Below are positions 1-55,111 of a stretch of 55,111 bases of DNA, piece by piece. The stretch covers positions 1-55,111 of the forward strand of contig CAMYLJ010000031.1 in NCBI GenBank assembly GCA_947259215.1. Reading direction: 5' to 3'. The notes beneath the pieces are model-generated. The model worked only from the letters and a program-made list of their open reading frames with translations. It searched no databases and had not been told where the DNA came from. Each line of letters begins with the position of its first letter. Within the stretch, counting starts at the first letter, position 1. The position numbers and the translations under genes are program-made. This DNA comes from an uncultured delta proteobacterium (lineage in GTDB: Bacteria; Myxococcota_A; UBA9160; JAFDET01).

Positions 1-48
1 AAGCTGCGGCCTTTCTTCGAAGAATTCGGCTGGGTGGCTCCGAAGTAG
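1..48 (+). CDS. C-terminal tail of a gene cut by the left edge
   Basis: Frame 1 is open from the first base and ends at a TAG at 46-48. It gives a 15-residue tail containing FFEEFGWVAPK. Too little remains to identify a family. It converges on the minus-strand gene that ends at 58. The frame choice rests only on the protein-like composition of the tail and on the stop lying just before that gene. Confidence 0.3.
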   Translation, partial: KLRPFFEEFGWVAPK

Positions 49-57
49 GAGCGCTCC

Positions 58-510
58 TCACTTCTCCTCGAGCGCCTTTGGGTCGTAATAGGGCGCCAGA
101 CGCCGAAGGTCGTCACCCGCCGCTGTCATCTTGCCGAGCAGCTGATCGGATGAGAACGTCCTGCGCGCCTCCGGACGGGCGTAGTCCACGAGCTCCGTCA
201 GGTGCTCGTAGGTGGGAAGCGTCTCGTCGTAGCCCTTGCCGTCATCGAGCTGCGCGGCCAGATGCCTCGCTTCCTGCTTGATGCGCCGCAGCATCTGCTT
301 GAGGCGGTAGTAGGACTGACCCTGCCCGGACGCGACGGTGGGCCGAGGCTGGGCGAAGAAGGTGTCGTACAGGGCGTCGCTCGATTCGACCAGGTCCTTG
401 GCGATCGCCGTCACGCGCTCCTGGTCCCAGGCGGCCAGCTCCGCGAAGGCCGCGGCAGGCGTGAGCGCGAGCACGATGGCAATTGCCCGGAGTCGATGCA
501 TCCCGATCAT
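58..510 (-). CDS. Secreted/periplasmic protein of unknown function, 150 aa
   Basis: I do not recognise the family. A hydrophobic N-terminal segment ending in AAAFA looks like a Sec signal peptide cleaved near residue 23. The mature part is mostly predicted helix with charged stretches such as LKQMLRRIKQEARHLAAQL, and has no cysteines or membrane segment. A purine-rich GGGAGGAG lies just upstream of the ATG at 510, which favours this start over the second Met three codons in. The gene is divergent from the outer-membrane protein at 602, with about 90 bp between, so they may share a promoter region. A small helical periplasmic protein is the most that can be said. Confidence 0.7.
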   Translation of the reverse strand: MIGMHRLRAIAIVLALTPAAAFAELAAWDQERVTAIAKDLVESSDALYDTFFAQPRPTVASGQGQSYYRLKQMLRRIKQEARHLAAQLDDGKGYDETLPTYEHLTELVDYARPEARRTFSSDQLLGKMTAAGDDLRRLAPYYDPKALEEK

Positions 511-601
511 GGCTCTCCTCCCAGGTCGCGAGGTGCGGTGCGGATGGCGTGCTCCGCGGGTCGAACCGCACTATATCAGGTCGTGCAGCCGGGAGGCCGC
601 C

Positions 602-1789
602 ATGTCGCCATCGGCGCAGGACGAAACCACGGACGGCGGATTCATGAACCAGCTCGCGGGGATGATCGCCCGGGTAGCGCTGCTCGCCGGCGCGCTGGGC
701 CTGGCGGCCGTCGCCCGCGCCGACGCGGCGGACGCGGGCTGCGCGGACTCGTGCTTCCTGTTCGGGCCCGACGCACCCTGGCAGCTCTTCGACGACCTGC
801 CCGGCGGCATCGAGATCGGCGGCTGGCTCCAGCTGGGCTACCACGACGAGGCGACCCCGCTCTCGCGGGAACGCGGCGACGGCCTGGCGTTCAACGACGT
901 GCCCGGCTCCCTGAGCCTCCACGAGGCCTGGCTGCACGCGGAGAGAAAGGCGGCAGGCGCGCACGAGCGCTGGGACTGGGGCTTCCGCTTCGACGTCCTG
1001 TACGGGACGGACGCCCAGAAGACCCAGGCCTTCGGCAACCCGCCGGATTCCTCCGGCGATCCCCAACGCTGGGACAATTCCTGGGACCACGGCGTCTACG
1101 GCTGGGCCATCCCGCAGGCGTACCTGCAGCTCGCGCGCGGAGATCTCTCGGTCATCGCGGGCCACTTCTTCACGCCGGTCGGCTACGAAGGGATCCCGGC
1201 TCCGGGCAACTTCTTCTTCAGCCATTCCCTGACCAGCTTCAACAGCGAGCCGTTCACCCACACCGGCGTGCTGGCGACCTACGACCCGGGGAACGACCTG
1301 GCCCTCTACGGCGGCTGGACGCTCGGCTGGGACACCGGCTTCGACCAGTTCGACGGCGGCAGCAACTTCCTGGGCGGCTTCCGCTACTCCCCGACGGACT
1401 CGGTCTCGTTCAAGTACCTCGCCCTCGCCGGCGACTTCGGCCAGCGCAACGCGGCGGTCGGGACGAGCGGCGCGTACGCCCACAGCGCCGTGCTGGACGT
1501 GACCTTCCACGAGAGCTGGAACTACGTGTTGCAGACCGATCTGATGAGCAACGGCCCCACGGACAACCAGGTGAGCGTCGTTCAGTACCTCTTCTACGAG
1601 ATCAACCATTGCTGGAAGATCGGCGCGCGCTTCGAGTGGTGGAATGACGCGGACGACTTCTACGAGGCGACCTTCGGCGTGAACTACAAGCCTCACGCGA
1701 ACCTGACATTGCGGCCGGAGGTCCGTCAGGACTGGGGCGGCTCCGGATCGCAGACCACCTTCGGCATCGACGCGATCCTCAGCTTCTGA
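602..1789 (+). CDS. Outer-membrane beta-barrel protein (BBP2/OmpL-like porin family), ~395 aa
   Basis: Motifs typical of the putative beta-barrel porin-2 (BBP2) family are visible: GHFFTPVGYEGIPAPGNFFF, then SEPFTHTGVLATYDPG, then GWTLGWDTGFDQFDGGSNF. Alternating aromatic/polar strands continue to a C-terminal Phe (...DAILSF), the usual BamA recognition end. The signal peptide is the hydrophobic run MNQLAGMIARVALLAGALGL followed by AAVARADA. Two starts are possible. The ATG at 602 has a good ribosome site (GGGAGG) but gives a 14-residue polar extension; the ATG at 644 gives a cleaner signal peptide. Likely role: passive diffusion channel in the outer membrane; the substrate is unknown. Confidence 0.8.
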   Translation: MSPSAQDETTDGGFMNQLAGMIARVALLAGALGLAAVARADAADAGCADSCFLFGPDAPWQLFDDLPGGIEIGGWLQLGYHDEATPLSRERGDGLAFNDVPGSLSLHEAWLHAERKAAGAHERWDWGFRFDVLYGTDAQKTQAFGNPPDSSGDPQRWDNSWDHGVYGWAIPQAYLQLARGDLSVIAGHFFTPVGYEGIPAPGNFFFSHSLTSFNSEPFTHTGVLATYDPGNDLALYGGWTLGWDTGFDQFDGGSNFLGGFRYSPTDSVSFKYLALAGDFGQRNAAVGTSGAYAHSAVLDVTFHESWNYVLQTDLMSNGPTDNQVSVVQYLFYEINHCWKIGARFEWWNDADDFYEATFGVNYKPHANLTLRPEVRQDWGGSGSQTTFGIDAILSF

Positions 1790-1878
1790 GCGGGATCGCG
1801 GTGGACGGCTCGGCTTGCACGAGCCTCCCGAAAAGATCAAGGTTCGGTCTGGGCGATCTCGAATTGGGAGGATCCAGG

Positions 1879-2967
1879 ATGACGCGAGCGTTCGAGCGTG
1901 AAGGCGTGCGGGGATGGGTTCGAACGGCCCTGCTCGTAGCGGGCGCCCTGGGCTTCTGTGGCTGCGCCGTGATCGGCCCTCGGTCCATCAAGGCCGGTCG
2001 AGGCCCCTATGCGGAGGTGATCAACCAGACGGCGGACCAGCAGATCCTGAACGCGATCGTGCGAATCCGCTACGACCAGACGTTCGGCATGATCTCCGTG
2101 GCCAGCGTCACCGCCGGTCTTCGCTTCCGCGCGGAGGCCGGGATCAACGCTGGCTTCGGCGACGCCTCCGACTACGCCGGCAATCTGACACCGTTCGCTG
2201 CCGGTGTCGCTTACGAGGAGAATCCCACCATCTCGTATGTCCCCCTGAGCGGCGAAGACTTCATGCGGCGGATGCTCTCGCCCGTCGCCACCGACCAGTG
2301 GCTCCTGCTCGATAACGCGTCCAAGCACCCGGGCCATCTGTTCGACCTGGCCATTGCTCGCCTCAACGAATTGCGAAACCCCCTCGGCGGCGACGCGCCG
2401 CCCTCGGCGGACTTCGGCCGCTTCGTGGAGCTGTACGATCGATTGAGGCGAGCGGGCGTGCTGGACGTCGTTCTCGGGGCCGAGGCTGGGACCGAGTACT
2501 TCCTGGACTTCCACGACTACGAGGATCAGCGAGAGAGCGTGCGCGAGATGCTCGACCTCGCCGGCGTCGACGTCGAGCTGAGCGGGGCTCCGCTCCTGGT
2601 TCCGGTCCGCCCGAACGTGGGAAGCTCCACCTCCGCGGTGCACGTGAAGCATCGATCGGCGCACGAGGTCCTGCAGATCTTCGGAGCCGGTGCCGAGATC
2701 CCCCCGCCCCACCTCGAGGCGGGAATCGTCGAGCCGCTCCGCTGGCCGCTGCCAGCGAGGCGGCGATTCATCACGATCCGCTCCTCCGAGAAGCGTCCGC
2801 ACGACGCCACCGTGCGGATCCGCTTCCGGGATTGGTGGTTCTACGTCGACGCCACCGACACGGCGAGCAAGCGGGCCTTCGTGTTCATCCGGACCTTCAT
2901 CGGCATGCGTCTCCAGGATCCAGGCGCTGAGACGCGAGCGCCCGTCATCACCATTCCGGTGAACTGA
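1879..2967 (+). CDS. Putative lipoprotein, 362 aa, unknown function
   Basis: The ATG at 1879 is preceded by GGGAGGATCC. The N-terminus has basic residues, a hydrophobic stretch (ALLVAGALGF) and Cys residues in FCGCA, resembling a lipobox, so it is probably lipid-anchored. The body contains YAEVINQTADQQILNAIVRI and FVFIRTFIGMR and looks like a mixed alpha/beta envelope protein; I do not recognise a named domain. It follows the barrel protein on the same strand with a ~90-bp gap and may be co-transcribed with it. The function is unknown. Confidence 0.7.
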   Translation: MTRAFEREGVRGWVRTALLVAGALGFCGCAVIGPRSIKAGRGPYAEVINQTADQQILNAIVRIRYDQTFGMISVASVTAGLRFRAEAGINAGFGDASDYAGNLTPFAAGVAYEENPTISYVPLSGEDFMRRMLSPVATDQWLLLDNASKHPGHLFDLAIARLNELRNPLGGDAPPSADFGRFVELYDRLRRAGVLDVVLGAEAGTEYFLDFHDYEDQRESVREMLDLAGVDVELSGAPLLVPVRPNVGSSTSAVHVKHRSAHEVLQIFGAGAEIPPPHLEAGIVEPLRWPLPARRRFITIRSSEKRPHDATVRIRFRDWWFYVDATDTASKRAFVFIRTFIGMRLQDPGAETRAPVITIPVN

Positions 2968-2976
2968 GGAGAAGAA

Positions 2977-3105
2977 GTGAAGAACCGCAAGATCTCCAGG
3001 AGACCACGGGCCGCCGACCCGAACGCGACGAAGGCGACGACGACGACCGTTACCAGCACCCCGGGCAGGCTAGCTCACACGCGCCGCGCAGGGCGACTCG
3101 ATTGA
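2977..3105 (+). CDS. Possible 42-aa Lys/Arg/Thr-rich small protein
   Basis: A GTG at 2977 is preceded by GAGGAGAAGAA, and the frame runs 42 codons to a TGA at 3103. The sequence is basic, with a run of Thr codons (KATTTTVTS). It follows the lipoprotein stop by 9 bp. The support is the ribosome site and spacing only; it could equally be leader or non-coding sequence. Confidence 0.25.
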   Translation: MKNRKISRRPRAADPNATKATTTTVTSTPGRLAHTRRAGRLD

Positions 3106-3227
3106 GGCAAAAAGCACCCGTTCGACGAGCGCGAGCCTCTCGATCCAAGGGACACGGCGAAGCGAGGCGGGTATCGTGGGGCGGCGCTTCCGAAGGAATC
3201 CGCATCGCCACAAAGGGAGGAACCTCG

Positions 3228-3599
3228 ATGAGTTCTCGACGCAAGGCCGTTGCCGTCGCCGCCGCCGCGCTGCTCGCTGCCGCCGGCTGCAAGACCGCTG
3301 CCATGGACACCGAACGCACGCTCGCGGCGGCGGGATTCCAGCTGAAGATCGCCAGCACTCCGGAGCAGCTCGCTCATATCGAGAGCCTTCCGCAGCGCAA
3401 GCTCACGCCTACAACCGGACCGAATGGAGAGAATCGCTTCATCTATGCCGACGCGAAGTACTGCAAGTGCGTCTACGCGGGGACGGACAAGGCCTACGAC
3501 CGCTACCAGAAGCTCGAAGTCAAGCAGGAGATCGCGGAGAACGAGGAGGCCGCCTCGATGAACTGGGGCTTGTATGGTGGCTGGGGTCCCTGGTACTAG
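3228..3599 (+). CDS. Small lipoprotein, 123 aa, unknown function
   Basis: The ATG at 3228 follows GGGAGGAACCTCG, a good ribosome site. Residues 7-19 are Ala/Val-rich and lead to LAAAGC, a clear lipobox, so the protein is probably acylated at that Cys. The mature part has a compact central stretch, YADAKYCKCVYAGTDKAYDR, with a Cys-Lys-Cys pair, and a Trp/Gly-rich end (WGLYGGWGPWY). I do not know the family. Upstream in-frame codons back to 3102 lack a ribosome site and would bury the signal, so they are excluded. Confidence 0.7.
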   Translation: MSSRRKAVAVAAAALLAAAGCKTAAMDTERTLAAAGFQLKIASTPEQLAHIESLPQRKLTPTTGPNGENRFIYADAKYCKCVYAGTDKAYDRYQKLEVKQEIAENEEAASMNWGLYGGWGPWY

Positions 3600-3610
3600 A
3601 CGGCTGGTGA

Positions 3611-3769
3611 AGCCCGCCCTACGAGATCGTGCTCGAGACCTCCTACGACGTCGAGATCAACAGCTGGCTCAGCGTCATGCCGGACTTCCAGTACATCGTC
3701 CGGCCGGGCGGAACGGGCGACGTCGACGACGCCTTCGTCGCGGGTGTGCTCCTATACATCACCTTTTGA
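3611..3769 (+). pseudogene. Relic: C-terminal ~50 codons of a carbohydrate porin (OprB-like)
   Basis: After the lipoprotein stop, one frame reads PYEIVLETSYDVEINSWLSV, then MPDFQYIVRPGGTG, and ends VLLYITF before a TGA at 3767. This is the classic last two to three strands of OprB-type carbohydrate-selective porins: PDxQYIxxPGGTG and a terminal aromatic ITF. No start codon or upstream barrel exists in this frame, so it is the 3' remnant of a gene whose body was deleted. It is recognised from the family pattern only. Confidence 0.65.
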
Positions 3770-3806
3770 AGCTCCAACGCCGCCGCAGCCCATCTCTGGA
3801 TGTCGC

Positions 3807-4721
3807 TCATTGGCTGGTGGCGGGGCGGGGAATGCGGATGGTGATGCGGGTACCGGAACCCGGGTCAGACGCGATCCACATCCTGCCTCCGAACTGCCGG
3901 GCCACCAGGTAGGCCTTGGTGAGACCGAAGCCTCCACCCATGGTCGCCTTGTCGTCCACGTTGCTGCCCCGCTTGCCGAACGCCACCACCTGCTGGACTT
4001 CGTCCTCGGGGATCCCGCGACCGGTATCCTCCACGACGAAGCGCAGCTCCTTTCCGTTGTCGACGAGCCCGGCCGTGATCTCCCCGCCCGGCTCCGTGTA
4101 CTTGCGGGCGTTGGCGATCAGATCGCGCATCACGTCCTGGAGGACCGGGGGCATGTGGATCACGCCGCCGTCCGCGCTCTCGATGCCGAACGTGACCATG
4201 TAGTCCTGGGGTTCCTGCTCGGCGATGTTGTAGACGATGCGATAGCGACCCTTGCTGTTCTTCTCGATGGCAGCCAGCACGTTGGTGAAGTTCGCCGTCA
4301 ACTGCTCGACGTCGTGGTCCGTCCATCGTCCCGGCGCGCGAAATCGGTCCAGGAGCTCCCGGGCCCTCGTGTCCAGGACCGCGAAGACCGACTGCAAGTT
4401 GCTGACCGAATCCCTCACGTGCGCATCGTCGGCCGCATCCGGATGGGCTTCGAGCGCTGCGTGCACCGCCCCCATCACGCCGTCCTCACATTTCAGCAGC
4501 CTGTCCAGATCGGCCTCGAGGTCGGCGGAACCCCGCAGGCGAAGGTGGACCTGTTGGACCGCGTCCAGCGCGGGTTGGAGCTGCTCCGCATCCCCGACGA
4601 CGTCCTCGAGGTACTCCAGCTCGTTCAGGAGGACGTTCATGATGTTGACCACGCTGTGCATGTCGATCAGCGCGGTCTCCTCCCGGGTGAGCTCCAGCGG
4701 CTCGGTGATTTCGACTTCCAT
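3807..4721 (-). CDS. Soluble sensor histidine kinase, 304 aa
   Basis: The C-terminal half has the HATPase_c boxes in order: N-box DVMRDLIANARKYTEPGG, G1 VEDTGRGIP, and G2/lid GGGFGLTKAYLV. These bind ATP. The N-terminal half is helical. His22 in the sequence IDMHSVVNIMNVL is the best candidate phospho-acceptor in a dimerisation helix. There is no membrane segment, PAS or GAF domain, so the input must come from a partner protein. No response regulator lies next to it (orphan kinase). The start is the ATG at 4721 with GGAG nine bases upstream. It converges on the porin relic. Confidence 0.85.
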   Translation of the reverse strand: MEVEITEPLELTREETALIDMHSVVNIMNVLLNELEYLEDVVGDAEQLQPALDAVQQVHLRLRGSADLEADLDRLLKCEDGVMGAVHAALEAHPDAADDAHVRDSVSNLQSVFAVLDTRARELLDRFRAPGRWTDHDVEQLTANFTNVLAAIEKNSKGRYRIVYNIAEQEPQDYMVTFGIESADGGVIHMPPVLQDVMRDLIANARKYTEPGGEITAGLVDNGKELRFVVEDTGRGIPEDEVQQVVAFGKRGSNVDDKATMGGGFGLTKAYLVARQFGGRMWIASDPGSGTRITIRIPRPATSQ

Positions 4722-4846
4722 GCTTCGAGCGACTCCGGGCGATGGATCGCCAGACGCTATCGCTTCCCTAAGGTCGAGGCCATCGCGCCGCGTCAGGCCC
4801 GGGGCACGGGCGAAGTGAGGACGCCAGATGGCCTAGCCTTGCGGCG

Positions 4847-6436
4847 ATGCAGTTTGCGAGCTTCGAGCTGGCCGACCCGGTGTACGAGGCGTTCGGCTTC
4901 CGCTTCTCGCTCCAGACCACCACACTCGAGAACCTGTACGGCCTGGACCCGGAGCGCGTCAGGGTCCGGGAGACGAGCGACGGATTCTCGCTCTCCAGCG
5001 ACCGTCTCTCCTGGGCCGGCCAGCAGCAGCGCGCCGAGGGTGCCCTGGGGATCGAGCTGCGGCGCGAGCCCGGCGGCGCGCTGCGGGCGAAGCTCCGCGC
5101 CCGCGCTCCGACTCCGATCCGGACGCTGAAGCTCCTGCTGCGGGACCTGGAGCTGCCCCTGGCCGTCCACCGGCCAGGCGGCGGCGAGCCGACGCGCGTG
5201 GCGGAGCACGGGGAGCTGCTGGTCTACCCGACGCTCGTCCCCGCGCCCCTGGCGTGCATCCGCTGCGGCGACGAGCGGCTCGGGCTGCGCGCCGAGGATC
5301 GCGAGGTACGCCCCAAGCGGTTCGCCGTCTACGCCGAGCGCGTCGGCCCTCTGGCCGGGAGAGGCGCGATCGAGCTGATCCACGAGGAAGCGGCCTCCCG
5401 CTTCGGGAGCGAGGTCGAGACGCCCGACTGGGTGATAGGTCGCGGCCAGTCGCCCGACGCGCTGGAGCGCGCCCATCTCGATTTCGCCGAGGACGCGCTC
5501 GGCCTCACACCGTGGGAGTCACGCACGGACGTCCCCGCCTGGGCGCGCGAGCTGCGCCTCGTGGCCACGCTCCACGGCATGCACTTCACCGGGCGCGTGT
5601 TCCTCGGCTATGCGCAGATGCTCGAGATCCTGCGCTTCCTCGCCGCGCGCCTCCCGGGACGCCACATCCTCGCCTATCTCCCGGGCTGGGAGGGACGCTA
5701 CTACTGGCAGTACGGCAACTACCGGCCGGAGCCGCGGCTCGGTGGCCCGGAGGGCTTCGCCGCCCTGTGCGAGGGGGCGCGCACCCTCGGCGTGCACGTG
5801 ATGCCCATGTTCGGCGCCAACTGCGCCAACGTGTGGCTGCCCGCCGCGCGGGACCTCCCGACCGAGGCCGTGCTGACCAGCGCCACCGGCAATCGCTTCC
5901 ACGGCAACCAGCCCGACTGGGACCTGGCGCGCGCCCACGACACCGGCTGGCAGGCCTGGATGAACCCGGGCCACCCGGCCTGGCGCGAGCGGCTGGCCGG
6001 CTCGATCGAGGGCCTGGCGGAGCGTTACGGCTTCGAAGCCGTCTTCCTCGACACGGTCCACGCCTGGACGAACGATCCGCACCACCCGGTGACCGACGGC
6101 ATCCGCGCCCTCGTCGAGCGCCTGCGGCGCAGCCTGCCCGGCGTGCTGCTGGCGGCCGAGGCCGACTACGACGCCCTGCTGCCGCTCTTCCCGCTCTTCC
6201 AGCGACCGTGGTGGACCCGCGCCGCACCCTGGACCGCGCGTTACGTGCGTCGCTTCGGTCACCTGTGCGAGGGCGAGCCGCGCGGACTCACCGGGGTGCA
6301 CGAGGCGGGCCTGCATCGCTCCGACGCGTGGCGTCCCGAAGCCGGCACCCTGGCGACGGTCGCCTTCCAGGACGGCACTCTCGAGGCGTGTCGCGACGCG
6401 CTCGCGCGGCTTCTCGAGGAGCTCGCCGGATCCTGA
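4847..6436 (+). CDS. Glycoside-hydrolase-like TIM-barrel protein, 529 aa
   Basis: The N-terminal ~200 residues look like a beta-rich accessory domain. From about residue 240 the sequence follows a (beta/alpha)8 pattern: HILAYLPGWEGRYYWQYGNY, then LGVHVMPMFGANC, then WQAWMNPGHPAWRE, then YGFEAVFLDTVHAW, then PGVLLAAEADYDAL. The Asp in FLDT and the Glu in AAEADY sit at strand ends where retaining glycosidases place nucleophile and acid/base. No signal peptide is seen, so it is likely cytoplasmic. I cannot name a GH family or a substrate. It stands alone, divergent from the kinase gene and convergent with gnd. Confidence 0.65.
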   Translation: MQFASFELADPVYEAFGFRFSLQTTTLENLYGLDPERVRVRETSDGFSLSSDRLSWAGQQQRAEGALGIELRREPGGALRAKLRARAPTPIRTLKLLLRDLELPLAVHRPGGGEPTRVAEHGELLVYPTLVPAPLACIRCGDERLGLRAEDREVRPKRFAVYAERVGPLAGRGAIELIHEEAASRFGSEVETPDWVIGRGQSPDALERAHLDFAEDALGLTPWESRTDVPAWARELRLVATLHGMHFTGRVFLGYAQMLEILRFLAARLPGRHILAYLPGWEGRYYWQYGNYRPEPRLGGPEGFAALCEGARTLGVHVMPMFGANCANVWLPAARDLPTEAVLTSATGNRFHGNQPDWDLARAHDTGWQAWMNPGHPAWRERLAGSIEGLAERYGFEAVFLDTVHAWTNDPHHPVTDGIRALVERLRRSLPGVLLAAEADYDALLPLFPLFQRPWWTRAAPWTARYVRRFGHLCEGEPRGLTGVHEAGLHRSDAWRPEAGTLATVAFQDGTLEACRDALARLLEELAGS

Positions 6437-6557
6437 TATGATGCTCAGTGCTGCGGCTTCGCCGGCCCGCCCCCTGCGCGGATCTGACTGACGGCCTTGC
6501 GCGCCCAGGAGTTGCCGCGGTAGTCGCCGTCGCCTGCGAGGGCGACCTGAATCCGGG

Positions 6558-7970
6558 TCAGGTAGCCGCCTTCCAGTCCGTGTGCACGGGCGCGCCCGGG
6601 TCGTCGAGGCGCTCGTAGCTGTGGCTGCCGAAGTAGTCGCGCTGGGCCTGGATCAGGGCGGCACTGCCGCGCGCCGTGCTCACGGTGTCGAACCACGCGA
6701 GCGCGGACGCGAGGCCCGGCGCGGGGAACCCCGCGACCGCGGCGCCCGCAACCACGCGCCGCCAGGCTGGGACCCGCTCGGCCAGATCGCCGCGGAGGGC
6801 CGGGGCCAGTACCAGGGACGCGGGCTCCTCCACCAGCGCCTCGCGAATGCGGTCGAGCAGACGGGCGCGGATCACGCAGCCCGCCCGCCAGATGCGCGCG
6901 ATCTCCGCGAGATCGGTCTCGTAGCCGTGGGCATCGCTAGCGGCGGCGAGGAGGGCGAACCCCTGGGCGTACGCCGCGATCCGGGCCGCGTAGAGCGCGT
7001 CGCGCAGGTCGCCGGCCGACAGGCCGGCGAGGCGTTCGCCGCGCGCGCCGCCGAAGGCCCCTTCCGCGCGACGGCGCAGCGCCACGTCGGCGGAGAGCAC
7101 CCGCGCGTCCACCGCGGCGGCGATCGTCGGCACCGCCACCGCCAGCTCCAGGGCCGCCTGCACGGTCCAGCGCCCGGTGCCCTTCTGCCCGGCGCTGTCG
7201 AGGATCGCATCCAGGAGCAGGGCGTCGCCCTGCTTCGGGTCCGAGACCCGGAAGATCTCCGCCGTGATCCCGACCAGAAAGCTCTCCAGCTCGCCCTCGT
7301 TCCAGGCCGCGAAGGTGTCGGCGACGGCCGGGGGGTCCAGGCCGAGGCCGCGGCGGAGCAGCACGGCCGTCTCGGCGATGAGCTGCATGTCCCCGTACTC
7401 GATGCCGTTGTGCACCGTCTTCACGAAGTGCCCGGCGGATCCGTGACCGCACCAGGTGACGCAGGGACCCGCATCGCTCACGGCGGCGATCGACTCGAGC
7501 AGCGGCCGCAGCCGCTCCCACGCCGAAGGCGCACCGCCCGGCATGAGCGACGGCCCGGTGAGGGCGCCCTCGGCGCCCCCGGAGACCCCCATCCCCACGA
7601 AGTGCCACGGGCGGGTGCCGGCACGCGCGTTGCGCCGGTCCGTGTCCGCGAAGAGGCTGTTCCCCCCGTCCACGACGACGTCATCCTCGGCCAGGAGTCG
7701 ATCGAGGGCGTCGAGCACCGCGTCCACGGGCGCACCGGCGGGCACCATGACCAACACGCGTCGGGGCCGCTCCAGCGCCGCGACGAGCTCCTCGTACGAG
7801 GCGGTCGCCTCGAGCCCGGCGTCCGGGTGCTCGCCGACGAGGCGACGCGCAGAGTCCGGGTCGCGGTCGTACCCGGCGACGCGATGACCGCGGCTGGCGA
7901 GGTTGCGCGCCAGGTTGGCGCCCATCACGCCGAGCCCGATGACCCCGATGTCGCTCTTGCGCTCGCTCAT
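6558..7970 (-). CDS. gnd: 6-phosphogluconate dehydrogenase, 470 aa
   Basis: This enzyme oxidatively decarboxylates 6-phosphogluconate to ribulose 5-phosphate, reducing NAD(P)+. The N-terminal Rossmann motif is GLGVMGANLARN. The substrate loop GVSGGAEGA precedes GPSLMPGG, and the active-site segment is HFVKTVHNGIEYGDMQ, where the Lys is catalytic. The C-terminal tail RDYFGSHSYER is typical, and the length matches the decarboxylating long form. The ATG at 7970 overlaps the pgl stop (ATGA), so the two are translationally coupled. It is the last gene of the zwf-pgl-gnd set. The ~120 bp between its stop and the convergent gene at 6436 holds nothing I recognise. Confidence 0.95.
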   Translation of the reverse strand: MSERKSDIGVIGLGVMGANLARNLASRGHRVAGYDRDPDSARRLVGEHPDAGLEATASYEELVAALERPRRVLVMVPAGAPVDAVLDALDRLLAEDDVVVDGGNSLFADTDRRNARAGTRPWHFVGMGVSGGAEGALTGPSLMPGGAPSAWERLRPLLESIAAVSDAGPCVTWCGHGSAGHFVKTVHNGIEYGDMQLIAETAVLLRRGLGLDPPAVADTFAAWNEGELESFLVGITAEIFRVSDPKQGDALLLDAILDSAGQKGTGRWTVQAALELAVAVPTIAAAVDARVLSADVALRRRAEGAFGGARGERLAGLSAGDLRDALYAARIAAYAQGFALLAAASDAHGYETDLAEIARIWRAGCVIRARLLDRIREALVEEPASLVLAPALRGDLAERVPAWRRVVAGAAVAGFPAPGLASALAWFDTVSTARGSAALIQAQRDYFGSHSYERLDDPGAPVHTDWKAAT

Positions 7971-8659
7971 CGCCCGCTTCCCCGCCCCGCTTCGACCACG
8001 AGGTCCGTCACGACCGTCAGGCCCGGAAGCCCGGACGCGGGAAGCACTGCATCCCCTGCCGCGAGGCGTTGCAGGGCGCTGCGCTTGCCTTCGCCCATCG
8101 CGAGCAGCACGGTCCGCCCGGCACCGGCCAGCACGGAGCGCGTGAACGTGATGCGTTCGGGCGGGGGCTTGGGGCTCGCAGTCACGTGCGCCACGCGCGC
8201 GCCGGCCGGCATCGGAACGCCCGGAAAGAGGGAGGCCACGTGCCCGTCCTCCCCCAGGCCGAGGAGGACGACGTCGAGCGCGCCGCCGAAGCGGTCCGCG
8301 AACGCGGCCTCCGTCCGGGCCACGGCGCGCGCGCCGTCCTCGCCGTCGAGAAAGAGCGGGAGTACATCCGCCGGCGCCGGATCGCCGAGGAGTCCGGCGC
8401 GCGCCGCGGCGCCCCGGTTCGACTCGGCGCTGGCCTCGGGCACGCAGCGCTCGTCCACCCAGGTGAGGCGCAGGCGGCACCAGCTGCCGGGGTCGAGCCG
8501 CTGGCGCGCGACGACGAGCGCGGCCAGGGCGGAGCCGCCCGGGATGGCGAGGCGCGCGTGGCCCCGCGCCCGGTCCGCCTCGCCGAGGCACTCCGCCAGC
8601 AGCGCGCCGGCGGCCGTCACGGGATCGACGTGGCGAATCCAGGCGGCGCCGCTAGCCAC
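7967..8659 (-). CDS. pgl: 6-phosphogluconolactonase, 230 aa
   Basis: Hydrolyses 6-phosphoglucono-lactone to 6-phosphogluconate. The SugE/DevB-type motifs are present: LTWVDERCVPEASAESN (substrate-binding Asp-Glu-Arg) and VLLGLGEDGHVASLFPG (catalytic His in the GEDGH loop). The best start is the GTG at 8659, which overlaps the zwf stop in GTGGCTAG and gives the family's usual length. A longer reading upstream only repeats zwf sequence in another frame. The stop overlaps the gnd ATG. Confidence 0.93.
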   Translation of the reverse strand: MASGAAWIRHVDPVTAAGALLAECLGEADRARGHARLAIPGGSALAALVVARQRLDPGSWCRLRLTWVDERCVPEASAESNRGAAARAGLLGDPAPADVLPLFLDGEDGARAVARTEAAFADRFGGALDVVLLGLGEDGHVASLFPGVPMPAGARVAHVTASPKPPPERITFTRSVLAGAGRTVLLAMGEGKRSALQRLAAGDAVLPASGLPGLTVVTDLVVEAGRGSGR

Positions 8660-10122
8660 GGGACCAGCCCCCTTCGCAGCCCTGGAACAGGCGGCTCGCC
8701 TCCTCGGGCCCCCAGCTGCCGGCCGGGTACTCGAGCAGCGGAGGCGCGCCCGGCCCGCCCCAGCCCTCGAGCACCTCGTCGGCGTAGCGCCAGGAGGCCT
8801 CGATCTCGTCGGCGCGCAGGAAGAGCGTCTGGTCGCCGCCGAGCGCGTCCAGCAGCAGCCGCTCGTAGGCATCGGGCGGAGCCGTGCCGAAGTGCTCGCG
8901 GTAGTCGAAGTCCAGGGTGGCCGGCGCCATGCGCATCTGCCCCCCCGGCTCCTTCACGCCGAACGAGAGCCGGATCTGCTCGCGCGGCTGGATCGCGAGC
9001 GTCAGCACGTTGGGTCGGATCTGACACAGCGAGCCGTCGCGCAGGCGCCGGCGGAACTCGTCGGGCTCCATGCCCTCCGGCCGGTTGAAGAGCTGAAGCG
9101 GGGTGCTGCGGAACTGCACCTGCACCTCGGTGAAGCGCTTCGGCAGGCGCTTGCCGTGGCGCATCAGGAACGGCACGCCGCTCCAGCGCCAGTTGTCGAT
9201 CTCGGCGCGCAGCGCGACGTAGGTCTCGGTCTGCGAGCCCTCGGGCACGCCCTCTTCCTCCCGGTACGCGAGCACCGGATGGCCATCCACCTCACCCGGG
9301 CCGTAGCGGGCGCGCACCGAGGTCGCGCCGATCTCCTCGGGATCGGGGCAGTGCAGGCCGCGCAGGAGCTCCACCTTCTGGTTGCGCAGGGCCTCCGGGT
9401 CGAGCGAGGCCGGCGGCTCCATCGCGACCAGCGCCAGGATCTGGAGCATGTGGTTCTGGAGCATGTCGCGCAGGGCGCCCGTGTCGTCGTAGTAGCCGGC
9501 CCTGCCCTCCTCCACGCCGATCGACTCTGCCACGCTGATCTGCACCAGCTCCACGTGGTGGCGGTTCCAGAGCGGCTCGAAGATCGCGTTGTGGAAGCGG
9601 AAGCCGATCAGGTTCTGCACCGTCTCCTTTCCGAGGTAGTGGTCGATCCGGTAGATCTGCTTCTCGCGCAGCACCTCGTGCAGGTCCGCATTCAGACGCC
9701 GGGCGCTGTGGAGATCGCTGCCGAAGGGCGGTGAGGCCCGCGCGGGCCAGGGCCCGGGAGGTCTCGGCGAAGAGCTCGGGCTTCAGCGAGAGGTAGAAGA
9801 GCCGCCCGGCGTCCTCGCCCCCGGGCAGCCCGGCCAGCCGCTCGCCCAGGGCCGCCAGCGACTCCGGGCTCCGGGCGTCCCCCTCGTGGTAGTGGACCCG
9901 GGGCGCCAGAGTCTCGAAGGCGCGCCGATCCTCGTCGCCCATGGCCTCCGCCAGCTCGCGGCGGAACTCCTCGTCGCGCTTCGGCCGGCGGGCGACGGCC
10001 ACCACCGAGAAGTCGCGCTTGGCGCGGCCTTCGGCGGCCAGACGGGCCAGCGCGGGCACGAGCTTGCGGCGGGTCAGGTCTCCACTGCCACCGAAGATCA
10101 CGATCTGGGCGGGGGGGGTCAT
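8652..10122 (-). pseudogene. zwf: Glucose-6-phosphate dehydrogenase, broken by an internal deletion/frameshift
   Basis: The first part starts at the ATG at 10122 (ribosome site GAGGAG) with IVIFGGSGDLTRRKL, the NADP Rossmann motif. It runs in one frame through LFYLSLKPELFAETSRALAR to about 9730. The rest lies in the next frame, from PFGSDLHSARRLNADLHEVL through the active-site RIDHYLGKETVQ to the stop at 8652. Between the two, the segment normally carrying the Val-rich strand and the Glu-Lys of the EKPxG substrate motif is missing, about 15-20 codons. This is therefore more than a one-base slip. It is either a true inactivating deletion or an assembly error. The flanking pgl and gnd are intact. 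Confidence 0.85.
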
Positions 10123-10193
10123 CGATCGCTCCTCGGGGCTGGATTTCCGCGCGTGCCTGGACGCCCCGAAGATGCCAGGGATTTCGCGGCGAG

Positions 10194-11378
10194 CTACCCC
10201 ACCACCCCCTTGGCGTGGAGGTCCTCGCGCTCGGCGGCCGAGAAGCCGAGGGCTTCCAGCACCTCGTCGCCGTGCTCGCCGAGCACCGGGGTGTGACGCG
10301 ACACGGCGGCCGGCGAGCGCGAGAAGCGCACCGGCGGCCTCGGACGGCGCATCGGCCCCATCACCGGGTGCTCGACCTCTTCGACGACCTCGCTGGCCTT
10401 CACCTGCGGGTGGTCGGACACGTCGGCGGGGGCCAGGACCGGCGCCGCCGGCACGTCCTCGCGCTCGAGGCTCGCGATGAGCTCGGCCACCGTCAGATCG
10501 GCGGCAGCCGCCGAGGTCTCGGCCTGGAACTCGTCCAGGTGGGTCAGCAGCGCGTTCACGCTCGAGAAGCGCTCGTCCTCGACGAACTCGGGTCGCCCGA
10601 CGGCGCGCATCAGCCCGTGCACCTGCTCCTGGGTGATGGCCGCAATGGCGACGTGGCCGTCCTTCACGGCCACCATGCGATAGCCGTCGGAGAGCGGCGG
10701 ACGCAGCGTGACGCCCTCGCCGAGCAGCGTGTCGCGGCCCATGCCGTCGGGCCAGAGGAAGTGGACCGCGGAAGCGAGCATCGAGATCTCCAGGTGCTGT
10801 CCCTCTCCCGTGCGCTCGCGGTGGAAGAGCGCGGCGGCCACCGCCTGGGCCGCGGTCAGGGCGGTCAGCTTGTCCACCATGGCGTTGCGCACGAACGAAG
10901 GCTCGCCGGTCTCGAGATCGGCCTGCACGGCGGCCACCCCCGCCGCCGCCTGGAGCACGTGGTCGAAGGCCGGCTTTCCCGACCACGGGCCCCGCGGACC
11001 GAACGCGCTGATCGAGACGTAGATGAGGTCGGGACGCACGCCCCGCAGTGCTTCCTCGCCGAAGCCGAGACGATCGGCCACGCCGGGGCGGAAATTCTGC
11101 ACGAAGACGTCCGCCTCCGCGACCAGCCGCTTCAGGATCTCGAGCCCGCGCTCGTCGCGCAGGTCGAGCGCCAGCGACCGCTTGCTGCGATTGCAGCCCG
11201 CGAAAATCGTCGAGATGCCCCCGCGGCTGGTTCCGAGATGCCGCATGACATCTCCGATCCCGATGGGCTCGACCTTCAGGACCTCGGCCCCCTGGTCGGC
11301 CAGCATCATGGTCGCGAAGGGACCGGTGATGTAGGCCGAGCAATCGACCACCTTCACACCGGCGAGAGGTCCTGACAT
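10194..11378 (-). CDS. Family III CoA-transferase (CaiB/BaiF), 394 aa
   Basis: Transfers CoA between carboxylic acids. The N-terminal LAGVKVVDCSAYITGPFATM and KVEPIGIGDVMRHLG, then NRSKRSLALDLRDERG, then FVQNFRPGVADRLGFG are the usual family signatures. RNAMVDKLTALTAAQAV carries the Asp that forms the acyl-anhydride intermediate. The start is the ATG at 11378 with GGAGGACG upstream, rather than an ATG 17 codons earlier. It is upstream of zwf on the same strand with a 71-bp gap, so co-transcription is possible but functionally unexpected. The substrate cannot be read from sequence. Confidence 0.9.
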   Translation of the reverse strand: MSGPLAGVKVVDCSAYITGPFATMMLADQGAEVLKVEPIGIGDVMRHLGTSRGGISTIFAGCNRSKRSLALDLRDERGLEILKRLVAEADVFVQNFRPGVADRLGFGEEALRGVRPDLIYVSISAFGPRGPWSGKPAFDHVLQAAAGVAAVQADLETGEPSFVRNAMVDKLTALTAAQAVAAALFHRERTGEGQHLEISMLASAVHFLWPDGMGRDTLLGEGVTLRPPLSDGYRMVAVKDGHVAIAAITQEQVHGLMRAVGRPEFVEDERFSSVNALLTHLDEFQAETSAAAADLTVAELIASLEREDVPAAPVLAPADVSDHPQVKASEVVEEVEHPVMGPMRRPRPPVRFSRSPAAVSRHTPVLGEHGDEVLEALGFSAAEREDLHAKGVVG

Positions 11379-11532
11379 GGCGCGTCCTCCAGACGCTCCA
11401 TCATGCTGGGACTGCCGCAAAGACGTCAAGCGCGGCTGGCGCTCCTGGGATTCCGCGCCCAGGACCGGTAGCCTGGTCAGGCACCGAAGAGGACGCGCAC
11501 GGCCCCCCTAGTCCCACCTTCCGGAGTCGTCG

Positions 11533-12408
11533 TTGAACCGCACCCACACCGCCCTGGCCATCGTTGTGATCCTGCTGCTCCTCTTCGCACTTGCACAGCT
11601 TCCCGCGCTGCGGGGTGCCACTCCGGCGCCGCTCCCCGCCGGATCGACGCCGGATGGCGAGGTCGCGGCGCTCTGGGAGCTCGGCGTGCGGCTCGAAGGC
11701 GAGCTGGCGATCGAGCGCGCCGTGCGTGCCCAGCTCGCCGACGAGGTCGCACTGCTCCGGAGCGAGGTCCTGCGCCTCTCCGCTGCGGGGGAAGCGCTCG
11801 CGGCCACCCCCCCTCCGCCGCGCCCGCGAGTCGAGGCGACGGCGTCGCCACCGGCACGCGCGCTCGGGCCGATCGCGCGCTTCGACCCGGAGGCCCTCGT
11901 CGAGGCGGGGTTCGACGCCAAGCAGGTCGCCGCTCTCCACTCCCGCCTGGACGAGATCGAGCTCGAACGACTCTACCTTCGCGACCGCGCCGTGCGCGAA
12001 GGCTGGGCCCGCACGCCACGCCACATGAAGGAGAGCCAGGCCCTCGACCAACAGCTCGCTGGGACGCGCGACGAGTTCGGCGACGAGCTTCACGACTGGG
12101 CCCTGTATGCGACGGCGCGCCCGAATCGCGTCGCCGTCACCCGGGTGATGCAGGGATCGGCAGCCGCCGAGGCGGGCCTGCTCGAGGGCGACGTGATCTA
12201 CTCCTACGACGGTCAGCGCATCTTCTCTACACGGGAGCTGCAAGCCGAGACGACCGGGGGCTTCGAGGGGGAGTCCACCCCTGTCGAGGTCGTCCGCAAC
12301 GGCCAGACCGTGCAGGTCTACCTCCCTCGGGGTCCGCTGGGAGTCTCGGTCCGGCCTTCCTCGCAGGAGCCCTCGACGACGCCAACAGGGGCCGGGACCG
12401 GGCGCTGA
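11533..12408 (+). CDS. Membrane-anchored coiled-coil PDZ-domain protein, 291 aa
   Basis: The start is a TTG at 11533, eight bases after GGAG. Residues 7-25 form one transmembrane segment (ALAIVVILLLLFALAQL). Next come a charged helical stretch suited to a coiled coil (ELGVRLEGELAIERAVRAQL) and a Pro-rich linker. From about residue 195 there is a PDZ fold, with VMQGSAAAEAGLLEGDVIYS and an Arg-Ile-Phe-Ser-Thr continuation. There is no protease domain, so it is probably a periplasmic scaffold or peptide-binding adaptor rather than a DegP-type enzyme. Divergent from the CoA-transferase gene. Confidence 0.75.
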   Translation: MNRTHTALAIVVILLLLFALAQLPALRGATPAPLPAGSTPDGEVAALWELGVRLEGELAIERAVRAQLADEVALLRSEVLRLSAAGEALAATPPPPRPRVEATASPPARALGPIARFDPEALVEAGFDAKQVAALHSRLDEIELERLYLRDRAVREGWARTPRHMKESQALDQQLAGTRDEFGDELHDWALYATARPNRVAVTRVMQGSAAAEAGLLEGDVIYSYDGQRIFSTRELQAETTGGFEGESTPVEVVRNGQTVQVYLPRGPLGVSVRPSSQEPSTTPTGAGTGR

Positions 12409-12432
12409 TCTGCGACGCGTCCGTACCTCGCG

Positions 12433-12963
12433 CTAGCTGAACAGCCAGCCGAGCAGCGCGACGGAGAGCACCGCCAGCCCGAAGGCCAGGACGCAGACCC
12501 AGACCGCGCGGCCGGTGGAGACGTCGAGCGCCTGGCGCACCGCGATCACGTAGGCCGCGAGACCCCAGACGGCCGCCACCAGCACCGCCAGACCGCCGAG
12601 GATGGGCAGGATCCCGACCAGCATCACCAGCTGGGGTGCCTGGGCGAAGCCGATGGTGCGCAGGAGCTCCTTGTAGTCCGACGTGTGTTCGAACAGGCGC
12701 ACGCCGATGATCCAGATGAAGCCGGCGGAAAGCGCCCAGCCGATCAAGCTGCCGATGATGCTGCCGAGCATGCCCACGCCTTCGGCCGCGGGGTGGCCGA
12801 TGGCGGTGGCCACCGCCGCCAGCGCCACCACGCCTGCGGCCTGAGACAGGGCGTTGGTGTCGTGCTCGACCTCCTCGTAGACCGTCGCATCCAGCTTGAG
12901 GGCGCCGACGAGGCGCTCCCCGAAGGAACGCGGTGCGGGTGCGCTGAGGGCAGTCTCGCTCAT
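12433..12963 (-). CDS. Yip1-family integral membrane protein, 176 aa
   Basis: After about 30 polar residues there are four to five hydrophobic segments (VVALAAVATAIGHPAAEGVG; MLGSIIGSLIGWALSAGFIW; LVMLVGILPILGGLAVLVAA; and a final VCVLAFGLAVLSVALLGWLF). The layout and the segment TSDYKELLRTIGFAQAPQL match Yip1/YckC-like small bacterial membrane proteins, whose function is not established. The ATG at 12963 has GGAGGAG about 12 bases upstream. It converges on the PDZ gene with 24 bp between. Confidence 0.7.
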   Translation of the reverse strand: MSETALSAPAPRSFGERLVGALKLDATVYEEVEHDTNALSQAAGVVALAAVATAIGHPAAEGVGMLGSIIGSLIGWALSAGFIWIIGVRLFEHTSDYKELLRTIGFAQAPQLVMLVGILPILGGLAVLVAAVWGLAAYVIAVRQALDVSTGRAVWVCVLAFGLAVLSVALLGWLFS

Positions 12964-13394
12964 GGCTGATGATCTCCTCCGGTGCGATTCAGGGTGCCCG
13001 GGTTCACATCAGGATACACGACTGGCGGAACCCCAAGGGCGCCAACGAGATTCGAAGCCGCCTGCCTCGACGCGCCTCGCGATCTGCTTCAAGATTCCCG
13101 GGAGGTGGCGGATCCATGAAACACGTCCAGATCGCCCAGTCCATGGTCGGCACCATCCCCTGGTACCGCAGCTCCCCGGCTCGTCCCCAGGATCGCGCAG
13201 CTTGCATTCGTCCCTGCCCGGGCCCGAAGGGTCGAAGTCTCGCGTCGGCTGGACGACAGCGTAAGCCGCACCGCACCAGCATCTTCCGGTCCACTTCAGC
13301 TTCCTCGACGCGATCGCATTCAAGGTGCTGCAGTGATCTGGCTCGGGTTGCGGCCCGACGCAGCTACGTGCCATAAGTAGGGGGGAGCGGACCG
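12964..13394. other. Intergenic, no intact gene; protein-like shreds
   Basis: About 430 bp divergent between the Yip1-like gene and the next plus-strand ORF. An ATG at 13117 behind GGGAGG opens an 86-codon Arg/Ser-rich frame that does not look like a protein. Another frame ends with PVHFSFLDAIAFKVLQ before a TGA near 13334, which looks like real protein sequence and may be the end of a decayed gene. No promoter or RNA is recognised. Confidence 0.35.
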
Positions 13395-13661
13395 TTGACA
13401 CGGACCTTCGATCTGTATCGGCTGGCCGACATCGGAGAGCGTCAGGAGGCCCTCCGGAAGACCTTCGACAGGGGCGGCACGCCGCTGGCCGCCGATGAGC
13501 CCATCTTCGACTTCGGCAGCACGGATGCCTCGAGCTACGAGCGTGGCTGCGACTCCCTGGTGGGGGTCGTCTCGCTTCCCGTGGGCCTCGTAGGGCCGCT
13601 CACGGTGCACTGCCTCGACTACGACGAGTACGAACACGGCGCGCCGAGGCGTGAACGATGA
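13395..13661 (+). pseudogene. N-terminal fragment resembling HMG-CoA reductase, 88 aa
   Basis: A TTG at 13395 follows GGGGGAGCGG. Residues 44-66 read SSYERGCDSLVGVVSLPVGL then VGPLTV. This matches the conserved entry segment of class I HMG-CoA reductases (E...ENxxGxVxxPVGxAGPLxV). The frame ends after another 20 residues, whereas the family needs over 300 more, and no continuation was found in the other frames because the next gene begins. If the assignment holds, it is a severely truncated relic. Its TGA overlaps the ATG at 13658, so it may still be translated as a leader to the next gene. Confidence 0.4.
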
Positions 13662-14500
13662 GGGCCGCCACTCTCGTTCTGCGCAGGATTGCGTGTAGGC
13701 TCGGGCGCATGAGAGCCAGCGTGCTCGTTCCGGTCGCGCTCGCCGGCAGCCTGACCGCAGCTGTTGGAGCCCCTGCCCTGGAGACCCTCGACGAAATCGA
13801 GGCGTGCGTACGGGCGAACCTGCCCGCGAAGGCGAGCGTGCAGACGGTGATCCTGCGGTCGGTGGACCGCACAGGCGAGGAGACCGATTCGACGGCGATC
13901 ATCCACTGGAAGAAGTCCGACGACGGCTACTCCCGGGTGCTGATGCGCATCACCGATCCGCCCCTGCGCCGCGGGTCGGCCCTGCTCGCGATCCAGTCGG
14001 AGGATCGCGTCGAGATGTTCATGTATCTGCCCGAGCTGCGGCGCGTGCGGCGGGTCAACAAGCACTCGCTGCAGGGCGCGGTCTTCGGGACGGACCTCAC
14101 CTACGAGGACTTCGAGCGCTTCGCGGGGCTGTTGGAGGAGGCCGAGACGAAGCGACTTCCCGACGAGACCCTCGACGGACGCCCCGTCTACGTGATCGAG
14201 GCCCGACCGGCTCTCGGCGCGGAGTCCGAATACGAACGGGTCGTCTCCTACGTGGATCACGCGAGGTGCATCCCCCTGCGTGTCGAGCTCTTCGAGCGCT
14301 CCAACCAGCTGCGCAAGACGGTCACCCTGCCCCTGGACCACATGACCGAGGAGCCCTCGGGCTGGGTCCCGCGCCTGGTGCGGGTTGCCGACCTGGTGGA
14401 CGAGACGCACACCCTTCTCATCGTCGACGAGATCGACACCGCGGCCGAAGTTCCCGACCGAATCTTCTCGGTCCGCCAGCTGGAGCGTGAAGGGCACTGA
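13658..14500 (+). CDS. LolA-like outer-membrane lipoprotein-sorting family protein, 280 aa
   Basis: A hydrophobic N-terminus (ASVLVPVALAGSLTAAVGAP) is probably a signal peptide. The ATG at 13658 overlaps the preceding stop; the ATG at 13709 gives a more compact signal peptide and is an alternative start. The body matches the LolA-like periplasmic carriers that accompany RND exporters: SALLAIQSEDRVEMFMYLPE, LRRVRRVNKHSLQGAVFGTD and LTYEDFERFAGL are family hallmarks. Such proteins bind lipids or lipoproteins in a half-barrel and shuttle them across the periplasm. The stop overlaps the RND start (TGATG), which indicates one functional unit with that exporter. Confidence 0.85.
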   Translation: MRAATLVLRRIACRLGRMRASVLVPVALAGSLTAAVGAPALETLDEIEACVRANLPAKASVQTVILRSVDRTGEETDSTAIIHWKKSDDGYSRVLMRITDPPLRRGSALLAIQSEDRVEMFMYLPELRRVRRVNKHSLQGAVFGTDLTYEDFERFAGLLEEAETKRLPDETLDGRPVYVIEARPALGAESEYERVVSYVDHARCIPLRVELFERSNQLRKTVTLPLDHMTEEPSGWVPRLVRVADLVDETHTLLIVDEIDTAAEVPDRIFSVRQLEREGH

Positions 14501-17229
14501 TGCTGGACCGCTTCGCGCGTCTCATCGCCGACCATCCGATCGCCACGCTGGTCGCCGTGCTGGGCGTTACGCTGCTCGCGTTCTCCGGAATCGTGGACTT
14601 CCGCAGCGGCGAGATCCGCCTGCGGCTCGACCCGGCGATCGACCGCCTCATGCCGCGCGACGAGGCGCTCCGTTACTACGACGACATGCGGCGCCGCTTC
14701 GGAAACGACGACACGCTCACGGTCGCGGTGGTGACCGAGGACGTGTTCTCTCCCGAGATCCTGCCACGCGTGAAGCGGATGACGGAGCGCTTCGAGCAGG
14801 TGGAGGGGATCCGCCGCGTGGTGAGCCTCTCGACTGCCCTCAACATCCGGGGCGACGATGGCGACCTCTCGATCGAGCCGTTCTATACCGGTCTCCCGGA
14901 GGATCCTGCGGAACTCGCGGCGATGCGGCGCGAGGCGCTGGAGAACCCGATCTACGCCGGCAACCTGGTGTCGCGCGACGGGCGGGCCACTGCCCTGGTG
15001 GTCCACCTGCGCAAGATGACCGAGGCGGAGTTCATCGACGCTCGCATCGACGTCCAGCTGGCCGCGATCGCCGAGGAGGAACGCGGGACCGCCGAGGTGT
15101 GGATGACCGGGCCGCCACAGCTCCGCGCCGAGTTGAGCCGGGTCCTGCTCTCCGATCTGAGCTTCGTGGTGCCGGCAGCCTTCACCATTTGCGCAATGGT
15201 GGCGGGGGTGGCCTTTCGCTCGGCGCGGGGCCTCGTCATCCCCGCCACCACGATCCTGCTGGCCCTGGTCTGGACCCTGGGCATGATGGCCTGGACGGGA
15301 CGCACGCTGAACCTGGTGACCACGATCCTGCCTCCCCTCATCCTGACGATCGGCCTGGCCTACAGCGTCCACGTCGTGGCCGCGTACTACGCGGTGCTGC
15401 GGAAGGGCGCTGCGGACGGACCGCGCGAGCTGGTCCGACAGGCCCTGCGCGGGGTCGGCCTCCCCGTACTGCTGACCGCGCTGACGACGTGCGTGGGCTT
15501 CCTCGCGCTCACGGTGAGCCGGCTTCCAGCCATCCGTGAGTTTGCGGTCTTCGCGACGGTCGGGGTCGCCATGACGGTCGTCGTCTCGCTGACCTACGTG
15601 CCCGCCCTGCTGCGCATCCTGCCGCCACCGCGGCGGGTTCCGTCCGAAAAGGGCGCGGCACGCTTGGACCGCGGCTTCGAGGCCGTAGCGCGCTTCGATC
15701 TGCGCCACCGCCCCGCCATCTTCGCGGTGGCGATCCTGGTCTGCGTCGTCTCGCTCTACGGCCTCTCCCGGGTCCGGGTGAGCAACGACATCATCACCAA
15801 CTTCCGCCCCGACTCTTCCGTGCGGGTTCACTTCGATGCGATCAACGAGAATCTGGAGGGATCGAACCCCCTGTACGTGGTCCTCGAGAGCGACGAGCGC
15901 GACACCTTCAAGCGACCCGCCAACCTGCGCGTGGTGGAGGATCTGCAGCGCTGGCTCGAGGAGCAGCCCGGCATCGGAAGCACCACCTCGCTCGTCGACT
16001 ACGTCAAGGTAATCAACTGGGGCTTCCACGAGAACGACCCGGACTACCGCGCCATCCCCGAGACGGCCGCGCTGACCGATCAGCTGCTCTTCTTCGGAGG
16101 GAACGAGGAGCTCGATGCGTTCGTCGACCCCCGCTACAAGACCACCCGCATCGTGGCGCGTGCGACCGTGATCGATTCGGTGGCGATGCGAGCCGTCGTG
16201 GAGCGCTTGCGCGAGCATCTCGCGACCCTTCCGGAGCACATCCACCCGCGGGTCACGGGCAACACGGTCCTCGCCAACCAGACCTTCGACGATCTCGCGC
16301 GTGGCCAGGGTCAGAGCCTGACGATCGCGTTCGTCGCGATCTACGGGATCCTCAGCCTGCTCTTCACGTCCTTCCGGGTGGGCTTCATCGCGCTGATCCC
16401 CAACGCGATTCCGGTGCTGGTCTATTTTGGCGCCATGGGCTTGACGGGCGTGGCGCTCAACCCCAATACGAGCCTGGTGGCGTGCCTCGTACTGGGAATC
16501 GCCGTGGACGACAGCATCCACTACATGACGCGCTTCGCTCGGTCTGCAAGGAAGCGGGCCGACGAGCGGCAGGGGACCATCGACGCCCTGCGCGGCGTGG
16601 GGCGGCCCATCACCGCGACGACCATCGCCCTGTGCCTGGGATTCCTGACGATGACGTTCACCAACCTGCGGATGGAAGTCGAGTTCGGAGCCCTCGCTGC
16701 CTTCACCATGTTCTCGGCGTGGCTGGTCGACATGACGCTCACTCCGGCCCTGTGCAGTGGCGTGCGCATCGTGACGCTGTGGGACGTGCTCACGCTGGAT
16801 CTGGGTCGGGAGCCCCAGACCGCGATCCCGATCTTCCGCGGGCTGACCCGCCGGCAGGCCCGGGTGGTGGCGCTCATGACTCACCTGCGCAGCGTGAAGA
16901 AGGAGAGCATTCTCTTCGAGCGGGGCGAACGGGGCCAGGAAATGTACGTGGTGATCGAGGGCGAGCTCGTAGCCTCGATCGAGCACCGGGGCGTTCGAGA
17001 GGAGCTGGGACGCCTGCGGCGGGGCGACGTGGTGGGAGAGGTGGCGCCCTTCTACGGCACGCGGACCGCCGACGTCGACGTGACGGAGGATGCGCTGCTG
17101 CTGCGGCTCACGCTCGCGGACCTCGAGCGGCTGCGGCGCCACTATCCGCGGATCGGCGCCATCGTCTACCGCAACATGAGCGACCTCCTCGCGAACAGGG
17201 TGGCCAACACCATGGAACACGTCCTCTAG
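14500..17229 (+). CDS. RND/MMPL-family exporter with C-terminal cyclic-nucleotide-binding domain, 909 aa
   Basis: An inner-membrane RND-superfamily transporter of the MMPL/COG1033 type. It has one N-terminal TM, a periplasmic domain, then a TM bundle (residues ~220-380), a second periplasmic domain, and another TM bundle (~610-750). GIAVDDSIHYMTRFARSA carries the paired Asp expected in proton-driven members. After the last TM, residues ~790-900 form a cNMP-binding-like fold, with ILFERGERGQEMYVVIEGEL then GDVVGEVAPFYGTRTADV. The Gly-Glu and Arg of the phosphate cassette are retained. This suggests transport gated by a nucleotide or related ligand. It is coupled to the LolA-like gene. The last 24 codons are duplicated at 23792. 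Confidence 0.9.
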   Translation: MLDRFARLIADHPIATLVAVLGVTLLAFSGIVDFRSGEIRLRLDPAIDRLMPRDEALRYYDDMRRRFGNDDTLTVAVVTEDVFSPEILPRVKRMTERFEQVEGIRRVVSLSTALNIRGDDGDLSIEPFYTGLPEDPAELAAMRREALENPIYAGNLVSRDGRATALVVHLRKMTEAEFIDARIDVQLAAIAEEERGTAEVWMTGPPQLRAELSRVLLSDLSFVVPAAFTICAMVAGVAFRSARGLVIPATTILLALVWTLGMMAWTGRTLNLVTTILPPLILTIGLAYSVHVVAAYYAVLRKGAADGPRELVRQALRGVGLPVLLTALTTCVGFLALTVSRLPAIREFAVFATVGVAMTVVVSLTYVPALLRILPPPRRVPSEKGAARLDRGFEAVARFDLRHRPAIFAVAILVCVVSLYGLSRVRVSNDIITNFRPDSSVRVHFDAINENLEGSNPLYVVLESDERDTFKRPANLRVVEDLQRWLEEQPGIGSTTSLVDYVKVINWGFHENDPDYRAIPETAALTDQLLFFGGNEELDAFVDPRYKTTRIVARATVIDSVAMRAVVERLREHLATLPEHIHPRVTGNTVLANQTFDDLARGQGQSLTIAFVAIYGILSLLFTSFRVGFIALIPNAIPVLVYFGAMGLTGVALNPNTSLVACLVLGIAVDDSIHYMTRFARSARKRADERQGTIDALRGVGRPITATTIALCLGFLTMTFTNLRMEVEFGALAAFTMFSAWLVDMTLTPALCSGVRIVTLWDVLTLDLGREPQTAIPIFRGLTRRQARVVALMTHLRSVKKESILFERGERGQEMYVVIEGELVASIEHRGVREELGRLRRGDVVGEVAPFYGTRTADVDVTEDALLLRLTLADLERLRRHYPRIGAIVYRNMSDLLANRVANTMEHVL

Positions 17230-17246
17230 CCGGGGCATACCCCGGC
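17229..17246. terminator. Perfect 7-bp GC hairpin between convergent genes
   Basis: GCCGGGG, loop CATA, CCCCGGC, directly after the RND stop codon and just before the oleD stop on the other strand. There is no T-tract on either side, so it is not a textbook intrinsic terminator, but the position between convergent ends fits a transcription barrier or 3'-end stabiliser. Confidence 0.45.
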
Positions 17247-17257
17247 CGCGGGATCGG

Positions 17258-18283
17258 TCATCGGGGCGCTTGCAGCGAAGCGCGCAGACGCCGCAGCCCC
17301 TCGTCGACGCGGATCTTGGGCTTCCAGTCCAGGTCGCGCCGCGCGGCCGAGATGTCGAACCAGTGCGACGTGGCGAGCTCACGCGCGAGGAAGCGGGTCA
17401 TCAGGGGCTCGCCGCGCAGGGGCAGCGCCCGGTAGAGGGCCTCCAGCACGAAGCCAGCCGCCAGCGCGAGTCGCGCCGGCACTGCGCGCGTGAGCGGCGG
17501 CAGGTCCGCGGCCGCGAGCAGGTGGTTCACCATCTCCCACAGGCGCACCGGCTTGCCGGCACTCAGGAAGTAGGCGCTTCCGGCAACGGGCGAGCCGGGG
17601 GAGAGCCGCTCCGCCGCGCGCAGGTGGGCCTCCGCTGCGTCGTCGACGTAGATCATGTCCACCTCGTTGCGCCCGTCGCCGACGATGGGCAGGCGGCCGG
17701 CGCGCGCGCGGGCTGTGATGCGGGGCACGAAGTGAGGGTCGCCGGGGCCCCAGATCAGGTGCGGTCGCAGCGAAACCGTCGCGAGGTCGGGACCGTTCGC
17801 GTCGAGCACGAGACGCTCGGCGATCGCCTTGCTCTCGGGATAGGCCGATTCGTAGTGGGAGGCATAGGGAACCGACTCGTCGACTCCGCACAGGTCGCGG
17901 CCGTCGAAGACCACGCTCGGCGTGCTGGTGTAGACCAGGCGCCCGACGCCCGCGGCCCGGCACCCCTCGAGCACGTGGCGAGTGCCCTCCACGTTGACCC
18001 GCCAGAACTCGCGACGGGGACCCCAGACGCCTGCCCGGGCGGCAACGTGGAAGACGACGCTCCGCCCCACGCACGCACGCCGTACGGCGGCCGCATCGCC
18101 CAGGTCGCCGCGCAGCGTCTCGACCCCGAGCGCCGTGAGCTCCGGGTAGTCGCCGCGGGCGAAGCTGGCGACCGGCACGCCGCGCTCCCGCAACCGCTCG
18201 ACGACGGCGCGGCCGAGGAAGCCGCCGCCGCCCGTCACCAGCGCCGGGGTGGAGGCGTCGAGCGGCGCGAGCGGGGCGCTCAA
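17258..18283 (-). CDS. oleD: OleD-type NAD(P)-dependent ketone reductase, 341 aa
   Basis: A short-chain/epimerase-superfamily reductase. In olefin biosynthesis OleD reduces the 2-alkyl-3-ketoacid made by OleA to the 2-alkyl-3-hydroxyacid. The cofactor motif TGGGGFLG follows a short N-terminus. The catalytic pair is YPESK (Tyr and Lys of YxxxK), with upstream Ser/Thr in VYTSTPSVVFDG; SLRPHLIWGPGD is the usual later signature. The start is a TTG at 18283 overlapping the oleC stop (TTGA), with GGAG six bases upstream. It is the third gene of the minus-strand oleB-oleC-oleD operon. Without context it could only be called a 3-beta-HSD-like reductase. Confidence 0.88.
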   Translation of the reverse strand: MSAPLAPLDASTPALVTGGGGFLGRAVVERLRERGVPVASFARGDYPELTALGVETLRGDLGDAAAVRRACVGRSVVFHVAARAGVWGPRREFWRVNVEGTRHVLEGCRAAGVGRLVYTSTPSVVFDGRDLCGVDESVPYASHYESAYPESKAIAERLVLDANGPDLATVSLRPHLIWGPGDPHFVPRITARARAGRLPIVGDGRNEVDMIYVDDAAEAHLRAAERLSPGSPVAGSAYFLSAGKPVRLWEMVNHLLAAADLPPLTRAVPARLALAAGFVLEALYRALPLRGEPLMTRFLARELATSHWFDISAARRDLDWKPKIRVDEGLRRLRASLQAPR

Positions 18284-19932
18284 CGTCGCTCCGACGCCCA
18301 GCGCGCCAGCTCGGATCGGTCGATCTTGGAGTTGTGGCGCCGATCCACCGGGAAGCCGGGATGGAAGAGCACGCGGCGGATCGCGCGCGTCGTCTCGTGA
18401 GCGGCACAGAGTGCCAGCACGTCGTCGGCGATCCGCTGCCGCTCCTCCGCCCCAAGTCGTTGCTCGAGCTCGAGGCAGAGCACCGGATCCTGGGCACCGG
18501 GTGCGCCCACCCCGACCAGCGCGCTGCGGAATACCTCGGGATGCTGGTTCGCGACGCCCTCGCAGGGCACCGGGAAGAGCGTGCCGTGCGCCGTCTCCAC
18601 CCGGTGCACCTTGCGTCCGCAGAACCACAGGCGCCCCTTCCCGTCGAGACGGCCCAGGTCGCCCATCCGGTGCAGGACGCAACCGTCGGGACCGCGAATC
18701 TTGGCCAACGCGTTGTCGCGCGGCCGGCGCCAATAGGCGGCGGTGACCATCGGTCCCGACACCACCAACTCGCCGACCGCGCCCTCCGGAGCCAGCAGCT
18801 CGTCGGACCAGACCTCCATGGGATCGTCCCGGATCTCCATCACGCGCACGCGCACCTGCCGCACGGGGCGCCCCACGCAGACTCCGCCGCCGCAGGCGGA
18901 TTCCACTCGCGTCTCCTCGAGGATCTCCCGGCTCTCGATCGAGGCCACCGGCAGCGCCTCGGTCGCCCCGTACGGGGTGTGGAACTCCGCGTCCGGCGGT
19001 AGCACGGCGCGCATGCGTTCGACGATGTCGGCCCGCACCGGCGCCCCGGCGGAGAGCACGCGCCGGATCGAGCCGAGGTGCAGCGCCCGCGCCTGGCAGT
19101 GCCGCGAGAGGCGGTCGATCAGCGCCGGCGAGCCGAACATGCGCGTCGCCCCGTGGTCCTCGATCGCCTCGACCAGGCGCGCCGGGTCGGCGCTGGCGGG
19201 CCGGCTCGCATCCATGTCGGGCACCACGGCGGTCACGCCGAGCGCGGCGTCGAAGAGCGCGAAGGGCGGGAAGGTCGCCAGATTGACGCCGTCCTCGTCG
19301 AGCTGAAAGAGCTCCTCGAGGAACTCGAGCTGGGCGGCGAAGATGCCGTGCGTATAGACCACGCCCTTGGGCACGCCGGTGCTGCCGCTGGTGAAGAAGA
19401 TCCCGGAGACGTCGTCCGCGTCCAGCGCCGCGATCGGGTAGGGGGGATCCGGGGCGTCGCGCAGCGCCTCCAGGCGATGGCCGCTCCAGCCCCGCCCCAC
19501 CGTCACCAGCGTGCGGAGCGAGCCGCGCCCCCAGCCCAGCAGCGCGCGCGCGGCGTGGGCACGCGGAACGCCGACGAAGGCCTCCGGCTCCGCCTCGCCC
19601 AGGCAGACCCCGAGGTTGCGGCGGCCGAGCCCGGGATCGACGAGCACCAGCGGGGCCCCGACCTTGAAGAGCGCGAAGGCCGCGGTGAAGAAGTCGAGGC
19701 CCGGGGGAACCATCAGCACGGTGCGCGTGCCGCGCACGATGCCGACCCGCTCGAAGCCGCGCGCCAGCCGGTCGCTCTCGCGGTCGAGCTGCGCGAAGCC
19801 CAGCTGGACGTAGCGCGCGCGCCCGGAGCGGTCGCGCCCCGCGGCGCACACCACCGCGGGCCGGAAGGGCCGGCGCCGGGCGGCTTCGCGCAGCCGCCGC
19901 GCCACGTTCCAGCCGCGCTCGGCCTCGCTCAT
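18280..19932 (-). CDS. oleC: OleC-type beta-lactone synthetase (AMP-binding), 550 aa
   Basis: A member of the ANL (acyl/aryl-CoA ligase) superfamily. OleC converts the 2-alkyl-3-hydroxyacid with ATP into a cis beta-lactone rather than a CoA ester. Visible ANL cores: phosphate loop FFTSGSTGVPKGVVYTH, YGATEALPVAS, the hinge region MGDLGRLDGKGRLWFCGRK, and a C-terminal NSKIDR with the adenylation Lys. The ATG at 19932 overlaps the oleB stop (ATGA) and has no ribosome site of its own, which suggests coupled translation. Neighbours oleB and oleD make OleC far more likely than a generic acyl-CoA ligase. Confidence 0.88.
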   Translation of the reverse strand: MSEAERGWNVARRLREAARRRPFRPAVVCAAGRDRSGRARYVQLGFAQLDRESDRLARGFERVGIVRGTRTVLMVPPGLDFFTAAFALFKVGAPLVLVDPGLGRRNLGVCLGEAEPEAFVGVPRAHAARALLGWGRGSLRTLVTVGRGWSGHRLEALRDAPDPPYPIAALDADDVSGIFFTSGSTGVPKGVVYTHGIFAAQLEFLEELFQLDEDGVNLATFPPFALFDAALGVTAVVPDMDASRPASADPARLVEAIEDHGATRMFGSPALIDRLSRHCQARALHLGSIRRVLSAGAPVRADIVERMRAVLPPDAEFHTPYGATEALPVASIESREILEETRVESACGGGVCVGRPVRQVRVRVMEIRDDPMEVWSDELLAPEGAVGELVVSGPMVTAAYWRRPRDNALAKIRGPDGCVLHRMGDLGRLDGKGRLWFCGRKVHRVETAHGTLFPVPCEGVANQHPEVFRSALVGVGAPGAQDPVLCLELEQRLGAEERQRIADDVLALCAAHETTRAIRRVLFHPGFPVDRRHNSKIDRSELARWASERR

Positions 19933-20837
19933 GGGAGGGGCACCGGGTGCGCGGCGAGGAACTCGCACACCCGGGGCACGATCTCGTCGCGGGCATCCTC
20001 CAGGACGTAGTGGCCGGCGCCCGGGTAGCGGTGCACCTCCGCCTTGGGAAGCTCAAGCTGCCACTGGCGCAGGAAGTGGTCGTCGAAGATGAAGTCGCGC
20101 GCCCCCCAGCAGATCAGGGCAGGTCGGTCGCGGAGGTTCGCGAGCCCGGCCTGCACCTCGAGCGCGGTCGGCCAGGAGGGATCGTCCGGCCCGAGCGGAA
20201 TGTCCTGAACGAAGCGCAGGGTCGCGATCCGGTTCTGCCAGGAATCGTAGGGCGCAAGGTACGCGCGACGCACCAGGGCGGGGAGACGGGACTTCGGGCC
20301 CACCCAGGCCGCGATCCGGGCGAAGGCGTTCAGGCCCTGCACGAGCCAGCCCATCACGCGCAGGTCGCGCACCATCCCGAGCTGCCAGGGCAGCTTCTTG
20401 CTGGCCGGCAGCGGGAACGCCGCGGTGTTGAGGATCACGAGGCGGGCCACCCGATCGGGGTGGCGCGCCGCCCAGCCGAACCCGATCGCCCCGCCCCAGT
20501 CGTGCGTCACCAGGGTCACGTCGCGCACGATCCCGAGCTCCTCGAGCAACGCCTCGAGGTCGTCGATCCGGCTCGCCAGGCGGTAGCTGTAGCGGTCGTC
20601 GCCTGGCTTGTCGGAGAGCCCGCATCCGATGTGGTCGGGGACCACCACCCGAAAGCGGTCGCGGAGCGCCGTCACCAGATCGCGGTAGTAGAACGACCAG
20701 GTGGGATTGCCGTGCACCATGACGACGGGCGGACCCTGCCCTTCGTCGAGGTAGTGCTGGCGGAGTCCGCCGCGCGTGACGTAGTGGCTCTCGAAGGGAT
20801 AGAGCGTCCGGAACGGTGAGAGGTCGAAGCTCACCAC
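19929..20837 (-). CDS. oleB: OleB-type beta-lactone decarboxylase (haloalkane-dehalogenase fold), 302 aa
   Basis: An alpha/beta hydrolase. OleB cleaves CO2 from the beta-lactone made by OleC to give the cis-olefin. The oxyanion region is MVHGNPTWSFYYRDL. The nucleophile is Asp in VTHDWGGAIG, with the halide-site-like Trp next to it, and the catalytic His is in YPGAGHYVLED. The haloalkane-dehalogenase-like start SFDLSPFRTLYPFESHYV supports a GTG start at 20837, where AGGAGG is immediately upstream; an ATG at about 20870 would add a poorly conserved extension. It is the first gene of oleBCD on the minus strand, reading away from oleA. Confidence 0.87.
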   Translation of the reverse strand: MVSFDLSPFRTLYPFESHYVTRGGLRQHYLDEGQGPPVVMVHGNPTWSFYYRDLVTALRDRFRVVVPDHIGCGLSDKPGDDRYSYRLASRIDDLEALLEELGIVRDVTLVTHDWGGAIGFGWAARHPDRVARLVILNTAAFPLPASKKLPWQLGMVRDLRVMGWLVQGLNAFARIAAWVGPKSRLPALVRRAYLAPYDSWQNRIATLRFVQDIPLGPDDPSWPTALEVQAGLANLRDRPALICWGARDFIFDDHFLRQWQLELPKAEVHRYPGAGHYVLEDARDEIVPRVCEFLAAHPVPLP

Positions 20838-20895
20838 GCCTCCTCTGGCAGGACCGCCGTCTCCTTCCATACCACACGGCGGCAGTGCGTCATCT

Positions 20896-20921
20896 CGCAT
20901 TCGCTGTCATGACGCAATGCG
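20896..20921. promoter_or_regulatory. Candidate operator in the oleB/oleA divergent intergenic region
   Basis: An 8-bp palindrome GTCATGAC (20906-20913) sits inside an outer inverted pair, CGCATT (20896-20901) and AATGCG (20916-20921). It lies near the middle-left of the ~216-bp gap between the divergent oleB and oleA starts, where a regulator could act on both. No clear -35/-10 pair is visible around it. Confidence 0.35.
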
Positions 20922-21053
20922 ACACCCGCAAACCTAGCAACGAGAATGAGGGGTCTGCACCCCGCAACATGGATTGCCTCGAGAAGGGCGCTTTACAGCC
21001 CGGAGCGGCTATGGGAAAATTGACGAGCGCGCGATTATGGAGCCCCCCAAACG

Positions 21054-22163
21054 ATGAGCGAAACTGCGGTGAATGACGCAGTCGAAGCCGGCGGCAAGCC
21101 CAGGGAGGCCGCCGGCAACTGGCGCAGCCGCATCGAGAGTGTCGGCGTCCGGCTTCCGGAGCAACGCCTCGCTACCGACGAGCTGATGGGGCGCTGCCGA
21201 CGCGCGGCCCGGGTCGACCTCGCGTCGCTCACCGGGATCCGAGAGCGGCGCGTCTGCCGCGAGGGGGAGGACTCCCTCTCGCTCGGCGTGGACGCCGCCT
21301 GGGATTGTCTGGCGCGCTCGCGCCACAGCCCGGCCGACCTCGATGTGCTGATCAGCTGCAGCATCAGCAAGTACGTGGACGGGCTGTCCTACCGCTTCGA
21401 GCCAGCGCTCAGCCTCTCGATCAAGGAGGCGCTCGGCGCCAGCCAATGCTTCAACTTCGACGTCACCAATGCCTGCGCGGGGATGCTGACGGGGATCAGC
21501 ATCCTCGACGCCATGCTGCGCGCGGGCCAGATCCGCTGTGGCATGGTGGTGAGCGGCGAGTACATCACGCACATCGCCGACAACGCGGTGCGCAGCGTGC
21601 GCAGCATCGCGAGCCGCCAGCTCGCCTCGCTGACCGTGGGCGACGCGGGCGCCGCCGTGATCGTGGACCGCGTCGAGGGCACCGACCAGGGGATCGCCGC
21701 CTGCGAGCTGGTCACCATCGCGGAGCACAGCGGGCTCTGCATCGGCAAGCCGTTCCGGAACGGGCCCGGGGGCGTCATGCACACGCGCGCCAAGAAGCTC
21801 CACCAGGAGGCGATCGCCCACGGCTCGCCCGTGATCCAGCGCGCGCTCGACCGCGCCGGCTGGGAGATCGAGGACGTCGACGTGCTGATCCCGCACCAGA
21901 CCTCGGTGCGCGCACTCCGCGCCGGCCAGAAGCACTTCACGGCGACCCTCGGGGGGTGGGCGCGCGAGATGGTGAACAACCTCGACTCCTTCGGGAACAC
22001 CGCCTCCACCACGCACTTCGTCGCGCTGCACCGCTATCTGCGCGAGGGCCGCCTGCGTCCAGAAAGCCGGGTGATGTTGCTCGGCTTCGCCTCGGGAATC
22101 GTGATCGGCGGGCTCGTGTTCCACGTGGGAGAGCTGGGAGGCGACCATGTCCGCGCTGGTTGA
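21054..22163 (+). CDS. oleA: OleA-like KASIII/thiolase-fold condensing enzyme, 369 aa
   Basis: A thiolase-superfamily (FabH/KASIII-like) enzyme. OleA joins two fatty acyl-CoAs head-to-head in a non-decarboxylative Claisen condensation to give a 2-alkyl-3-ketoacid. The catalytic triad is intact: Cys141 in FDVTNACAGM, His281 in LIPHQTS and Asn315 in DSFGNTAST. The late Gly-rich strand LLGFASGIVIGGLVFHV is typical. The OleA call rests on adjacency to oleBCD; by sequence alone it is a KASIII-family protein. The ATG at 21054 has only a distant GGAG. Its 3' end overlaps the next gene by 17 bp, so the two products are made together. Confidence 0.8.
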   Translation: MSETAVNDAVEAGGKPREAAGNWRSRIESVGVRLPEQRLATDELMGRCRRAARVDLASLTGIRERRVCREGEDSLSLGVDAAWDCLARSRHSPADLDVLISCSISKYVDGLSYRFEPALSLSIKEALGASQCFNFDVTNACAGMLTGISILDAMLRAGQIRCGMVVSGEYITHIADNAVRSVRSIASRQLASLTVGDAGAAVIVDRVEGTDQGIAACELVTIAEHSGLCIGKPFRNGPGGVMHTRAKKLHQEAIAHGSPVIQRALDRAGWEIEDVDVLIPHQTSVRALRAGQKHFTATLGGWAREMVNNLDSFGNTASTTHFVALHRYLREGRLRPESRVMLLGFASGIVIGGLVFHVGELGGDHVRAG

Positions 22164-23040
22164 AGCCATCCGCCGCGCCGCGCCACCGCCGCGCTGGCGG
22201 CAGCGCTCGTCGGTCAGGCTCGCCGCCGACGCCGGGCGCCGCGCGCTCGCCTCGGCGGGCGACCCCGATCGCATCGATCTCGTGGTGAACGTAGGGGTGT
22301 ACCGCGACCAGAACATTCTCGAGCCCGCCATGGCTCCGCTGATCCAGAGCCGTCTCGGCCCGCTCGGCCTCCGCAAGGACGTCTTCTCCTTCGACCTGGC
22401 CAATGGCGCCTGCGGACTCCTCGACGCCTTCCGCGTCGTCGACAGCCTGATGCGCGCGGGCTCGGTGCGCCGCGCGCTGGTGCTGGCCTCCGACGTCGAT
22501 CCCAATCCGGGCCGCTCGCAGGGCCTCGCGGTCGGCGCCGCCGGGGTCGGCGTGGTGCTGGCGGCGGGAGACGGGCGCGAGGGCTTCCGCGCCTTCCACG
22601 CCGAGACCTTCTCGAAGCACGCCCACCTCTACGAGAGCCGGGTGGAGTGGCTGGGCCCCGCGCGCTCGCGCTGGCTCGGCCGCAGCCCCGGTCACGCGAT
22701 CCGCCGGCGCGCCGTCGACGCCTACGCCGAGCGCTGCGCCGAGAGCGCCGCGCTGGCGGCCGCGCGTTTCCTCGAGGCTCGAGGTCTGGCGCCCGAGGAC
22801 CTCGACGTCGTCGTTGCGCCGGAGCTCCCGCCGGGCCTTCCGCAGCGCCTGGCCGAGCTTCTCGGGATCTCGGAGAAGCAGCTGGCGAGCGATCCGGACT
22901 CGGCAGGCACCTGCTCGGCGGCCCCCGGACTCGCCCTCGAGGCCGCCTTCGCGAGCGGTCGCATGGCGGCCGCCCGCCGCGCGCTGCTGGTGGCCGCGGG
23001 CGCCGGTATCACGGTGTCGCTCGCCCTCTACGAGCGCTGA
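22147..23040 (+). CDS. Second, catalytically degenerate KASIII-like protein, 297 aa
   Basis: The thiolase fold is recognisable: VFSFDLANGACGLLDAFRVV in the nucleophile position and RRALLVAAGAGITVSLALYE as the last strand. Aligned without gaps to the OleA-like protein, the Cys is shifted by one residue (Cys89 falls on the next position), the His position is Pro225, and the Asn position is Thr255. It is also about 70 residues shorter, mainly at the N-terminus. A strong GGGAGG precedes the ATG, which lies inside the oleA 3' end. By analogy with heteromeric KASIII pairs such as PqsB/PqsC, it may be a non-catalytic or specificity partner of OleA. That role is inference. Confidence 0.72.
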   Translation: MSALVEAIRRAAPPPRWRQRSSVRLAADAGRRALASAGDPDRIDLVVNVGVYRDQNILEPAMAPLIQSRLGPLGLRKDVFSFDLANGACGLLDAFRVVDSLMRAGSVRRALVLASDVDPNPGRSQGLAVGAAGVGVVLAAGDGREGFRAFHAETFSKHAHLYESRVEWLGPARSRWLGRSPGHAIRRRAVDAYAERCAESAALAAARFLEARGLAPEDLDVVVAPELPPGLPQRLAELLGISEKQLASDPDSAGTCSAAPGLALEAAFASGRMAAARRALLVAAGAGITVSLALYER

Positions 23041-23051
23041 GCCCGCACGCG

Positions 23052-23783
23052 GTGGAGCGGGAGATCGCCGCCGGAGTGGGCGACGCGTGGGAGGAAGCGC
23101 TCCGCGCCTGGGACGGTCGGCTCGACCGGGCGGAGGCCCGCAAGGCCGCCAGGCAATTCGAGGCGCTGGCGAAGCGCGAGCTCGAGAATCCGGACGCCTG
23201 GGCATGGTGCGCGCGGTCCTCCTACTTCCTGGGCGACTACGAGCCGGACAACGCGCGGCGGCGCGACCACTTCGAGCGCGGCATGAAGCTCGGGCAGCGC
23301 GGCATCGCGCTCGAGGGCCGGCATCCCGCCTCCCTCTTCTGGACCTCCGTGTGCGAGGCGAGCTACGTCGAATGGATCGGGATGCTGCGCCGGGCCACCT
23401 ACGTGCCCGAGATCCTCGGCTACATGAAGCGGCTCTGGGACGACGAACCGACCTACTACTACCGCGGCGCCGCGCGGCTGCTCGGCCAGGCGCTGGTGCG
23501 CCAGCCGGGACTCATTCGGCGCTTCCTGCCTGTCGTGCTGCCCGGGATCGGTCCGGACACCGCGATCCGCGAGCTGCGCGAGACGATCGCCGAGGCCCCC
23601 CCCATCGTGCTCGCCCACCAGACGCTGGCGCAGCTGCTACACGCCGTCGAGGGCGACCGCGCTGCCGTGCACGAGCAGATCGAGGCCATCGAGGCCCTCG
23701 ACCCCGACGCGAACCCGCTCTTCGCCCCCGAGAATCACCTCGACCGCCCGCGCGCCCTGGAGCTGCTCCGAAAGCTCCGCTGA
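23052..23783 (+). CDS. Helical TPR-like protein, 243 aa (TRAP-associated TAtT-like)
   Basis: The frame continues the oleA operon 11 bp after the degenerate KASIII gene, from a GTG at 23052 without a clear ribosome site. The sequence is alpha-solenoid: RKAARQFEALAKRELENPDA, HFERGMKLGQRGIALEGRHP, SLFWTSVCEASYVEWIG, GAARLLGQALVRQPG. The pattern resembles the TPR-like component associated with TRAP transporters (TAtT), although no TRAP genes are nearby. There is no signal peptide. A role as scaffold for the Ole enzymes, known to form large assemblies in other bacteria, is speculative. Confidence 0.6.
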   Translation: MEREIAAGVGDAWEEALRAWDGRLDRAEARKAARQFEALAKRELENPDAWAWCARSSYFLGDYEPDNARRRDHFERGMKLGQRGIALEGRHPASLFWTSVCEASYVEWIGMLRRATYVPEILGYMKRLWDDEPTYYYRGAARLLGQALVRQPGLIRRFLPVVLPGIGPDTAIRELRETIAEAPPIVLAHQTLAQLLHAVEGDRAAVHEQIEAIEALDPDANPLFAPENHLDRPRALELLRKLR

Positions 23784-23791
23784 GCGGGGGT

Positions 23792-23863
23792 ACCATCGTC
23801 TACCGCAACCTGAGCGACCTCCTCGCGGGCCGGGTGGCCAACACCATGGAGCACGTCGGCTAG
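23792..23863 (+). repeat. Partial duplicate of the RND gene 3' end
   Basis: Starting eight bases after the TPR stop, the sequence encodes TIVYRNLSDLLAGRVANTME and ends HVG-stop. The RND exporter ends AIVYRNMSDLLANRVANTME then HVL-stop at 17158-17229. The two DNA stretches match over about 72 bp with few differences, in the same orientation, and lie at the two sides of the ole block. No start codon belongs to this frame. It is the 3' stub of an RND-cNMP gene or of a close paralogue. Confidence 0.85.
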
Positions 23864-25821
23864 CCGAGGACGACTCCCTCCCGGCGCTCGGCCAGGAGAC
23901 GCTTGATCTCCGGGAGCGCCTTCTCCGCCGCCTCGGCGCCGCGCTCGATCAGACCCTGGGTCTTGTAGAACTCGATCCAGGTGAACTCGGAGAGGTCCGG
24001 TGTGATGCGCACGTCGGCCGAGATGGCCTTGAACTGGCCCAGCTCGTGCTGGAGGATCTGGATGGTATTCATGAAGGTGTCCAGCGTGTTGGGCAGGCGG
24101 CGGTTGTCACCGAGGTAGGAGAGCGGGTTCAGCGCGTTCACCCGATGCCACAGCCGGGTGATGGCGTTGCTGACGCCCTTCCGGGGAGAAGGCACCGCGT
24201 TCACCGCGATGCAGAGGTCCGCACCCATCTCACGCACCACCTCGGCCGGCACGGGGTCCACCATGCTGCCATCGACGAGGACCCGGTCCCCCCGACGCAC
24301 GGGCACCCACAGCACCGGGACGGAGCAGCTCGTCCGGAAGGCCCGATCGACCCGCCCTTCGCCGATGGACACACGCTGGCCCGTCTCGATGTCGGTCGCG
24401 ACGACCCGGCAGGGAAGGCGCAGCTGCTCGAAGCGCTTCACCGGGCCCAGCAGCGGCGAGAAGATCGCGGTCAGGCGGTCTCCCGCCAGGATTCCCGGTC
24501 CGGTCAGCGTGAAGTCGAGAGCCGAGAGGGTGGTGAGCTTCGTGCCGATGCGTGCGGCGATCTCGAGCATCTCCTCGGGCGAGATCCCCGCCGCGTAGCC
24601 GAGGGCCACGATCGAACCCATGCTCGCGCCAGCGAGGAGATCCACCGGGATGTCGTTGTCCTCGAGGACGTTCAGCACGCCCACATGGGCGATGCCGAAG
24701 GCGGCTCCGCCGCCCACGGCGACGCCGACGCTCATCCCCAGGATCTTGCGCGCCAGCCGGCGCAGCGGCGGGGAGGCTGGCGCGCGGGGGTTGGCGCGCA
24801 GGTAGGCCACCCGACCCGGCCCCGGTCCCGGCGGCAACGCGGGGTCCTCGGGAATGACGAAGGGCTCGCAGTGGTTGACCGCAACGGGCAGGGAGGTCCG
24901 GTTGAAGAGGTTGATGACCTGAAAGACGCGCGGGGAGTCTCCAGCGCTCGGGTTCTCCCCGGGCTCCGCATGGTCGACGATCTCGACCGAGAGGTCCGCG
25001 ACCTCGCGCTTGCAGCCCGCCAGGAAGGCGGGCCGGCTGGCGAGGTCGACCACGACGTAGGGAAAGGCCTCAGCCAGTTTCGCCACGATGGCCTCGAAGC
25101 CCCGCACGAAGCCCTCCGGGCCCTCGCTGCCCACTGCGACGTCCAGCGCCGCAGCGTGCCCTGCCCGGACCTGGATCTCGCTCTTGATCCGGTCGAGGGG
25201 TACCTGCTCGGCGTCCGACAGCTCCAGCGGAGGCCGGCCGCGCTGCGCCGCCTCCGACAGGGGCAGGGTTCGCACCCGCAGCACTTCGACCTGGGCGTAT
25301 TCGCGCAGCAGTTCGGCCAGCGCGTCAGCCACCAGAGACTTCCCCTTGAGATCTGCAAGGGCCGAGACGGTCACCACGGTGGTCGGGCGGCGCGTCACCT
25401 CGCCCCGGTCGGTGGCCGCCAGTCGCCGGGTCAGCAGGGTCGAGAAGTAGTGGAGGACCTTCGCATTGTTGGCGAAGAAGCGGTTGAAGGACTCGCGGTC
25501 CAGCTCCAGGAGCTTCACGGCGCGAGCCGCCTTGACCGTGGCGCTGCGCCTGCCCTCGGAGAGCAGCGCCATCTCGCCCAGGACTTCACCGGCCCCGAGG
25601 CGGCTGAGGAGCCGCGGGTTCTCGGTTCCGGCCCACACTTCGAGCTCTCCACTCACGACGACGCAGAACGTGTCCCCCGCGTCCCCCTCGCGGAAGATCG
25701 TCCTGCCCTTGCGGTAGCTCTTCTCGGAGAACAGCGTGGCGACCGTGCGCAGCTCGTCGCGTGTGAAGCTGCTGAATAGCGGGGTGTGAGCGAGAAGCTC
25801 GACCTTCGTTTCCAGATCCAC
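23860..25821 (-). CDS. Patatin-like phospholipase with N-terminal cNMP-binding domain, 653 aa
   Basis: Related to neuropathy-target-esterase/RssA-type lipid hydrolases. Residues ~10-125 are a cNMP-binding fold, with YRKGRTIFREGDAGDTFCVV and a complete phosphate cassette VLGEMALLSEGRRSATV. A middle region (~140-300) resembles a nucleotide-binding Rossmann domain but lacks an obvious P-loop. Residues ~365-560 are the patatin domain: oxyanion GGGAAFGIAHVG, nucleophile GASMGS and catalytic Asp in LVDGSMVDPVP. No signal peptide is seen, so it probably acts on the inner leaflet. It starts at a GTG 5 bp after the acyltransferase stop, so they are co-transcribed. Its stop codon shares a CTAG with the RND stub on the other strand. 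Confidence 0.92.
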   Translation of the reverse strand: MDLETKVELLAHTPLFSSFTRDELRTVATLFSEKSYRKGRTIFREGDAGDTFCVVVSGELEVWAGTENPRLLSRLGAGEVLGEMALLSEGRRSATVKAARAVKLLELDRESFNRFFANNAKVLHYFSTLLTRRLAATDRGEVTRRPTTVVTVSALADLKGKSLVADALAELLREYAQVEVLRVRTLPLSEAAQRGRPPLELSDAEQVPLDRIKSEIQVRAGHAAALDVAVGSEGPEGFVRGFEAIVAKLAEAFPYVVVDLASRPAFLAGCKREVADLSVEIVDHAEPGENPSAGDSPRVFQVINLFNRTSLPVAVNHCEPFVIPEDPALPPGPGPGRVAYLRANPRAPASPPLRRLARKILGMSVGVAVGGGAAFGIAHVGVLNVLEDNDIPVDLLAGASMGSIVALGYAAGISPEEMLEIAARIGTKLTTLSALDFTLTGPGILAGDRLTAIFSPLLGPVKRFEQLRLPCRVVATDIETGQRVSIGEGRVDRAFRTSCSVPVLWVPVRRGDRVLVDGSMVDPVPAEVVREMGADLCIAVNAVPSPRKGVSNAITRLWHRVNALNPLSYLGDNRRLPNTLDTFMNTIQILQHELGQFKAISADVRITPDLSEFTWIEFYKTQGLIERGAEAAEKALPEIKRLLAERREGVVLG

Positions 25822-25826
25822 GGCTT

Positions 25827-26675
25827 CTATCCGATCACCGGAAGACGCCGGCGGCTTGCGAGCTGATCCAACATGTCCTGCATGTCATCGACGATCGCGC
25901 CGTAGGCGCGGCGCAATGCGTGCGGGTCGCGGTGGAGTCCGCTGTCGGCGCGGAATTGGAGGGGCTTGCCCACCTTGTAGGAGATCTTGGCGGGCAGCGG
26001 CAGAAACGGCCAGTGACCGACCCAGAGGCCCCACGGCAGGCCGATGGTGATCGGAACCGTCTTCATGCGCAGGAGCCGGTCGAGGCCGCTCCAGCGGGCG
26101 AGCGCCCGGCTCGAGTGGATCGTGAAGGCCGTCTCGTGACCGCCTGCGTTCACCACGGGCACGACGGGCACGCCGTAGCGCATGGCCAGCTCGATGAATC
26201 CCGTGCGGCCGAAGAGATCGATCCGATTGCGCCGCCAGAAGCTCCGGAAGCAGTCGAGGTCGCCGCCCGGAAACAGGAGGAGGGTACCGCCCCGCTCGAG
26301 CACCTTCTCGGCGTTCTCTCGAGTGGCCCGCAGCGCCCCGATCCGGATCATGAAGTTCCGCAGATACGGCACCCGGAAGATCGTGTCGTGCACCAGCGCG
26401 TAGGCGGGCCGCTCCGTCCCCAGGAGCGCCCAGTAGTGGGAGAGCATGATCCAGCAGTCGGGCAGCATCGGACCGCCGCTGTGGTTCGAGACCACCATCA
26501 CCGGGCCCTCTCTGGGGATGTGCTCGACTCCCTCGTACTCGGAGCGGAAGTACCAGGTGCGAAGCGCCTGCATGCCCGGGATCGCGTAGCGGTGGATGAA
26601 ATCGACGTCCCGCATGTCCGGGTCGTCGGGATCGAGATCATGGGAGAGGATTTCCAGGAACTCGCTCATGCTCAC
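25827..26675 (-). CDS. Lysophospholipid/glycerolipid acyltransferase (LPLAT superfamily), 282 aa
   Basis: The PlsC-like core is visible. The His of VVSNHSGGPMLPD is the catalytic base, with Asp seven residues after it rather than the usual four. A later motif, LLLFPGGDLDCFRSFWRRN, replaces the FPEG block and resembles TMEM68/DGAT2-like LPLATs. GVPVVPVVNAGGHET follows. It transfers an acyl chain to a glycerol- or lysophospholipid acceptor at the inner membrane. It is the first gene of a two-gene operon with the patatin phospholipase, pairing deacylation with reacylation. The start is at 26675 (an in-frame ATG two codons later is equally possible). Confidence 0.85.
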   Translation of the reverse strand: MSMSEFLEILSHDLDPDDPDMRDVDFIHRYAIPGMQALRTWYFRSEYEGVEHIPREGPVMVVSNHSGGPMLPDCWIMLSHYWALLGTERPAYALVHDTIFRVPYLRNFMIRIGALRATRENAEKVLERGGTLLLFPGGDLDCFRSFWRRNRIDLFGRTGFIELAMRYGVPVVPVVNAGGHETAFTIHSSRALARWSGLDRLLRMKTVPITIGLPWGLWVGHWPFLPLPAKISYKVGKPLQFRADSGLHRDPHALRRAYGAIVDDMQDMLDQLASRRRLPVIG

Positions 26676-26698
26676 CCCGGAGCCCCGTGTTCCCTCGA

Positions 26699-26704
26699 AT
26701 TATA
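26699..26704 (-). promoter_or_regulatory. Possible -10 element for the acyltransferase-patatin operon
   Basis: On the minus strand the sequence reads TATAAT, a perfect consensus hexamer, 24 bp upstream of the acyltransferase ATG in otherwise GC-rich DNA. No good -35 is seen at 16-18 bp. It lies in the 212-bp divergent gap to the DevB-like gene, which otherwise shows nothing I recognise. Confidence 0.4.
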
Positions 26705-26887
26705 ACGGCCGTCCGCGCGGGCTGCGCGGGCAGCGTGGCGACTGTCGTCCTGCCGACACTTGAGAGACGCCGTGTCTCCACGGTCCCTGGCGCGCGCGGC
26801 CGCGAGTGGCACATTCCCGCTCCGCCGAAGTGCACAGGAGAGTGAGCGGCGCCGGACTCCGGACGCGCGCGGATCGGGGGAGACTCA

Positions 26888-27736
26888 GTGCAGGTTCGCG
26901 TCGCGGCAGCGGGGTGGGCGAGCTTCCTGGCTCTGGGCATCGCGTGTGGCGCGGTGGAGGCGGTGGTCGGCGACGCCGAGCCCGAGACGGCGCCCGCCCG
27001 CTCCGTGGCGGCGCCGGCCCCGGCCCGCGGGCCGATCACGGCCCTCGGGCGCATCGAGCCGAAGGACGGGCTCATCCAGGTCGCTGGGCCCTCCCAGCCC
27101 TCGGTGGTGGTCTCCGAACTCCTGGTCGCCAAGGGCGATCGGGTCCGCCACGGACAGATCGTCGCCCACCTGGACACCACGGAGATCCACCACGCGCAGG
27201 TCGAGCGCCTGGAGGCCGAGCTCGCCCAGGCGCAGGCCGACCTGGCGCGCAACGTGAGGCTCCATCTCGGAAAGGTCGTGTCGGAGGCGAAGCTCGACTC
27301 CTGGCAGCTCAAGGTCCGCGTGCTGGCCGCGGATCTGCGCCGGGCGCGGGCCGAGCTGGCGCGGTCGCAGGTCCGCGCTCCGATCGACGGTCAGGTGGTC
27401 GACATCCATGCCTACCCCGGCGAGCGCGTCGGCCTGGACGGGATCGTGGAGCTCGCCCGGACCGACGAGATCTATGCCATCGCCGAGGTCTACGAGACGG
27501 AGATCGGCCGGGTGAAGCCGGGCCAGCGCGCCAGCGTAGCCAGCGCCGCGCTGCCGGAGCCGCTCCTGGGACGGGTCGAGTGGATCAAGCCCAAGGTCGG
27601 GAAGCTGGACGTCCTGGGCACCGACCCCGCAGCCAAGACCGACGCGCGGGTGGTCGAGGTGGAGATCCGGCTGGACGATGGGGATGCGGCAGCGGCGCTG
27701 ACCAACCTGCAGGTGGAAGTGACGATCGCTCCCTGA
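26888..27736 (+). CDS. devB: DevB-like membrane-fusion (HlyD-type) protein, 282 aa
   Basis: The periplasmic adaptor of a DevBCA-type exporter. It starts at a GTG at 26888 behind GGGGGAGA. One N-terminal hydrophobic segment anchors it. Then come the barrel-sandwich half-motifs VVVSELLVAKGDRVRHGQIV and SQVRAPIDGQVVDIHAYPGE, separated by a helical hairpin that is short compared with tripartite pumps. The C-terminus TNLQVEVTIAP is typical of DevB proteins. It is followed at once by devC and devA. In cyanobacteria the family exports glycolipids; here the cargo is unknown, but the lipid genes next door suggest a lipid or wax-like substrate. Confidence 0.85.
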   Translation: MQVRVAAAGWASFLALGIACGAVEAVVGDAEPETAPARSVAAPAPARGPITALGRIEPKDGLIQVAGPSQPSVVVSELLVAKGDRVRHGQIVAHLDTTEIHHAQVERLEAELAQAQADLARNVRLHLGKVVSEAKLDSWQLKVRVLAADLRRARAELARSQVRAPIDGQVVDIHAYPGERVGLDGIVELARTDEIYAIAEVYETEIGRVKPGQRASVASAALPEPLLGRVEWIKPKVGKLDVLGTDPAAKTDARVVEVEIRLDDGDAAAALTNLQVEVTIAP

Positions 27737-27754
27737 GCCGTGCGAGGCTTCAGC

Positions 27755-28906
27755 ATGTTTCGGATGCACCTCGGCTGGCTCCAGCTCAAGAAGGAGAAGC
27801 TGCGTTCCGCCGTGGCCGTGGCCGGGGTCTGCTTCGCGGTCGGCCTCATCCTGATGCAGCTCGGCTTCCAGGCAGCGCTGTTCGCCAGCTCCGTGCGCTA
27901 CCACGAGGCCATGCAGTACGACATCGCGCTGGTGAGCCCCGAGACGTCCTACATCGCCGAACCGCGCCCCTTCCCGGAGCGCCGCCTCCAGCAGACGCGG
28001 GGCCACGAGGGCGTGGAGGACGTGGCGGCCGTCTACGCGCAGCCCGCGCTGTGGAAGAACCCCTGGACGAGCCAGACCCGGCGCATCTTCGCGATCGGCT
28101 TCGATCCCGTGGATCGGGTCTTCGAGCCGGGTGCTCTCGGCGGCGACCTCCGGAGCATCCGCCTCCGCGACGCGGTCCTGTTCGATTCGGCGTCGCGGCC
28201 GGAGTACGGACCCGTCGCCGAACACCATCGGCGTGGCGAGCCCGTGGCGGTGGAGGTGAACAACCGGAGCATCCGCGTCGCCGGCCTGTTCCGGATGGGC
28301 ACCTCCTTCGGCATCGATGGCGCCATCGTCACCAGCGACATGAACTTCCTGCGGCTCTTCCCCGCGCGCCAGCGGGGGCTGATCGACCTGGGGCTGATCC
28401 GACTCACGCCCGGCGCGGATCCCGCGGAAGTGCGCGATCAGCTCCGCCGGCGGCTGCCCGGCGACGTGCTGGTGCTCACCAAAGCGGACTACATCCTGCG
28501 GGAGCAGGAGTACTGGGCGGCCAGCACGCCCATCGGCTACGTCTTTGGCTTCGGCGTGATCATCGGCCTGGTCGTGGGCTCGATCATCGTCTACCAGATC
28601 CTCTTCTCGGACGTGTCCGATCACCTCGCCGAGTACGCGACGCTGAAGGCGATGGGCTACTCGAACCGCGCGCTCTCCGGCGTCGTGATCGAGCAGGCGA
28701 TCATCCTGGCGGTGATGGGATTCGTCCCGGGCGTGTTGCTGTGCATCTGGCTCTATCACACCGTGGGAGCCGCCACCTTGCTGCCGATGGGCATGACCGG
28801 TACCCGTCTCGCCGGGGTCCTCGGGCTCACGATCCTCATGTGCTGCATCTCGGGAGTCATGGCCCTGCGCAAGGTCCGCTCCGCAGACCCTGCGGAGGTC
28901 TTCTGA
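27755..28906 (+). CDS. devC: DevC-like ABC permease (MacB/FtsX type), 383 aa
   Basis: An inner-membrane permease. The N-terminal helix AVAGVCFAVGLILMQLGFQA is followed by a large periplasmic MacB-like domain, then three TM segments (VFGFGVIIGLVVGSIIVYQI; ILAVMGFVPGVLLCIWLY; LAGVLGLTILMCCISGVMAL) and the end KVRSADPAEVF, the standard FtsX/DevC pattern. I chose the ATG at 27755, which has GAGG eight bases upstream; the GTG at 27740 is in frame but has no ribosome site. The stop overlaps the devA start (TGATG). Confidence 0.9.
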   Translation: MFRMHLGWLQLKKEKLRSAVAVAGVCFAVGLILMQLGFQAALFASSVRYHEAMQYDIALVSPETSYIAEPRPFPERRLQQTRGHEGVEDVAAVYAQPALWKNPWTSQTRRIFAIGFDPVDRVFEPGALGGDLRSIRLRDAVLFDSASRPEYGPVAEHHRRGEPVAVEVNNRSIRVAGLFRMGTSFGIDGAIVTSDMNFLRLFPARQRGLIDLGLIRLTPGADPAEVRDQLRRRLPGDVLVLTKADYILREQEYWAASTPIGYVFGFGVIIGLVVGSIIVYQILFSDVSDHLAEYATLKAMGYSNRALSGVVIEQAIILAVMGFVPGVLLCIWLYHTVGAATLLPMGMTGTRLAGVLGLTILMCCISGVMALRKVRSADPAEVF

Positions 28907-30237
28907 TGGACGCAGCGCCCATCGTCCTCGAGGGAGTGAGCCACAGCTTCGGCCGCGGCACGCTCCGCCGGGAGGTGCTCTCCGACGTCAGCGTCGAGAT
29001 CCGCCCCGGAGAGCTCGTGATCGTGGCGGGTCCCTCGGGCTCCGGCAAGACCACCTTGCTGACCTTGATCGGCGCCCTGCGCTCGGTCCAGGCGGGCAGC
29101 CTGCGGGTGCTGGGCCGGGAGCTGCGGGGTGCGGACGCCGGCACCCTCGAGGCCGTGCGCCAGGACGTCGGCTACATCTTCCAGGCCCACAATCTGCTCG
29201 AGGCGCTGACGGCGTCCCAGAACGTGCAGCTCTCCGTCTTGCTGGACGGGAATCCCTCGCGCGCGGAGTGTCGCCACCAGGCGGACGCAGCGCTCGAGGC
29301 GGTCGGCCTCGGCGATCGCCTGGACAGCTTTCCGAGCGAGCTCTCCGGCGGTCAGCGCCAGCGTGTGGCGGTGGCCCGGGCACTGGCCGGGAAGCCCCGC
29401 ATCGTGCTGGCCGACGAGCCGACGGCCGCGCTGGACAAGAAGACCGGCAGGGACGTCGTGGAGCTCATGCGCCGCCTGGCCAAGCAGCAGGGCGTGAGCG
29501 TCCTGCTGGTCACTCACGACAATCGGATCCTCGACGTGGCGGATCGGATCCTCCACCTGGAGGACGGCCGGCTGCATTCGCTCACACGAGCGGTCATGGC
29601 CAGTACGCAGCAGATGATGAGCCTGCTCGCGCAGAGCAATCTCAAGGGCGAGTTGAGGCGCAGCGTGTCTGGCATGCACGCGGCGCAGTTCGTCGAGCTG
29701 TTGGAGCAGGTGACGGCAGAGGCACAGGAGTTCGTGCGCGTCGGCGAGATGAGCCGCGACCTGGCCTTCGGCAGCATGCTCGAGCAGACGCTCGAGGCCT
29801 TCACCTTCAAGCTCGCGGACATCCTCGGCGCGGAGCGGGCTTCGCTCTTCATGGTCGACGAGGAGCGGGGCGAGCTGTGGATCAAGGTGGCGCGGGGAGA
29901 GGCCGTGCGCCTCGTCGATTTCCGCATGCCGATCCAGGTCGGAATCGCGGGGCACGTTGCGACCACGGGCAAGAGCGTGCGCGTCGACGACGCCTACCTG
30001 GATCCGCGCTTCAACCCACAGGTCGATCAGAAGACGGGCTTTCGGACCCGGTCCATCCTGTGCGTCCCGATCCGGGATTCAAAGGGACACGTCTTCGCTG
30101 TCGCCGAATTGCTCAACCGACGCGATGGCCAGCCCTTCAGCGAGGACGACGAGGTGCGCTTTCAGCAGCTCATCGACTCGCTCGGCGTCATTCTCCGCGC
30201 GTGGTGGGAGATGAGCCGCCTGCAGCGACGGAGCTGA
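28906..30237 (+). CDS. devA: DevA-like ABC ATPase fused to a GAF domain, 443 aa
   Basis: Residues 1-225 are a complete ABC ATPase: Walker A GPSGSGKTTLL, Q-loop YIFQAHN, signature LSGGQRQRVAVARAL, Walker B IVLADEPTAALD and switch His in LLVTHDN. Instead of ending there, the protein continues ~200 residues through a helical linker (LEQVTAEAQEFVRVGEMSRD) into a GAF domain: LFMVDEERGELWIKVA, IPMQVGIAG-like IQVGIAGHVATTGKSVRVDD and SILCVPIRDSKGHVFAVAEL. GAF domains bind small ligands such as cyclic nucleotides. This fusion suggests ligand control of export and is unlike the ~230-residue DevA norm. It ends 28 bp before the first integrase-end relic. Confidence 0.92.
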   Translation: MDAAPIVLEGVSHSFGRGTLRREVLSDVSVEIRPGELVIVAGPSGSGKTTLLTLIGALRSVQAGSLRVLGRELRGADAGTLEAVRQDVGYIFQAHNLLEALTASQNVQLSVLLDGNPSRAECRHQADAALEAVGLGDRLDSFPSELSGGQRQRVAVARALAGKPRIVLADEPTAALDKKTGRDVVELMRRLAKQQGVSVLLVTHDNRILDVADRILHLEDGRLHSLTRAVMASTQQMMSLLAQSNLKGELRRSVSGMHAAQFVELLEQVTAEAQEFVRVGEMSRDLAFGSMLEQTLEAFTFKLADILGAERASLFMVDEERGELWIKVARGEAVRLVDFRMPIQVGIAGHVATTGKSVRVDDAYLDPRFNPQVDQKTGFRTRSILCVPIRDSKGHVFAVAELLNRRDGQPFSEDDEVRFQQLIDSLGVILRAWWEMSRLQRRS

Positions 30238-30261
30238 GGCCGCGGAAGAGGCGATGAGCCG

Positions 30262-30482
30262 GATCGTCCGGCTGGCGCTCAGGCGCCCCGCTTTCGTTCC
30301 CGGGTCGTCCCCCGGCCGATTCCGGGAGTCGCGAGCCTTTGAAACCGCGCGGAAATCGGGCGTCCCCAACGGGATTCGAACCCGGCCGCAAGAAGCGTAA
30401 CTCCCCGAAATGCAAACAATCCGCCGACTGAATCCTTGTCCCCAACGTGTCTCCAGGATCACCGAGCTCGCGGACGTCCCTT
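30262..30482 (+). pseudogene. Integrase 3' end relic with tRNA-like attachment core (copy 1)
   Basis: The frame across 30303-30431 gives RASPTGFEPGRKKRNSP and ends at a TGA at 30429, matching the C-terminus of the integrases at 37075 and 52454. A 28-bp core (30358-30385), starting GGGCGTCCCCAACGGG, is identical in all three copies; read on the minus strand it is a tRNA T-arm/acceptor end. Pairs of TTGTCCC-like 8-mers flank it: 30294 and 30305 on the left (degenerate), 30436 and 30447 on the right. Homology to copy 3 continues to about 30482. No integrase body is left upstream; the DevA-GAF gene ends at 30237. Confidence 0.85.
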
Positions 30483-30510
30483 CCCGCGCCAAAGGGGGCG
30501 AACGCTAGGT

Positions 30511-31923
30511 CTAGTTGCAGGACAGGCCGCTGGGCTCGGTGGCGTCGACGATGTTCCGCCGGCACGCCTCCCGCTGGCTGTCGCTGATCCCCTGGACCTC
30601 CACCTGGGGCGCCGGCGCGGGCGGGTTGAACTGGCAGGCGATGTCCTCCGTGAACTCGGCGGCGAAGGCGGAGCAGTCCGCGCTATCGCTGCCGCAGTCC
30701 GCGCCGTCGATGCGCTCCCCGCGCAGGGCCGTTAGGGGCTTCTGTGCGATGCGGGTGTCGATACAGGCCAGGCCGGTGTAGGTGGGGTCGTCTTCGAGAA
30801 GCAGGAGGAGCCCCTGGACCTCCGTCAGTGCGAAGCAGGGGCAGTGGCAGGCGTCGCCCACGCCGTTGCCGTCGGCGTCCTCCTGACCCGGGTTGGCGTC
30901 GAGGGGACAGTTGTCGCAGACGTCGCCGACGCCGTCTTGGTCCGCGTCCCCCTGCTCCGGGTTGGGATCGTCCCAGCAGTTGTCGTCGGCGTCCGGAACG
31001 CCGTCCACGTCGGCGTCCGGGATCTCGCAGGGGAGGTCCGCACCACCCGTCCGGCGCGCGAAGAGATCGGCGAGGCGCGCGCAGGCGCGGGGTGAGCCGC
31101 GCGGAGCCTCCGAGTCGCATTCCAGGGCTTCGCAGTAGGACGTGCAGAGCGCGCGGGCGCTGCCCTCGAGGCCAGCCTCCGCGCAGACGCCGGCGGGGCC
31201 GCGTTCCCAGGCGACGACGAGGACGGGGCGCTCGGACTCGTCGTCGCTCTCCCGGGATCCGAAGCCGCGCACGCTCCGGCGCGCGCTCTCGTCTCCCAGG
31301 AAGATCCATCCGAAGTTGCTGGACGGCGCATCGAGCCAGGCCTGGACATCGGCCACCAGGCCCGGCGTGGAGGGCCAGGTGTACGACCCCGTCGAACCGA
31401 CGTCGCGGGCCGCGCTCGGCGTGGCGGCGAAGTCTCCCCCATGGGTCGTCCAGAAGGCGTCGTCGTAGAAGGTGTGGAGCCAGGTCGCGTCCCCCGGCTC
31501 GGGCTCGGCACCCCGTCCGCCCAAGGCGAAGGAGTCGCCCTCGCCCCAGTCGGCCAGCAGCCGGTGCGCCCGCACGGCCACGGACGCGACGCCATCCGGG
31601 GGGACATCGGTGACCTCGAGGTTCAGCCAGGCTCCCGTGACGGTCGCTCCCCGAGGAACCGCGGCGGCTATGTCGAAGGCGAGCAGCGCCCGCCGCACGG
31701 AGTTCGCCCCCTCGCCGGTGCGCCCCGCGCGCAGGACGGGGCCCGCGCCGTTGCTGCGCAGCTCCGGGGCTTCGTCACGCTCGATGAGCGTGTTGTCCCG
31801 GAGGGGCGGGACGACGGCCATCTCCGCCCGGGCCGTCGGTTCGACGACGATGTGGAGACCACCCCACCACAGCACGAACGCCGCAACCGCCCGAAGCCGG
31901 AGTCGCCCGGTTAGCGCTCTCAT
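30511..31923 (-). CDS. Secreted DNRLRE-domain protein with thrombospondin type-3 Ca2+ repeats, 470 aa
   Basis: The N-terminal signal segment ends near AEPTARAE-like residues ~30. Residues ~40-230 form a DNRLRE beta-sandwich: DNTLIERDEAPE, ALLAFDIAAAVPRG, HRLLADWGEGDS, then a Trp-rich WLDAPSSNFGWIFLGDE. A Cys-rich linker is followed by thrombospondin type-3 Asp repeats, DADVDGVPDADDNCWDD and DADQDGVGDVCDNCPLD, which bind Ca2+. The remaining Cys-rich tail is of unknown fold. It is extracellular and possibly carbohydrate-binding, as other DNRLRE modules are. It is divergent from a second DNRLRE protein at 32019 across a 95-bp gap with a perfect inverted repeat. Confidence 0.82.
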   Translation of the reverse strand: MRALTGRLRLRAVAAFVLWWGGLHIVVEPTARAEMAVVPPLRDNTLIERDEAPELRSNGAGPVLRAGRTGEGANSVRRALLAFDIAAAVPRGATVTGAWLNLEVTDVPPDGVASVAVRAHRLLADWGEGDSFALGGRGAEPEPGDATWLHTFYDDAFWTTHGGDFAATPSAARDVGSTGSYTWPSTPGLVADVQAWLDAPSSNFGWIFLGDESARRSVRGFGSRESDDESERPVLVVAWERGPAGVCAEAGLEGSARALCTSYCEALECDSEAPRGSPRACARLADLFARRTGGADLPCEIPDADVDGVPDADDNCWDDPNPEQGDADQDGVGDVCDNCPLDANPGQEDADGNGVGDACHCPCFALTEVQGLLLLLEDDPTYTGLACIDTRIAQKPLTALRGERIDGADCGSDSADCSAFAAEFTEDIACQFNPPAPAPQVEVQGISDSQREACRRNIVDATEPSGLSCN

Positions 31924-31951
31924 TCCGAGACCCTATCGGGCATGAGACGCC

Positions 31952-31979
31952 ACAGTCTGTCTCCCAGGCGACAGACTGT
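31952..31979. promoter_or_regulatory. Perfect 10-bp inverted repeat between two divergent DNRLRE genes
   Basis: ACAGTCTGTC (31952-31961) and GACAGACTGT (31970-31979) with an 8-bp spacer, in the centre of the 95-bp divergent gap. The arms match without a mismatch and no T-tract follows. Because both genes start outward from it, a shared operator is likelier than a terminator. Confidence 0.6.
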
Positions 31980-32018
31980 TGAACGAAAATCCGCTTAGAT
32001 CCGACAGGAGGGTGTTCT

Positions 32019-35000
32019 ATGTCCGCCCGCTCGGTCGCCGTCGCGGCTCGCTTCTCTCTCCTTTGCCTCGCCCTCTCGGCCCCGCTTGCCAGCGCCGACG
32101 TCGTCAGCATCGCGGCCAGCAAGGACAACACCCTCATCGAAGAAGACGCCGCGAAGAGCAACGGCGCGGGGGACTACTTCTTCGCCGGCGCCACCAAGGA
32201 CGCCTTTGTGCGGCGTGGCCTGATCGCCTTCGACCTAGGCTCGATCCCGGCTGGCTCGCAGATCAACAGCGTCACCCTCAACCTCTACATGTCGCGGACG
32301 CGCTCCCAGAACGAGACCGTGGCGTTGCACCGTGTGACCTCCGACTGGGGCGAGGGCACCTCCCACGCCAGCGGCGAAGAGGGGGCCGGCGACAGCGCCA
32401 CGGACGGCGATGCGACCTGGCTCTACACCTTCTACGACTCGAACGACCCGCCCAACTCGCCGGCCTGGTCGACCCCGGGCGCCGACTTCGAGCCGACGCC
32501 CAGCGCGACCGCCGCGGTCGGCAACCAGAACGGCTTCTACTCCTGGTCCTCGGGCGGGATGGTGCTCGACGTGCAGGACTGGCTCGACGGGACCCTCCCG
32601 AACTACGGCTGGATCGTCATCGGCAACGAGGTGGACACGCGCGTCGTCAAACGCTTCGACAGCCGCACGAACAACGACGCCAACCGGCGCCCGGAGCTGG
32701 TGGTCGACTTCACGCCGCCCGCGGCCACCGGCGCCTGCTGCGCTGCGGACGGGACCTGCGGCGTCGTCCTCGACCCGGGCACGTCCTGCGGCGGCAGCTA
32801 CCAGGGCACCGGCACCGTGTGCAGCCCCAACCCCTGCCCCCAGCCGACCGGCGCCTGCTGCCTGCCCACGCCGACGGCGAGCTGCCAGGAGGAGGTGGAG
32901 GAGGACTGCACCGTCCTGGGCGGCACCTTCCAGGGCGATCTCACCACCTGCGCAGCCAGCATGTGCCCCGTGGTCCTGACGCCGTTCCTGGACCCGCTGC
33001 CGCTCCCGGCGGTGGCGCAGCCCACGAGCGGCACGTCCGGAGGCGCCGCCTCCTACGACATGTCCATGGCCGAGACGCAGCAGCAGCTGCACTCGCAGCT
33101 CGCGGGCGCCACCACGGTCTGGGGCTACGACGACGGCAGCGGCGGCGGACCGAGCTATCCCGGGCCCACCATCGAGGCGCGCGTCGGCGAGCCCGTCACG
33201 GTCGCCTGGATCAACGACCTGCGCGACACGAGCGTCGGGGCTCCGCCCCACCCCCTGCGCATCTCGCACTACCTGAACGTGGACCTCTGCCCCCACGGCG
33301 CAACGCAGAACGCCGACGCGCGCACGGTGGTGCACCTGCACGGCGCCCACGTATCGGCGGCCTTCGACGGCTACCCCGAGTCCACGTTCCCGCCGGGACA
33401 GCAGGCGATCTATCAGTACCCGAACTGGCAGCTTCCGGCGACGCTCTGGTACCACGACCACGCCCTCGGCATCACGCGGCTGAACGTCATGATGGGCCTG
33501 GCCGGCTTCTGGCTCCTGCGGGACGCCTACGAGGAGTCCCTGGGGCTGCCCTCGGGCGAGTTCGAGATCCCGCTCGCCATCCAGGACCGCACCTTCAACC
33601 CCGACGGAACGCTCTACTACCCGCCCGCCTGGCAGGACACCTTCTTCGGCGACACGGTGCTGGTGAACGGAAAGGTCTGGCCCTACCTGAACGTGAAGCA
33701 GGGCAAGTACCGCTTCCGCCTCCTGGGCGGCTCGGGCTCGCGCACCTATCGGCTCAGTCTCTCCAGCGGCGCGCCCTTCGACGTGATCGGCATGGAGGGC
33801 GGCCTGCTGACCGCCCCGGTGTCGCTGAACGAGATAACCCTCGGCCCCGGGGAGCGGGCCGACGTGGTGGTGGACTTCGCGCCCTACGCCCCCGGCACGG
33901 AGATCCTGCTGGTCAACGACGCGCCGGCGCCCTTCCCGGGCAACCCGGGGGTGGGAGTCATCCCCGACGTCATCAAGTTCATCGTGACCGCCCAGGCGGG
34001 GCACACCGCTCCGCTGCCGGCCACCCTGCGGCCCATGGAGGTCCTCGACGAGCTGGACGCCACGCAGTTCCGCGAGTTCCACCTGGAGAAGCAGAACCTG
34101 ACGGCGTCCTGCAGCGATTTCGAGTGGTTGATCCGGTCCATCGGCCCGGGCGGAACGATCCTGGGCCAGCACTGGAATGACATCTCAGAGCTTCCGGAGC
34201 TGGAGGAGACAGAGGTCTGGAAGTTCGTCAACAAGTCCGGCATGACGCACCCCATGCACATGCACCTGGTAATGTTCCAGGTCCTCGACCGGCAGCCGTT
34301 CGAGATCATCGGCGGCAACATCACCCCCATCGGGAGCCCCGTTCCGCCCCCGCCCCACGAGGCCGGCTGGAAGGACACGGTGCAGGTGGGGCCGAACGAG
34401 ATCGTGCGGGTGATCGCCCGCTTCGAGAACTACACGGGCAAGTTCGCCTACCACTGCCACATCCTCGAGCACGAGGACCACGAGATGATGCGTCAGTTCG
34501 AGGCCGTCGCGACGACGCCGGCCTGCGGGGACGGCGCGGACAACGACGGCGACGGGCTGACGGACTTCGCCGGCGGCGACCCCGGCTGCGACGCCGCGAC
34601 GGATCTGGGCGAGCACGCACCGCATCTGGACTGTGACGACGGGATCGACAACGACGGCGACGGCTTGGCCGACGCCGCGGCCGACCCGGGCTGCACCGGC
34701 CCCGCGGACCCGGCCGAGGACGACCCGGACATTCAGGTGCCCGCGCTCGTGGACTTCGGACCGGTGGCCGTGGGCAGCACCCTCACCCTGGACGTCGAGG
34801 TCCAGAACGTCGGCACCGCCACCCTGGTGATCGACCGGATCTCCTCGACCAACTCCGCCTTCCTGCCGCTGAAGAACCTCATCACGGTGGCCTTCGTGGG
34901 TCTGCTGCTCCTCGTGCGGCCGGCCTTCGGAGGCTGGCGCCGTCCCCTCCTCGACGGCCTGGCTGCCGCCTTGGTGCTGGGCGCAGTGCTCCTCGCCCCC

Positions 35001-35183
35001 GCTTCCGAGGCCGGTCGGCGGCGGCCTCCCCTCGACATCCAGGTGCCCCCGGGCCAGTCGGCCTTCGTCCCGGTTCTCTTCGCGCCCACGCAGGTGGGGC
35101 CCTACAGCGGCAACCTCCGGATCGTCAGCAACGACCCCGACGAGTCGGTGGTCTTCGTGGCGCTCCAGGGGAGCGGAAGCTAG
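32019..35183 (+). CDS. Secreted multidomain multicopper oxidase (DNRLRE - CotA-type MCO - Asp repeats - ASH), 1054 aa
   Basis: AGGAGGGTGTTCT precedes the ATG; a signal peptide ends at APLASA. Residues ~27-235 are DNRLRE (DNTLIEEDAAKSNGAGDYFF; HRVTSDWGEGTS). Two Cys modules starting TGACC follow. Residues ~325-815 are a CotA/spore-coat-type multicopper oxidase with all four copper motifs: VVHLHGAH, LWYHDHALG, HPMHMHL and YHCHILEHEDHEMM. It oxidises phenols, metals or bilirubin-like substrates with O2. Next come CGDGADNDGDGLTD and DDGIDNDGDGLAD repeats and a C-terminal ASH/choice-of-anchor beta domain. That last domain is split by ~65 residues with two hydrophobic stretches (ITVAFVGLLLLV; LAAALVLGAVLLA), which could anchor the protein. 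The substrate is unknown. Confidence 0.88.
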   Translation: MSARSVAVAARFSLLCLALSAPLASADVVSIAASKDNTLIEEDAAKSNGAGDYFFAGATKDAFVRRGLIAFDLGSIPAGSQINSVTLNLYMSRTRSQNETVALHRVTSDWGEGTSHASGEEGAGDSATDGDATWLYTFYDSNDPPNSPAWSTPGADFEPTPSATAAVGNQNGFYSWSSGGMVLDVQDWLDGTLPNYGWIVIGNEVDTRVVKRFDSRTNNDANRRPELVVDFTPPAATGACCAADGTCGVVLDPGTSCGGSYQGTGTVCSPNPCPQPTGACCLPTPTASCQEEVEEDCTVLGGTFQGDLTTCAASMCPVVLTPFLDPLPLPAVAQPTSGTSGGAASYDMSMAETQQQLHSQLAGATTVWGYDDGSGGGPSYPGPTIEARVGEPVTVAWINDLRDTSVGAPPHPLRISHYLNVDLCPHGATQNADARTVVHLHGAHVSAAFDGYPESTFPPGQQAIYQYPNWQLPATLWYHDHALGITRLNVMMGLAGFWLLRDAYEESLGLPSGEFEIPLAIQDRTFNPDGTLYYPPAWQDTFFGDTVLVNGKVWPYLNVKQGKYRFRLLGGSGSRTYRLSLSSGAPFDVIGMEGGLLTAPVSLNEITLGPGERADVVVDFAPYAPGTEILLVNDAPAPFPGNPGVGVIPDVIKFIVTAQAGHTAPLPATLRPMEVLDELDATQFREFHLEKQNLTASCSDFEWLIRSIGPGGTILGQHWNDISELPELEETEVWKFVNKSGMTHPMHMHLVMFQVLDRQPFEIIGGNITPIGSPVPPPPHEAGWKDTVQVGPNEIVRVIARFENYTGKFAYHCHILEHEDHEMMRQFEAVATTPACGDGADNDGDGLTDFAGGDPGCDAATDLGEHAPHLDCDDGIDNDGDGLADAAADPGCTGPADPAEDDPDIQVPALVDFGPVAVGSTLTLDVEVQNVGTATLVIDRISSTNSAFLPLKNLITVAFVGLLLLVRPAFGGWRRPLLDGLAAALVLGAVLLAPASEAGRRRPPLDIQVPPGQSAFVPVLFAPTQVGPYSGNLRIVSNDPDESVVFVALQGSGS

Positions 35184-35416
35184 CCAGAGCCCAGGTCACC
35201 CTGCCCGGACGACGGCGTCGCCGCTGCGCCCTCGATTCATCTGCAGTTGCCGATGCGGCTCACCAACAAGCGGCGGGCGGAGGTCGTGGAGCGCTTCGCA
35301 AGCGGTCGCGCGCACTTGGGTCCCGGATTCCGCCTGCGTGCGTGCGCGGCTAGCTTTCTCGCGATGATCGCACGTCGCGCGCCGCAACGGCCTCCGCTCT
35401 TGTGCCGCGATCGCGC
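35184..35416. other. Spacer with one weak 55-codon ORF
   Basis: Between the oxidase and the relaxase fragment. An ATG at 35253 opens 55 codons (starting MRLTNKRRAEVVERFASGRA) that end in an ATGA overlap with the relaxase start at 35417. The basic start and the overlap are compatible with a small mobilisation gene, but composition is Arg/Ala-rich and I do not recognise it. Confidence 0.25.
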
Positions 35417-35932
35417 ATGAAGCGCGACGGCGAAGATCCTCCCGAGCGTACACGTCGTGTCCGGCCCGGACGGATCCGCGCCGAGCGGAGCGAGGGACGC
35501 GGTATTCTCCTGCGCAAGGTCTCGGCGCGCGTCCGACATCGCCAGGAACGCTCCCGCTCTACGGGCCGTGCGCTTCAGCGGCCTGGGTATGGCCCGGCCA
35601 CCCGTCAGCAGCGGAGCGTCGTGAAGCTCCAGTACGTGGCCAACCGAACGCCCGGCGGCTGGCGCGCCCACGGCCGCTACCTGGCCCGCGAAGGAGCCCA
35701 GCGGGAGGGCGAGAAGGGGCTCGGCTTCGACGCCTCCGGGCACGAGGTGGAGATCGACCGGCGCCTGGAAGGCTGGCAGCGCGCCGAGGATCCGCGCATG
35801 TGGAAGATGATCCTGTCCCCCGAGCGGGGCGAGGCCATCGACCTGGTGGAGCACACCCGCCGCGTACTGGACGCGATGGAGCGGGACCTCGGGACGCGGC
35901 TCGAGTGGGCGGCGATCGACCTACGGGCGCGG
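35417..35932 (+). pseudogene. N-terminal fragment of a DUF3363-type relaxase
   Basis: From the ATG at 35417 the sequence is first Arg-rich and then reads KLQYVANRTPGGWRAHGRYL, AREGAQREGEKGLGFDA, KMILSPERGEAIDLVEHTR and MERDLGTRLEWAAID. This is the hallmark N-terminal region of the RlxS/DUF3363 relaxase/mobilisation nuclease family, which nicks DNA at oriT. The family normally continues with His-rich metal-binding sequence (AIDHYNTDHPH type). Here the match stops at AAID, and the next bases belong to an integrase in another frame. About 170 of the usual ~600-700 residues remain, so it is inactive. Confidence 0.75.
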
Positions 35933-37075
35933 CACCATTCCCTTCCGCACGCGCCGGGACGCCGAGCGCGTACTCCGCGAGATCCAGGGCAAGCTCGAGA
36001 CCCGGACGCTTCCGGAGGTGCTGGCAGCCTACCTGCCGACCCACGCGAAGCCCAACCTCGTGCCCGAGAGGCTCCGGCCCTGGCTCGAGACGGTGCGCCG
36101 CCAGGTCCAGGCCGGCGACCGCTCGCCCACCTACCTGCGCGAGCTTCGCCGCTACGCCCGCGCCGGTGGCGAGTTCAGCTGGTGGGACACGCGCAGCATC
36201 TATGAGATCGACTACGCGGCGCTCGAGGACTGGTGCGGCTGGCTGGCCGATCGCGGCCTGGGCGCGAAGACCCGGAAGAACATGCTCGGTGCCTTCCGGA
36301 CCTTCCTCGGCTGGCTCCGTCGGCGCGGGGAGATCCGGGACCTGCCGGAGTGCCCTTCGCTCGACGTGCCCGAGTACGAGCCGCGGGTGTTGCGCGTGGA
36401 GGACCAGGCCGCAGTCCTCGCAGCATTCCTGACGCGCGGCGCGGCGCGTTTCTCGCGATGGCGCTCATGGGGATCCGTCCCGGCGAGGCGCGGGCCCTCG
36501 ACGTCGCCGACTACCGCGATGGGTGGCTCCACATCTCGCGCGCCATGAAGGGGACGGGACCGAACGCACCGATCGGTCCCACGAAGACGAAGAAGCCGAA
36601 GCGCCTCCCCGTGCCCGTGGAGCTGTCGGATTGGATCGCCGTGCACGTCGAGCCCGCGAGCCGGCTCTCGCGCGCGCCGCTCTTCCCGAACCCTCGCACC
36701 AATCGGCGCTGGAGCCACTGAGCGCTGCGCGACACCTGGCTTGCCGCATGCGAGCGCGTCGGCGTCGAGATTCCGCTCTACGAAGGGACGAAGCACACGT
36801 TCGCTACCGACGCGGTGGCGCGCGGCGTGTCCGAGCGCGCGCTCCAGGCGTTCCTCGGTCACGCGGACGCGCGCTCGACGCGGCGCTATGCGCGGCTCGC
36901 CGACACCGACCTCGGCGCCGTGCTGCGGCGACCCGATTTGTCCCCGGCTTGTCCCCAGGCCAACTTCGAGGTTCGCAACCGCTCGAAATCACTGCGCAAT
37001 CGGGCGTCCCCAACGGGATTCGAACCCGGGAAGAAGCGGCGCAAGTCCGTGAAACGAAAACGGTCGCGCCGGTGA
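35926..37075 (+). pseudogene. Decayed tyrosine-recombinase integrase (frameshift plus nonsense)
   Basis: The integrase sequence begins within RGTIPFRTRRDAERVLREIQ, abutting the relaxase fragment. It continues through a SAM-like core-binding domain (RDLPECPSLDVPEYEPRVLR). A frameshift occurs near 36440; the catalytic domain then reads GAFLAMALMGIRPGEARALD with Arg I. A TGA at 36719 stands where the related fragment at 52060 has Trp (SHWALRD). Beyond it the frame resumes with LYEGTKHTFATDAVARGVSE, then QAFLGHADARSTRRYARL carrying the later His and the nucleophile Tyr. The C-terminus carries the tRNA-like core. At least two lesions make it non-functional. Confidence 0.85.
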
Positions 37076-37098
37076 GATCTTGTCCCGCACTTGTCCCG
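36938..37098 (+). repeat. Attachment-like module, copy 2: tRNA-like core with paired arm repeats
   Basis: The 28-bp core is at 37002-37029, identical to copies 1 and 3. TTGTCCCC occurs at 36938 and 36949 on the left. TTGTCCCG occurs at 37080 and 37091 on the right. Offsets from the core start are -64, -53, +78 and +89, the same in all three copies. The left arms and core lie inside the integrase coding end; the right arms lie just after its stop. Architecture fits an attP/attL-type site with arm-type integrase binding sites. Confidence 0.75.
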
Positions 37099-37127
37099 CG
37101 AGCAGACCGAGGCCGCCGAGAGCCGAT

Positions 37128-37313
37128 TCAGCCGACGCTCTCGAACTGGCATCGTCGCCACATACCAGGCGAGTAGGCCTTCAGCAGCGTCCGTTCCCTC
37201 TCCTGCCGCGAAGCAACCCTGTAGAAGACGAGCACCCCCGAAGCTGTGATTTCCACGTCGTCGGCTTCGACGTGCTCGTCGCCACCGTCGAATTCCACCA
37301 GCCACCGCCTCAT
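37128..37313 (-). CDS. Small conserved-looking protein of unknown function, 61 aa
   Basis: Starts MRRWLVEFDGGDEHVEADDV and continues with EITASGVLVFYRVASRQE and a Trp-containing end; AGAGG lies nine bases upstream of the ATG. The beta-strand/turn pattern (VEFDGGDE, VEADDVEI, GVLVFYR) looks like a compact beta-sheet protein that binds a small ligand or a partner. I cannot name the family. It is the first gene to the right of attachment copy 2 and reads toward it, as element cargo often does. Confidence 0.6.
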   Translation of the reverse strand: MRRWLVEFDGGDEHVEADDVEITASGVLVFYRVASRQERERTLLKAYSPGMWRRCQFESVG

Positions 37314-37392
37314 CGTCGCACCTCTGCCCGTCGCCCGCCGATGACCGGAGCGGAACGCTTCGCTGTTGAATCACGGAAGCCTCGCGGGGGGA

Positions 37393-37430
37393 GGGCCCCA
37401 TGGGGTCCCGTGCCGCTGGTCAGCGGCACG
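37393..37430. repeat. Adjacent palindromes: 10-bp stem-loop and CCCCATGGGG
   Basis: CGTGCCGCTG (37409-37418) and CAGCGGCACG (37421-37430) pair perfectly around GT. Next to it, CCCCATGGGG at 37396-37405 is self-complementary. The stem-loop overlaps the stop codon of the minus-strand zinc-ribbon gene, so it may form at the 3' end of that transcript. No T-tract follows. Confidence 0.5.
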
Positions 37431-37641
37431 ATCCTTCCGGCACAAGTCCCTGGCCGCAATCTATGCAGTACGTATTTCGCTCGCGGCGCCTTCTCGCATG
37501 TTTCTCCACGGGACACCTTCTTGCGAGAATGCTCTCGTTCACGACCACGCCGCAATTCGGACAGAAGCGTACCGTCACTACCGCGCGTCCGTGATTGTCG
37601 TTGGGGCAACGCTCTCGCAGCATTCGTCGTGCTCCTTTCAT
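37420..37641 (-). CDS. Small zinc-ribbon protein, 73 aa
   Basis: Contains RERCPNDNHGRAVVTVRFCPNCGVVVNES-type Cys pairs: Cys in RCPNDNHG, FCPNCG, RRCPVEKH and YCIDCG, giving two probable zinc knuckles. The rest is Arg/Lys-rich, which suggests nucleic-acid binding. Either the ATG at 37641 (GGAGG directly before) or the ATG at 37623 (GGAG eight bases before) can serve as start. It sits downstream of the ndvB-like gene with a 27-bp gap, so it is probably co-transcribed. Small two-ribbon proteins of this type are usually unannotated. Confidence 0.6.
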   Translation of the reverse strand: MKGARRMLRERCPNDNHGRAVVTVRFCPNCGVVVNESILARRCPVEKHARRRRERNTYCIDCGQGLVPEGSCR

Positions 37642-37668
37642 CCTCCTCCAAGGCCCTGTATCTCGTCA

Positions 37669-40600
37669 CTATCCGAGCACCACCTCGACGCGGTGCTCCG
37701 AACCGTCATCGGACAAAGGGACGAGCACTTCTCCCGGGAGCAGGGCTCCGTCGAGGCTGACCCGCGAGACTCCGCGGCAGACTCCCTTCGGATTCTCGAC
37801 GGTGATCCGGTAGAGGGTGCCGCCATGACGGTAGGTGATCTCGAAGCGCTTCCACTCCCGGGGAATGCAGGGATCGATGCAGAGGGCGGAACCTTGCTTG
37901 CGGAATCCGAGAATCCACTCCAGGCCCGCACGGTAGAGCCAGCCCGCAGCCCCGCTGTACCACGTCCATCCCCCCCGCCCGACGTGGGGACGTTCGGAAT
38001 AGACATCGGCGGCTACGGCGTACGGCTCCACCTTGTAGCGCTGGGTGCTCGCGCGACGGCTCGCATGATGGATGGGGCTCAGCAGGTTGAAGAGCTCGAC
38101 GGCCTTGTCCCCCTCGCCGAGCATGGCGAAAGCCACGACCGACCAGGTCGCAGCGTGCGTGTACTGCCCGCCGTTTTCCCGAATGCCGGGGACGTATCCC
38201 TTGATGTATCCGGGGTCCAGGGGTGTTCGGTCGAATGGCGGGGAGAAGAGCGGCATCAGGCGGTCTTCCCGCCGGACGAGGCGCTCTTCCACGGACTCCA
38301 TGGCCTGGCGTGCCCGCTGCCTGTCGCCCGCGCCGGAGATGACCGCCCAGGACTGGGGAATCGAGTCGATCTGGCATTCGTCGTTCTCCGCCGATCCGAG
38401 CGGCGTCCCGTCGTCGAAGAAGGCTCGCTTGTACCACTCCCCGTCCCATGCCTCCGCGTCCAGGGATGCCTCGAGAGAAGCGGCAGTGCTCCGCCAGCTT
38501 GCCGCACGCTCCCCTTCCCCGCGGAAGTCGGCGATCCGCGCGAACTCCCGCAGGTTCGCGAGGAGGAACCAGCCCAACCAGACGCTTTCGCCCCGGCCCT
38601 CGTGGCCGACGCGGTTCATGCCGTCGTTCCAATCACCGGCTCCGATCAAGGGGAGACCGTGGCTGCCCACGTCGAGGCTCCGGTCCAGGGCCCGCGCGCA
38701 GTGTTCGTACAACGTCGCCCGGTCTTCCGACTTCGTGGGCTCGAAGTAGGCCTCTTGCTGGCCCTCCTCCAAGGCCGGCCCCTCGAGCCACGGGATCTCC
38801 TCGTCGAGCACCGCCACGTCTTCGGTGGTTCGGAGATAGTGCGCCACTGCATACGGCAGCCAGAGGCGGTCATCGGAGATTCGGGTTCGAACCCCGCGGC
38901 CCGTCGGGGGATGCCACCAGTGCTGGACATCCCCTTCCCGGAATTGGCGGGCAGCGGCTCGGAGAAGGTGCTTGCGCACGAGCTCCGGCTGCGCCACCGC
39001 CATTGCCAGGACGTCCTGGAGCTGATCGCGGAACCCGTAGGCCCCTCCGGACTGGTAGAACGCGGAGCGGGCCCAGATCCGGCAGGAGAGCGTCTGATAG
39101 AGAAGCCAGCGGTTGAGGAGGAGGTTCATCGAGGGATCGGGCGTCTCGACCTGGACCGTGCCCAGGATCTGGTTCCAGTGCTCCTGAACCTCGCGGAGAA
39201 CCGCGTCGCAGCTCAGCGCGCGGTAGCGTTCGACCAGGGATCGGGCCTCCTCGGGGCCGCTCCCCTGGCCCAGCAAGAACAGCACCTCGCTGCGTTCTCC
39301 CGGCTCGAGCTCCAAATTCGTCTGCAGAACGGCGCAAGGGTCCAAGCCCGCTCCGGTCTTTCTCGATAGCTCCTCCCCCCGCTCCAGTGACGCGGGATGG
39401 TCCAGACTCGCGTTTCGGCCCAGGAACTCGAGGCGATCACCGGTCCAGGAGGTCTGACGCCCGGCCAGATCGGCGAACGCGACCCGGTCCGCGAACTCCC
39501 CGTTCCAGGCGCTTCGCGCGAACAGAGCTCGCGTCGGGGAGTCGATCTCGGTGACCACGTGCGGCGCGGAGCCACTCCGCGAGACGCCCAGCACCCACTC
39601 CGCATAGGCCGTAATCGAAAGGCGCCGCTTCCGGTCCGACCGATTCTCCAGGCTGAGGCGGGAAATCTTGACGGGGTCCCGGACGGGCACGAGCTGCAGG
39701 AGATCCAGTGCGATGCCGTGGGATGTGTGCTCGAAGCGACTGTACCCCTGGCCGTGCCGGATGACATAGGGCCAGGGCTCTTCGCGGACGGGAAGGAGGG
39801 TCGGCCCCCAGGTCAAGCCGCTGTCCTCGTCCCGCACGTAGAAGGTCTCCCCCGGAGTGTCGCTGACGGGATCGTTCGACCAAGGTGTGAGCTTGTTCTC
39901 GCGGCTGTTCACGGACCAGGTGTAGCCCGAGCCCGACTCGGAGACCTGAAAGCCGAACTCCGGGTTCGCCACCACGTTGATCCAGGGAGCCGGGGTCCAC
40001 TGCCCCTTCCCCAGAACCGTGACGTACTCGCGGCCGCCCGCTGCGAATCCGCCGAGGCCGTTCCCGAATTCCAGATCCAGTGCCGGAGGAGAAACGGCTT
40101 CCGCCGTCTCGCGCGGCGAGCGGAGACGCGGCGGGACCGGCCCGGGCCGGGGCCGCGCCAGCCGGACCGCCTGCTCGAACAGCGTACCCCGGTGCGCGAG
40201 AATCACGACTCGCGCCGCCGCGCGCAGGAGGATCTGGTCGCGCGGAGGCACGAGGTCGGCGCGGAGGAGATACACGCCTCCATGTTCCCTACGCTGCTCC
40301 TCCCCCGCCGCTTGGCTTGCTCGCACCATGCCCTCGAGGGATTCCTGGAGAGCCTGTGCGTACGAGGCACCGGTGGCGTTGAGGATCACCAGGTCGGCGG
40401 CAATCCCCTTCAGGCGCCAATACTCCTGCGCCCGCAGGAGCTGTCGCACGACGTCCCGCTCCTCGTCCCGCTCGATGCGTACCAGAGCAATGGGAAGATC
40501 GCCGGAGATGCCGTAAGGCCAGAGCCCGGACGCGCCGCTGCGGTTCGTCGCCAGTACCTGAGGCGCTGCACGCAACGTGGCATCGGTGTAGAGCAGACGG

Positions 40601-43600
40601 TTGGCCAGACGCTGGAAGAGATGCGCCTCGTCCTGGGTGATCCGGAGGTGGTGCAGCTGGACCTGTGCCTGCGTCCAGGCCAGCGAGCTCTCTCGCTCGA
40701 ACGTGGCCGGCTGGCGGTACTTTTCCGCGATCTGGAGCGCCTCGTCCCGGGACGACGCCACCAGCGTGGTGAACACGAGACGAACCGTCCCTCCCTGTGG
40801 AATCGCCAGCCGCTGCCGGAGGCTCACGATGGGATCCAGAACCGTTCCGGCCGTGTCCGAAAGGGCTCCCCCGTCGTCCACCGATAGCGGAGACCGAATC
40901 CCGCGGCCCCGACCCAGAAAGCGCGCGCGGTCGCTCTCGTACTGCAACGGCAAGGCTGGCTCCTCCTCGACCGCGGCCAGGTGAGCGAGCCAGACCTGGG
41001 GCTCGTCTGCGGCACGCGGGCGTCGTGTAGCCAGCAGGGTCCCGAGCTCGGGAACGAACTCCGTCTCCACGAAGAGGTTCGAGAAGGCGGGGTGGGCCTC
41101 GTCCGCGCCCTGGGGAGCCAGCACGACCTCCGCATAGGACGTGAAGTCGATCTCACGGTCCCGGCTCCCGACATTGGTCACCGTCAGCTGGCGGAGCTCG
41201 GCGTCGTCCTCGGGGGAGACCACGATCTCGAGGGTGATTGCCAGGGACCGGTCTCGCTGCATGATCTTGGCCCGGTCCTCGGAATAGACGACGTCGTAGT
41301 GGTCCACTTCCGCCCCGCTCGGCTGGAAGCCAGCAGACCAGATCTCACCGCTCTTGCTGTCGCGCAGGAAGACGAACGTGCCCCAGCAGTCACGCGTCGT
41401 GTCCTCCCGCCAACGGGTGACGGCGAGGTCGCCCCACCGGCTGAACCCGGAACCCGCCGTCGTGATCATGACGGTGTAGCGGCCGTTGGAAAGCAGATGG
41501 GTGCGCGGCGTGATGTCGTGCGGCGATTCGAACCGCCGCAGCGTGGGGAGAACGAGATCGCGGACGAGCGGCGCCACCCGCACCTCCTCACCCCGGGGCC
41601 GGGTCACCGCCACCGAACGCGGCGTCCGTTCCTGGAGCAGGAGCTCCGCCGCCTGGACCATGGGATGGGCGTGAAAGCGTCTCCGGGTCAGGCCGTCGTG
41701 AACTACGTTGCCCAGGGACACGAGGGTCATTCCCTGGTGATGGGCCATGTAGCTCCGGACCACCGCCACCTGCGCGTTCTCGGGCAGCTTCGATGGTGTG
41801 TAATCGAGTGCTTCATAGAACCCGTAGGCACCTCGGGCTCCGGCCTCCTCGAGGCGCGCGAAGTTGTAGAGCGCCGCTCTGGGCTCCAGCATGGCTGCGA
41901 GTGCGGTCGCGTAGGGAGCCACCACGACGTCCTCGAACAGCCCTCGCTTGAGCCCCAAGCCCGGCACGCCGAAGTTCGAGTACTGATAGGTGAGCTCCAC
42001 GTCTCGAAGACCGTGGCCCGATTCGGAGACCCCCCACGGGACCGTCCGCTCCGTGCCGTACTGGATCTGGCGCGCCACCACGAGACGGCAGGTGAGATCC
42101 AGAAGGCTGCGGGCAGGCTGCCGCATCACGAGAAGCGGCATCAGGTATTCGAACATGGAACCCGACCAGGAGACGAGGGCGGCACCGCGCCCCACCGGGG
42201 TGAGAGCTCGGCCCAGGCGGAACCAGTGTGGGGGCGAAACGTCGCCCTTGGCGATGGCTACGAAGCTTCCCAACCTCGCCTCGGAGGCCAGCAGGTCGTA
42301 GCAGCTCGGATCGAGCGTGCCGTCGGCGACGCGATAGCCGATGGAGAACAGCTTGCGCGAGGAGTCGAACAGGAACCGGAAGTCCATGGCCTGGACCATC
42401 CGTTCGGCGCGGAGTGCGAGGGCCGAGAGCTGGTGCCCAAGGTTGCTCTCCGCTTTCTGGGACGCCTCCAGACCCTCGAGAAGCAGGGCTGTTTCGACGT
42501 CGCGGGCGTGGCTCCGCACGCAGGCCCTTACGCTCCTCGCCCAGGCCAGGACTTCGGATCGGGAGCCCTCCTCGGCATCGTTCGCGAGCGTGAGCGCGAT
42601 GTCCAGGAGGTTCTCCGCCTGGGCCTCCAGCTCCCCGAGCCGGCGCACCCATTCGGGAAGGGATGTCGGGGGCTCGTCGAGGACAGCCTCCATCGCCTCG
42701 GCGGCCTCGCGCAGATGCGCCTCCGTGACCGTCTGCCCGCGCAGGGGAGGCTCGGCCTGATCCTCGGAATCGAGAACCAGCAGGAGCGCGTCCCGGATGC
42801 CCTCCAGGATCTCCGGCCCGAAGAAGGGGCGATGCACGAGTTCGCGGCACGCCTGCGCCACGGCGATCAGGTGCCCTGCCAGATTGCCGCTGTCGACGGT
42901 GGAGACGTAGACGGGTTCGAGCGGCTGAAGGTCGCGGGTGTCGTACCAGTTGAAGAAGTGACCGCGGAAGCGACGCAGGTTGTCCATCGTCTGGAGCGTG
43001 TCCTCGAGCCGCTTCGCCATGTCGAGGACCCCGATCCAGCCGAAGTCGTGGGCGACGGCCGTGCTCAGCAGATAGAGCCCTAGATTCGTCGGCGAGGTGC
43101 GGTGAGCGATGATCGGCTCGGGGTCTTCCTGGAAGTTGTCGGGCGGGAGCGCGTTCTCCTCCTCGTCCACGAACGTCTCGAAGAAGCGCCAGGTGCGGCG
43201 GGCGAGGAGCCGCAAGGAGCGCGTCTCCTGGGAAGAGAGAACCTGTGCTTCCACCAGCTTCGGTGGCAGGCTCATCCGCCAGGCGATGACGGGCGACAGT
43301 GCCCAGAGGAGAACGAGTGGCGTGGCCACGGGCCATGCCCCCGGCTTGAGCACGACGAAGAGCAGGCCCGCGAGGGCGGCGAGGACGACCCCCCGGCCAA
43401 GGTGCCGGTAGAAAGCTCGGAGCCTCAGATCGGCTCCGTAGCCCGCCTGCGCGGCAGGAATCCACTCGAGCAGGCTCCGCTTCGTCACGTAGAGCCGCCC
43501 GAGCGTACGCATCACGGCGTCCGCCATGAGCCACGTCTGGTAGGGCAGCATGGTGATGGCGAGGAGCGTCTGCGACAGAGCCACGGAGATGTCGTCGGCT

Positions 43601-46320
43601 ACCGCGCGCAGGTGGCTGCGCTTGGAGATGCCCCATCGCTGCGGGATCAGGCCGTCGAGAACCGGGATGAAGGCCGGCACCGCAACGGATCCGACGAAGA
43701 GGCCGGTCCAGAGAAGCGCAGGAACGCCTGGCAGGGTCCAGGCAGCCACCGCCAACAGAAACGACGAAGGTGCGGCCAGGCTTCGGCGAAGATTGTCGAC
43801 CATCTTCCAGCGGCCCTGGGCGGGGATGCGAGTCCTCGGCTTCCCTCCCGCGGCGTCGCGCGCGTGGCCCAGGACCCACGGGAGGAGCTGCCAGTCACCC
43901 CGAACCCAGCGATGCTGGCGACGCGCCGCCACCTCGTAGTTGGAGGGGAACTCCTCGAAGAGATCCACATCCGTCACCAGCCCGGCGCGCGCGAACAGGC
44001 CCTCGAAGAGATCGTGGCTGAGAAGCGCGTTCTCCGGGACCTTCCCCTCGAGCGCCGCCTCGAAGGCATCGACGTCGTAGATCCCTTTTCCTGTGTACGA
44101 CCCTTCTTCAAAGAGGTCCTGATACACATCGGAGACCGCAGCCGCGTAGGGGTCCACACCGCCGCGGCCCGAGACGATTCGCTGGTAGGTCGTGCTGTCC
44201 GGACCAGTGGGCAAGGACGGGGTGATGCGGGGCTGCATGACCGCGTAGCCCTCGACGACGCGTCCTTTCCGTGGGTCGAAACGCGGCCGGTTCAACGGGT
44301 GCGCCATCGCCCCGACCAGTCGGTAGGCGGTGCCCTTGGGAAGCCGGGTGTCGGCATCGAGGGTGATGACGTAGCGGACGCCCTCGGGGACGGCGGGCGG
44401 CCGTCCGCGGATCGGAATGAACGTCGTGTCCGTGGCGCCGCGAAGCAGTCGGTTCAGCTCGTGCAGCTTCCCTCGCTTCCTCTCCCAGCCGATCCACTGG
44501 CCTTCTTGTTCGTTCCAGAGCCGGCGACGGTGCAACAGCAGAAATCGCTCCCCGCCTCCGAGCGGTCCCGCGTAGCGTACATTGAGACGCTCGATGCCCT
44601 CGGCCAGTGCGGCAACCAGTTCCTCGTCGCCGGGCATGCGATCGCGGGGTGCGTCCGCCCAGTCGGTCAAGAGGGCAAAGTGGAGATGGCCTTCGGGGTT
44701 GGCCAGGTAGTGCACCTCGAGGCGCTCGAGTTGCTCCTCGAGGTCGGCTCGATCCGTGAGCAACGTCGGCACGGCCACCACGGTTCGCAGCTCGGGAGGC
44801 ACGCCCTCTGCGAGTTCGAGCTTGGGGAGCGCCCTGGGTGGAAGCAGAGCGGGTACCAGGCGATGGACGAGGGACACCGCGATGTCCGATGCGGGCACCA
44901 GGCCGACGATCGCCAGCAGGACCAGGGTCCAGGGCGCCGCCCCCGTGGAGCCCGCGATGAGCAGGAGCCCGCAGAGCTGGAGAGCGCTGAGAAAGGCGAT
45001 CCCTCCCAGGTAGCCCGCGAGCCCGTGGGTGCGGTAGGCGCGGGAGAGCCGGAGGCGGATGGGCGTGCGGAAGTCCAGTCGCCGCTCGAAGCCGGTTCTT
45101 CCCTTCGAGACGAGGTAGTACCCCGGGTCCTCCTCGGCGCGCTCGGGAACGCCCGGAAGCCTCGGCTCGCCCTCCGAGGAATCGCTCTCCACCGCGGGGC
45201 GAGGCGTGGGGAGGTTCTCCTGGGCTGCGTTCCGGGCCAGCAGCATGGCTTCCCGCGCCACCTCGATCTCCGATCGGCCCGAACCCCGAGAGAGGAACTC
45301 GATCTGCTTGCGGTACTCGTCCCGCGTCGCGAAATCCATGGCTGAAAACGCGGGAACGGCGCGTAGCGCTTCATCCACCAGGCTGACGCTCTCGAAAAAC
45401 TCGAGCCAGTCGATCGAGGACATCCACCGCATGCTGGTCATGATGTTCCGGACGGTCGCGTTTGCCGCACCCTGGGCATGGTGTTCCCGCGCAACGACCT
45501 CAGCGGGCGACGTCCCTTGGGCACTCAGCTTTCGGTTGAGCCAAACCAGGGACGGCGTGATCGATTCGTCCTGGTCGCGGAGCCGCTGGACCAGCTGGAC
45601 CGCGAATGCGTCCGCCAGGGGAGTGTCATCCAGACGGCCCAGGACGTCCTCGGTGTTCTCCACGGGCCGACCGCTCAGGCCCAGAATGCGGTCCGCCAGC
45701 TCGTCGGCCTTGGCCCGCGCGTGACGAGCGCGGATCACCTGCTCCGAAAGCCGTCGCAGATTCTCCACCAGTGCCATGCGGAGATGGATGGGCACGGCCC
45801 AGAGCTCGCCGATGCCGAGCGGCTGGATGCGCTGGTAGGCCCGGATGAAGCGGCCGAGCGTCTCCACCTCGAACCGGCTGTCGGTGTGGGCCACATAGGC
45901 CCAAGCGAGACTATAGACGCGGGGGCATCCTGCCAGGTGGCCCGCCGCGATCTTCGGCAGCCGGCGGTAGTAGCTCTTCGGGAGGTGGTCTCGGATCTCC
46001 CGGAGCTGCTCGTCGGCGACGTGGAAGTTGTCGAGGAACCACTCCTCGGCGAGCGTGATCTCGCGCTTCGCCCCGACCGCCTCGACGATGCTGTGATATG
46101 CGTCGAGAAGTACTCGCCCGTTGTCGCGGACCCTCGGAAGAAGATCCCGTCCTCGGATGGGCTTCTCGGTGACGCGATTGGCCGCCGCCAGGCTCTCGCC
46201 GTGTTGCTCCAGGCGCTCGGCGCCAAAGAGCTCGGCGCGAATCGGTTCTTCCACGTGAGAAGAAGCAGCGATTGCGCCCTTTGTAATGCTCACCACGTCT
46301 GGCGTTCCGGCCGGCAGCAA
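37669..46320 (-). CDS. ndvB: Cyclic beta-1,2-glucan synthase (NdvB/ChvB type), 2883 aa
   Basis: A giant inner-membrane enzyme that polymerises UDP-glucose into beta-1,2-glucan, adjusts its length by phosphorolysis and cyclises it for the periplasm. The N-terminal region has the family block EEWFLDNFHVADEQLREIRD. TM segments near 430-510 and 880-1020 surround a GT84 domain with YVITLDADTRLPKG (Asp-x-Asp) and RRQHRWVRGDWQLLPW. A long middle region follows, with LVSWSGSMFEYLMPLLVMRQ and YMAHHQGMTLVSLGNVVHDG. The C-terminal GH94 glucan-phosphorylase domain has GAGDWNDGMNRVGHEGRGES and GYVPGIRENGGQYTHAATW. The length matches known NdvB/ChvB. It follows the XRE gene by 19 bp in the same transcript. 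Confidence 0.95.
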   Translation of the reverse strand: MLPAGTPDVVSITKGAIAASSHVEEPIRAELFGAERLEQHGESLAAANRVTEKPIRGRDLLPRVRDNGRVLLDAYHSIVEAVGAKREITLAEEWFLDNFHVADEQLREIRDHLPKSYYRRLPKIAAGHLAGCPRVYSLAWAYVAHTDSRFEVETLGRFIRAYQRIQPLGIGELWAVPIHLRMALVENLRRLSEQVIRARHARAKADELADRILGLSGRPVENTEDVLGRLDDTPLADAFAVQLVQRLRDQDESITPSLVWLNRKLSAQGTSPAEVVAREHHAQGAANATVRNIMTSMRWMSSIDWLEFFESVSLVDEALRAVPAFSAMDFATRDEYRKQIEFLSRGSGRSEIEVAREAMLLARNAAQENLPTPRPAVESDSSEGEPRLPGVPERAEEDPGYYLVSKGRTGFERRLDFRTPIRLRLSRAYRTHGLAGYLGGIAFLSALQLCGLLLIAGSTGAAPWTLVLLAIVGLVPASDIAVSLVHRLVPALLPPRALPKLELAEGVPPELRTVVAVPTLLTDRADLEEQLERLEVHYLANPEGHLHFALLTDWADAPRDRMPGDEELVAALAEGIERLNVRYAGPLGGGERFLLLHRRRLWNEQEGQWIGWERKRGKLHELNRLLRGATDTTFIPIRGRPPAVPEGVRYVITLDADTRLPKGTAYRLVGAMAHPLNRPRFDPRKGRVVEGYAVMQPRITPSLPTGPDSTTYQRIVSGRGGVDPYAAAVSDVYQDLFEEGSYTGKGIYDVDAFEAALEGKVPENALLSHDLFEGLFARAGLVTDVDLFEEFPSNYEVAARRQHRWVRGDWQLLPWVLGHARDAAGGKPRTRIPAQGRWKMVDNLRRSLAAPSSFLLAVAAWTLPGVPALLWTGLFVGSVAVPAFIPVLDGLIPQRWGISKRSHLRAVADDISVALSQTLLAITMLPYQTWLMADAVMRTLGRLYVTKRSLLEWIPAAQAGYGADLRLRAFYRHLGRGVVLAALAGLLFVVLKPGAWPVATPLVLLWALSPVIAWRMSLPPKLVEAQVLSSQETRSLRLLARRTWRFFETFVDEEENALPPDNFQEDPEPIIAHRTSPTNLGLYLLSTAVAHDFGWIGVLDMAKRLEDTLQTMDNLRRFRGHFFNWYDTRDLQPLEPVYVSTVDSGNLAGHLIAVAQACRELVHRPFFGPEILEGIRDALLLVLDSEDQAEPPLRGQTVTEAHLREAAEAMEAVLDEPPTSLPEWVRRLGELEAQAENLLDIALTLANDAEEGSRSEVLAWARSVRACVRSHARDVETALLLEGLEASQKAESNLGHQLSALALRAERMVQAMDFRFLFDSSRKLFSIGYRVADGTLDPSCYDLLASEARLGSFVAIAKGDVSPPHWFRLGRALTPVGRGAALVSWSGSMFEYLMPLLVMRQPARSLLDLTCRLVVARQIQYGTERTVPWGVSESGHGLRDVELTYQYSNFGVPGLGLKRGLFEDVVVAPYATALAAMLEPRAALYNFARLEEAGARGAYGFYEALDYTPSKLPENAQVAVVRSYMAHHQGMTLVSLGNVVHDGLTRRRFHAHPMVQAAELLLQERTPRSVAVTRPRGEEVRVAPLVRDLVLPTLRRFESPHDITPRTHLLSNGRYTVMITTAGSGFSRWGDLAVTRWREDTTRDCWGTFVFLRDSKSGEIWSAGFQPSGAEVDHYDVVYSEDRAKIMQRDRSLAITLEIVVSPEDDAELRQLTVTNVGSRDREIDFTSYAEVVLAPQGADEAHPAFSNLFVETEFVPELGTLLATRRPRAADEPQVWLAHLAAVEEEPALPLQYESDRARFLGRGRGIRSPLSVDDGGALSDTAGTVLDPIVSLRQRLAIPQGGTVRLVFTTLVASSRDEALQIAEKYRQPATFERESSLAWTQAQVQLHHLRITQDEAHLFQRLANRLLYTDATLRAAPQVLATNRSGASGLWPYGISGDLPIALVRIERDEERDVVRQLLRAQEYWRLKGIAADLVILNATGASYAQALQESLEGMVRASQAAGEEQRREHGGVYLLRADLVPPRDQILLRAAARVVILAHRGTLFEQAVRLARPRPGPVPPRLRSPRETAEAVSPPALDLEFGNGLGGFAAGGREYVTVLGKGQWTPAPWINVVANPEFGFQVSESGSGYTWSVNSRENKLTPWSNDPVSDTPGETFYVRDEDSGLTWGPTLLPVREEPWPYVIRHGQGYSRFEHTSHGIALDLLQLVPVRDPVKISRLSLENRSDRKRRLSITAYAEWVLGVSRSGSAPHVVTEIDSPTRALFARSAWNGEFADRVAFADLAGRQTSWTGDRLEFLGRNASLDHPASLERGEELSRKTGAGLDPCAVLQTNLELEPGERSEVLFLLGQGSGPEEARSLVERYRALSCDAVLREVQEHWNQILGTVQVETPDPSMNLLLNRWLLYQTLSCRIWARSAFYQSGGAYGFRDQLQDVLAMAVAQPELVRKHLLRAAARQFREGDVQHWWHPPTGRGVRTRISDDRLWLPYAVAHYLRTTEDVAVLDEEIPWLEGPALEEGQQEAYFEPTKSEDRATLYEHCARALDRSLDVGSHGLPLIGAGDWNDGMNRVGHEGRGESVWLGWFLLANLREFARIADFRGEGERAASWRSTAASLEASLDAEAWDGEWYKRAFFDDGTPLGSAENDECQIDSIPQSWAVISGAGDRQRARQAMESVEERLVRREDRLMPLFSPPFDRTPLDPGYIKGYVPGIRENGGQYTHAATWSVVAFAMLGEGDKAVELFNLLSPIHHASRRASTQRYKVEPYAVAADVYSERPHVGRGGWTWYSGAAGWLYRAGLEWILGFRKQGSALCIDPCIPREWKRFEITYRHGGTLYRITVENPKGVCRGVSRVSLDGALLPGEVLVPLSDDGSEHRVEVVLG

Positions 46321-46339
46321 GAGCCCGTCGCGCCGCGGG

Positions 46340-46738
46340 TCATGAAGGGCTGCGGGAGCGAAGAAACGCCAGATACTTGAGGAGTTCTTCTTCCTCCTCG
46401 GCGGTCAGATCGTCAATCGCAAAGGCCGCCAACCTTCTGCGGCGCCCGCCTCCGTTCTCGGAGGGCAGCAAGTATCCGGCCTTCTCCATCAACGCCTCGT
46501 ACGGCACAGCGTAGACCTCCGCCAGGCTGTGCAGCACGTTGGGCGAGGGCTTCTGGATCTTCCCGTTCTCGAGCTGGCTCAAGTACGCGTTCGAGACGGC
46601 CTTGTCCGTGGCTTCCTCGACGTGCCGGAGGGAGAGCCCCTTGGCCGTGCGCAAATCGGCGAGGAGGGCGCCGAGCTCGCTGCCTTGCCCGACGAACTCG
46701 GAGCGCTTGCGTCGGGGTCGCTTGCCGCCAGTTCGCAC
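46340..46738 (-). CDS. XRE-family helix-turn-helix regulator, 132 aa
   Basis: Residues ~20-80 form a lambda-Cro/XRE HTH: LGALLADLRTAKGLSLRHVE, then SNAYLSQLENGKIQKPSPNV, then LHSLAEVYAVPYEALMEKAG. The C-terminal part is basic then acidic (LTAEEEEELLKYLAFLRS). The start is a GTG at 46738. It lies 19 bp upstream of ndvB on the same strand, so it probably controls ndvB and itself. Inverted half-sites of the form GCTTG/CAAGC in the adjacent divergent gap are candidate binding sites. Similar short XRE proteins with a YAVPYEALMEKAGYL-like tail occur in stress-response loci. Confidence 0.85.
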   Translation of the reverse strand: MRTGGKRPRRKRSEFVGQGSELGALLADLRTAKGLSLRHVEEATDKAVSNAYLSQLENGKIQKPSPNVLHSLAEVYAVPYEALMEKAGYLLPSENGGGRRRRLAAFAIDDLTAEEEEELLKYLAFLRSRSPS

Positions 46739-46741
46739 GCG

Positions 46742-46794
46742 CCCGAGTATCGGGTGAACCGCTTGCTAGATCAAGCAGTTTGCGTAGGTGCTTG
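46742..46794. promoter_or_regulatory. Cluster of inverted half-sites upstream of the XRE gene
   Basis: CCCGA-GTA-TCGGG at 46742-46754, GCTTG(46761)...CAAGC(46772), and CAAGCA(46772)...TGCTTG(46789) follow one another within 53 bp. The last overlaps the -35 of the rightward promoter. The repeated GCTTG element on alternating strands is what an XRE dimer operator array looks like. Confidence 0.45.
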
Positions 46795-46819
46795 ACACAA
46801 TTTTTTTGCTTTGTATATT
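46792..46819 (+). promoter_or_regulatory. Strong sigma-70-like promoter
   Basis: TTGACA at 46792-46797 and TATATT at 46814-46819, spaced 16 bp, in an AT-rich patch (a run of seven T) that stands out in this GC-rich window. It points at the GIY-YIG-like gene starting at 46862, leaving a leader of about 35 bp. Confidence 0.65.
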
Positions 46820-46861
46820 CAGCATATCGGCTTCAGGCTGACGACCCAAGGAAATTCAGCC

Positions 46862-47431
46862 ATGCAAGCGAGCTGCTTCTGGTGCGAGGGACTCCATCGA
46901 GCGGAGCATCCACTCTCCGTTTGTGCTGCCTGCACGGCAAGGTATTCGACGATGCGCTTGTTGGAGATGAGCGGCTCCTATCCGCTCAGCGACGAGGTGA
47001 TCGACGGAGTGCTGTCGCGGATGTCGCCGGGCAACTACGCCCTCGGGTACATGGACGGCGACACGTTCACGGTGTTCTACGTGGGGCGCTCGGATTCCGA
47101 CCTGAGACAACGCCTGCACGAGTGGGTGGGCATGCCGAGCCGGCACGAGAACTATGCCTCCGCCGCGAAAGCGCCCTGGGGAGTGCATCACCGGGGACCG
47201 CTTCCCGTGGACACCGGGGCGCTCGGTCGCGTGGGGAACGCCGAAAGCAGCTACACGCGCTTCGCCTACAGCTACGCGCGCTCTGCCGAGGACGCCTATG
47301 CGAAGGAGTGGCGCAACTACGACGCCTTCGGTGGCAGCCGCAGGCTCGACAACGAGACCCAGCCCGTCGCGGCGGCTGGCTCGCGAGTGCGCGAGGGACA
47401 GCGTGAGGCGGAAGCCGATTCACGCCCCTGA
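46862..47431 (+). CDS. GIY-YIG-like domain protein with N-terminal zinc motif, 189 aa
   Basis: Residues ~5-24 carry CFWCEGLHRAEHPLSVCAAC, two Cys-x2-Cys pairs typical of a zinc ribbon. Residues ~50-150 fit a GIY-YIG fold: NYALGYMDGDTFTVFYVGRS gives the two strands with Tyr...Tyr-Val-Gly, followed by the helix Arg in DLRQRLHEWVG. The later FAYSYARSAEDAYAKEWRNY supplies a conserved acidic position. GIY-YIG domains are usually DNA endonucleases. The ATG at 46862 has AGGA nine bases upstream; an earlier in-frame TTG would overlap the -10. It is driven by the promoter at 46792. Confidence 0.62.
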   Translation: MQASCFWCEGLHRAEHPLSVCAACTARYSTMRLLEMSGSYPLSDEVIDGVLSRMSPGNYALGYMDGDTFTVFYVGRSDSDLRQRLHEWVGMPSRHENYASAAKAPWGVHHRGPLPVDTGALGRVGNAESSYTRFAYSYARSAEDAYAKEWRNYDAFGGSRRLDNETQPVAAAGSRVREGQREAEADSRP

Positions 47432-47456
47432 GCCGACGACACGGAGAATCCTAGCC

Positions 47457-47945
47457 ATGAGCGTCAAGTCGCTACTGCGCACCGGGTCCTGTCGATTCCT
47501 GATCGCCTTGCTGGCTCTGGGCTCCTGGCCTGGCGTTGCAGCGACGCAGGATGATTCCGCAAGGGCGGCGCCCCTCAACGCCCACATGAAACGTTACGGA
47601 GGCGGATGGGAGTGCGAACGAGGATTCCGCGAGAGCGGCGACTCGTGCGCACCCCTCGAGGTCTCTCAGCAAGGACACGTCGGGCGTTCGGGCAATGATT
47701 GGGAATGCAATCGCGTTCACCACAAGCGCGACGAGTCGTGCGTTGCGGTCGAGGTGCCTTCAAGCGGCTACCTCGACTCGTCGGGACGCGACTGGGACTG
47801 CGAGCGAGGCTTCAAGAAAGCACTCCGCTCGTGCCAGCCCTTCCAGGTGCCAACAAATGCTCACCTCGGCTACTCGGGAAACAGCTGGACTTGCGATCAG
47901 GGCTATCGGCAGCAGGGAGAGACTTGTAGCGAGGACAAGGGATAG
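47457..47945 (+). CDS. Secreted protein with four Cys-containing ~32-residue repeats, 162 aa
   Basis: A signal peptide (FLIALLALGSWPGVAATQ) is followed by four repeats: AHMKRYGGGWECERGF.., GHVGRSGNDWECNRVH.., GYLDSSGRDWDCERGFKK.. and AHLGYSGNSWTCDQGYRQ.. Each has the pattern SG-x-x-W-x-C, then a second Cys 11-12 residues later (ESGDSC, KRDESC, LRSC, GETC), so each repeat can form one disulphide. Function is unknown; such repeats suggest an extracellular binding protein. It begins 25 bp after the GIY-YIG-like gene and is probably co-transcribed. Confidence 0.7.
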   Translation: MSVKSLLRTGSCRFLIALLALGSWPGVAATQDDSARAAPLNAHMKRYGGGWECERGFRESGDSCAPLEVSQQGHVGRSGNDWECNRVHHKRDESCVAVEVPSSGYLDSSGRDWDCERGFKKALRSCQPFQVPTNAHLGYSGNSWTCDQGYRQQGETCSEDKG

Positions 47946-47969
47946 AGGAGCCGTGGACGTGCCCCGCGC

Positions 47970-48512
47970 ATGTCCATCACCACCGCTAGCGCTGGAGTGG
48001 CTGCGATGTTCGAATCGGGACGTTTTGGTGTGGGGTCGGCCACGAACAAGATTCGCTTCTTCGTGAGCTACGACGGCGAGCACGACGGGGACCTGTACGA
48101 TCGGCTCGTCGAGCAGGCCTCGGAGACCGCGTCCGGGTTCGAGGTCACGGCTCGATCCAGGGCCCGGGCCCCGACGGATCTCTGGGACGAAGGGCTGCGC
48201 CGCGAGATCCGGAAGGTGGACGGGGTCATGATCATCTGCGGCGAGCACACCGACTGCTCGGAGCGCGTGGGCACCGAGCTTCGCATCGCACAGGAGGAGA
48301 AGCAGCCCTACTTCCTGCTCTGGGGCCAACGGGAGCTCATGTGCACCAAGCCGGCGACAGCCAGGTCGGCGGACGGCATCTACAGCTGGACGTGGGAGAC
48401 CCTCCAGAGCCAGATCCTCACCATTCGCCGTGCCGCCCGGTCGAGCGAACATCTGGCGGCGCTGAGCCGGGCCAAAGCGACCTCGAAGAGCCGACCGCAC
48501 CGCCCGTGCTGA
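47970..48512 (+). CDS. TIR-like (DUF1863/ThsB-like) protein, 180 aa
   Basis: The core reads NKIRFFVSYDGEHDGDLYDR (first strand and acidic loop), LWDEGLRREIRKVDGVMIIC then GEHTDCSERVGTELRIAQEE, and PYFLLWGQ. This is the TIR-like flavodoxin fold pattern seen in the Thoeris ThsB family (strand-FxSY, second strand ...VDxVxIxxGxxT, E in the next helix). Such proteins make NAD-derived signals or mediate defence. No ThsA-like effector is next to it, so an intact Thoeris system is not shown. The start may be the ATG at 47970 or the one 12 codons later (MFESGRFG). Confidence 0.62.
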   Translation: MSITTASAGVAAMFESGRFGVGSATNKIRFFVSYDGEHDGDLYDRLVEQASETASGFEVTARSRARAPTDLWDEGLRREIRKVDGVMIICGEHTDCSERVGTELRIAQEEKQPYFLLWGQRELMCTKPATARSADGIYSWTWETLQSQILTIRRAARSSEHLAALSRAKATSKSRPHRPC

Positions 48513-48547
48513 GGCCCCGGGCCCGCCCGCGCGCCTCTGCGCGCGGC

Positions 48548-48631
48548 TTCGAGAGCCTCGATCTCCACCCCGAGCTGATCACCGTCCTGAAGACCCTCGG
48601 CTACCGGGAGCCGACGCCGCGTCCCGTCTGA
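48548..48631 (+). pseudogene. Relic: Q-motif region of a DEAD-box RNA helicase
   Basis: One frame reads FESLDLHPELITVLKTLGYR then EPTPRPV and stops at a TGA at 48629. The conserved N-terminus of RhlE-type DEAD-box helicases is F-x-S-L-x-L-x-P-x-L...L...GY-x-x-PTPIQ. The match ends exactly where the invariant Gln should be. Only ~28 codons remain, with no ATP-binding motifs afterwards. Confidence 0.55.
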
Positions 48632-48661
48632 CGCAGTCCCCCCTCCGCCCCGGAGCGATCC

Positions 48662-49333
48662 ATGCCCACCGAAGTCCGCTTCCGGATCTTCAAGGACCCC
48701 GTGAGCTCGTGGACCCACTTCATCGGTTTCTGGCTCGCCCTCGTGGCCGCCGCGGCGCTCGTCTGGCGGGTGGCCGACGACGTCCCGAAGGCGACCGGTA
48801 TGGCGATCTATGGCGGCACCCTGGCGACGCTCTTCCTGGCGTCGAGCCTCTACCACTGGCTCGACATCGGCGAGCGCGGCAACCGCTGGCTCCGGCGCCT
48901 GGACCACTCTGCCATCTTCCTGCTCATCGCCGGCACGTACGTCCCGCCGCTGCTGCACCTGCTCGACGGCACCTGGCGCATCGCCATCCTGTCGCTCGTC
49001 CTGGGTCTCGCCGCGGCGGGCGCGCTGCTCAAGCTGATCTGGATCGATTGCCCGACCTGGCTCGGCCTGGCGCTCTACTTCGGGCTCAGCGCCGTGGTGG
49101 TGGTCCCCGCCCACAAGATCCTGCCGCAGCTCTCGGGTGGAGCCCTGGCCTGGCTGGTGGGCGGCGGCGTGGCCTACACGCTCGGCGCGGTGGTCTACGC
49201 CCGGGCCCGCCCCGATCCGTGGCCGGGTCGCTTCGGCCACCACGAGATCTGGCACCTCTTCGTCCTGGCGGGCGCGAGCGCGCACTTCGCCTTCACCTGC
49301 ACGCTGGTGGATCTGCCGTACGCGCCGCTCTGA
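48662..49333 (+). CDS. Hemolysin III/PAQR-family membrane protein, 223 aa
   Basis: Seven hydrophobic segments and the three family signatures: ASSLYHWLDIGE (Ser and His), LDHSAIFLLIAGTYVP (Asp) and FGHHEIWHLFVLAGASAHF (His-x3-His). The His and Asp residues form a zinc site like that of adiponectin receptors, which hydrolyse ceramides; the bacterial role (often named hemolysin III, YqfA or TrhA) is in membrane-lipid homeostasis. GGAG seven bases before the ATG supports the start. It stands alone. The ~200 bp to the next gene shows only GC-rich repeats of no clear meaning. Confidence 0.9.
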   Translation: MPTEVRFRIFKDPVSSWTHFIGFWLALVAAAALVWRVADDVPKATGMAIYGGTLATLFLASSLYHWLDIGERGNRWLRRLDHSAIFLLIAGTYVPPLLHLLDGTWRIAILSLVLGLAAAGALLKLIWIDCPTWLGLALYFGLSAVVVVPAHKILPQLSGGALAWLVGGGVAYTLGAVVYARARPDPWPGRFGHHEIWHLFVLAGASAHFAFTCTLVDLPYAPL

Positions 49334-49539
49334 GCCTGCAGCGGAGCGCGCCCGTCTAGCTCCCGGTCTGCCGCAGCACGGGTGCGCTGCAGCGCTCCGC
49401 CGCGGAGTACCTGGAGCTTCCATCGGGCTCCGGCCACGAACCCCTGTCGGGCGCGCCGCGAGGCGCGCTCGCGCGTTGCGAGGTAGCCTATCCCACCCTC
49501 GCGGATCGCCGCGGAGCAGAAAGGTGACAGGAACCCGTT

Positions 49540-49851
49540 ATGGCAGTTCGAAAGAAGAAGAGCGCCCGGAAGAAGCAGGCGGGTCGCAAGAAGAAGGCTG
49601 CGAAGAAGGCGCCCGCCCAGAAGAAGAAGTCCGCCGGTCGGAAGAAGAAGCCGGCCGCACGCAAGAAGGTCGCAAGGAAGGCACCCGCCCGAAAAAAGGC
49701 GACTCGCGGGAAGAAATCAGCCGCTCGCAAGCCGGCGAAAGCCCGAACCCGAACGACCTCGAAGCGCGGCAGCAAGTCGTCCGATTCGGACCTCGTCTAC
49801 AGCGACATCCGTAAGATGATGCATTCTTCGATCTTGAAGCGTCTGATCTGA
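49540..49851 (+). CDS. Lys/Ala/Arg-rich histone H1-like DNA-binding protein, 103 aa
   Basis: The first ~75 residues are low-complexity repeats of KKA, RKK and ARK units, like the AlgP/H1-type tails of bacteria. The last ~25 residues (SDLVYSDIRKMMHSSILKRL) form a short helical domain that looks specific. It probably binds DNA or RNA non-specifically by charge. The ATG at 49540 has AGGAACCCGTT upstream. A similar basic tail ends the protein at 51376. Confidence 0.7.
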   Translation: MAVRKKKSARKKQAGRKKKAAKKAPAQKKKSAGRKKKPAARKKVARKAPARKKATRGKKSAARKPAKARTRTTSKRGSKSSDSDLVYSDIRKMMHSSILKRLI

Positions 49852-49916
49852 TCTTTGGGAATGCGGCGAGCCCGTCGGTCGGGAGCTGACCGGGGGGCAG
49901 CTGCGCGAGAGACGAG

Positions 49917-50555
49917 ATGGGCAGCGACGCCGGCGCCACAATCGACGAAATCTCGCGGGTCACACTCGCGCACTACGAACAGGGCGCAGAGCAGTTCTGG
50001 CTGGGCACGCGCGACCACGACGTCTCGCAGAACATCGACGCGCTGCTCGGCGAGATCGAGGGCAACCCGCCCTTTCGCATCCTCGACTTCGGCTGCGGGC
50101 CCGGACGCGACCTGCGCACCTTCGCCTCGCGCGGTCACGCGCCGACCGGCTTGGACGGCGCGGCTCGATTCGTTCGTATGGCACGAGAACACGCCGGCGT
50201 CGAAGTGTGGGAGCAGGACTTCCTGGCCTTGGATCTTCCGGATGCCGAGTTCGACGGCGTGTTCGCCAATGCCTCACTCTTCCACGTGCCGGCGCAGGAG
50301 CTTCCGCGCGTGCTGCGCGAGCTGCGTACATGCCTGCGCCCACGTGGCGTGCTGTTCGCATCGAACCCGCGCGGCTCGAACGAGGAGGGCTTCAGCCGTG
50401 GTCGCTACGGTGCGTATCACGATCTCGAGCGCTGGCGGAGCTACGTCACCGCTGCCGTCTTCGACGAGATCCACCACTACTACCGGCCACCCGGGCTGCC
50501 GCGCGAACAGCAGCCCTGGCTCGCAACGCTGTGGCGGCGCCGCGAGACGCCGTGA
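49917..50555 (+). CDS. SAM-dependent methyltransferase, class I, 212 aa
   Basis: Motif I is RILDFGCGPGRDLRTFA. The acidic end of strand 2 is PTGLDGAARFV. Motif III/post-I is EVWEQDFLALDLPDAEFDGV, and LRPRGVLFASNPRG is the strand-5 region. There is no membrane segment. The substrate cannot be assigned; the closest pattern is Methyltransf_11/25-like small-molecule or lipid methylases. The start is the ATG at 49917, with a GAGAGACGAG purine stretch upstream. Confidence 0.85.
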   Translation: MGSDAGATIDEISRVTLAHYEQGAEQFWLGTRDHDVSQNIDALLGEIEGNPPFRILDFGCGPGRDLRTFASRGHAPTGLDGAARFVRMAREHAGVEVWEQDFLALDLPDAEFDGVFANASLFHVPAQELPRVLRELRTCLRPRGVLFASNPRGSNEEGFSRGRYGAYHDLERWRSYVTAAVFDEIHHYYRPPGLPREQQPWLATLWRRRETP

Positions 50556-50919
50556 CCGTCGGCGCGCCTGGAGGATCGTCCCATCCGGCTCCGCCAGATC
50601 CCGTGCTCAAGGTGTGCTCATGAGATCCCGGGCCGCGGATTCCGGCGATGCTCAGCGGGGCTCGAACCCAGGCGCCACCGCGCCACGAATCCCGGGGAAT
50701 CGTTGAGTGCCTGGTCACCACGGGGCGGTGTCAGGCTGCCGACAGGCGCGGGGTGACAACCCGGCATCGGTGCACAAACATCCCGCCGTCGGACTCGCCG
50801 GGGGACGGTCGATCCGAGTGAGCGGACACGCGCCGGTGGACGGTGGTATCTCCGGCGAGCGGACCCGGCTGCGGCGGCAGGGGCGTCGGCGCCCCGCCGA
50901 GGAAGCCCTCTCGATGAAC
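50556..50919. other. Intergenic without a recognised gene
   Basis: About 360 bp between the methyltransferase and the broken membrane-protein gene. On the minus strand near 50650-50680 there is one tRNA T-loop-like stretch (GGGTTCGAGCCCC), but no matching 5' half of a tRNA. Open frames here look like shadows. Confidence 0.3.
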
Positions 50920-51162
50920 TCAGGCCCCGATCGCGAAGCCCAAGACGGCCAGCACCGGCCCGACACCGATCTCACCGCTGGAGGCGCCCAGGTGGTAGCC
51001 GAGCAGGCCCCAGTAGAGACTCAGGGCGAGCGACAGGACCGCAGAGAGCCGGGTGAAGCGATAGAGGGCCTAGAGCCCGAACAAGGTCGCCAGGAAGGCC
51101 AGCCAGGTCTCCGCGAGGGTTCCCACGACGAAGGCGATGAAGAGAAACTCGGCGACGGTCAC
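50920..51162 (-). pseudogene. Small three-TM membrane protein gene interrupted by an amber codon
   Basis: From a GTG at 51162 the minus strand reads VTVAEFLFIAFVVGTLAETW, LAFLATLFGL, then TAG (51070-51072), then ALYRFTRLSAVLSLALSLYW, GLLGYHLGASSGEIGVGPVL, AVLGFAIGA and TGA. Apart from the single TAG the frame is a clean hydrophobic protein of about 80 residues. It is therefore a recent nonsense mutation, a sequencing error, or less likely a read-through codon. The family is unknown. Confidence 0.55.
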
Positions 51163-51375
51163 GGGCCGGCCCCCTCGCCTGCGGGCTGCTGGGCGGAGGT
51201 GGCCTCGGGTGGCACCCTCGCCAACGGTCAGGCCCTTCGCCTCTCACACCTTGGACCACGGGCCGCACTTGGAGACACCGCGCCGCTCGCTGGTACGGCG
51301 GTCCTTGATTGCCATAGCCAGATCTTTCGTGTTCCAATGGCCACACGAGGCAATCGCAAAGATGCAGGAGGAGCC

Positions 51376-51729
51376 ATGGACCAGAGGAAGCGTCGCGCAC
51401 GGGTTCAGGTGAAAGAGCTCGCAAATCGCGTGCAGAAAGCCGTCGATGAGGGAGCGGACTCGGCCGAGAGCATTCACAAGAAGGTCGCGAACCTTCCGCT
51501 CGACGTGCTCGAGCAGATGAAGATCCTCGAGGGCGCGGTCAAGGATCTGCGCACGATCCAGGAGCGGTCGATCGGGGCGGTGTACAACCTCGTGCGCGAG
51601 ATCAACCACGAGGTGAACCGGCTGGCCAAGGAGACGCTCAGCGAGGGCCGCTCGGCCCCGCGGAAGACGCGGCCGCGCAAGAAGGGGGCTGCGAAGAGGA
51701 AGGCGCCGCCTGCGCAGGCGACGACGTAG
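51376..51729 (+). CDS. Helical protein with Lys/Arg-rich tail, 117 aa
   Basis: An excellent ribosome site (AGGAGGAGCC) precedes the ATG at 51376; the much longer upstream frame is not protein-like. Residues 1-85 are amphipathic helix: KELANRVQKAVDEGADSAES, IHKKVANLPLDVLEQMKILE, TIQERSIGAVYNLVREINHE. The tail (PRKTRPRKKGAAKRKAPPAQ) resembles histone H1-like ends. The pattern recalls phasin-like or polyhydroxyalkanoate-granule helical proteins, but there is no PHA gene nearby and I would not assign it. Confidence 0.65.
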   Translation: MDQRKRRARVQVKELANRVQKAVDEGADSAESIHKKVANLPLDVLEQMKILEGAVKDLRTIQERSIGAVYNLVREINHEVNRLAKETLSEGRSAPRKTRPRKKGAAKRKAPPAQATT

Positions 51730-51734
51730 GGGCG

Positions 51735-51815
51735 GGATCGGCGCGAGACTCCCGACGTACGTCTCATCGGTCTCGACGAGCCCCGTGAGCCGATCCTCAG
51801 GCCGACAGCCGAACA
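51735..51815 (-). mobile_element. Fragment of an IS1595-type transposase
   Basis: The minus strand reads LTGLVETDETYVGSLAPIP. The segment G-x-VExDETYVG is the first catalytic block of IS1595/ISXO2-like DDE transposases, with the Asp of DET as nucleophile ligand. The reading beyond it on both sides is not transposase-like; upstream it runs antisense to the helical protein and downstream into the integrase fragment. Only this block remains. Confidence 0.5.
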
Positions 51816-51916
51816 CCCTCGCGCGTCTTCGAGAGCCTTCGCTGGGGGCGGATCCTGGCTGGCTCAACGCTCCTCTGGGTCCGCAGGCCACGGCGGTCTG
51901 GTCGGCGCCCGGCCCG

Positions 51917-52454
51917 GAGCGCGCCGATCCGGGGCACGAAGACGGGTCGCGGCAAGCGCCTGCCGGTCGGCCCCGTCCTCCAGGACTGGATCGAGTGCTG
52001 CGTGGATCTGCAGGGCCGCCTCACGAGCGCTCCCTTGTTCGTGAACCCGAAGACCGGGAAGCGCTGGAGTCACTGGGCGCTGCGCGATGCATGGCTCAAG
52101 GCGGCCCGCTCGGTGGGCATCCACGACACGCGGCTCTACGAAGGCACGAAGCACACGATGGCGACCGACGCGGTGCGCCGCGGCGTGTCGGAGCGCGCGT
52201 TGCAGACCTTCCTGGGCCACACCGACGTGCGCTCTACTAGGCGTTACGCCCGGCTGTCGGAGGCCGTCCTGGTCAGCGTCCTGCGGCCGCCCGACGTGAC
52301 ACCGTCCAGTGACGATTTGTCCCGCACTTGTCCCGCGGGCGAATTGCGCGCTCGTAACCAGTCGATCTCGCAAAACAAACGGGCGTCCCCAACGGGATTC
52401 GAACCCGGGCGGAAGAAGCGCAAGTCCCCGAAACGCAAGCGGTCGAACGAGTGA
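51917..52454 (+). pseudogene. C-terminal fragment of a tyrosine-recombinase integrase (copy 3)
   Basis: Homology to the integrase at 35926-37075 begins at APIRGTKTGRGKRLPVGPVL and continues uninterrupted through APLFVNPKTGKRWSHWALRD, LYEGTKHTMATDAVRRGVSE, RALQTFLGHTDVRSTRRYAR (His and nucleophile Tyr) to the tail ASPTGFEPGRKKRKSPKRKR. The core-binding domain and the first catalytic Arg are missing, so it cannot recombine. A GTG at 52002 could start a shorter peptide. It keeps the Trp codon that is TGA in copy 2. It carries attachment copy 3 at its end. Confidence 0.85.
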
Positions 52455-52505
52455 ATGCTTGTCCCCGGGTTGTCCCCAGGCTAGCGCAGGTCTCGGTCGT
52501 CCCTT
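52317..52505 (+). repeat. Attachment-like module, copy 3
   Basis: The core at 52381-52408 is identical to copies 1 and 2. TTGTCCCG occurs at 52317 and 52328 and TTGTCCCC at 52459 and 52470, at offsets -64, -53, +78 and +89. A further CGTCCCTT-containing match to copy 1 at offset +116 (52497; 30474 in copy 1) shows that copies 1 and 3 share more right flank than copy 2 does. Confidence 0.75.
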
Positions 52506-52799
52506 CTGGGGCCCAACGGGTCGAACCCTCGCTCGCTCGGCCGCAAGGCGCCGCCTCGCGCAGGACACCTTGCCTGTATGTCAAGCCAGTTGCGCTTGGC
52601 TCGAATGAAGCCGTGATCGCGCTCATTCCACTCCATTCGGCCGGCCAGCCAAGGGCTTGGGGGCACGCATGGACATCGAGTCGTTTGGCTCTGGCTAGGG
52701 GCGCGTGCCGAATGCATGTGCCGGTAGAGGGTTCCGTCCCCGACGTCCGCAGCCCTCCAGCTGGTCGAGCATCGGCCCCGGAGCGTTCGCCGTGTTTCG
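52506..52799. other. Intergenic between attachment copy 3 and the Rhs region
   Basis: About 290 bp. No gene, promoter or repeat is recognised beyond the fading homology to the right flank of copy 1. A minus-strand frame containing GRMEWNERDHGFIRAKRNWL looks partly protein-like but has no start or context. Confidence 0.3.
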
Positions 52800-53195
52800 C
52801 TAGGGCAGCTCGAAGGGTCGCCGCTTGAGATGCGCTCGCACAAGCACGTCGCCTTCGAAGCTCAGCGTCAGGCCGTCAACATACGGTTGGTCTGAAGATA
52901 GGATCCACTCGTCCGAACTGAGTAGCTCCCGGTCGAGAATCGTCGAGAGCTCGCCGAGGAAACGGATCTCGCCGGCCTGGTCGCGGACCGCTGTGGCTGT
53001 TCTTCCGATCCCCTCCCGCCCCCGTGCTCGGGAGAGAGCTTGCGCCTTGGTGTCGCCGATCCGCATGCCCCAGCGTTCACCCTCATCGATCGTCGCGTCG
53101 ACGGATACCCTGGCCCAGTAGAATGAAACAGAGAGCAGCGCGACTAGTAGAAGCAACGCGCAACCGCCTAGCGCAAGAACGAGCTTACGAGTCAT
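52800..53195 (-). CDS. Membrane-anchored partner (candidate immunity) protein of the orphan Rhs tip, 131 aa
   Basis: The ATG at 53195 overlaps the stop of the Rhs tip (ATGA), the coupling usual for toxin-immunity pairs. One N-terminal TM segment (LVLALGGCALLLLVALLSVS) is followed by a periplasm-facing domain: WGMRIGDTKAQALSRARGRE, GEIRFLGELSTILDRELL, DGLTLSFEGDVLVRAHLKRR. A TM-anchored immunity protein would protect against a toxin acting in the periplasm or membrane. The family is not recognised; the assignment rests on position. Confidence 0.6.
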   Translation of the reverse strand: MTRKLVLALGGCALLLLVALLSVSFYWARVSVDATIDEGERWGMRIGDTKAQALSRARGREGIGRTATAVRDQAGEIRFLGELSTILDRELLSSDEWILSSDQPYVDGLTLSFEGDVLVRAHLKRRPFELP

Positions 53196-54037
53196 CGCCT
53201 GCTTCCGAAGTTGATCCTGGGCCAATTGTCCGCACCAATATTGATCCTCCCGTTGGAGGGCGGAGCGGGAGTCTCGGGACCGGGATCGCGATTGACGATC
53301 GCGAACGCCGCCGAGTTGCTGTTCGACCCGAAATACCATGCCAAGGCTGCGTAGTCCTGGTCAGCAAGAAAGTCTTCGAAGTTCCTGGAGATGTCATCGT
53401 CAGTTCTGGGAGACCTCGTGAAGGCGACATCTTCGACGACGCCGTCATCGGCTAGATCGAGGGGGCACTGCTGTTGAGCCACTGACTCCCAGTAGCCCGC
53501 GTCCCTGGCGTAGTTGGAATTGCGGTCGAGGAGGCCTTCGGGGCCTGGACCGAACGAAAAGATCCGCGCATCCGGGTCACCTGGGAAATCAGCGTCATTT
53601 GCAACGAAACAGTGGCTGAGGAAGTGACCCAACCCGCCCTTGCCGGCTCGGGAAGGTCGACAGACCAAGTACGAGTCCAAGCCCATGCTGTCAAACAAGC
53701 CTATGGGGTTGTTCGCCGCGTACGCATAGACATTCAGCCCGCCCAACTGCCCAATCGGATCCGGCTCAAGATACCGCCCTGTCTGCGGATCGTACGTCCG
53801 GAAGAAGTTGTAGTGGAGCCCCGCCGGCGTGTCCTCGAACTGCCCCGGGAAGCGTACGAAGAAGTTCTCCTTGGCGTTGTCGCCGTCGGGATCCAGGTCC
53901 ACCGTGGCCTGGCCGAAGGGCGCGTAGCTCACCCGCACCACCACCATCCCGTCCGAGCCCCGCGACATCGCCAAGGGCGTCCCCAAGGGATCCAGGTTGT
54001 AGGAGGACTCTAGCGAGTGGTCCGCCCGGCGGTCCCA
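53192..54037 (-). pseudogene. Orphan Rhs C-terminal tip: rhs-core repeat plus toxin domain, no 5' start
   Basis: The frame is open from directly after the TPR gene's stop (54038-54040) and reads SYNLDPLGTPLAMSRGSDGM then VVVRVSYAPFGQATVDLDPD, FNFFRTYD-type HYNFFRTYDPQTGRYLEPDP and IGQLGGLNVYAYAANNPIGL, the Rhs-associated core. A unique ~160-residue tip follows (LVCRPSRAGKGGLGHFLSHC ... FGSNSNSAAFAIVNRDPG). The GH/HC near its start and the NSNS block near its end recall permuted papain-like hydrolases, though a Cys is not in the usual place. It lacks a real start codon and ribosome site, as expected for a displaced tip. Confidence 0.75.
53745..53945 (-). repeat. rhs-core direct repeat (orphan copy)
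   Basis: These ~200 bp match 54911-55111 at a constant offset of 1166 bp with only scattered differences, mostly at the tip-proximal end. The repeat encodes the Rhs core from VRVSYAPFG to DPIGQLG. Its mate is truncated by the window edge, so the true repeat is longer. Confidence 0.88.
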
Positions 54038-54427
54038 TCAGCTGGGGCCTCGCCTACCGATATCTTTCAAGCCGCGGATGAGGTTGCGGTACTCCTCGGA
54101 TTCAGACACCGAGAGGAACCGCTTCATTTCGCCGAAGGCCTTTTCATCATCACCCAGCTCCAGAGCGGTGTGGAAGACGCCCAGCGAAGCCTTCTCAAGG
54201 TCGGGCGAGATTTCGACCGCACGTTCAAAAGACTCAAGAGCGCGGTCAGGATCCCCGCGGTCCCAGAGCAGGCCCCCCATGATCAGCCAGGCGAATGAGG
54301 AGTTCGGCGCTTCCGCCACAATTCTCTCGAGGAGTCCGATGGCGGCGCGCTCCCGCCCACGATCCCTCAGCGCGATCGCTTCCTCAACCACATCATCCGC
54401 CGACCGATCTCTGCGATCGGCCATCAT
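54038..54427 (-). CDS. TPR-repeat protein, candidate immunity partner of the main Rhs tip, 129 aa
   Basis: Two to three TPR units: AIGLLERIVAEAPNSSFAWL, IMGGLLWDRGDPDRALESFE and RAVEISPDLEKASLGVFHTA. There is no signal peptide or TM, so it is cytoplasmic. The ATG at 54427 overlaps the Rhs stop (ATGATGG), which indicates coupled translation. TPR-like proteins are among known polymorphic-toxin immunity types, so position and coupling suggest immunity; the sequence alone shows only a protein-binding solenoid. Confidence 0.65.
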   Translation of the reverse strand: MMADRRDRSADDVVEEAIALRDRGRERAAIGLLERIVAEAPNSSFAWLIMGGLLWDRGDPDRALESFERAVEISPDLEKASLGVFHTALELGDDEKAFGEMKRFLSVSESEEYRNLIRGLKDIGRRGPS

Positions 54428-55111
54428 TCTTCCAGGTCTCTCGAGCTGCGAATCTTGCGTAGTGCATCCTTGAATCTCTGCTTGCTCTTGTCGATGAAAT
54501 CAATCGGGGCCTTGTGTCGATCCCGCCTCTCCTGTCTGAAGGCCTCTTGTGCTGCTTCGATGTCCTCGAGTCGGTCCTGTGCATCTTGGACGGCTTCAGG
54601 AAGACTCCCCGGCTGAGCCGGCTCAGCTGCGTCGGCACCGGGGTCCTCCTCGTCATCACCGCCTCCGCCACTACTCTGGCAGAACAGTTGGGGGAACGCA
54701 GGTGTTGGCAGCCGGCCGAGCAGCTGCGGGAAGGTCTTCGACGCCGCGATCGCAGCGCTGATTGTGGCCAGAGTTCCGGTGGTGACAAAGCCAACGCAGG
54801 CCGGATTCTGGAGACACAGTGCGACGGGGATCGCTGGACTCTCCCCGTTCGCATCAGCGAAAGTGATAGGGCTGTTGAGGGCGTACGAGTAGAGATTGAG
54901 CGACTCACCCAGCTGCCCGATCGGATCCGGCTCGAGATACCTCCCCGTCGCGGGGTCATAGGTCCGGAAGAAGTTGTAGTGGAGCCCCGCCGGCGTGTCC
55001 TCGAACTGCCCCGGGAAGCGCACGAAGAAGTTCTCCTTGGCGTTGTCGCCGTCGGGATCCAGGTCCACCGTGGCCTGGCCGAAGGGCGCGTAGCTCACCC
55101 GCACCACCACC
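54424..55111 (-). CDS. C-terminal end of a main Rhs protein, cut by the right edge
   Basis: The frame enters from beyond the window with VRVSYAPFGQATVDLDPDGD, HYNFFRTYDPATGRYLEPDP and IGQLGESLNLYSYALNSPI, the Rhs repeat-associated core (DPIGQxG...Y-Y---NSP). The variable tip then follows: SPAIPVALCLQNPACVGFVT, a small Ala-rich hydrophobic stretch, an acidic linker (GGGGDDEEDPGADAAEPAQP) and a charged helical end (DFIDKSKQRFKDALRKIRSS). I do not recognise the toxin class. Rhs proteins are large polymorphic toxins delivered by T6SS or other secretion routes. The N-terminal part lies outside the window. Confidence 0.8.
   Translation of the reverse strand, partial: VVVRVSYAPFGQATVDLDPDGDNAKENFFVRFPGQFEDTPAGLHYNFFRTYDPATGRYLEPDPIGQLGESLNLYSYALNSPITFADANGESPAIPVALCLQNPACVGFVTTGTLATISAAIAASKTFPQLLGRLPTPAFPQLFCQSSGGGGDDEEDPGADAAEPAQPGSLPEAVQDAQDRLEDIEAAQEAFRQERRDRHKAPIDFIDKSKQRFKDALRKIRSSRDLEE

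Follow-up and report, generated by a model that had tools for sequence, protein, structure and literature searches.

Layout of the ole locus

The window, by which we mean the whole 55,111-nucleotide stretch of DNA that was analysed, contains an ole locus in which two co-directional genes, here called A and B, lie beside oleB, oleC and oleD. The latter three are transcribed divergently from the pair and do not form one operon with it. The features of the locus are as follows.

17258..18280, minus strand: oleD, 2-alkyl-3-oxoalkanoate reductase (NF042422, E 2e-128)
18280..19968, minus strand: oleC, olefin beta-lactone synthetase (NF045786, E 6e-197)
19929..20900, minus strand: oleB, beta-lactone decarboxylase (haloalkane dehalogenase-like)
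20901..21053, no strand: gap of 153 bp from which oleB and A diverge
21054..22163, plus strand: A, LstA-type KASIII condensing enzyme of 369 aa, with Cys141, His281, Asn315 and Glu116
22147..23040, plus strand: B, LstB-type thiolase-fold partner of 297 aa, without catalytic Cys, His or Asn and with Glu59-Pro60
22147..22163, plus strand: overlap of A and B, 17 bp, with a Shine-Dalgarno-like GGAGG before the ATG of B
22321..22323, plus strand: codon of B Glu59, by analogy the proposed base for the active site of A

The open reading frame coordinates confirm the 17-bp overlap between a KASIII gene and a second thiolase-fold gene that a preliminary description of this DNA had reported, and the reading frames together with family-model matches bear out its placement of recognisable oleBCD genes on the minus strand, opposite A. 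The intergenic region is lower in GC (0.59 versus 0.69) and holds one sigma-70-like match on the plus strand, which is a consensus match only. Codon-position GC in A and B resembles that of the neighbouring genes, and thus gives no sign of an assembly join or of very recent import. A possible third gene (window 23052-23783, plus strand, 243 aa) begins 11 bp after B and has no Pfam match. The ole locus is flanked on one side by a gene for an MMPL/RND transporter with a C-terminal cyclic-nucleotide-binding domain (window 14500-17226, plus strand) and on the other by a gene for a patatin-like phospholipase with an N-terminal cyclic-nucleotide-binding domain (window 23860-25821, minus strand).

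The oleB, oleC and oleD genes are intact and stand in the usual order of oleBCD olefin loci. At every position with at least 90% conservation among canonical OleB proteins, the window's OleB has the conserved residue, except for Ile271 in place of Val; it also carries terminal extensions. With OleB intact, an olefin is the expected end product. OleC and OleD fall short of the NCBIfam equivalog cut-offs, a shortfall shared by every other OleD of the window's phylum. Clusters of the lipstatin type lack oleB and yield a beta-lactone that undergoes NRPS tailoring, and the absence of oleB together with NRPS or formyltransferase tailoring marks lipstatin and nocardiolactone clusters generally. The window differs in that oleB is present and intact, and no NRPS was found among its annotated neighbours.

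Fold and catalytic residues of A and B

In sequence searches A matched KASIII proteins and structures over its full length, and B matched more weakly. AlphaFold2 models of the single chains predict a thiolase fold for both (pTM 0.88 each). To compare catalytic positions, 22 A proteins, 22 B proteins and 15 canonical OleA proteins were aligned. The A proteins carry Cys, Asn and Glu in 22 of 22 cases and His in all 21 that can be read at that column, and the window's A has in one chain all four elements of the canonical OleA set, the Glu117-Pro motif plus Cys-His-Asn. The B proteins retain the Glu in 22 of 22 cases, and at the catalytic columns none of the 22 has Cys, none His and none Asn. The window pair thus displays the LstAB-type division of residues, A bearing Cys-His-Asn and B lacking them but keeping the Glu. 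Because every one of the 22 B proteins has lost Cys, His and Asn, the degeneration of B goes beyond chance.

The preliminary description, working from an ungapped alignment, had read the second protein as catalytically degenerate, and in substance this holds: the window's B has Pro in the His column, and its Cys sits one residue away from the catalytic column (NGACG versus NACAG). Its Asn is likewise lost, but the aligned residue is Gly, the reported Thr appearing only if the sequences are left ungapped. No intact Cys-His-Asn set exists elsewhere in B in the 22-protein alignment; such a set was considered and rejected, given that the family does not conserve even the shifted Cys, which 7 of the 22 lack. 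The most reduced B seen (locus L053 of genome G160, 1696-2595) has lost the entire segment surrounding the Cys position and still has the Glu-Pro motif and the 17-bp overlap.

Glu59 and Pro60 are among ten columns that are invariant in B, and the motif they form, which the preliminary description had overlooked, matches that of OleA Glu117. Judged by this residue signature, B looks like a subunit retained for one residue and for dimerisation. The model of B has its lowest confidence at approximately residues 51-80, the stretch that contains Glu59; an unsettled Glu59 loop in a lone B chain would be expected if the Glu acts in the partner's site, an observation that is only suggestive.

The preliminary description took PqsBC of Pseudomonas aeruginosa, a KASIII heterodimer with one degenerate subunit, as a design model. 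PqsBC differs from the window pair in chemistry and in family, PqsC matches A weakly, and LstA/LstB, which that description missed, is the closer model. LstA/LstB of Streptomyces toxytricini, which act in lipstatin synthesis (doi 10.1021/jacs.8b12843, reviewed in PMC12141560), are an established heterodimer (PMC12141560, PMC7064751), and the premise that OleA-type condensation is the work of homodimers only is therefore outdated. The two proteins are encoded by adjacent KASIII genes, are 23% identical, and are soluble only if co-expressed, LstA alone being insoluble; LstA Cys128, LstA His271 and LstB Glu60 are required for activity, which the E60A substitution in LstB abolishes (PMC12141560). 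Counterparts of LstB are described as widely distributed and as clustering with LstA in every case (PMC12141560). In OleA, Glu117 of one subunit acts in the site of the neighbouring subunit (PMC7064751). The window pair resembles LstA/LstB in its adjacent KASIII genes, in the Cys-His-Asn of the first protein and in the Glu that is essential in LstB, and the head-to-head condensation of acyl-CoAs by LstA/LstB is the reaction type predicted for it. We infer that Glu59 of the window's B is equivalent to LstB Glu60.

Distribution of A/B pairs and the canonical OleA

A scan of contigs with single sequences gave one relative only, and whole-genome searches were then applied. With A-type matches accepted at E up to 1e-30, A was found in 7 of 379 genomes of the window's phylum, and the same seven have strong B matches; A without B was found in none of the 379. 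Further pairs were found in 9 of 396 genomes from the phylum that includes Nocardia, as well as on plasmids of Rhodococcus and Streptomyces. The two genes are adjacent in all 22 pairs examined. Four further matches to the B profile (78-88 bits) are lone KASIII genes; the weaker KASIII matches, in genomes G141, G356, G183 and G087, were set aside as other KASIII proteins without a partner.

These counts bear on the possibility that A by itself acts as a homodimeric OleA, with B regulating or stabilising it in a dispensable role. A does have a full set of residues, with Glu116 plus Cys, His and Asn in 22 of 22 A proteins (one His unread), but its absence without B from 379 genomes, the invariance of the B Glu although the rest of the B site is lost, and the insolubility of LstA alone and need for LstB Glu60 (PMC12141560) make this explanation improbable. 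The proposal of an obligate heteromeric pair, made in the preliminary description, is well supported: A and B co-occur, their genes keep the same overlap, and the catalytic residues that B has lost are those that A retains.

A, B and canonical OleA fall into three groups (SH-aLRT 84, 100 and 99, in a quick tree with long branches), and the window pair joins those of lipstatin-like clusters and stands away from canonical OleA. The A tree and the B tree divide into the same two clades. Clade 1 consists of seven pairs that adjoin OleC- and/or OleD-like genes and includes Rhodococcus and Streptomyces clusters with NRPS and formyltransferase genes, that is, lipstatin-like clusters. Clade 2, its sister, consists of 15 pairs, including that of the window, from two phyla. 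Where the start is clear, which leaves out L109, A and B in clade 1 are spaced by 0 to +3 bp, whereas the exact 17-bp overlap is found in 15 of 15 clade 2 pairs, three of them annotated independently by NCBI. That the overlap is constant in two phyla suggests that the genes are translationally coupled and inherited together, though common descent alone could have kept it. Nocardia thailandica has two different clade 1 pairs (L007, L102), both adjoining OleC/OleD-like genes. Its L007 cluster represents the Nocardia beta-lactone clusters of nocardiolactone type, which are like the window in setting an A/B pair beside OleC- and OleD-like genes and unlike it in having no oleB and in belonging to the sister clade. 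The nocardiolactone-type pair is named NltA/NltB.

B diverges faster than A and has lost its catalytic residues, as a decaying duplicate without function might. Yet its clade is conserved in two phyla, and it keeps an open frame, invariant positions, a confidently predicted fold and the fixed overlap; on the strength of this conservation we rejected B as a pseudogene and regard decay as extremely improbable.

For comparison with the ole locus of the window, 49 other loci with oleB, oleC and oleD were collected from its phylum. One full canonical OleA gene, on the strand of oleB, is present at 48 of the 49, and the last has a canonical OleA fragment at a contig end; none of the 49 has a partner gene or a second OleA. 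The window alone has an A/B pair in place of canonical OleA. Canonical OleA, exemplified by that of Xanthomonas campestris oleABCD, is homodimeric, the product of one gene, and encoded on the oleB strand. The window's A shares with it the expected reaction, the Glu-Pro motif and the place beside oleBCD, but falls outside the canonical clade into a separate tree group, lies on the opposite strand to oleB, and by inference needs B. Searched with a canonical OleA, the window's genome returned only A, one FabH, B and a single short segment of weak similarity. Its completeness is about 96%, which leaves room for an unlinked OleA outside the assembly.

The partner is, formally, absent from related ole loci, all 49 of which have a single OleA, an absence that the preliminary description had held against a heteromer. 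The idea nevertheless survives, because the gene called oleA in that description is an LstA-type partner of B and not a canonical OleA, and because LstA-type A was not found without B in the genomes searched.

A heterodimeric pair might also work independently of OleBCD, making, for instance, long-chain ketones or another lipid, as such pairs presumably do in relatives that have no ole genes nearby, with its adjacency to oleBCD accidental and the true OleA lost or unassembled. A clade 2 pair is linked to oleBCD at one locus only, that of the window: no oleBCD was found in the readable 1-9 kb flank of the other 14 members. Some of these relatives, the Rhodococcus pairs among them, adjoin wax ester/TAG synthase, universal stress protein and PEP synthase genes; genomes G089 and G093 each combine a clade 2 pair with a canonical oleABCD located elsewhere; and the pair in the window is divergent from oleBCD. 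Against independence, OleB, OleC and OleD are intact and would depend on an OleA-type enzyme for their substrate, the 96% complete genome yielded no second candidate for that role, and A/B directly adjoins oleB. On balance we consider independent action rather unlikely.

Several observations concern the clade 2 relatives themselves. An OleB-like hydrolase near the G089 pair (118 bits, L111) was too weak a match to be accepted as OleB. Clade 2 pairs of the window's phylum adjoin varied genes, on contigs that are in some cases short. In Rhodococcus and other Actinomycetota, the pairs L182, L184, L186 and L103-L107 lie in a stress or storage-lipid setting, with neighbours that include trehalose-phosphatase genes besides those for wax ester/TAG synthase, universal stress protein and PEP synthase-like proteins. 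We know of no product for the Rhodococcus clade 2 pairs beside such genes.

A proposed heterodimeric first step

The OleA proteins studied in PMC7064751 come from three genome contexts, oleABCD, oleBC fusions and oleACD without oleB. None of these matches the arrangement in the window, where a pair adjoins oleB, oleC and oleD. The window pair likely belongs to the LstAB kind, in a setting absent from the literature surveyed.

We consider it probable that a heterodimer of the LstAB type, which is so far known from lipstatin synthesis, stands in for OleA in an OleB-containing, olefin-forming locus. The A/B pair would substitute for a canonical OleA that has been lost. A would bear the acyl-enzyme on Cys141, assisted by His281 and Asn315. 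B, its own active site lost, would be retained as the dimer partner, with Glu59 serving as general base across the interface, the part played by OleA Glu117 and presumably by LstB Glu60. The beta-keto acid formed by A/B would then pass to OleD, OleC and OleB to yield a long-chain internal olefin. An asymmetric enzyme of this kind could join two different acyl chains. A broader proposal, that a second, uncharacterised LstAB-like clade with the 17-bp overlap, spread over two phyla, has replaced OleA here and given rise to an assembly line for mixed-chain hydrocarbons, is put forward tentatively, as a possibility that may or may not hold.

The first enzyme determines the structure of every Ole product. 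If the proposed substitution is correct, the condensing module would be exchangeable between beta-lactone and olefin pathways, mixed-chain hydrocarbons could result, and the pair would add to LstAB another natural system in which to ask which acyl chain each subunit selects.
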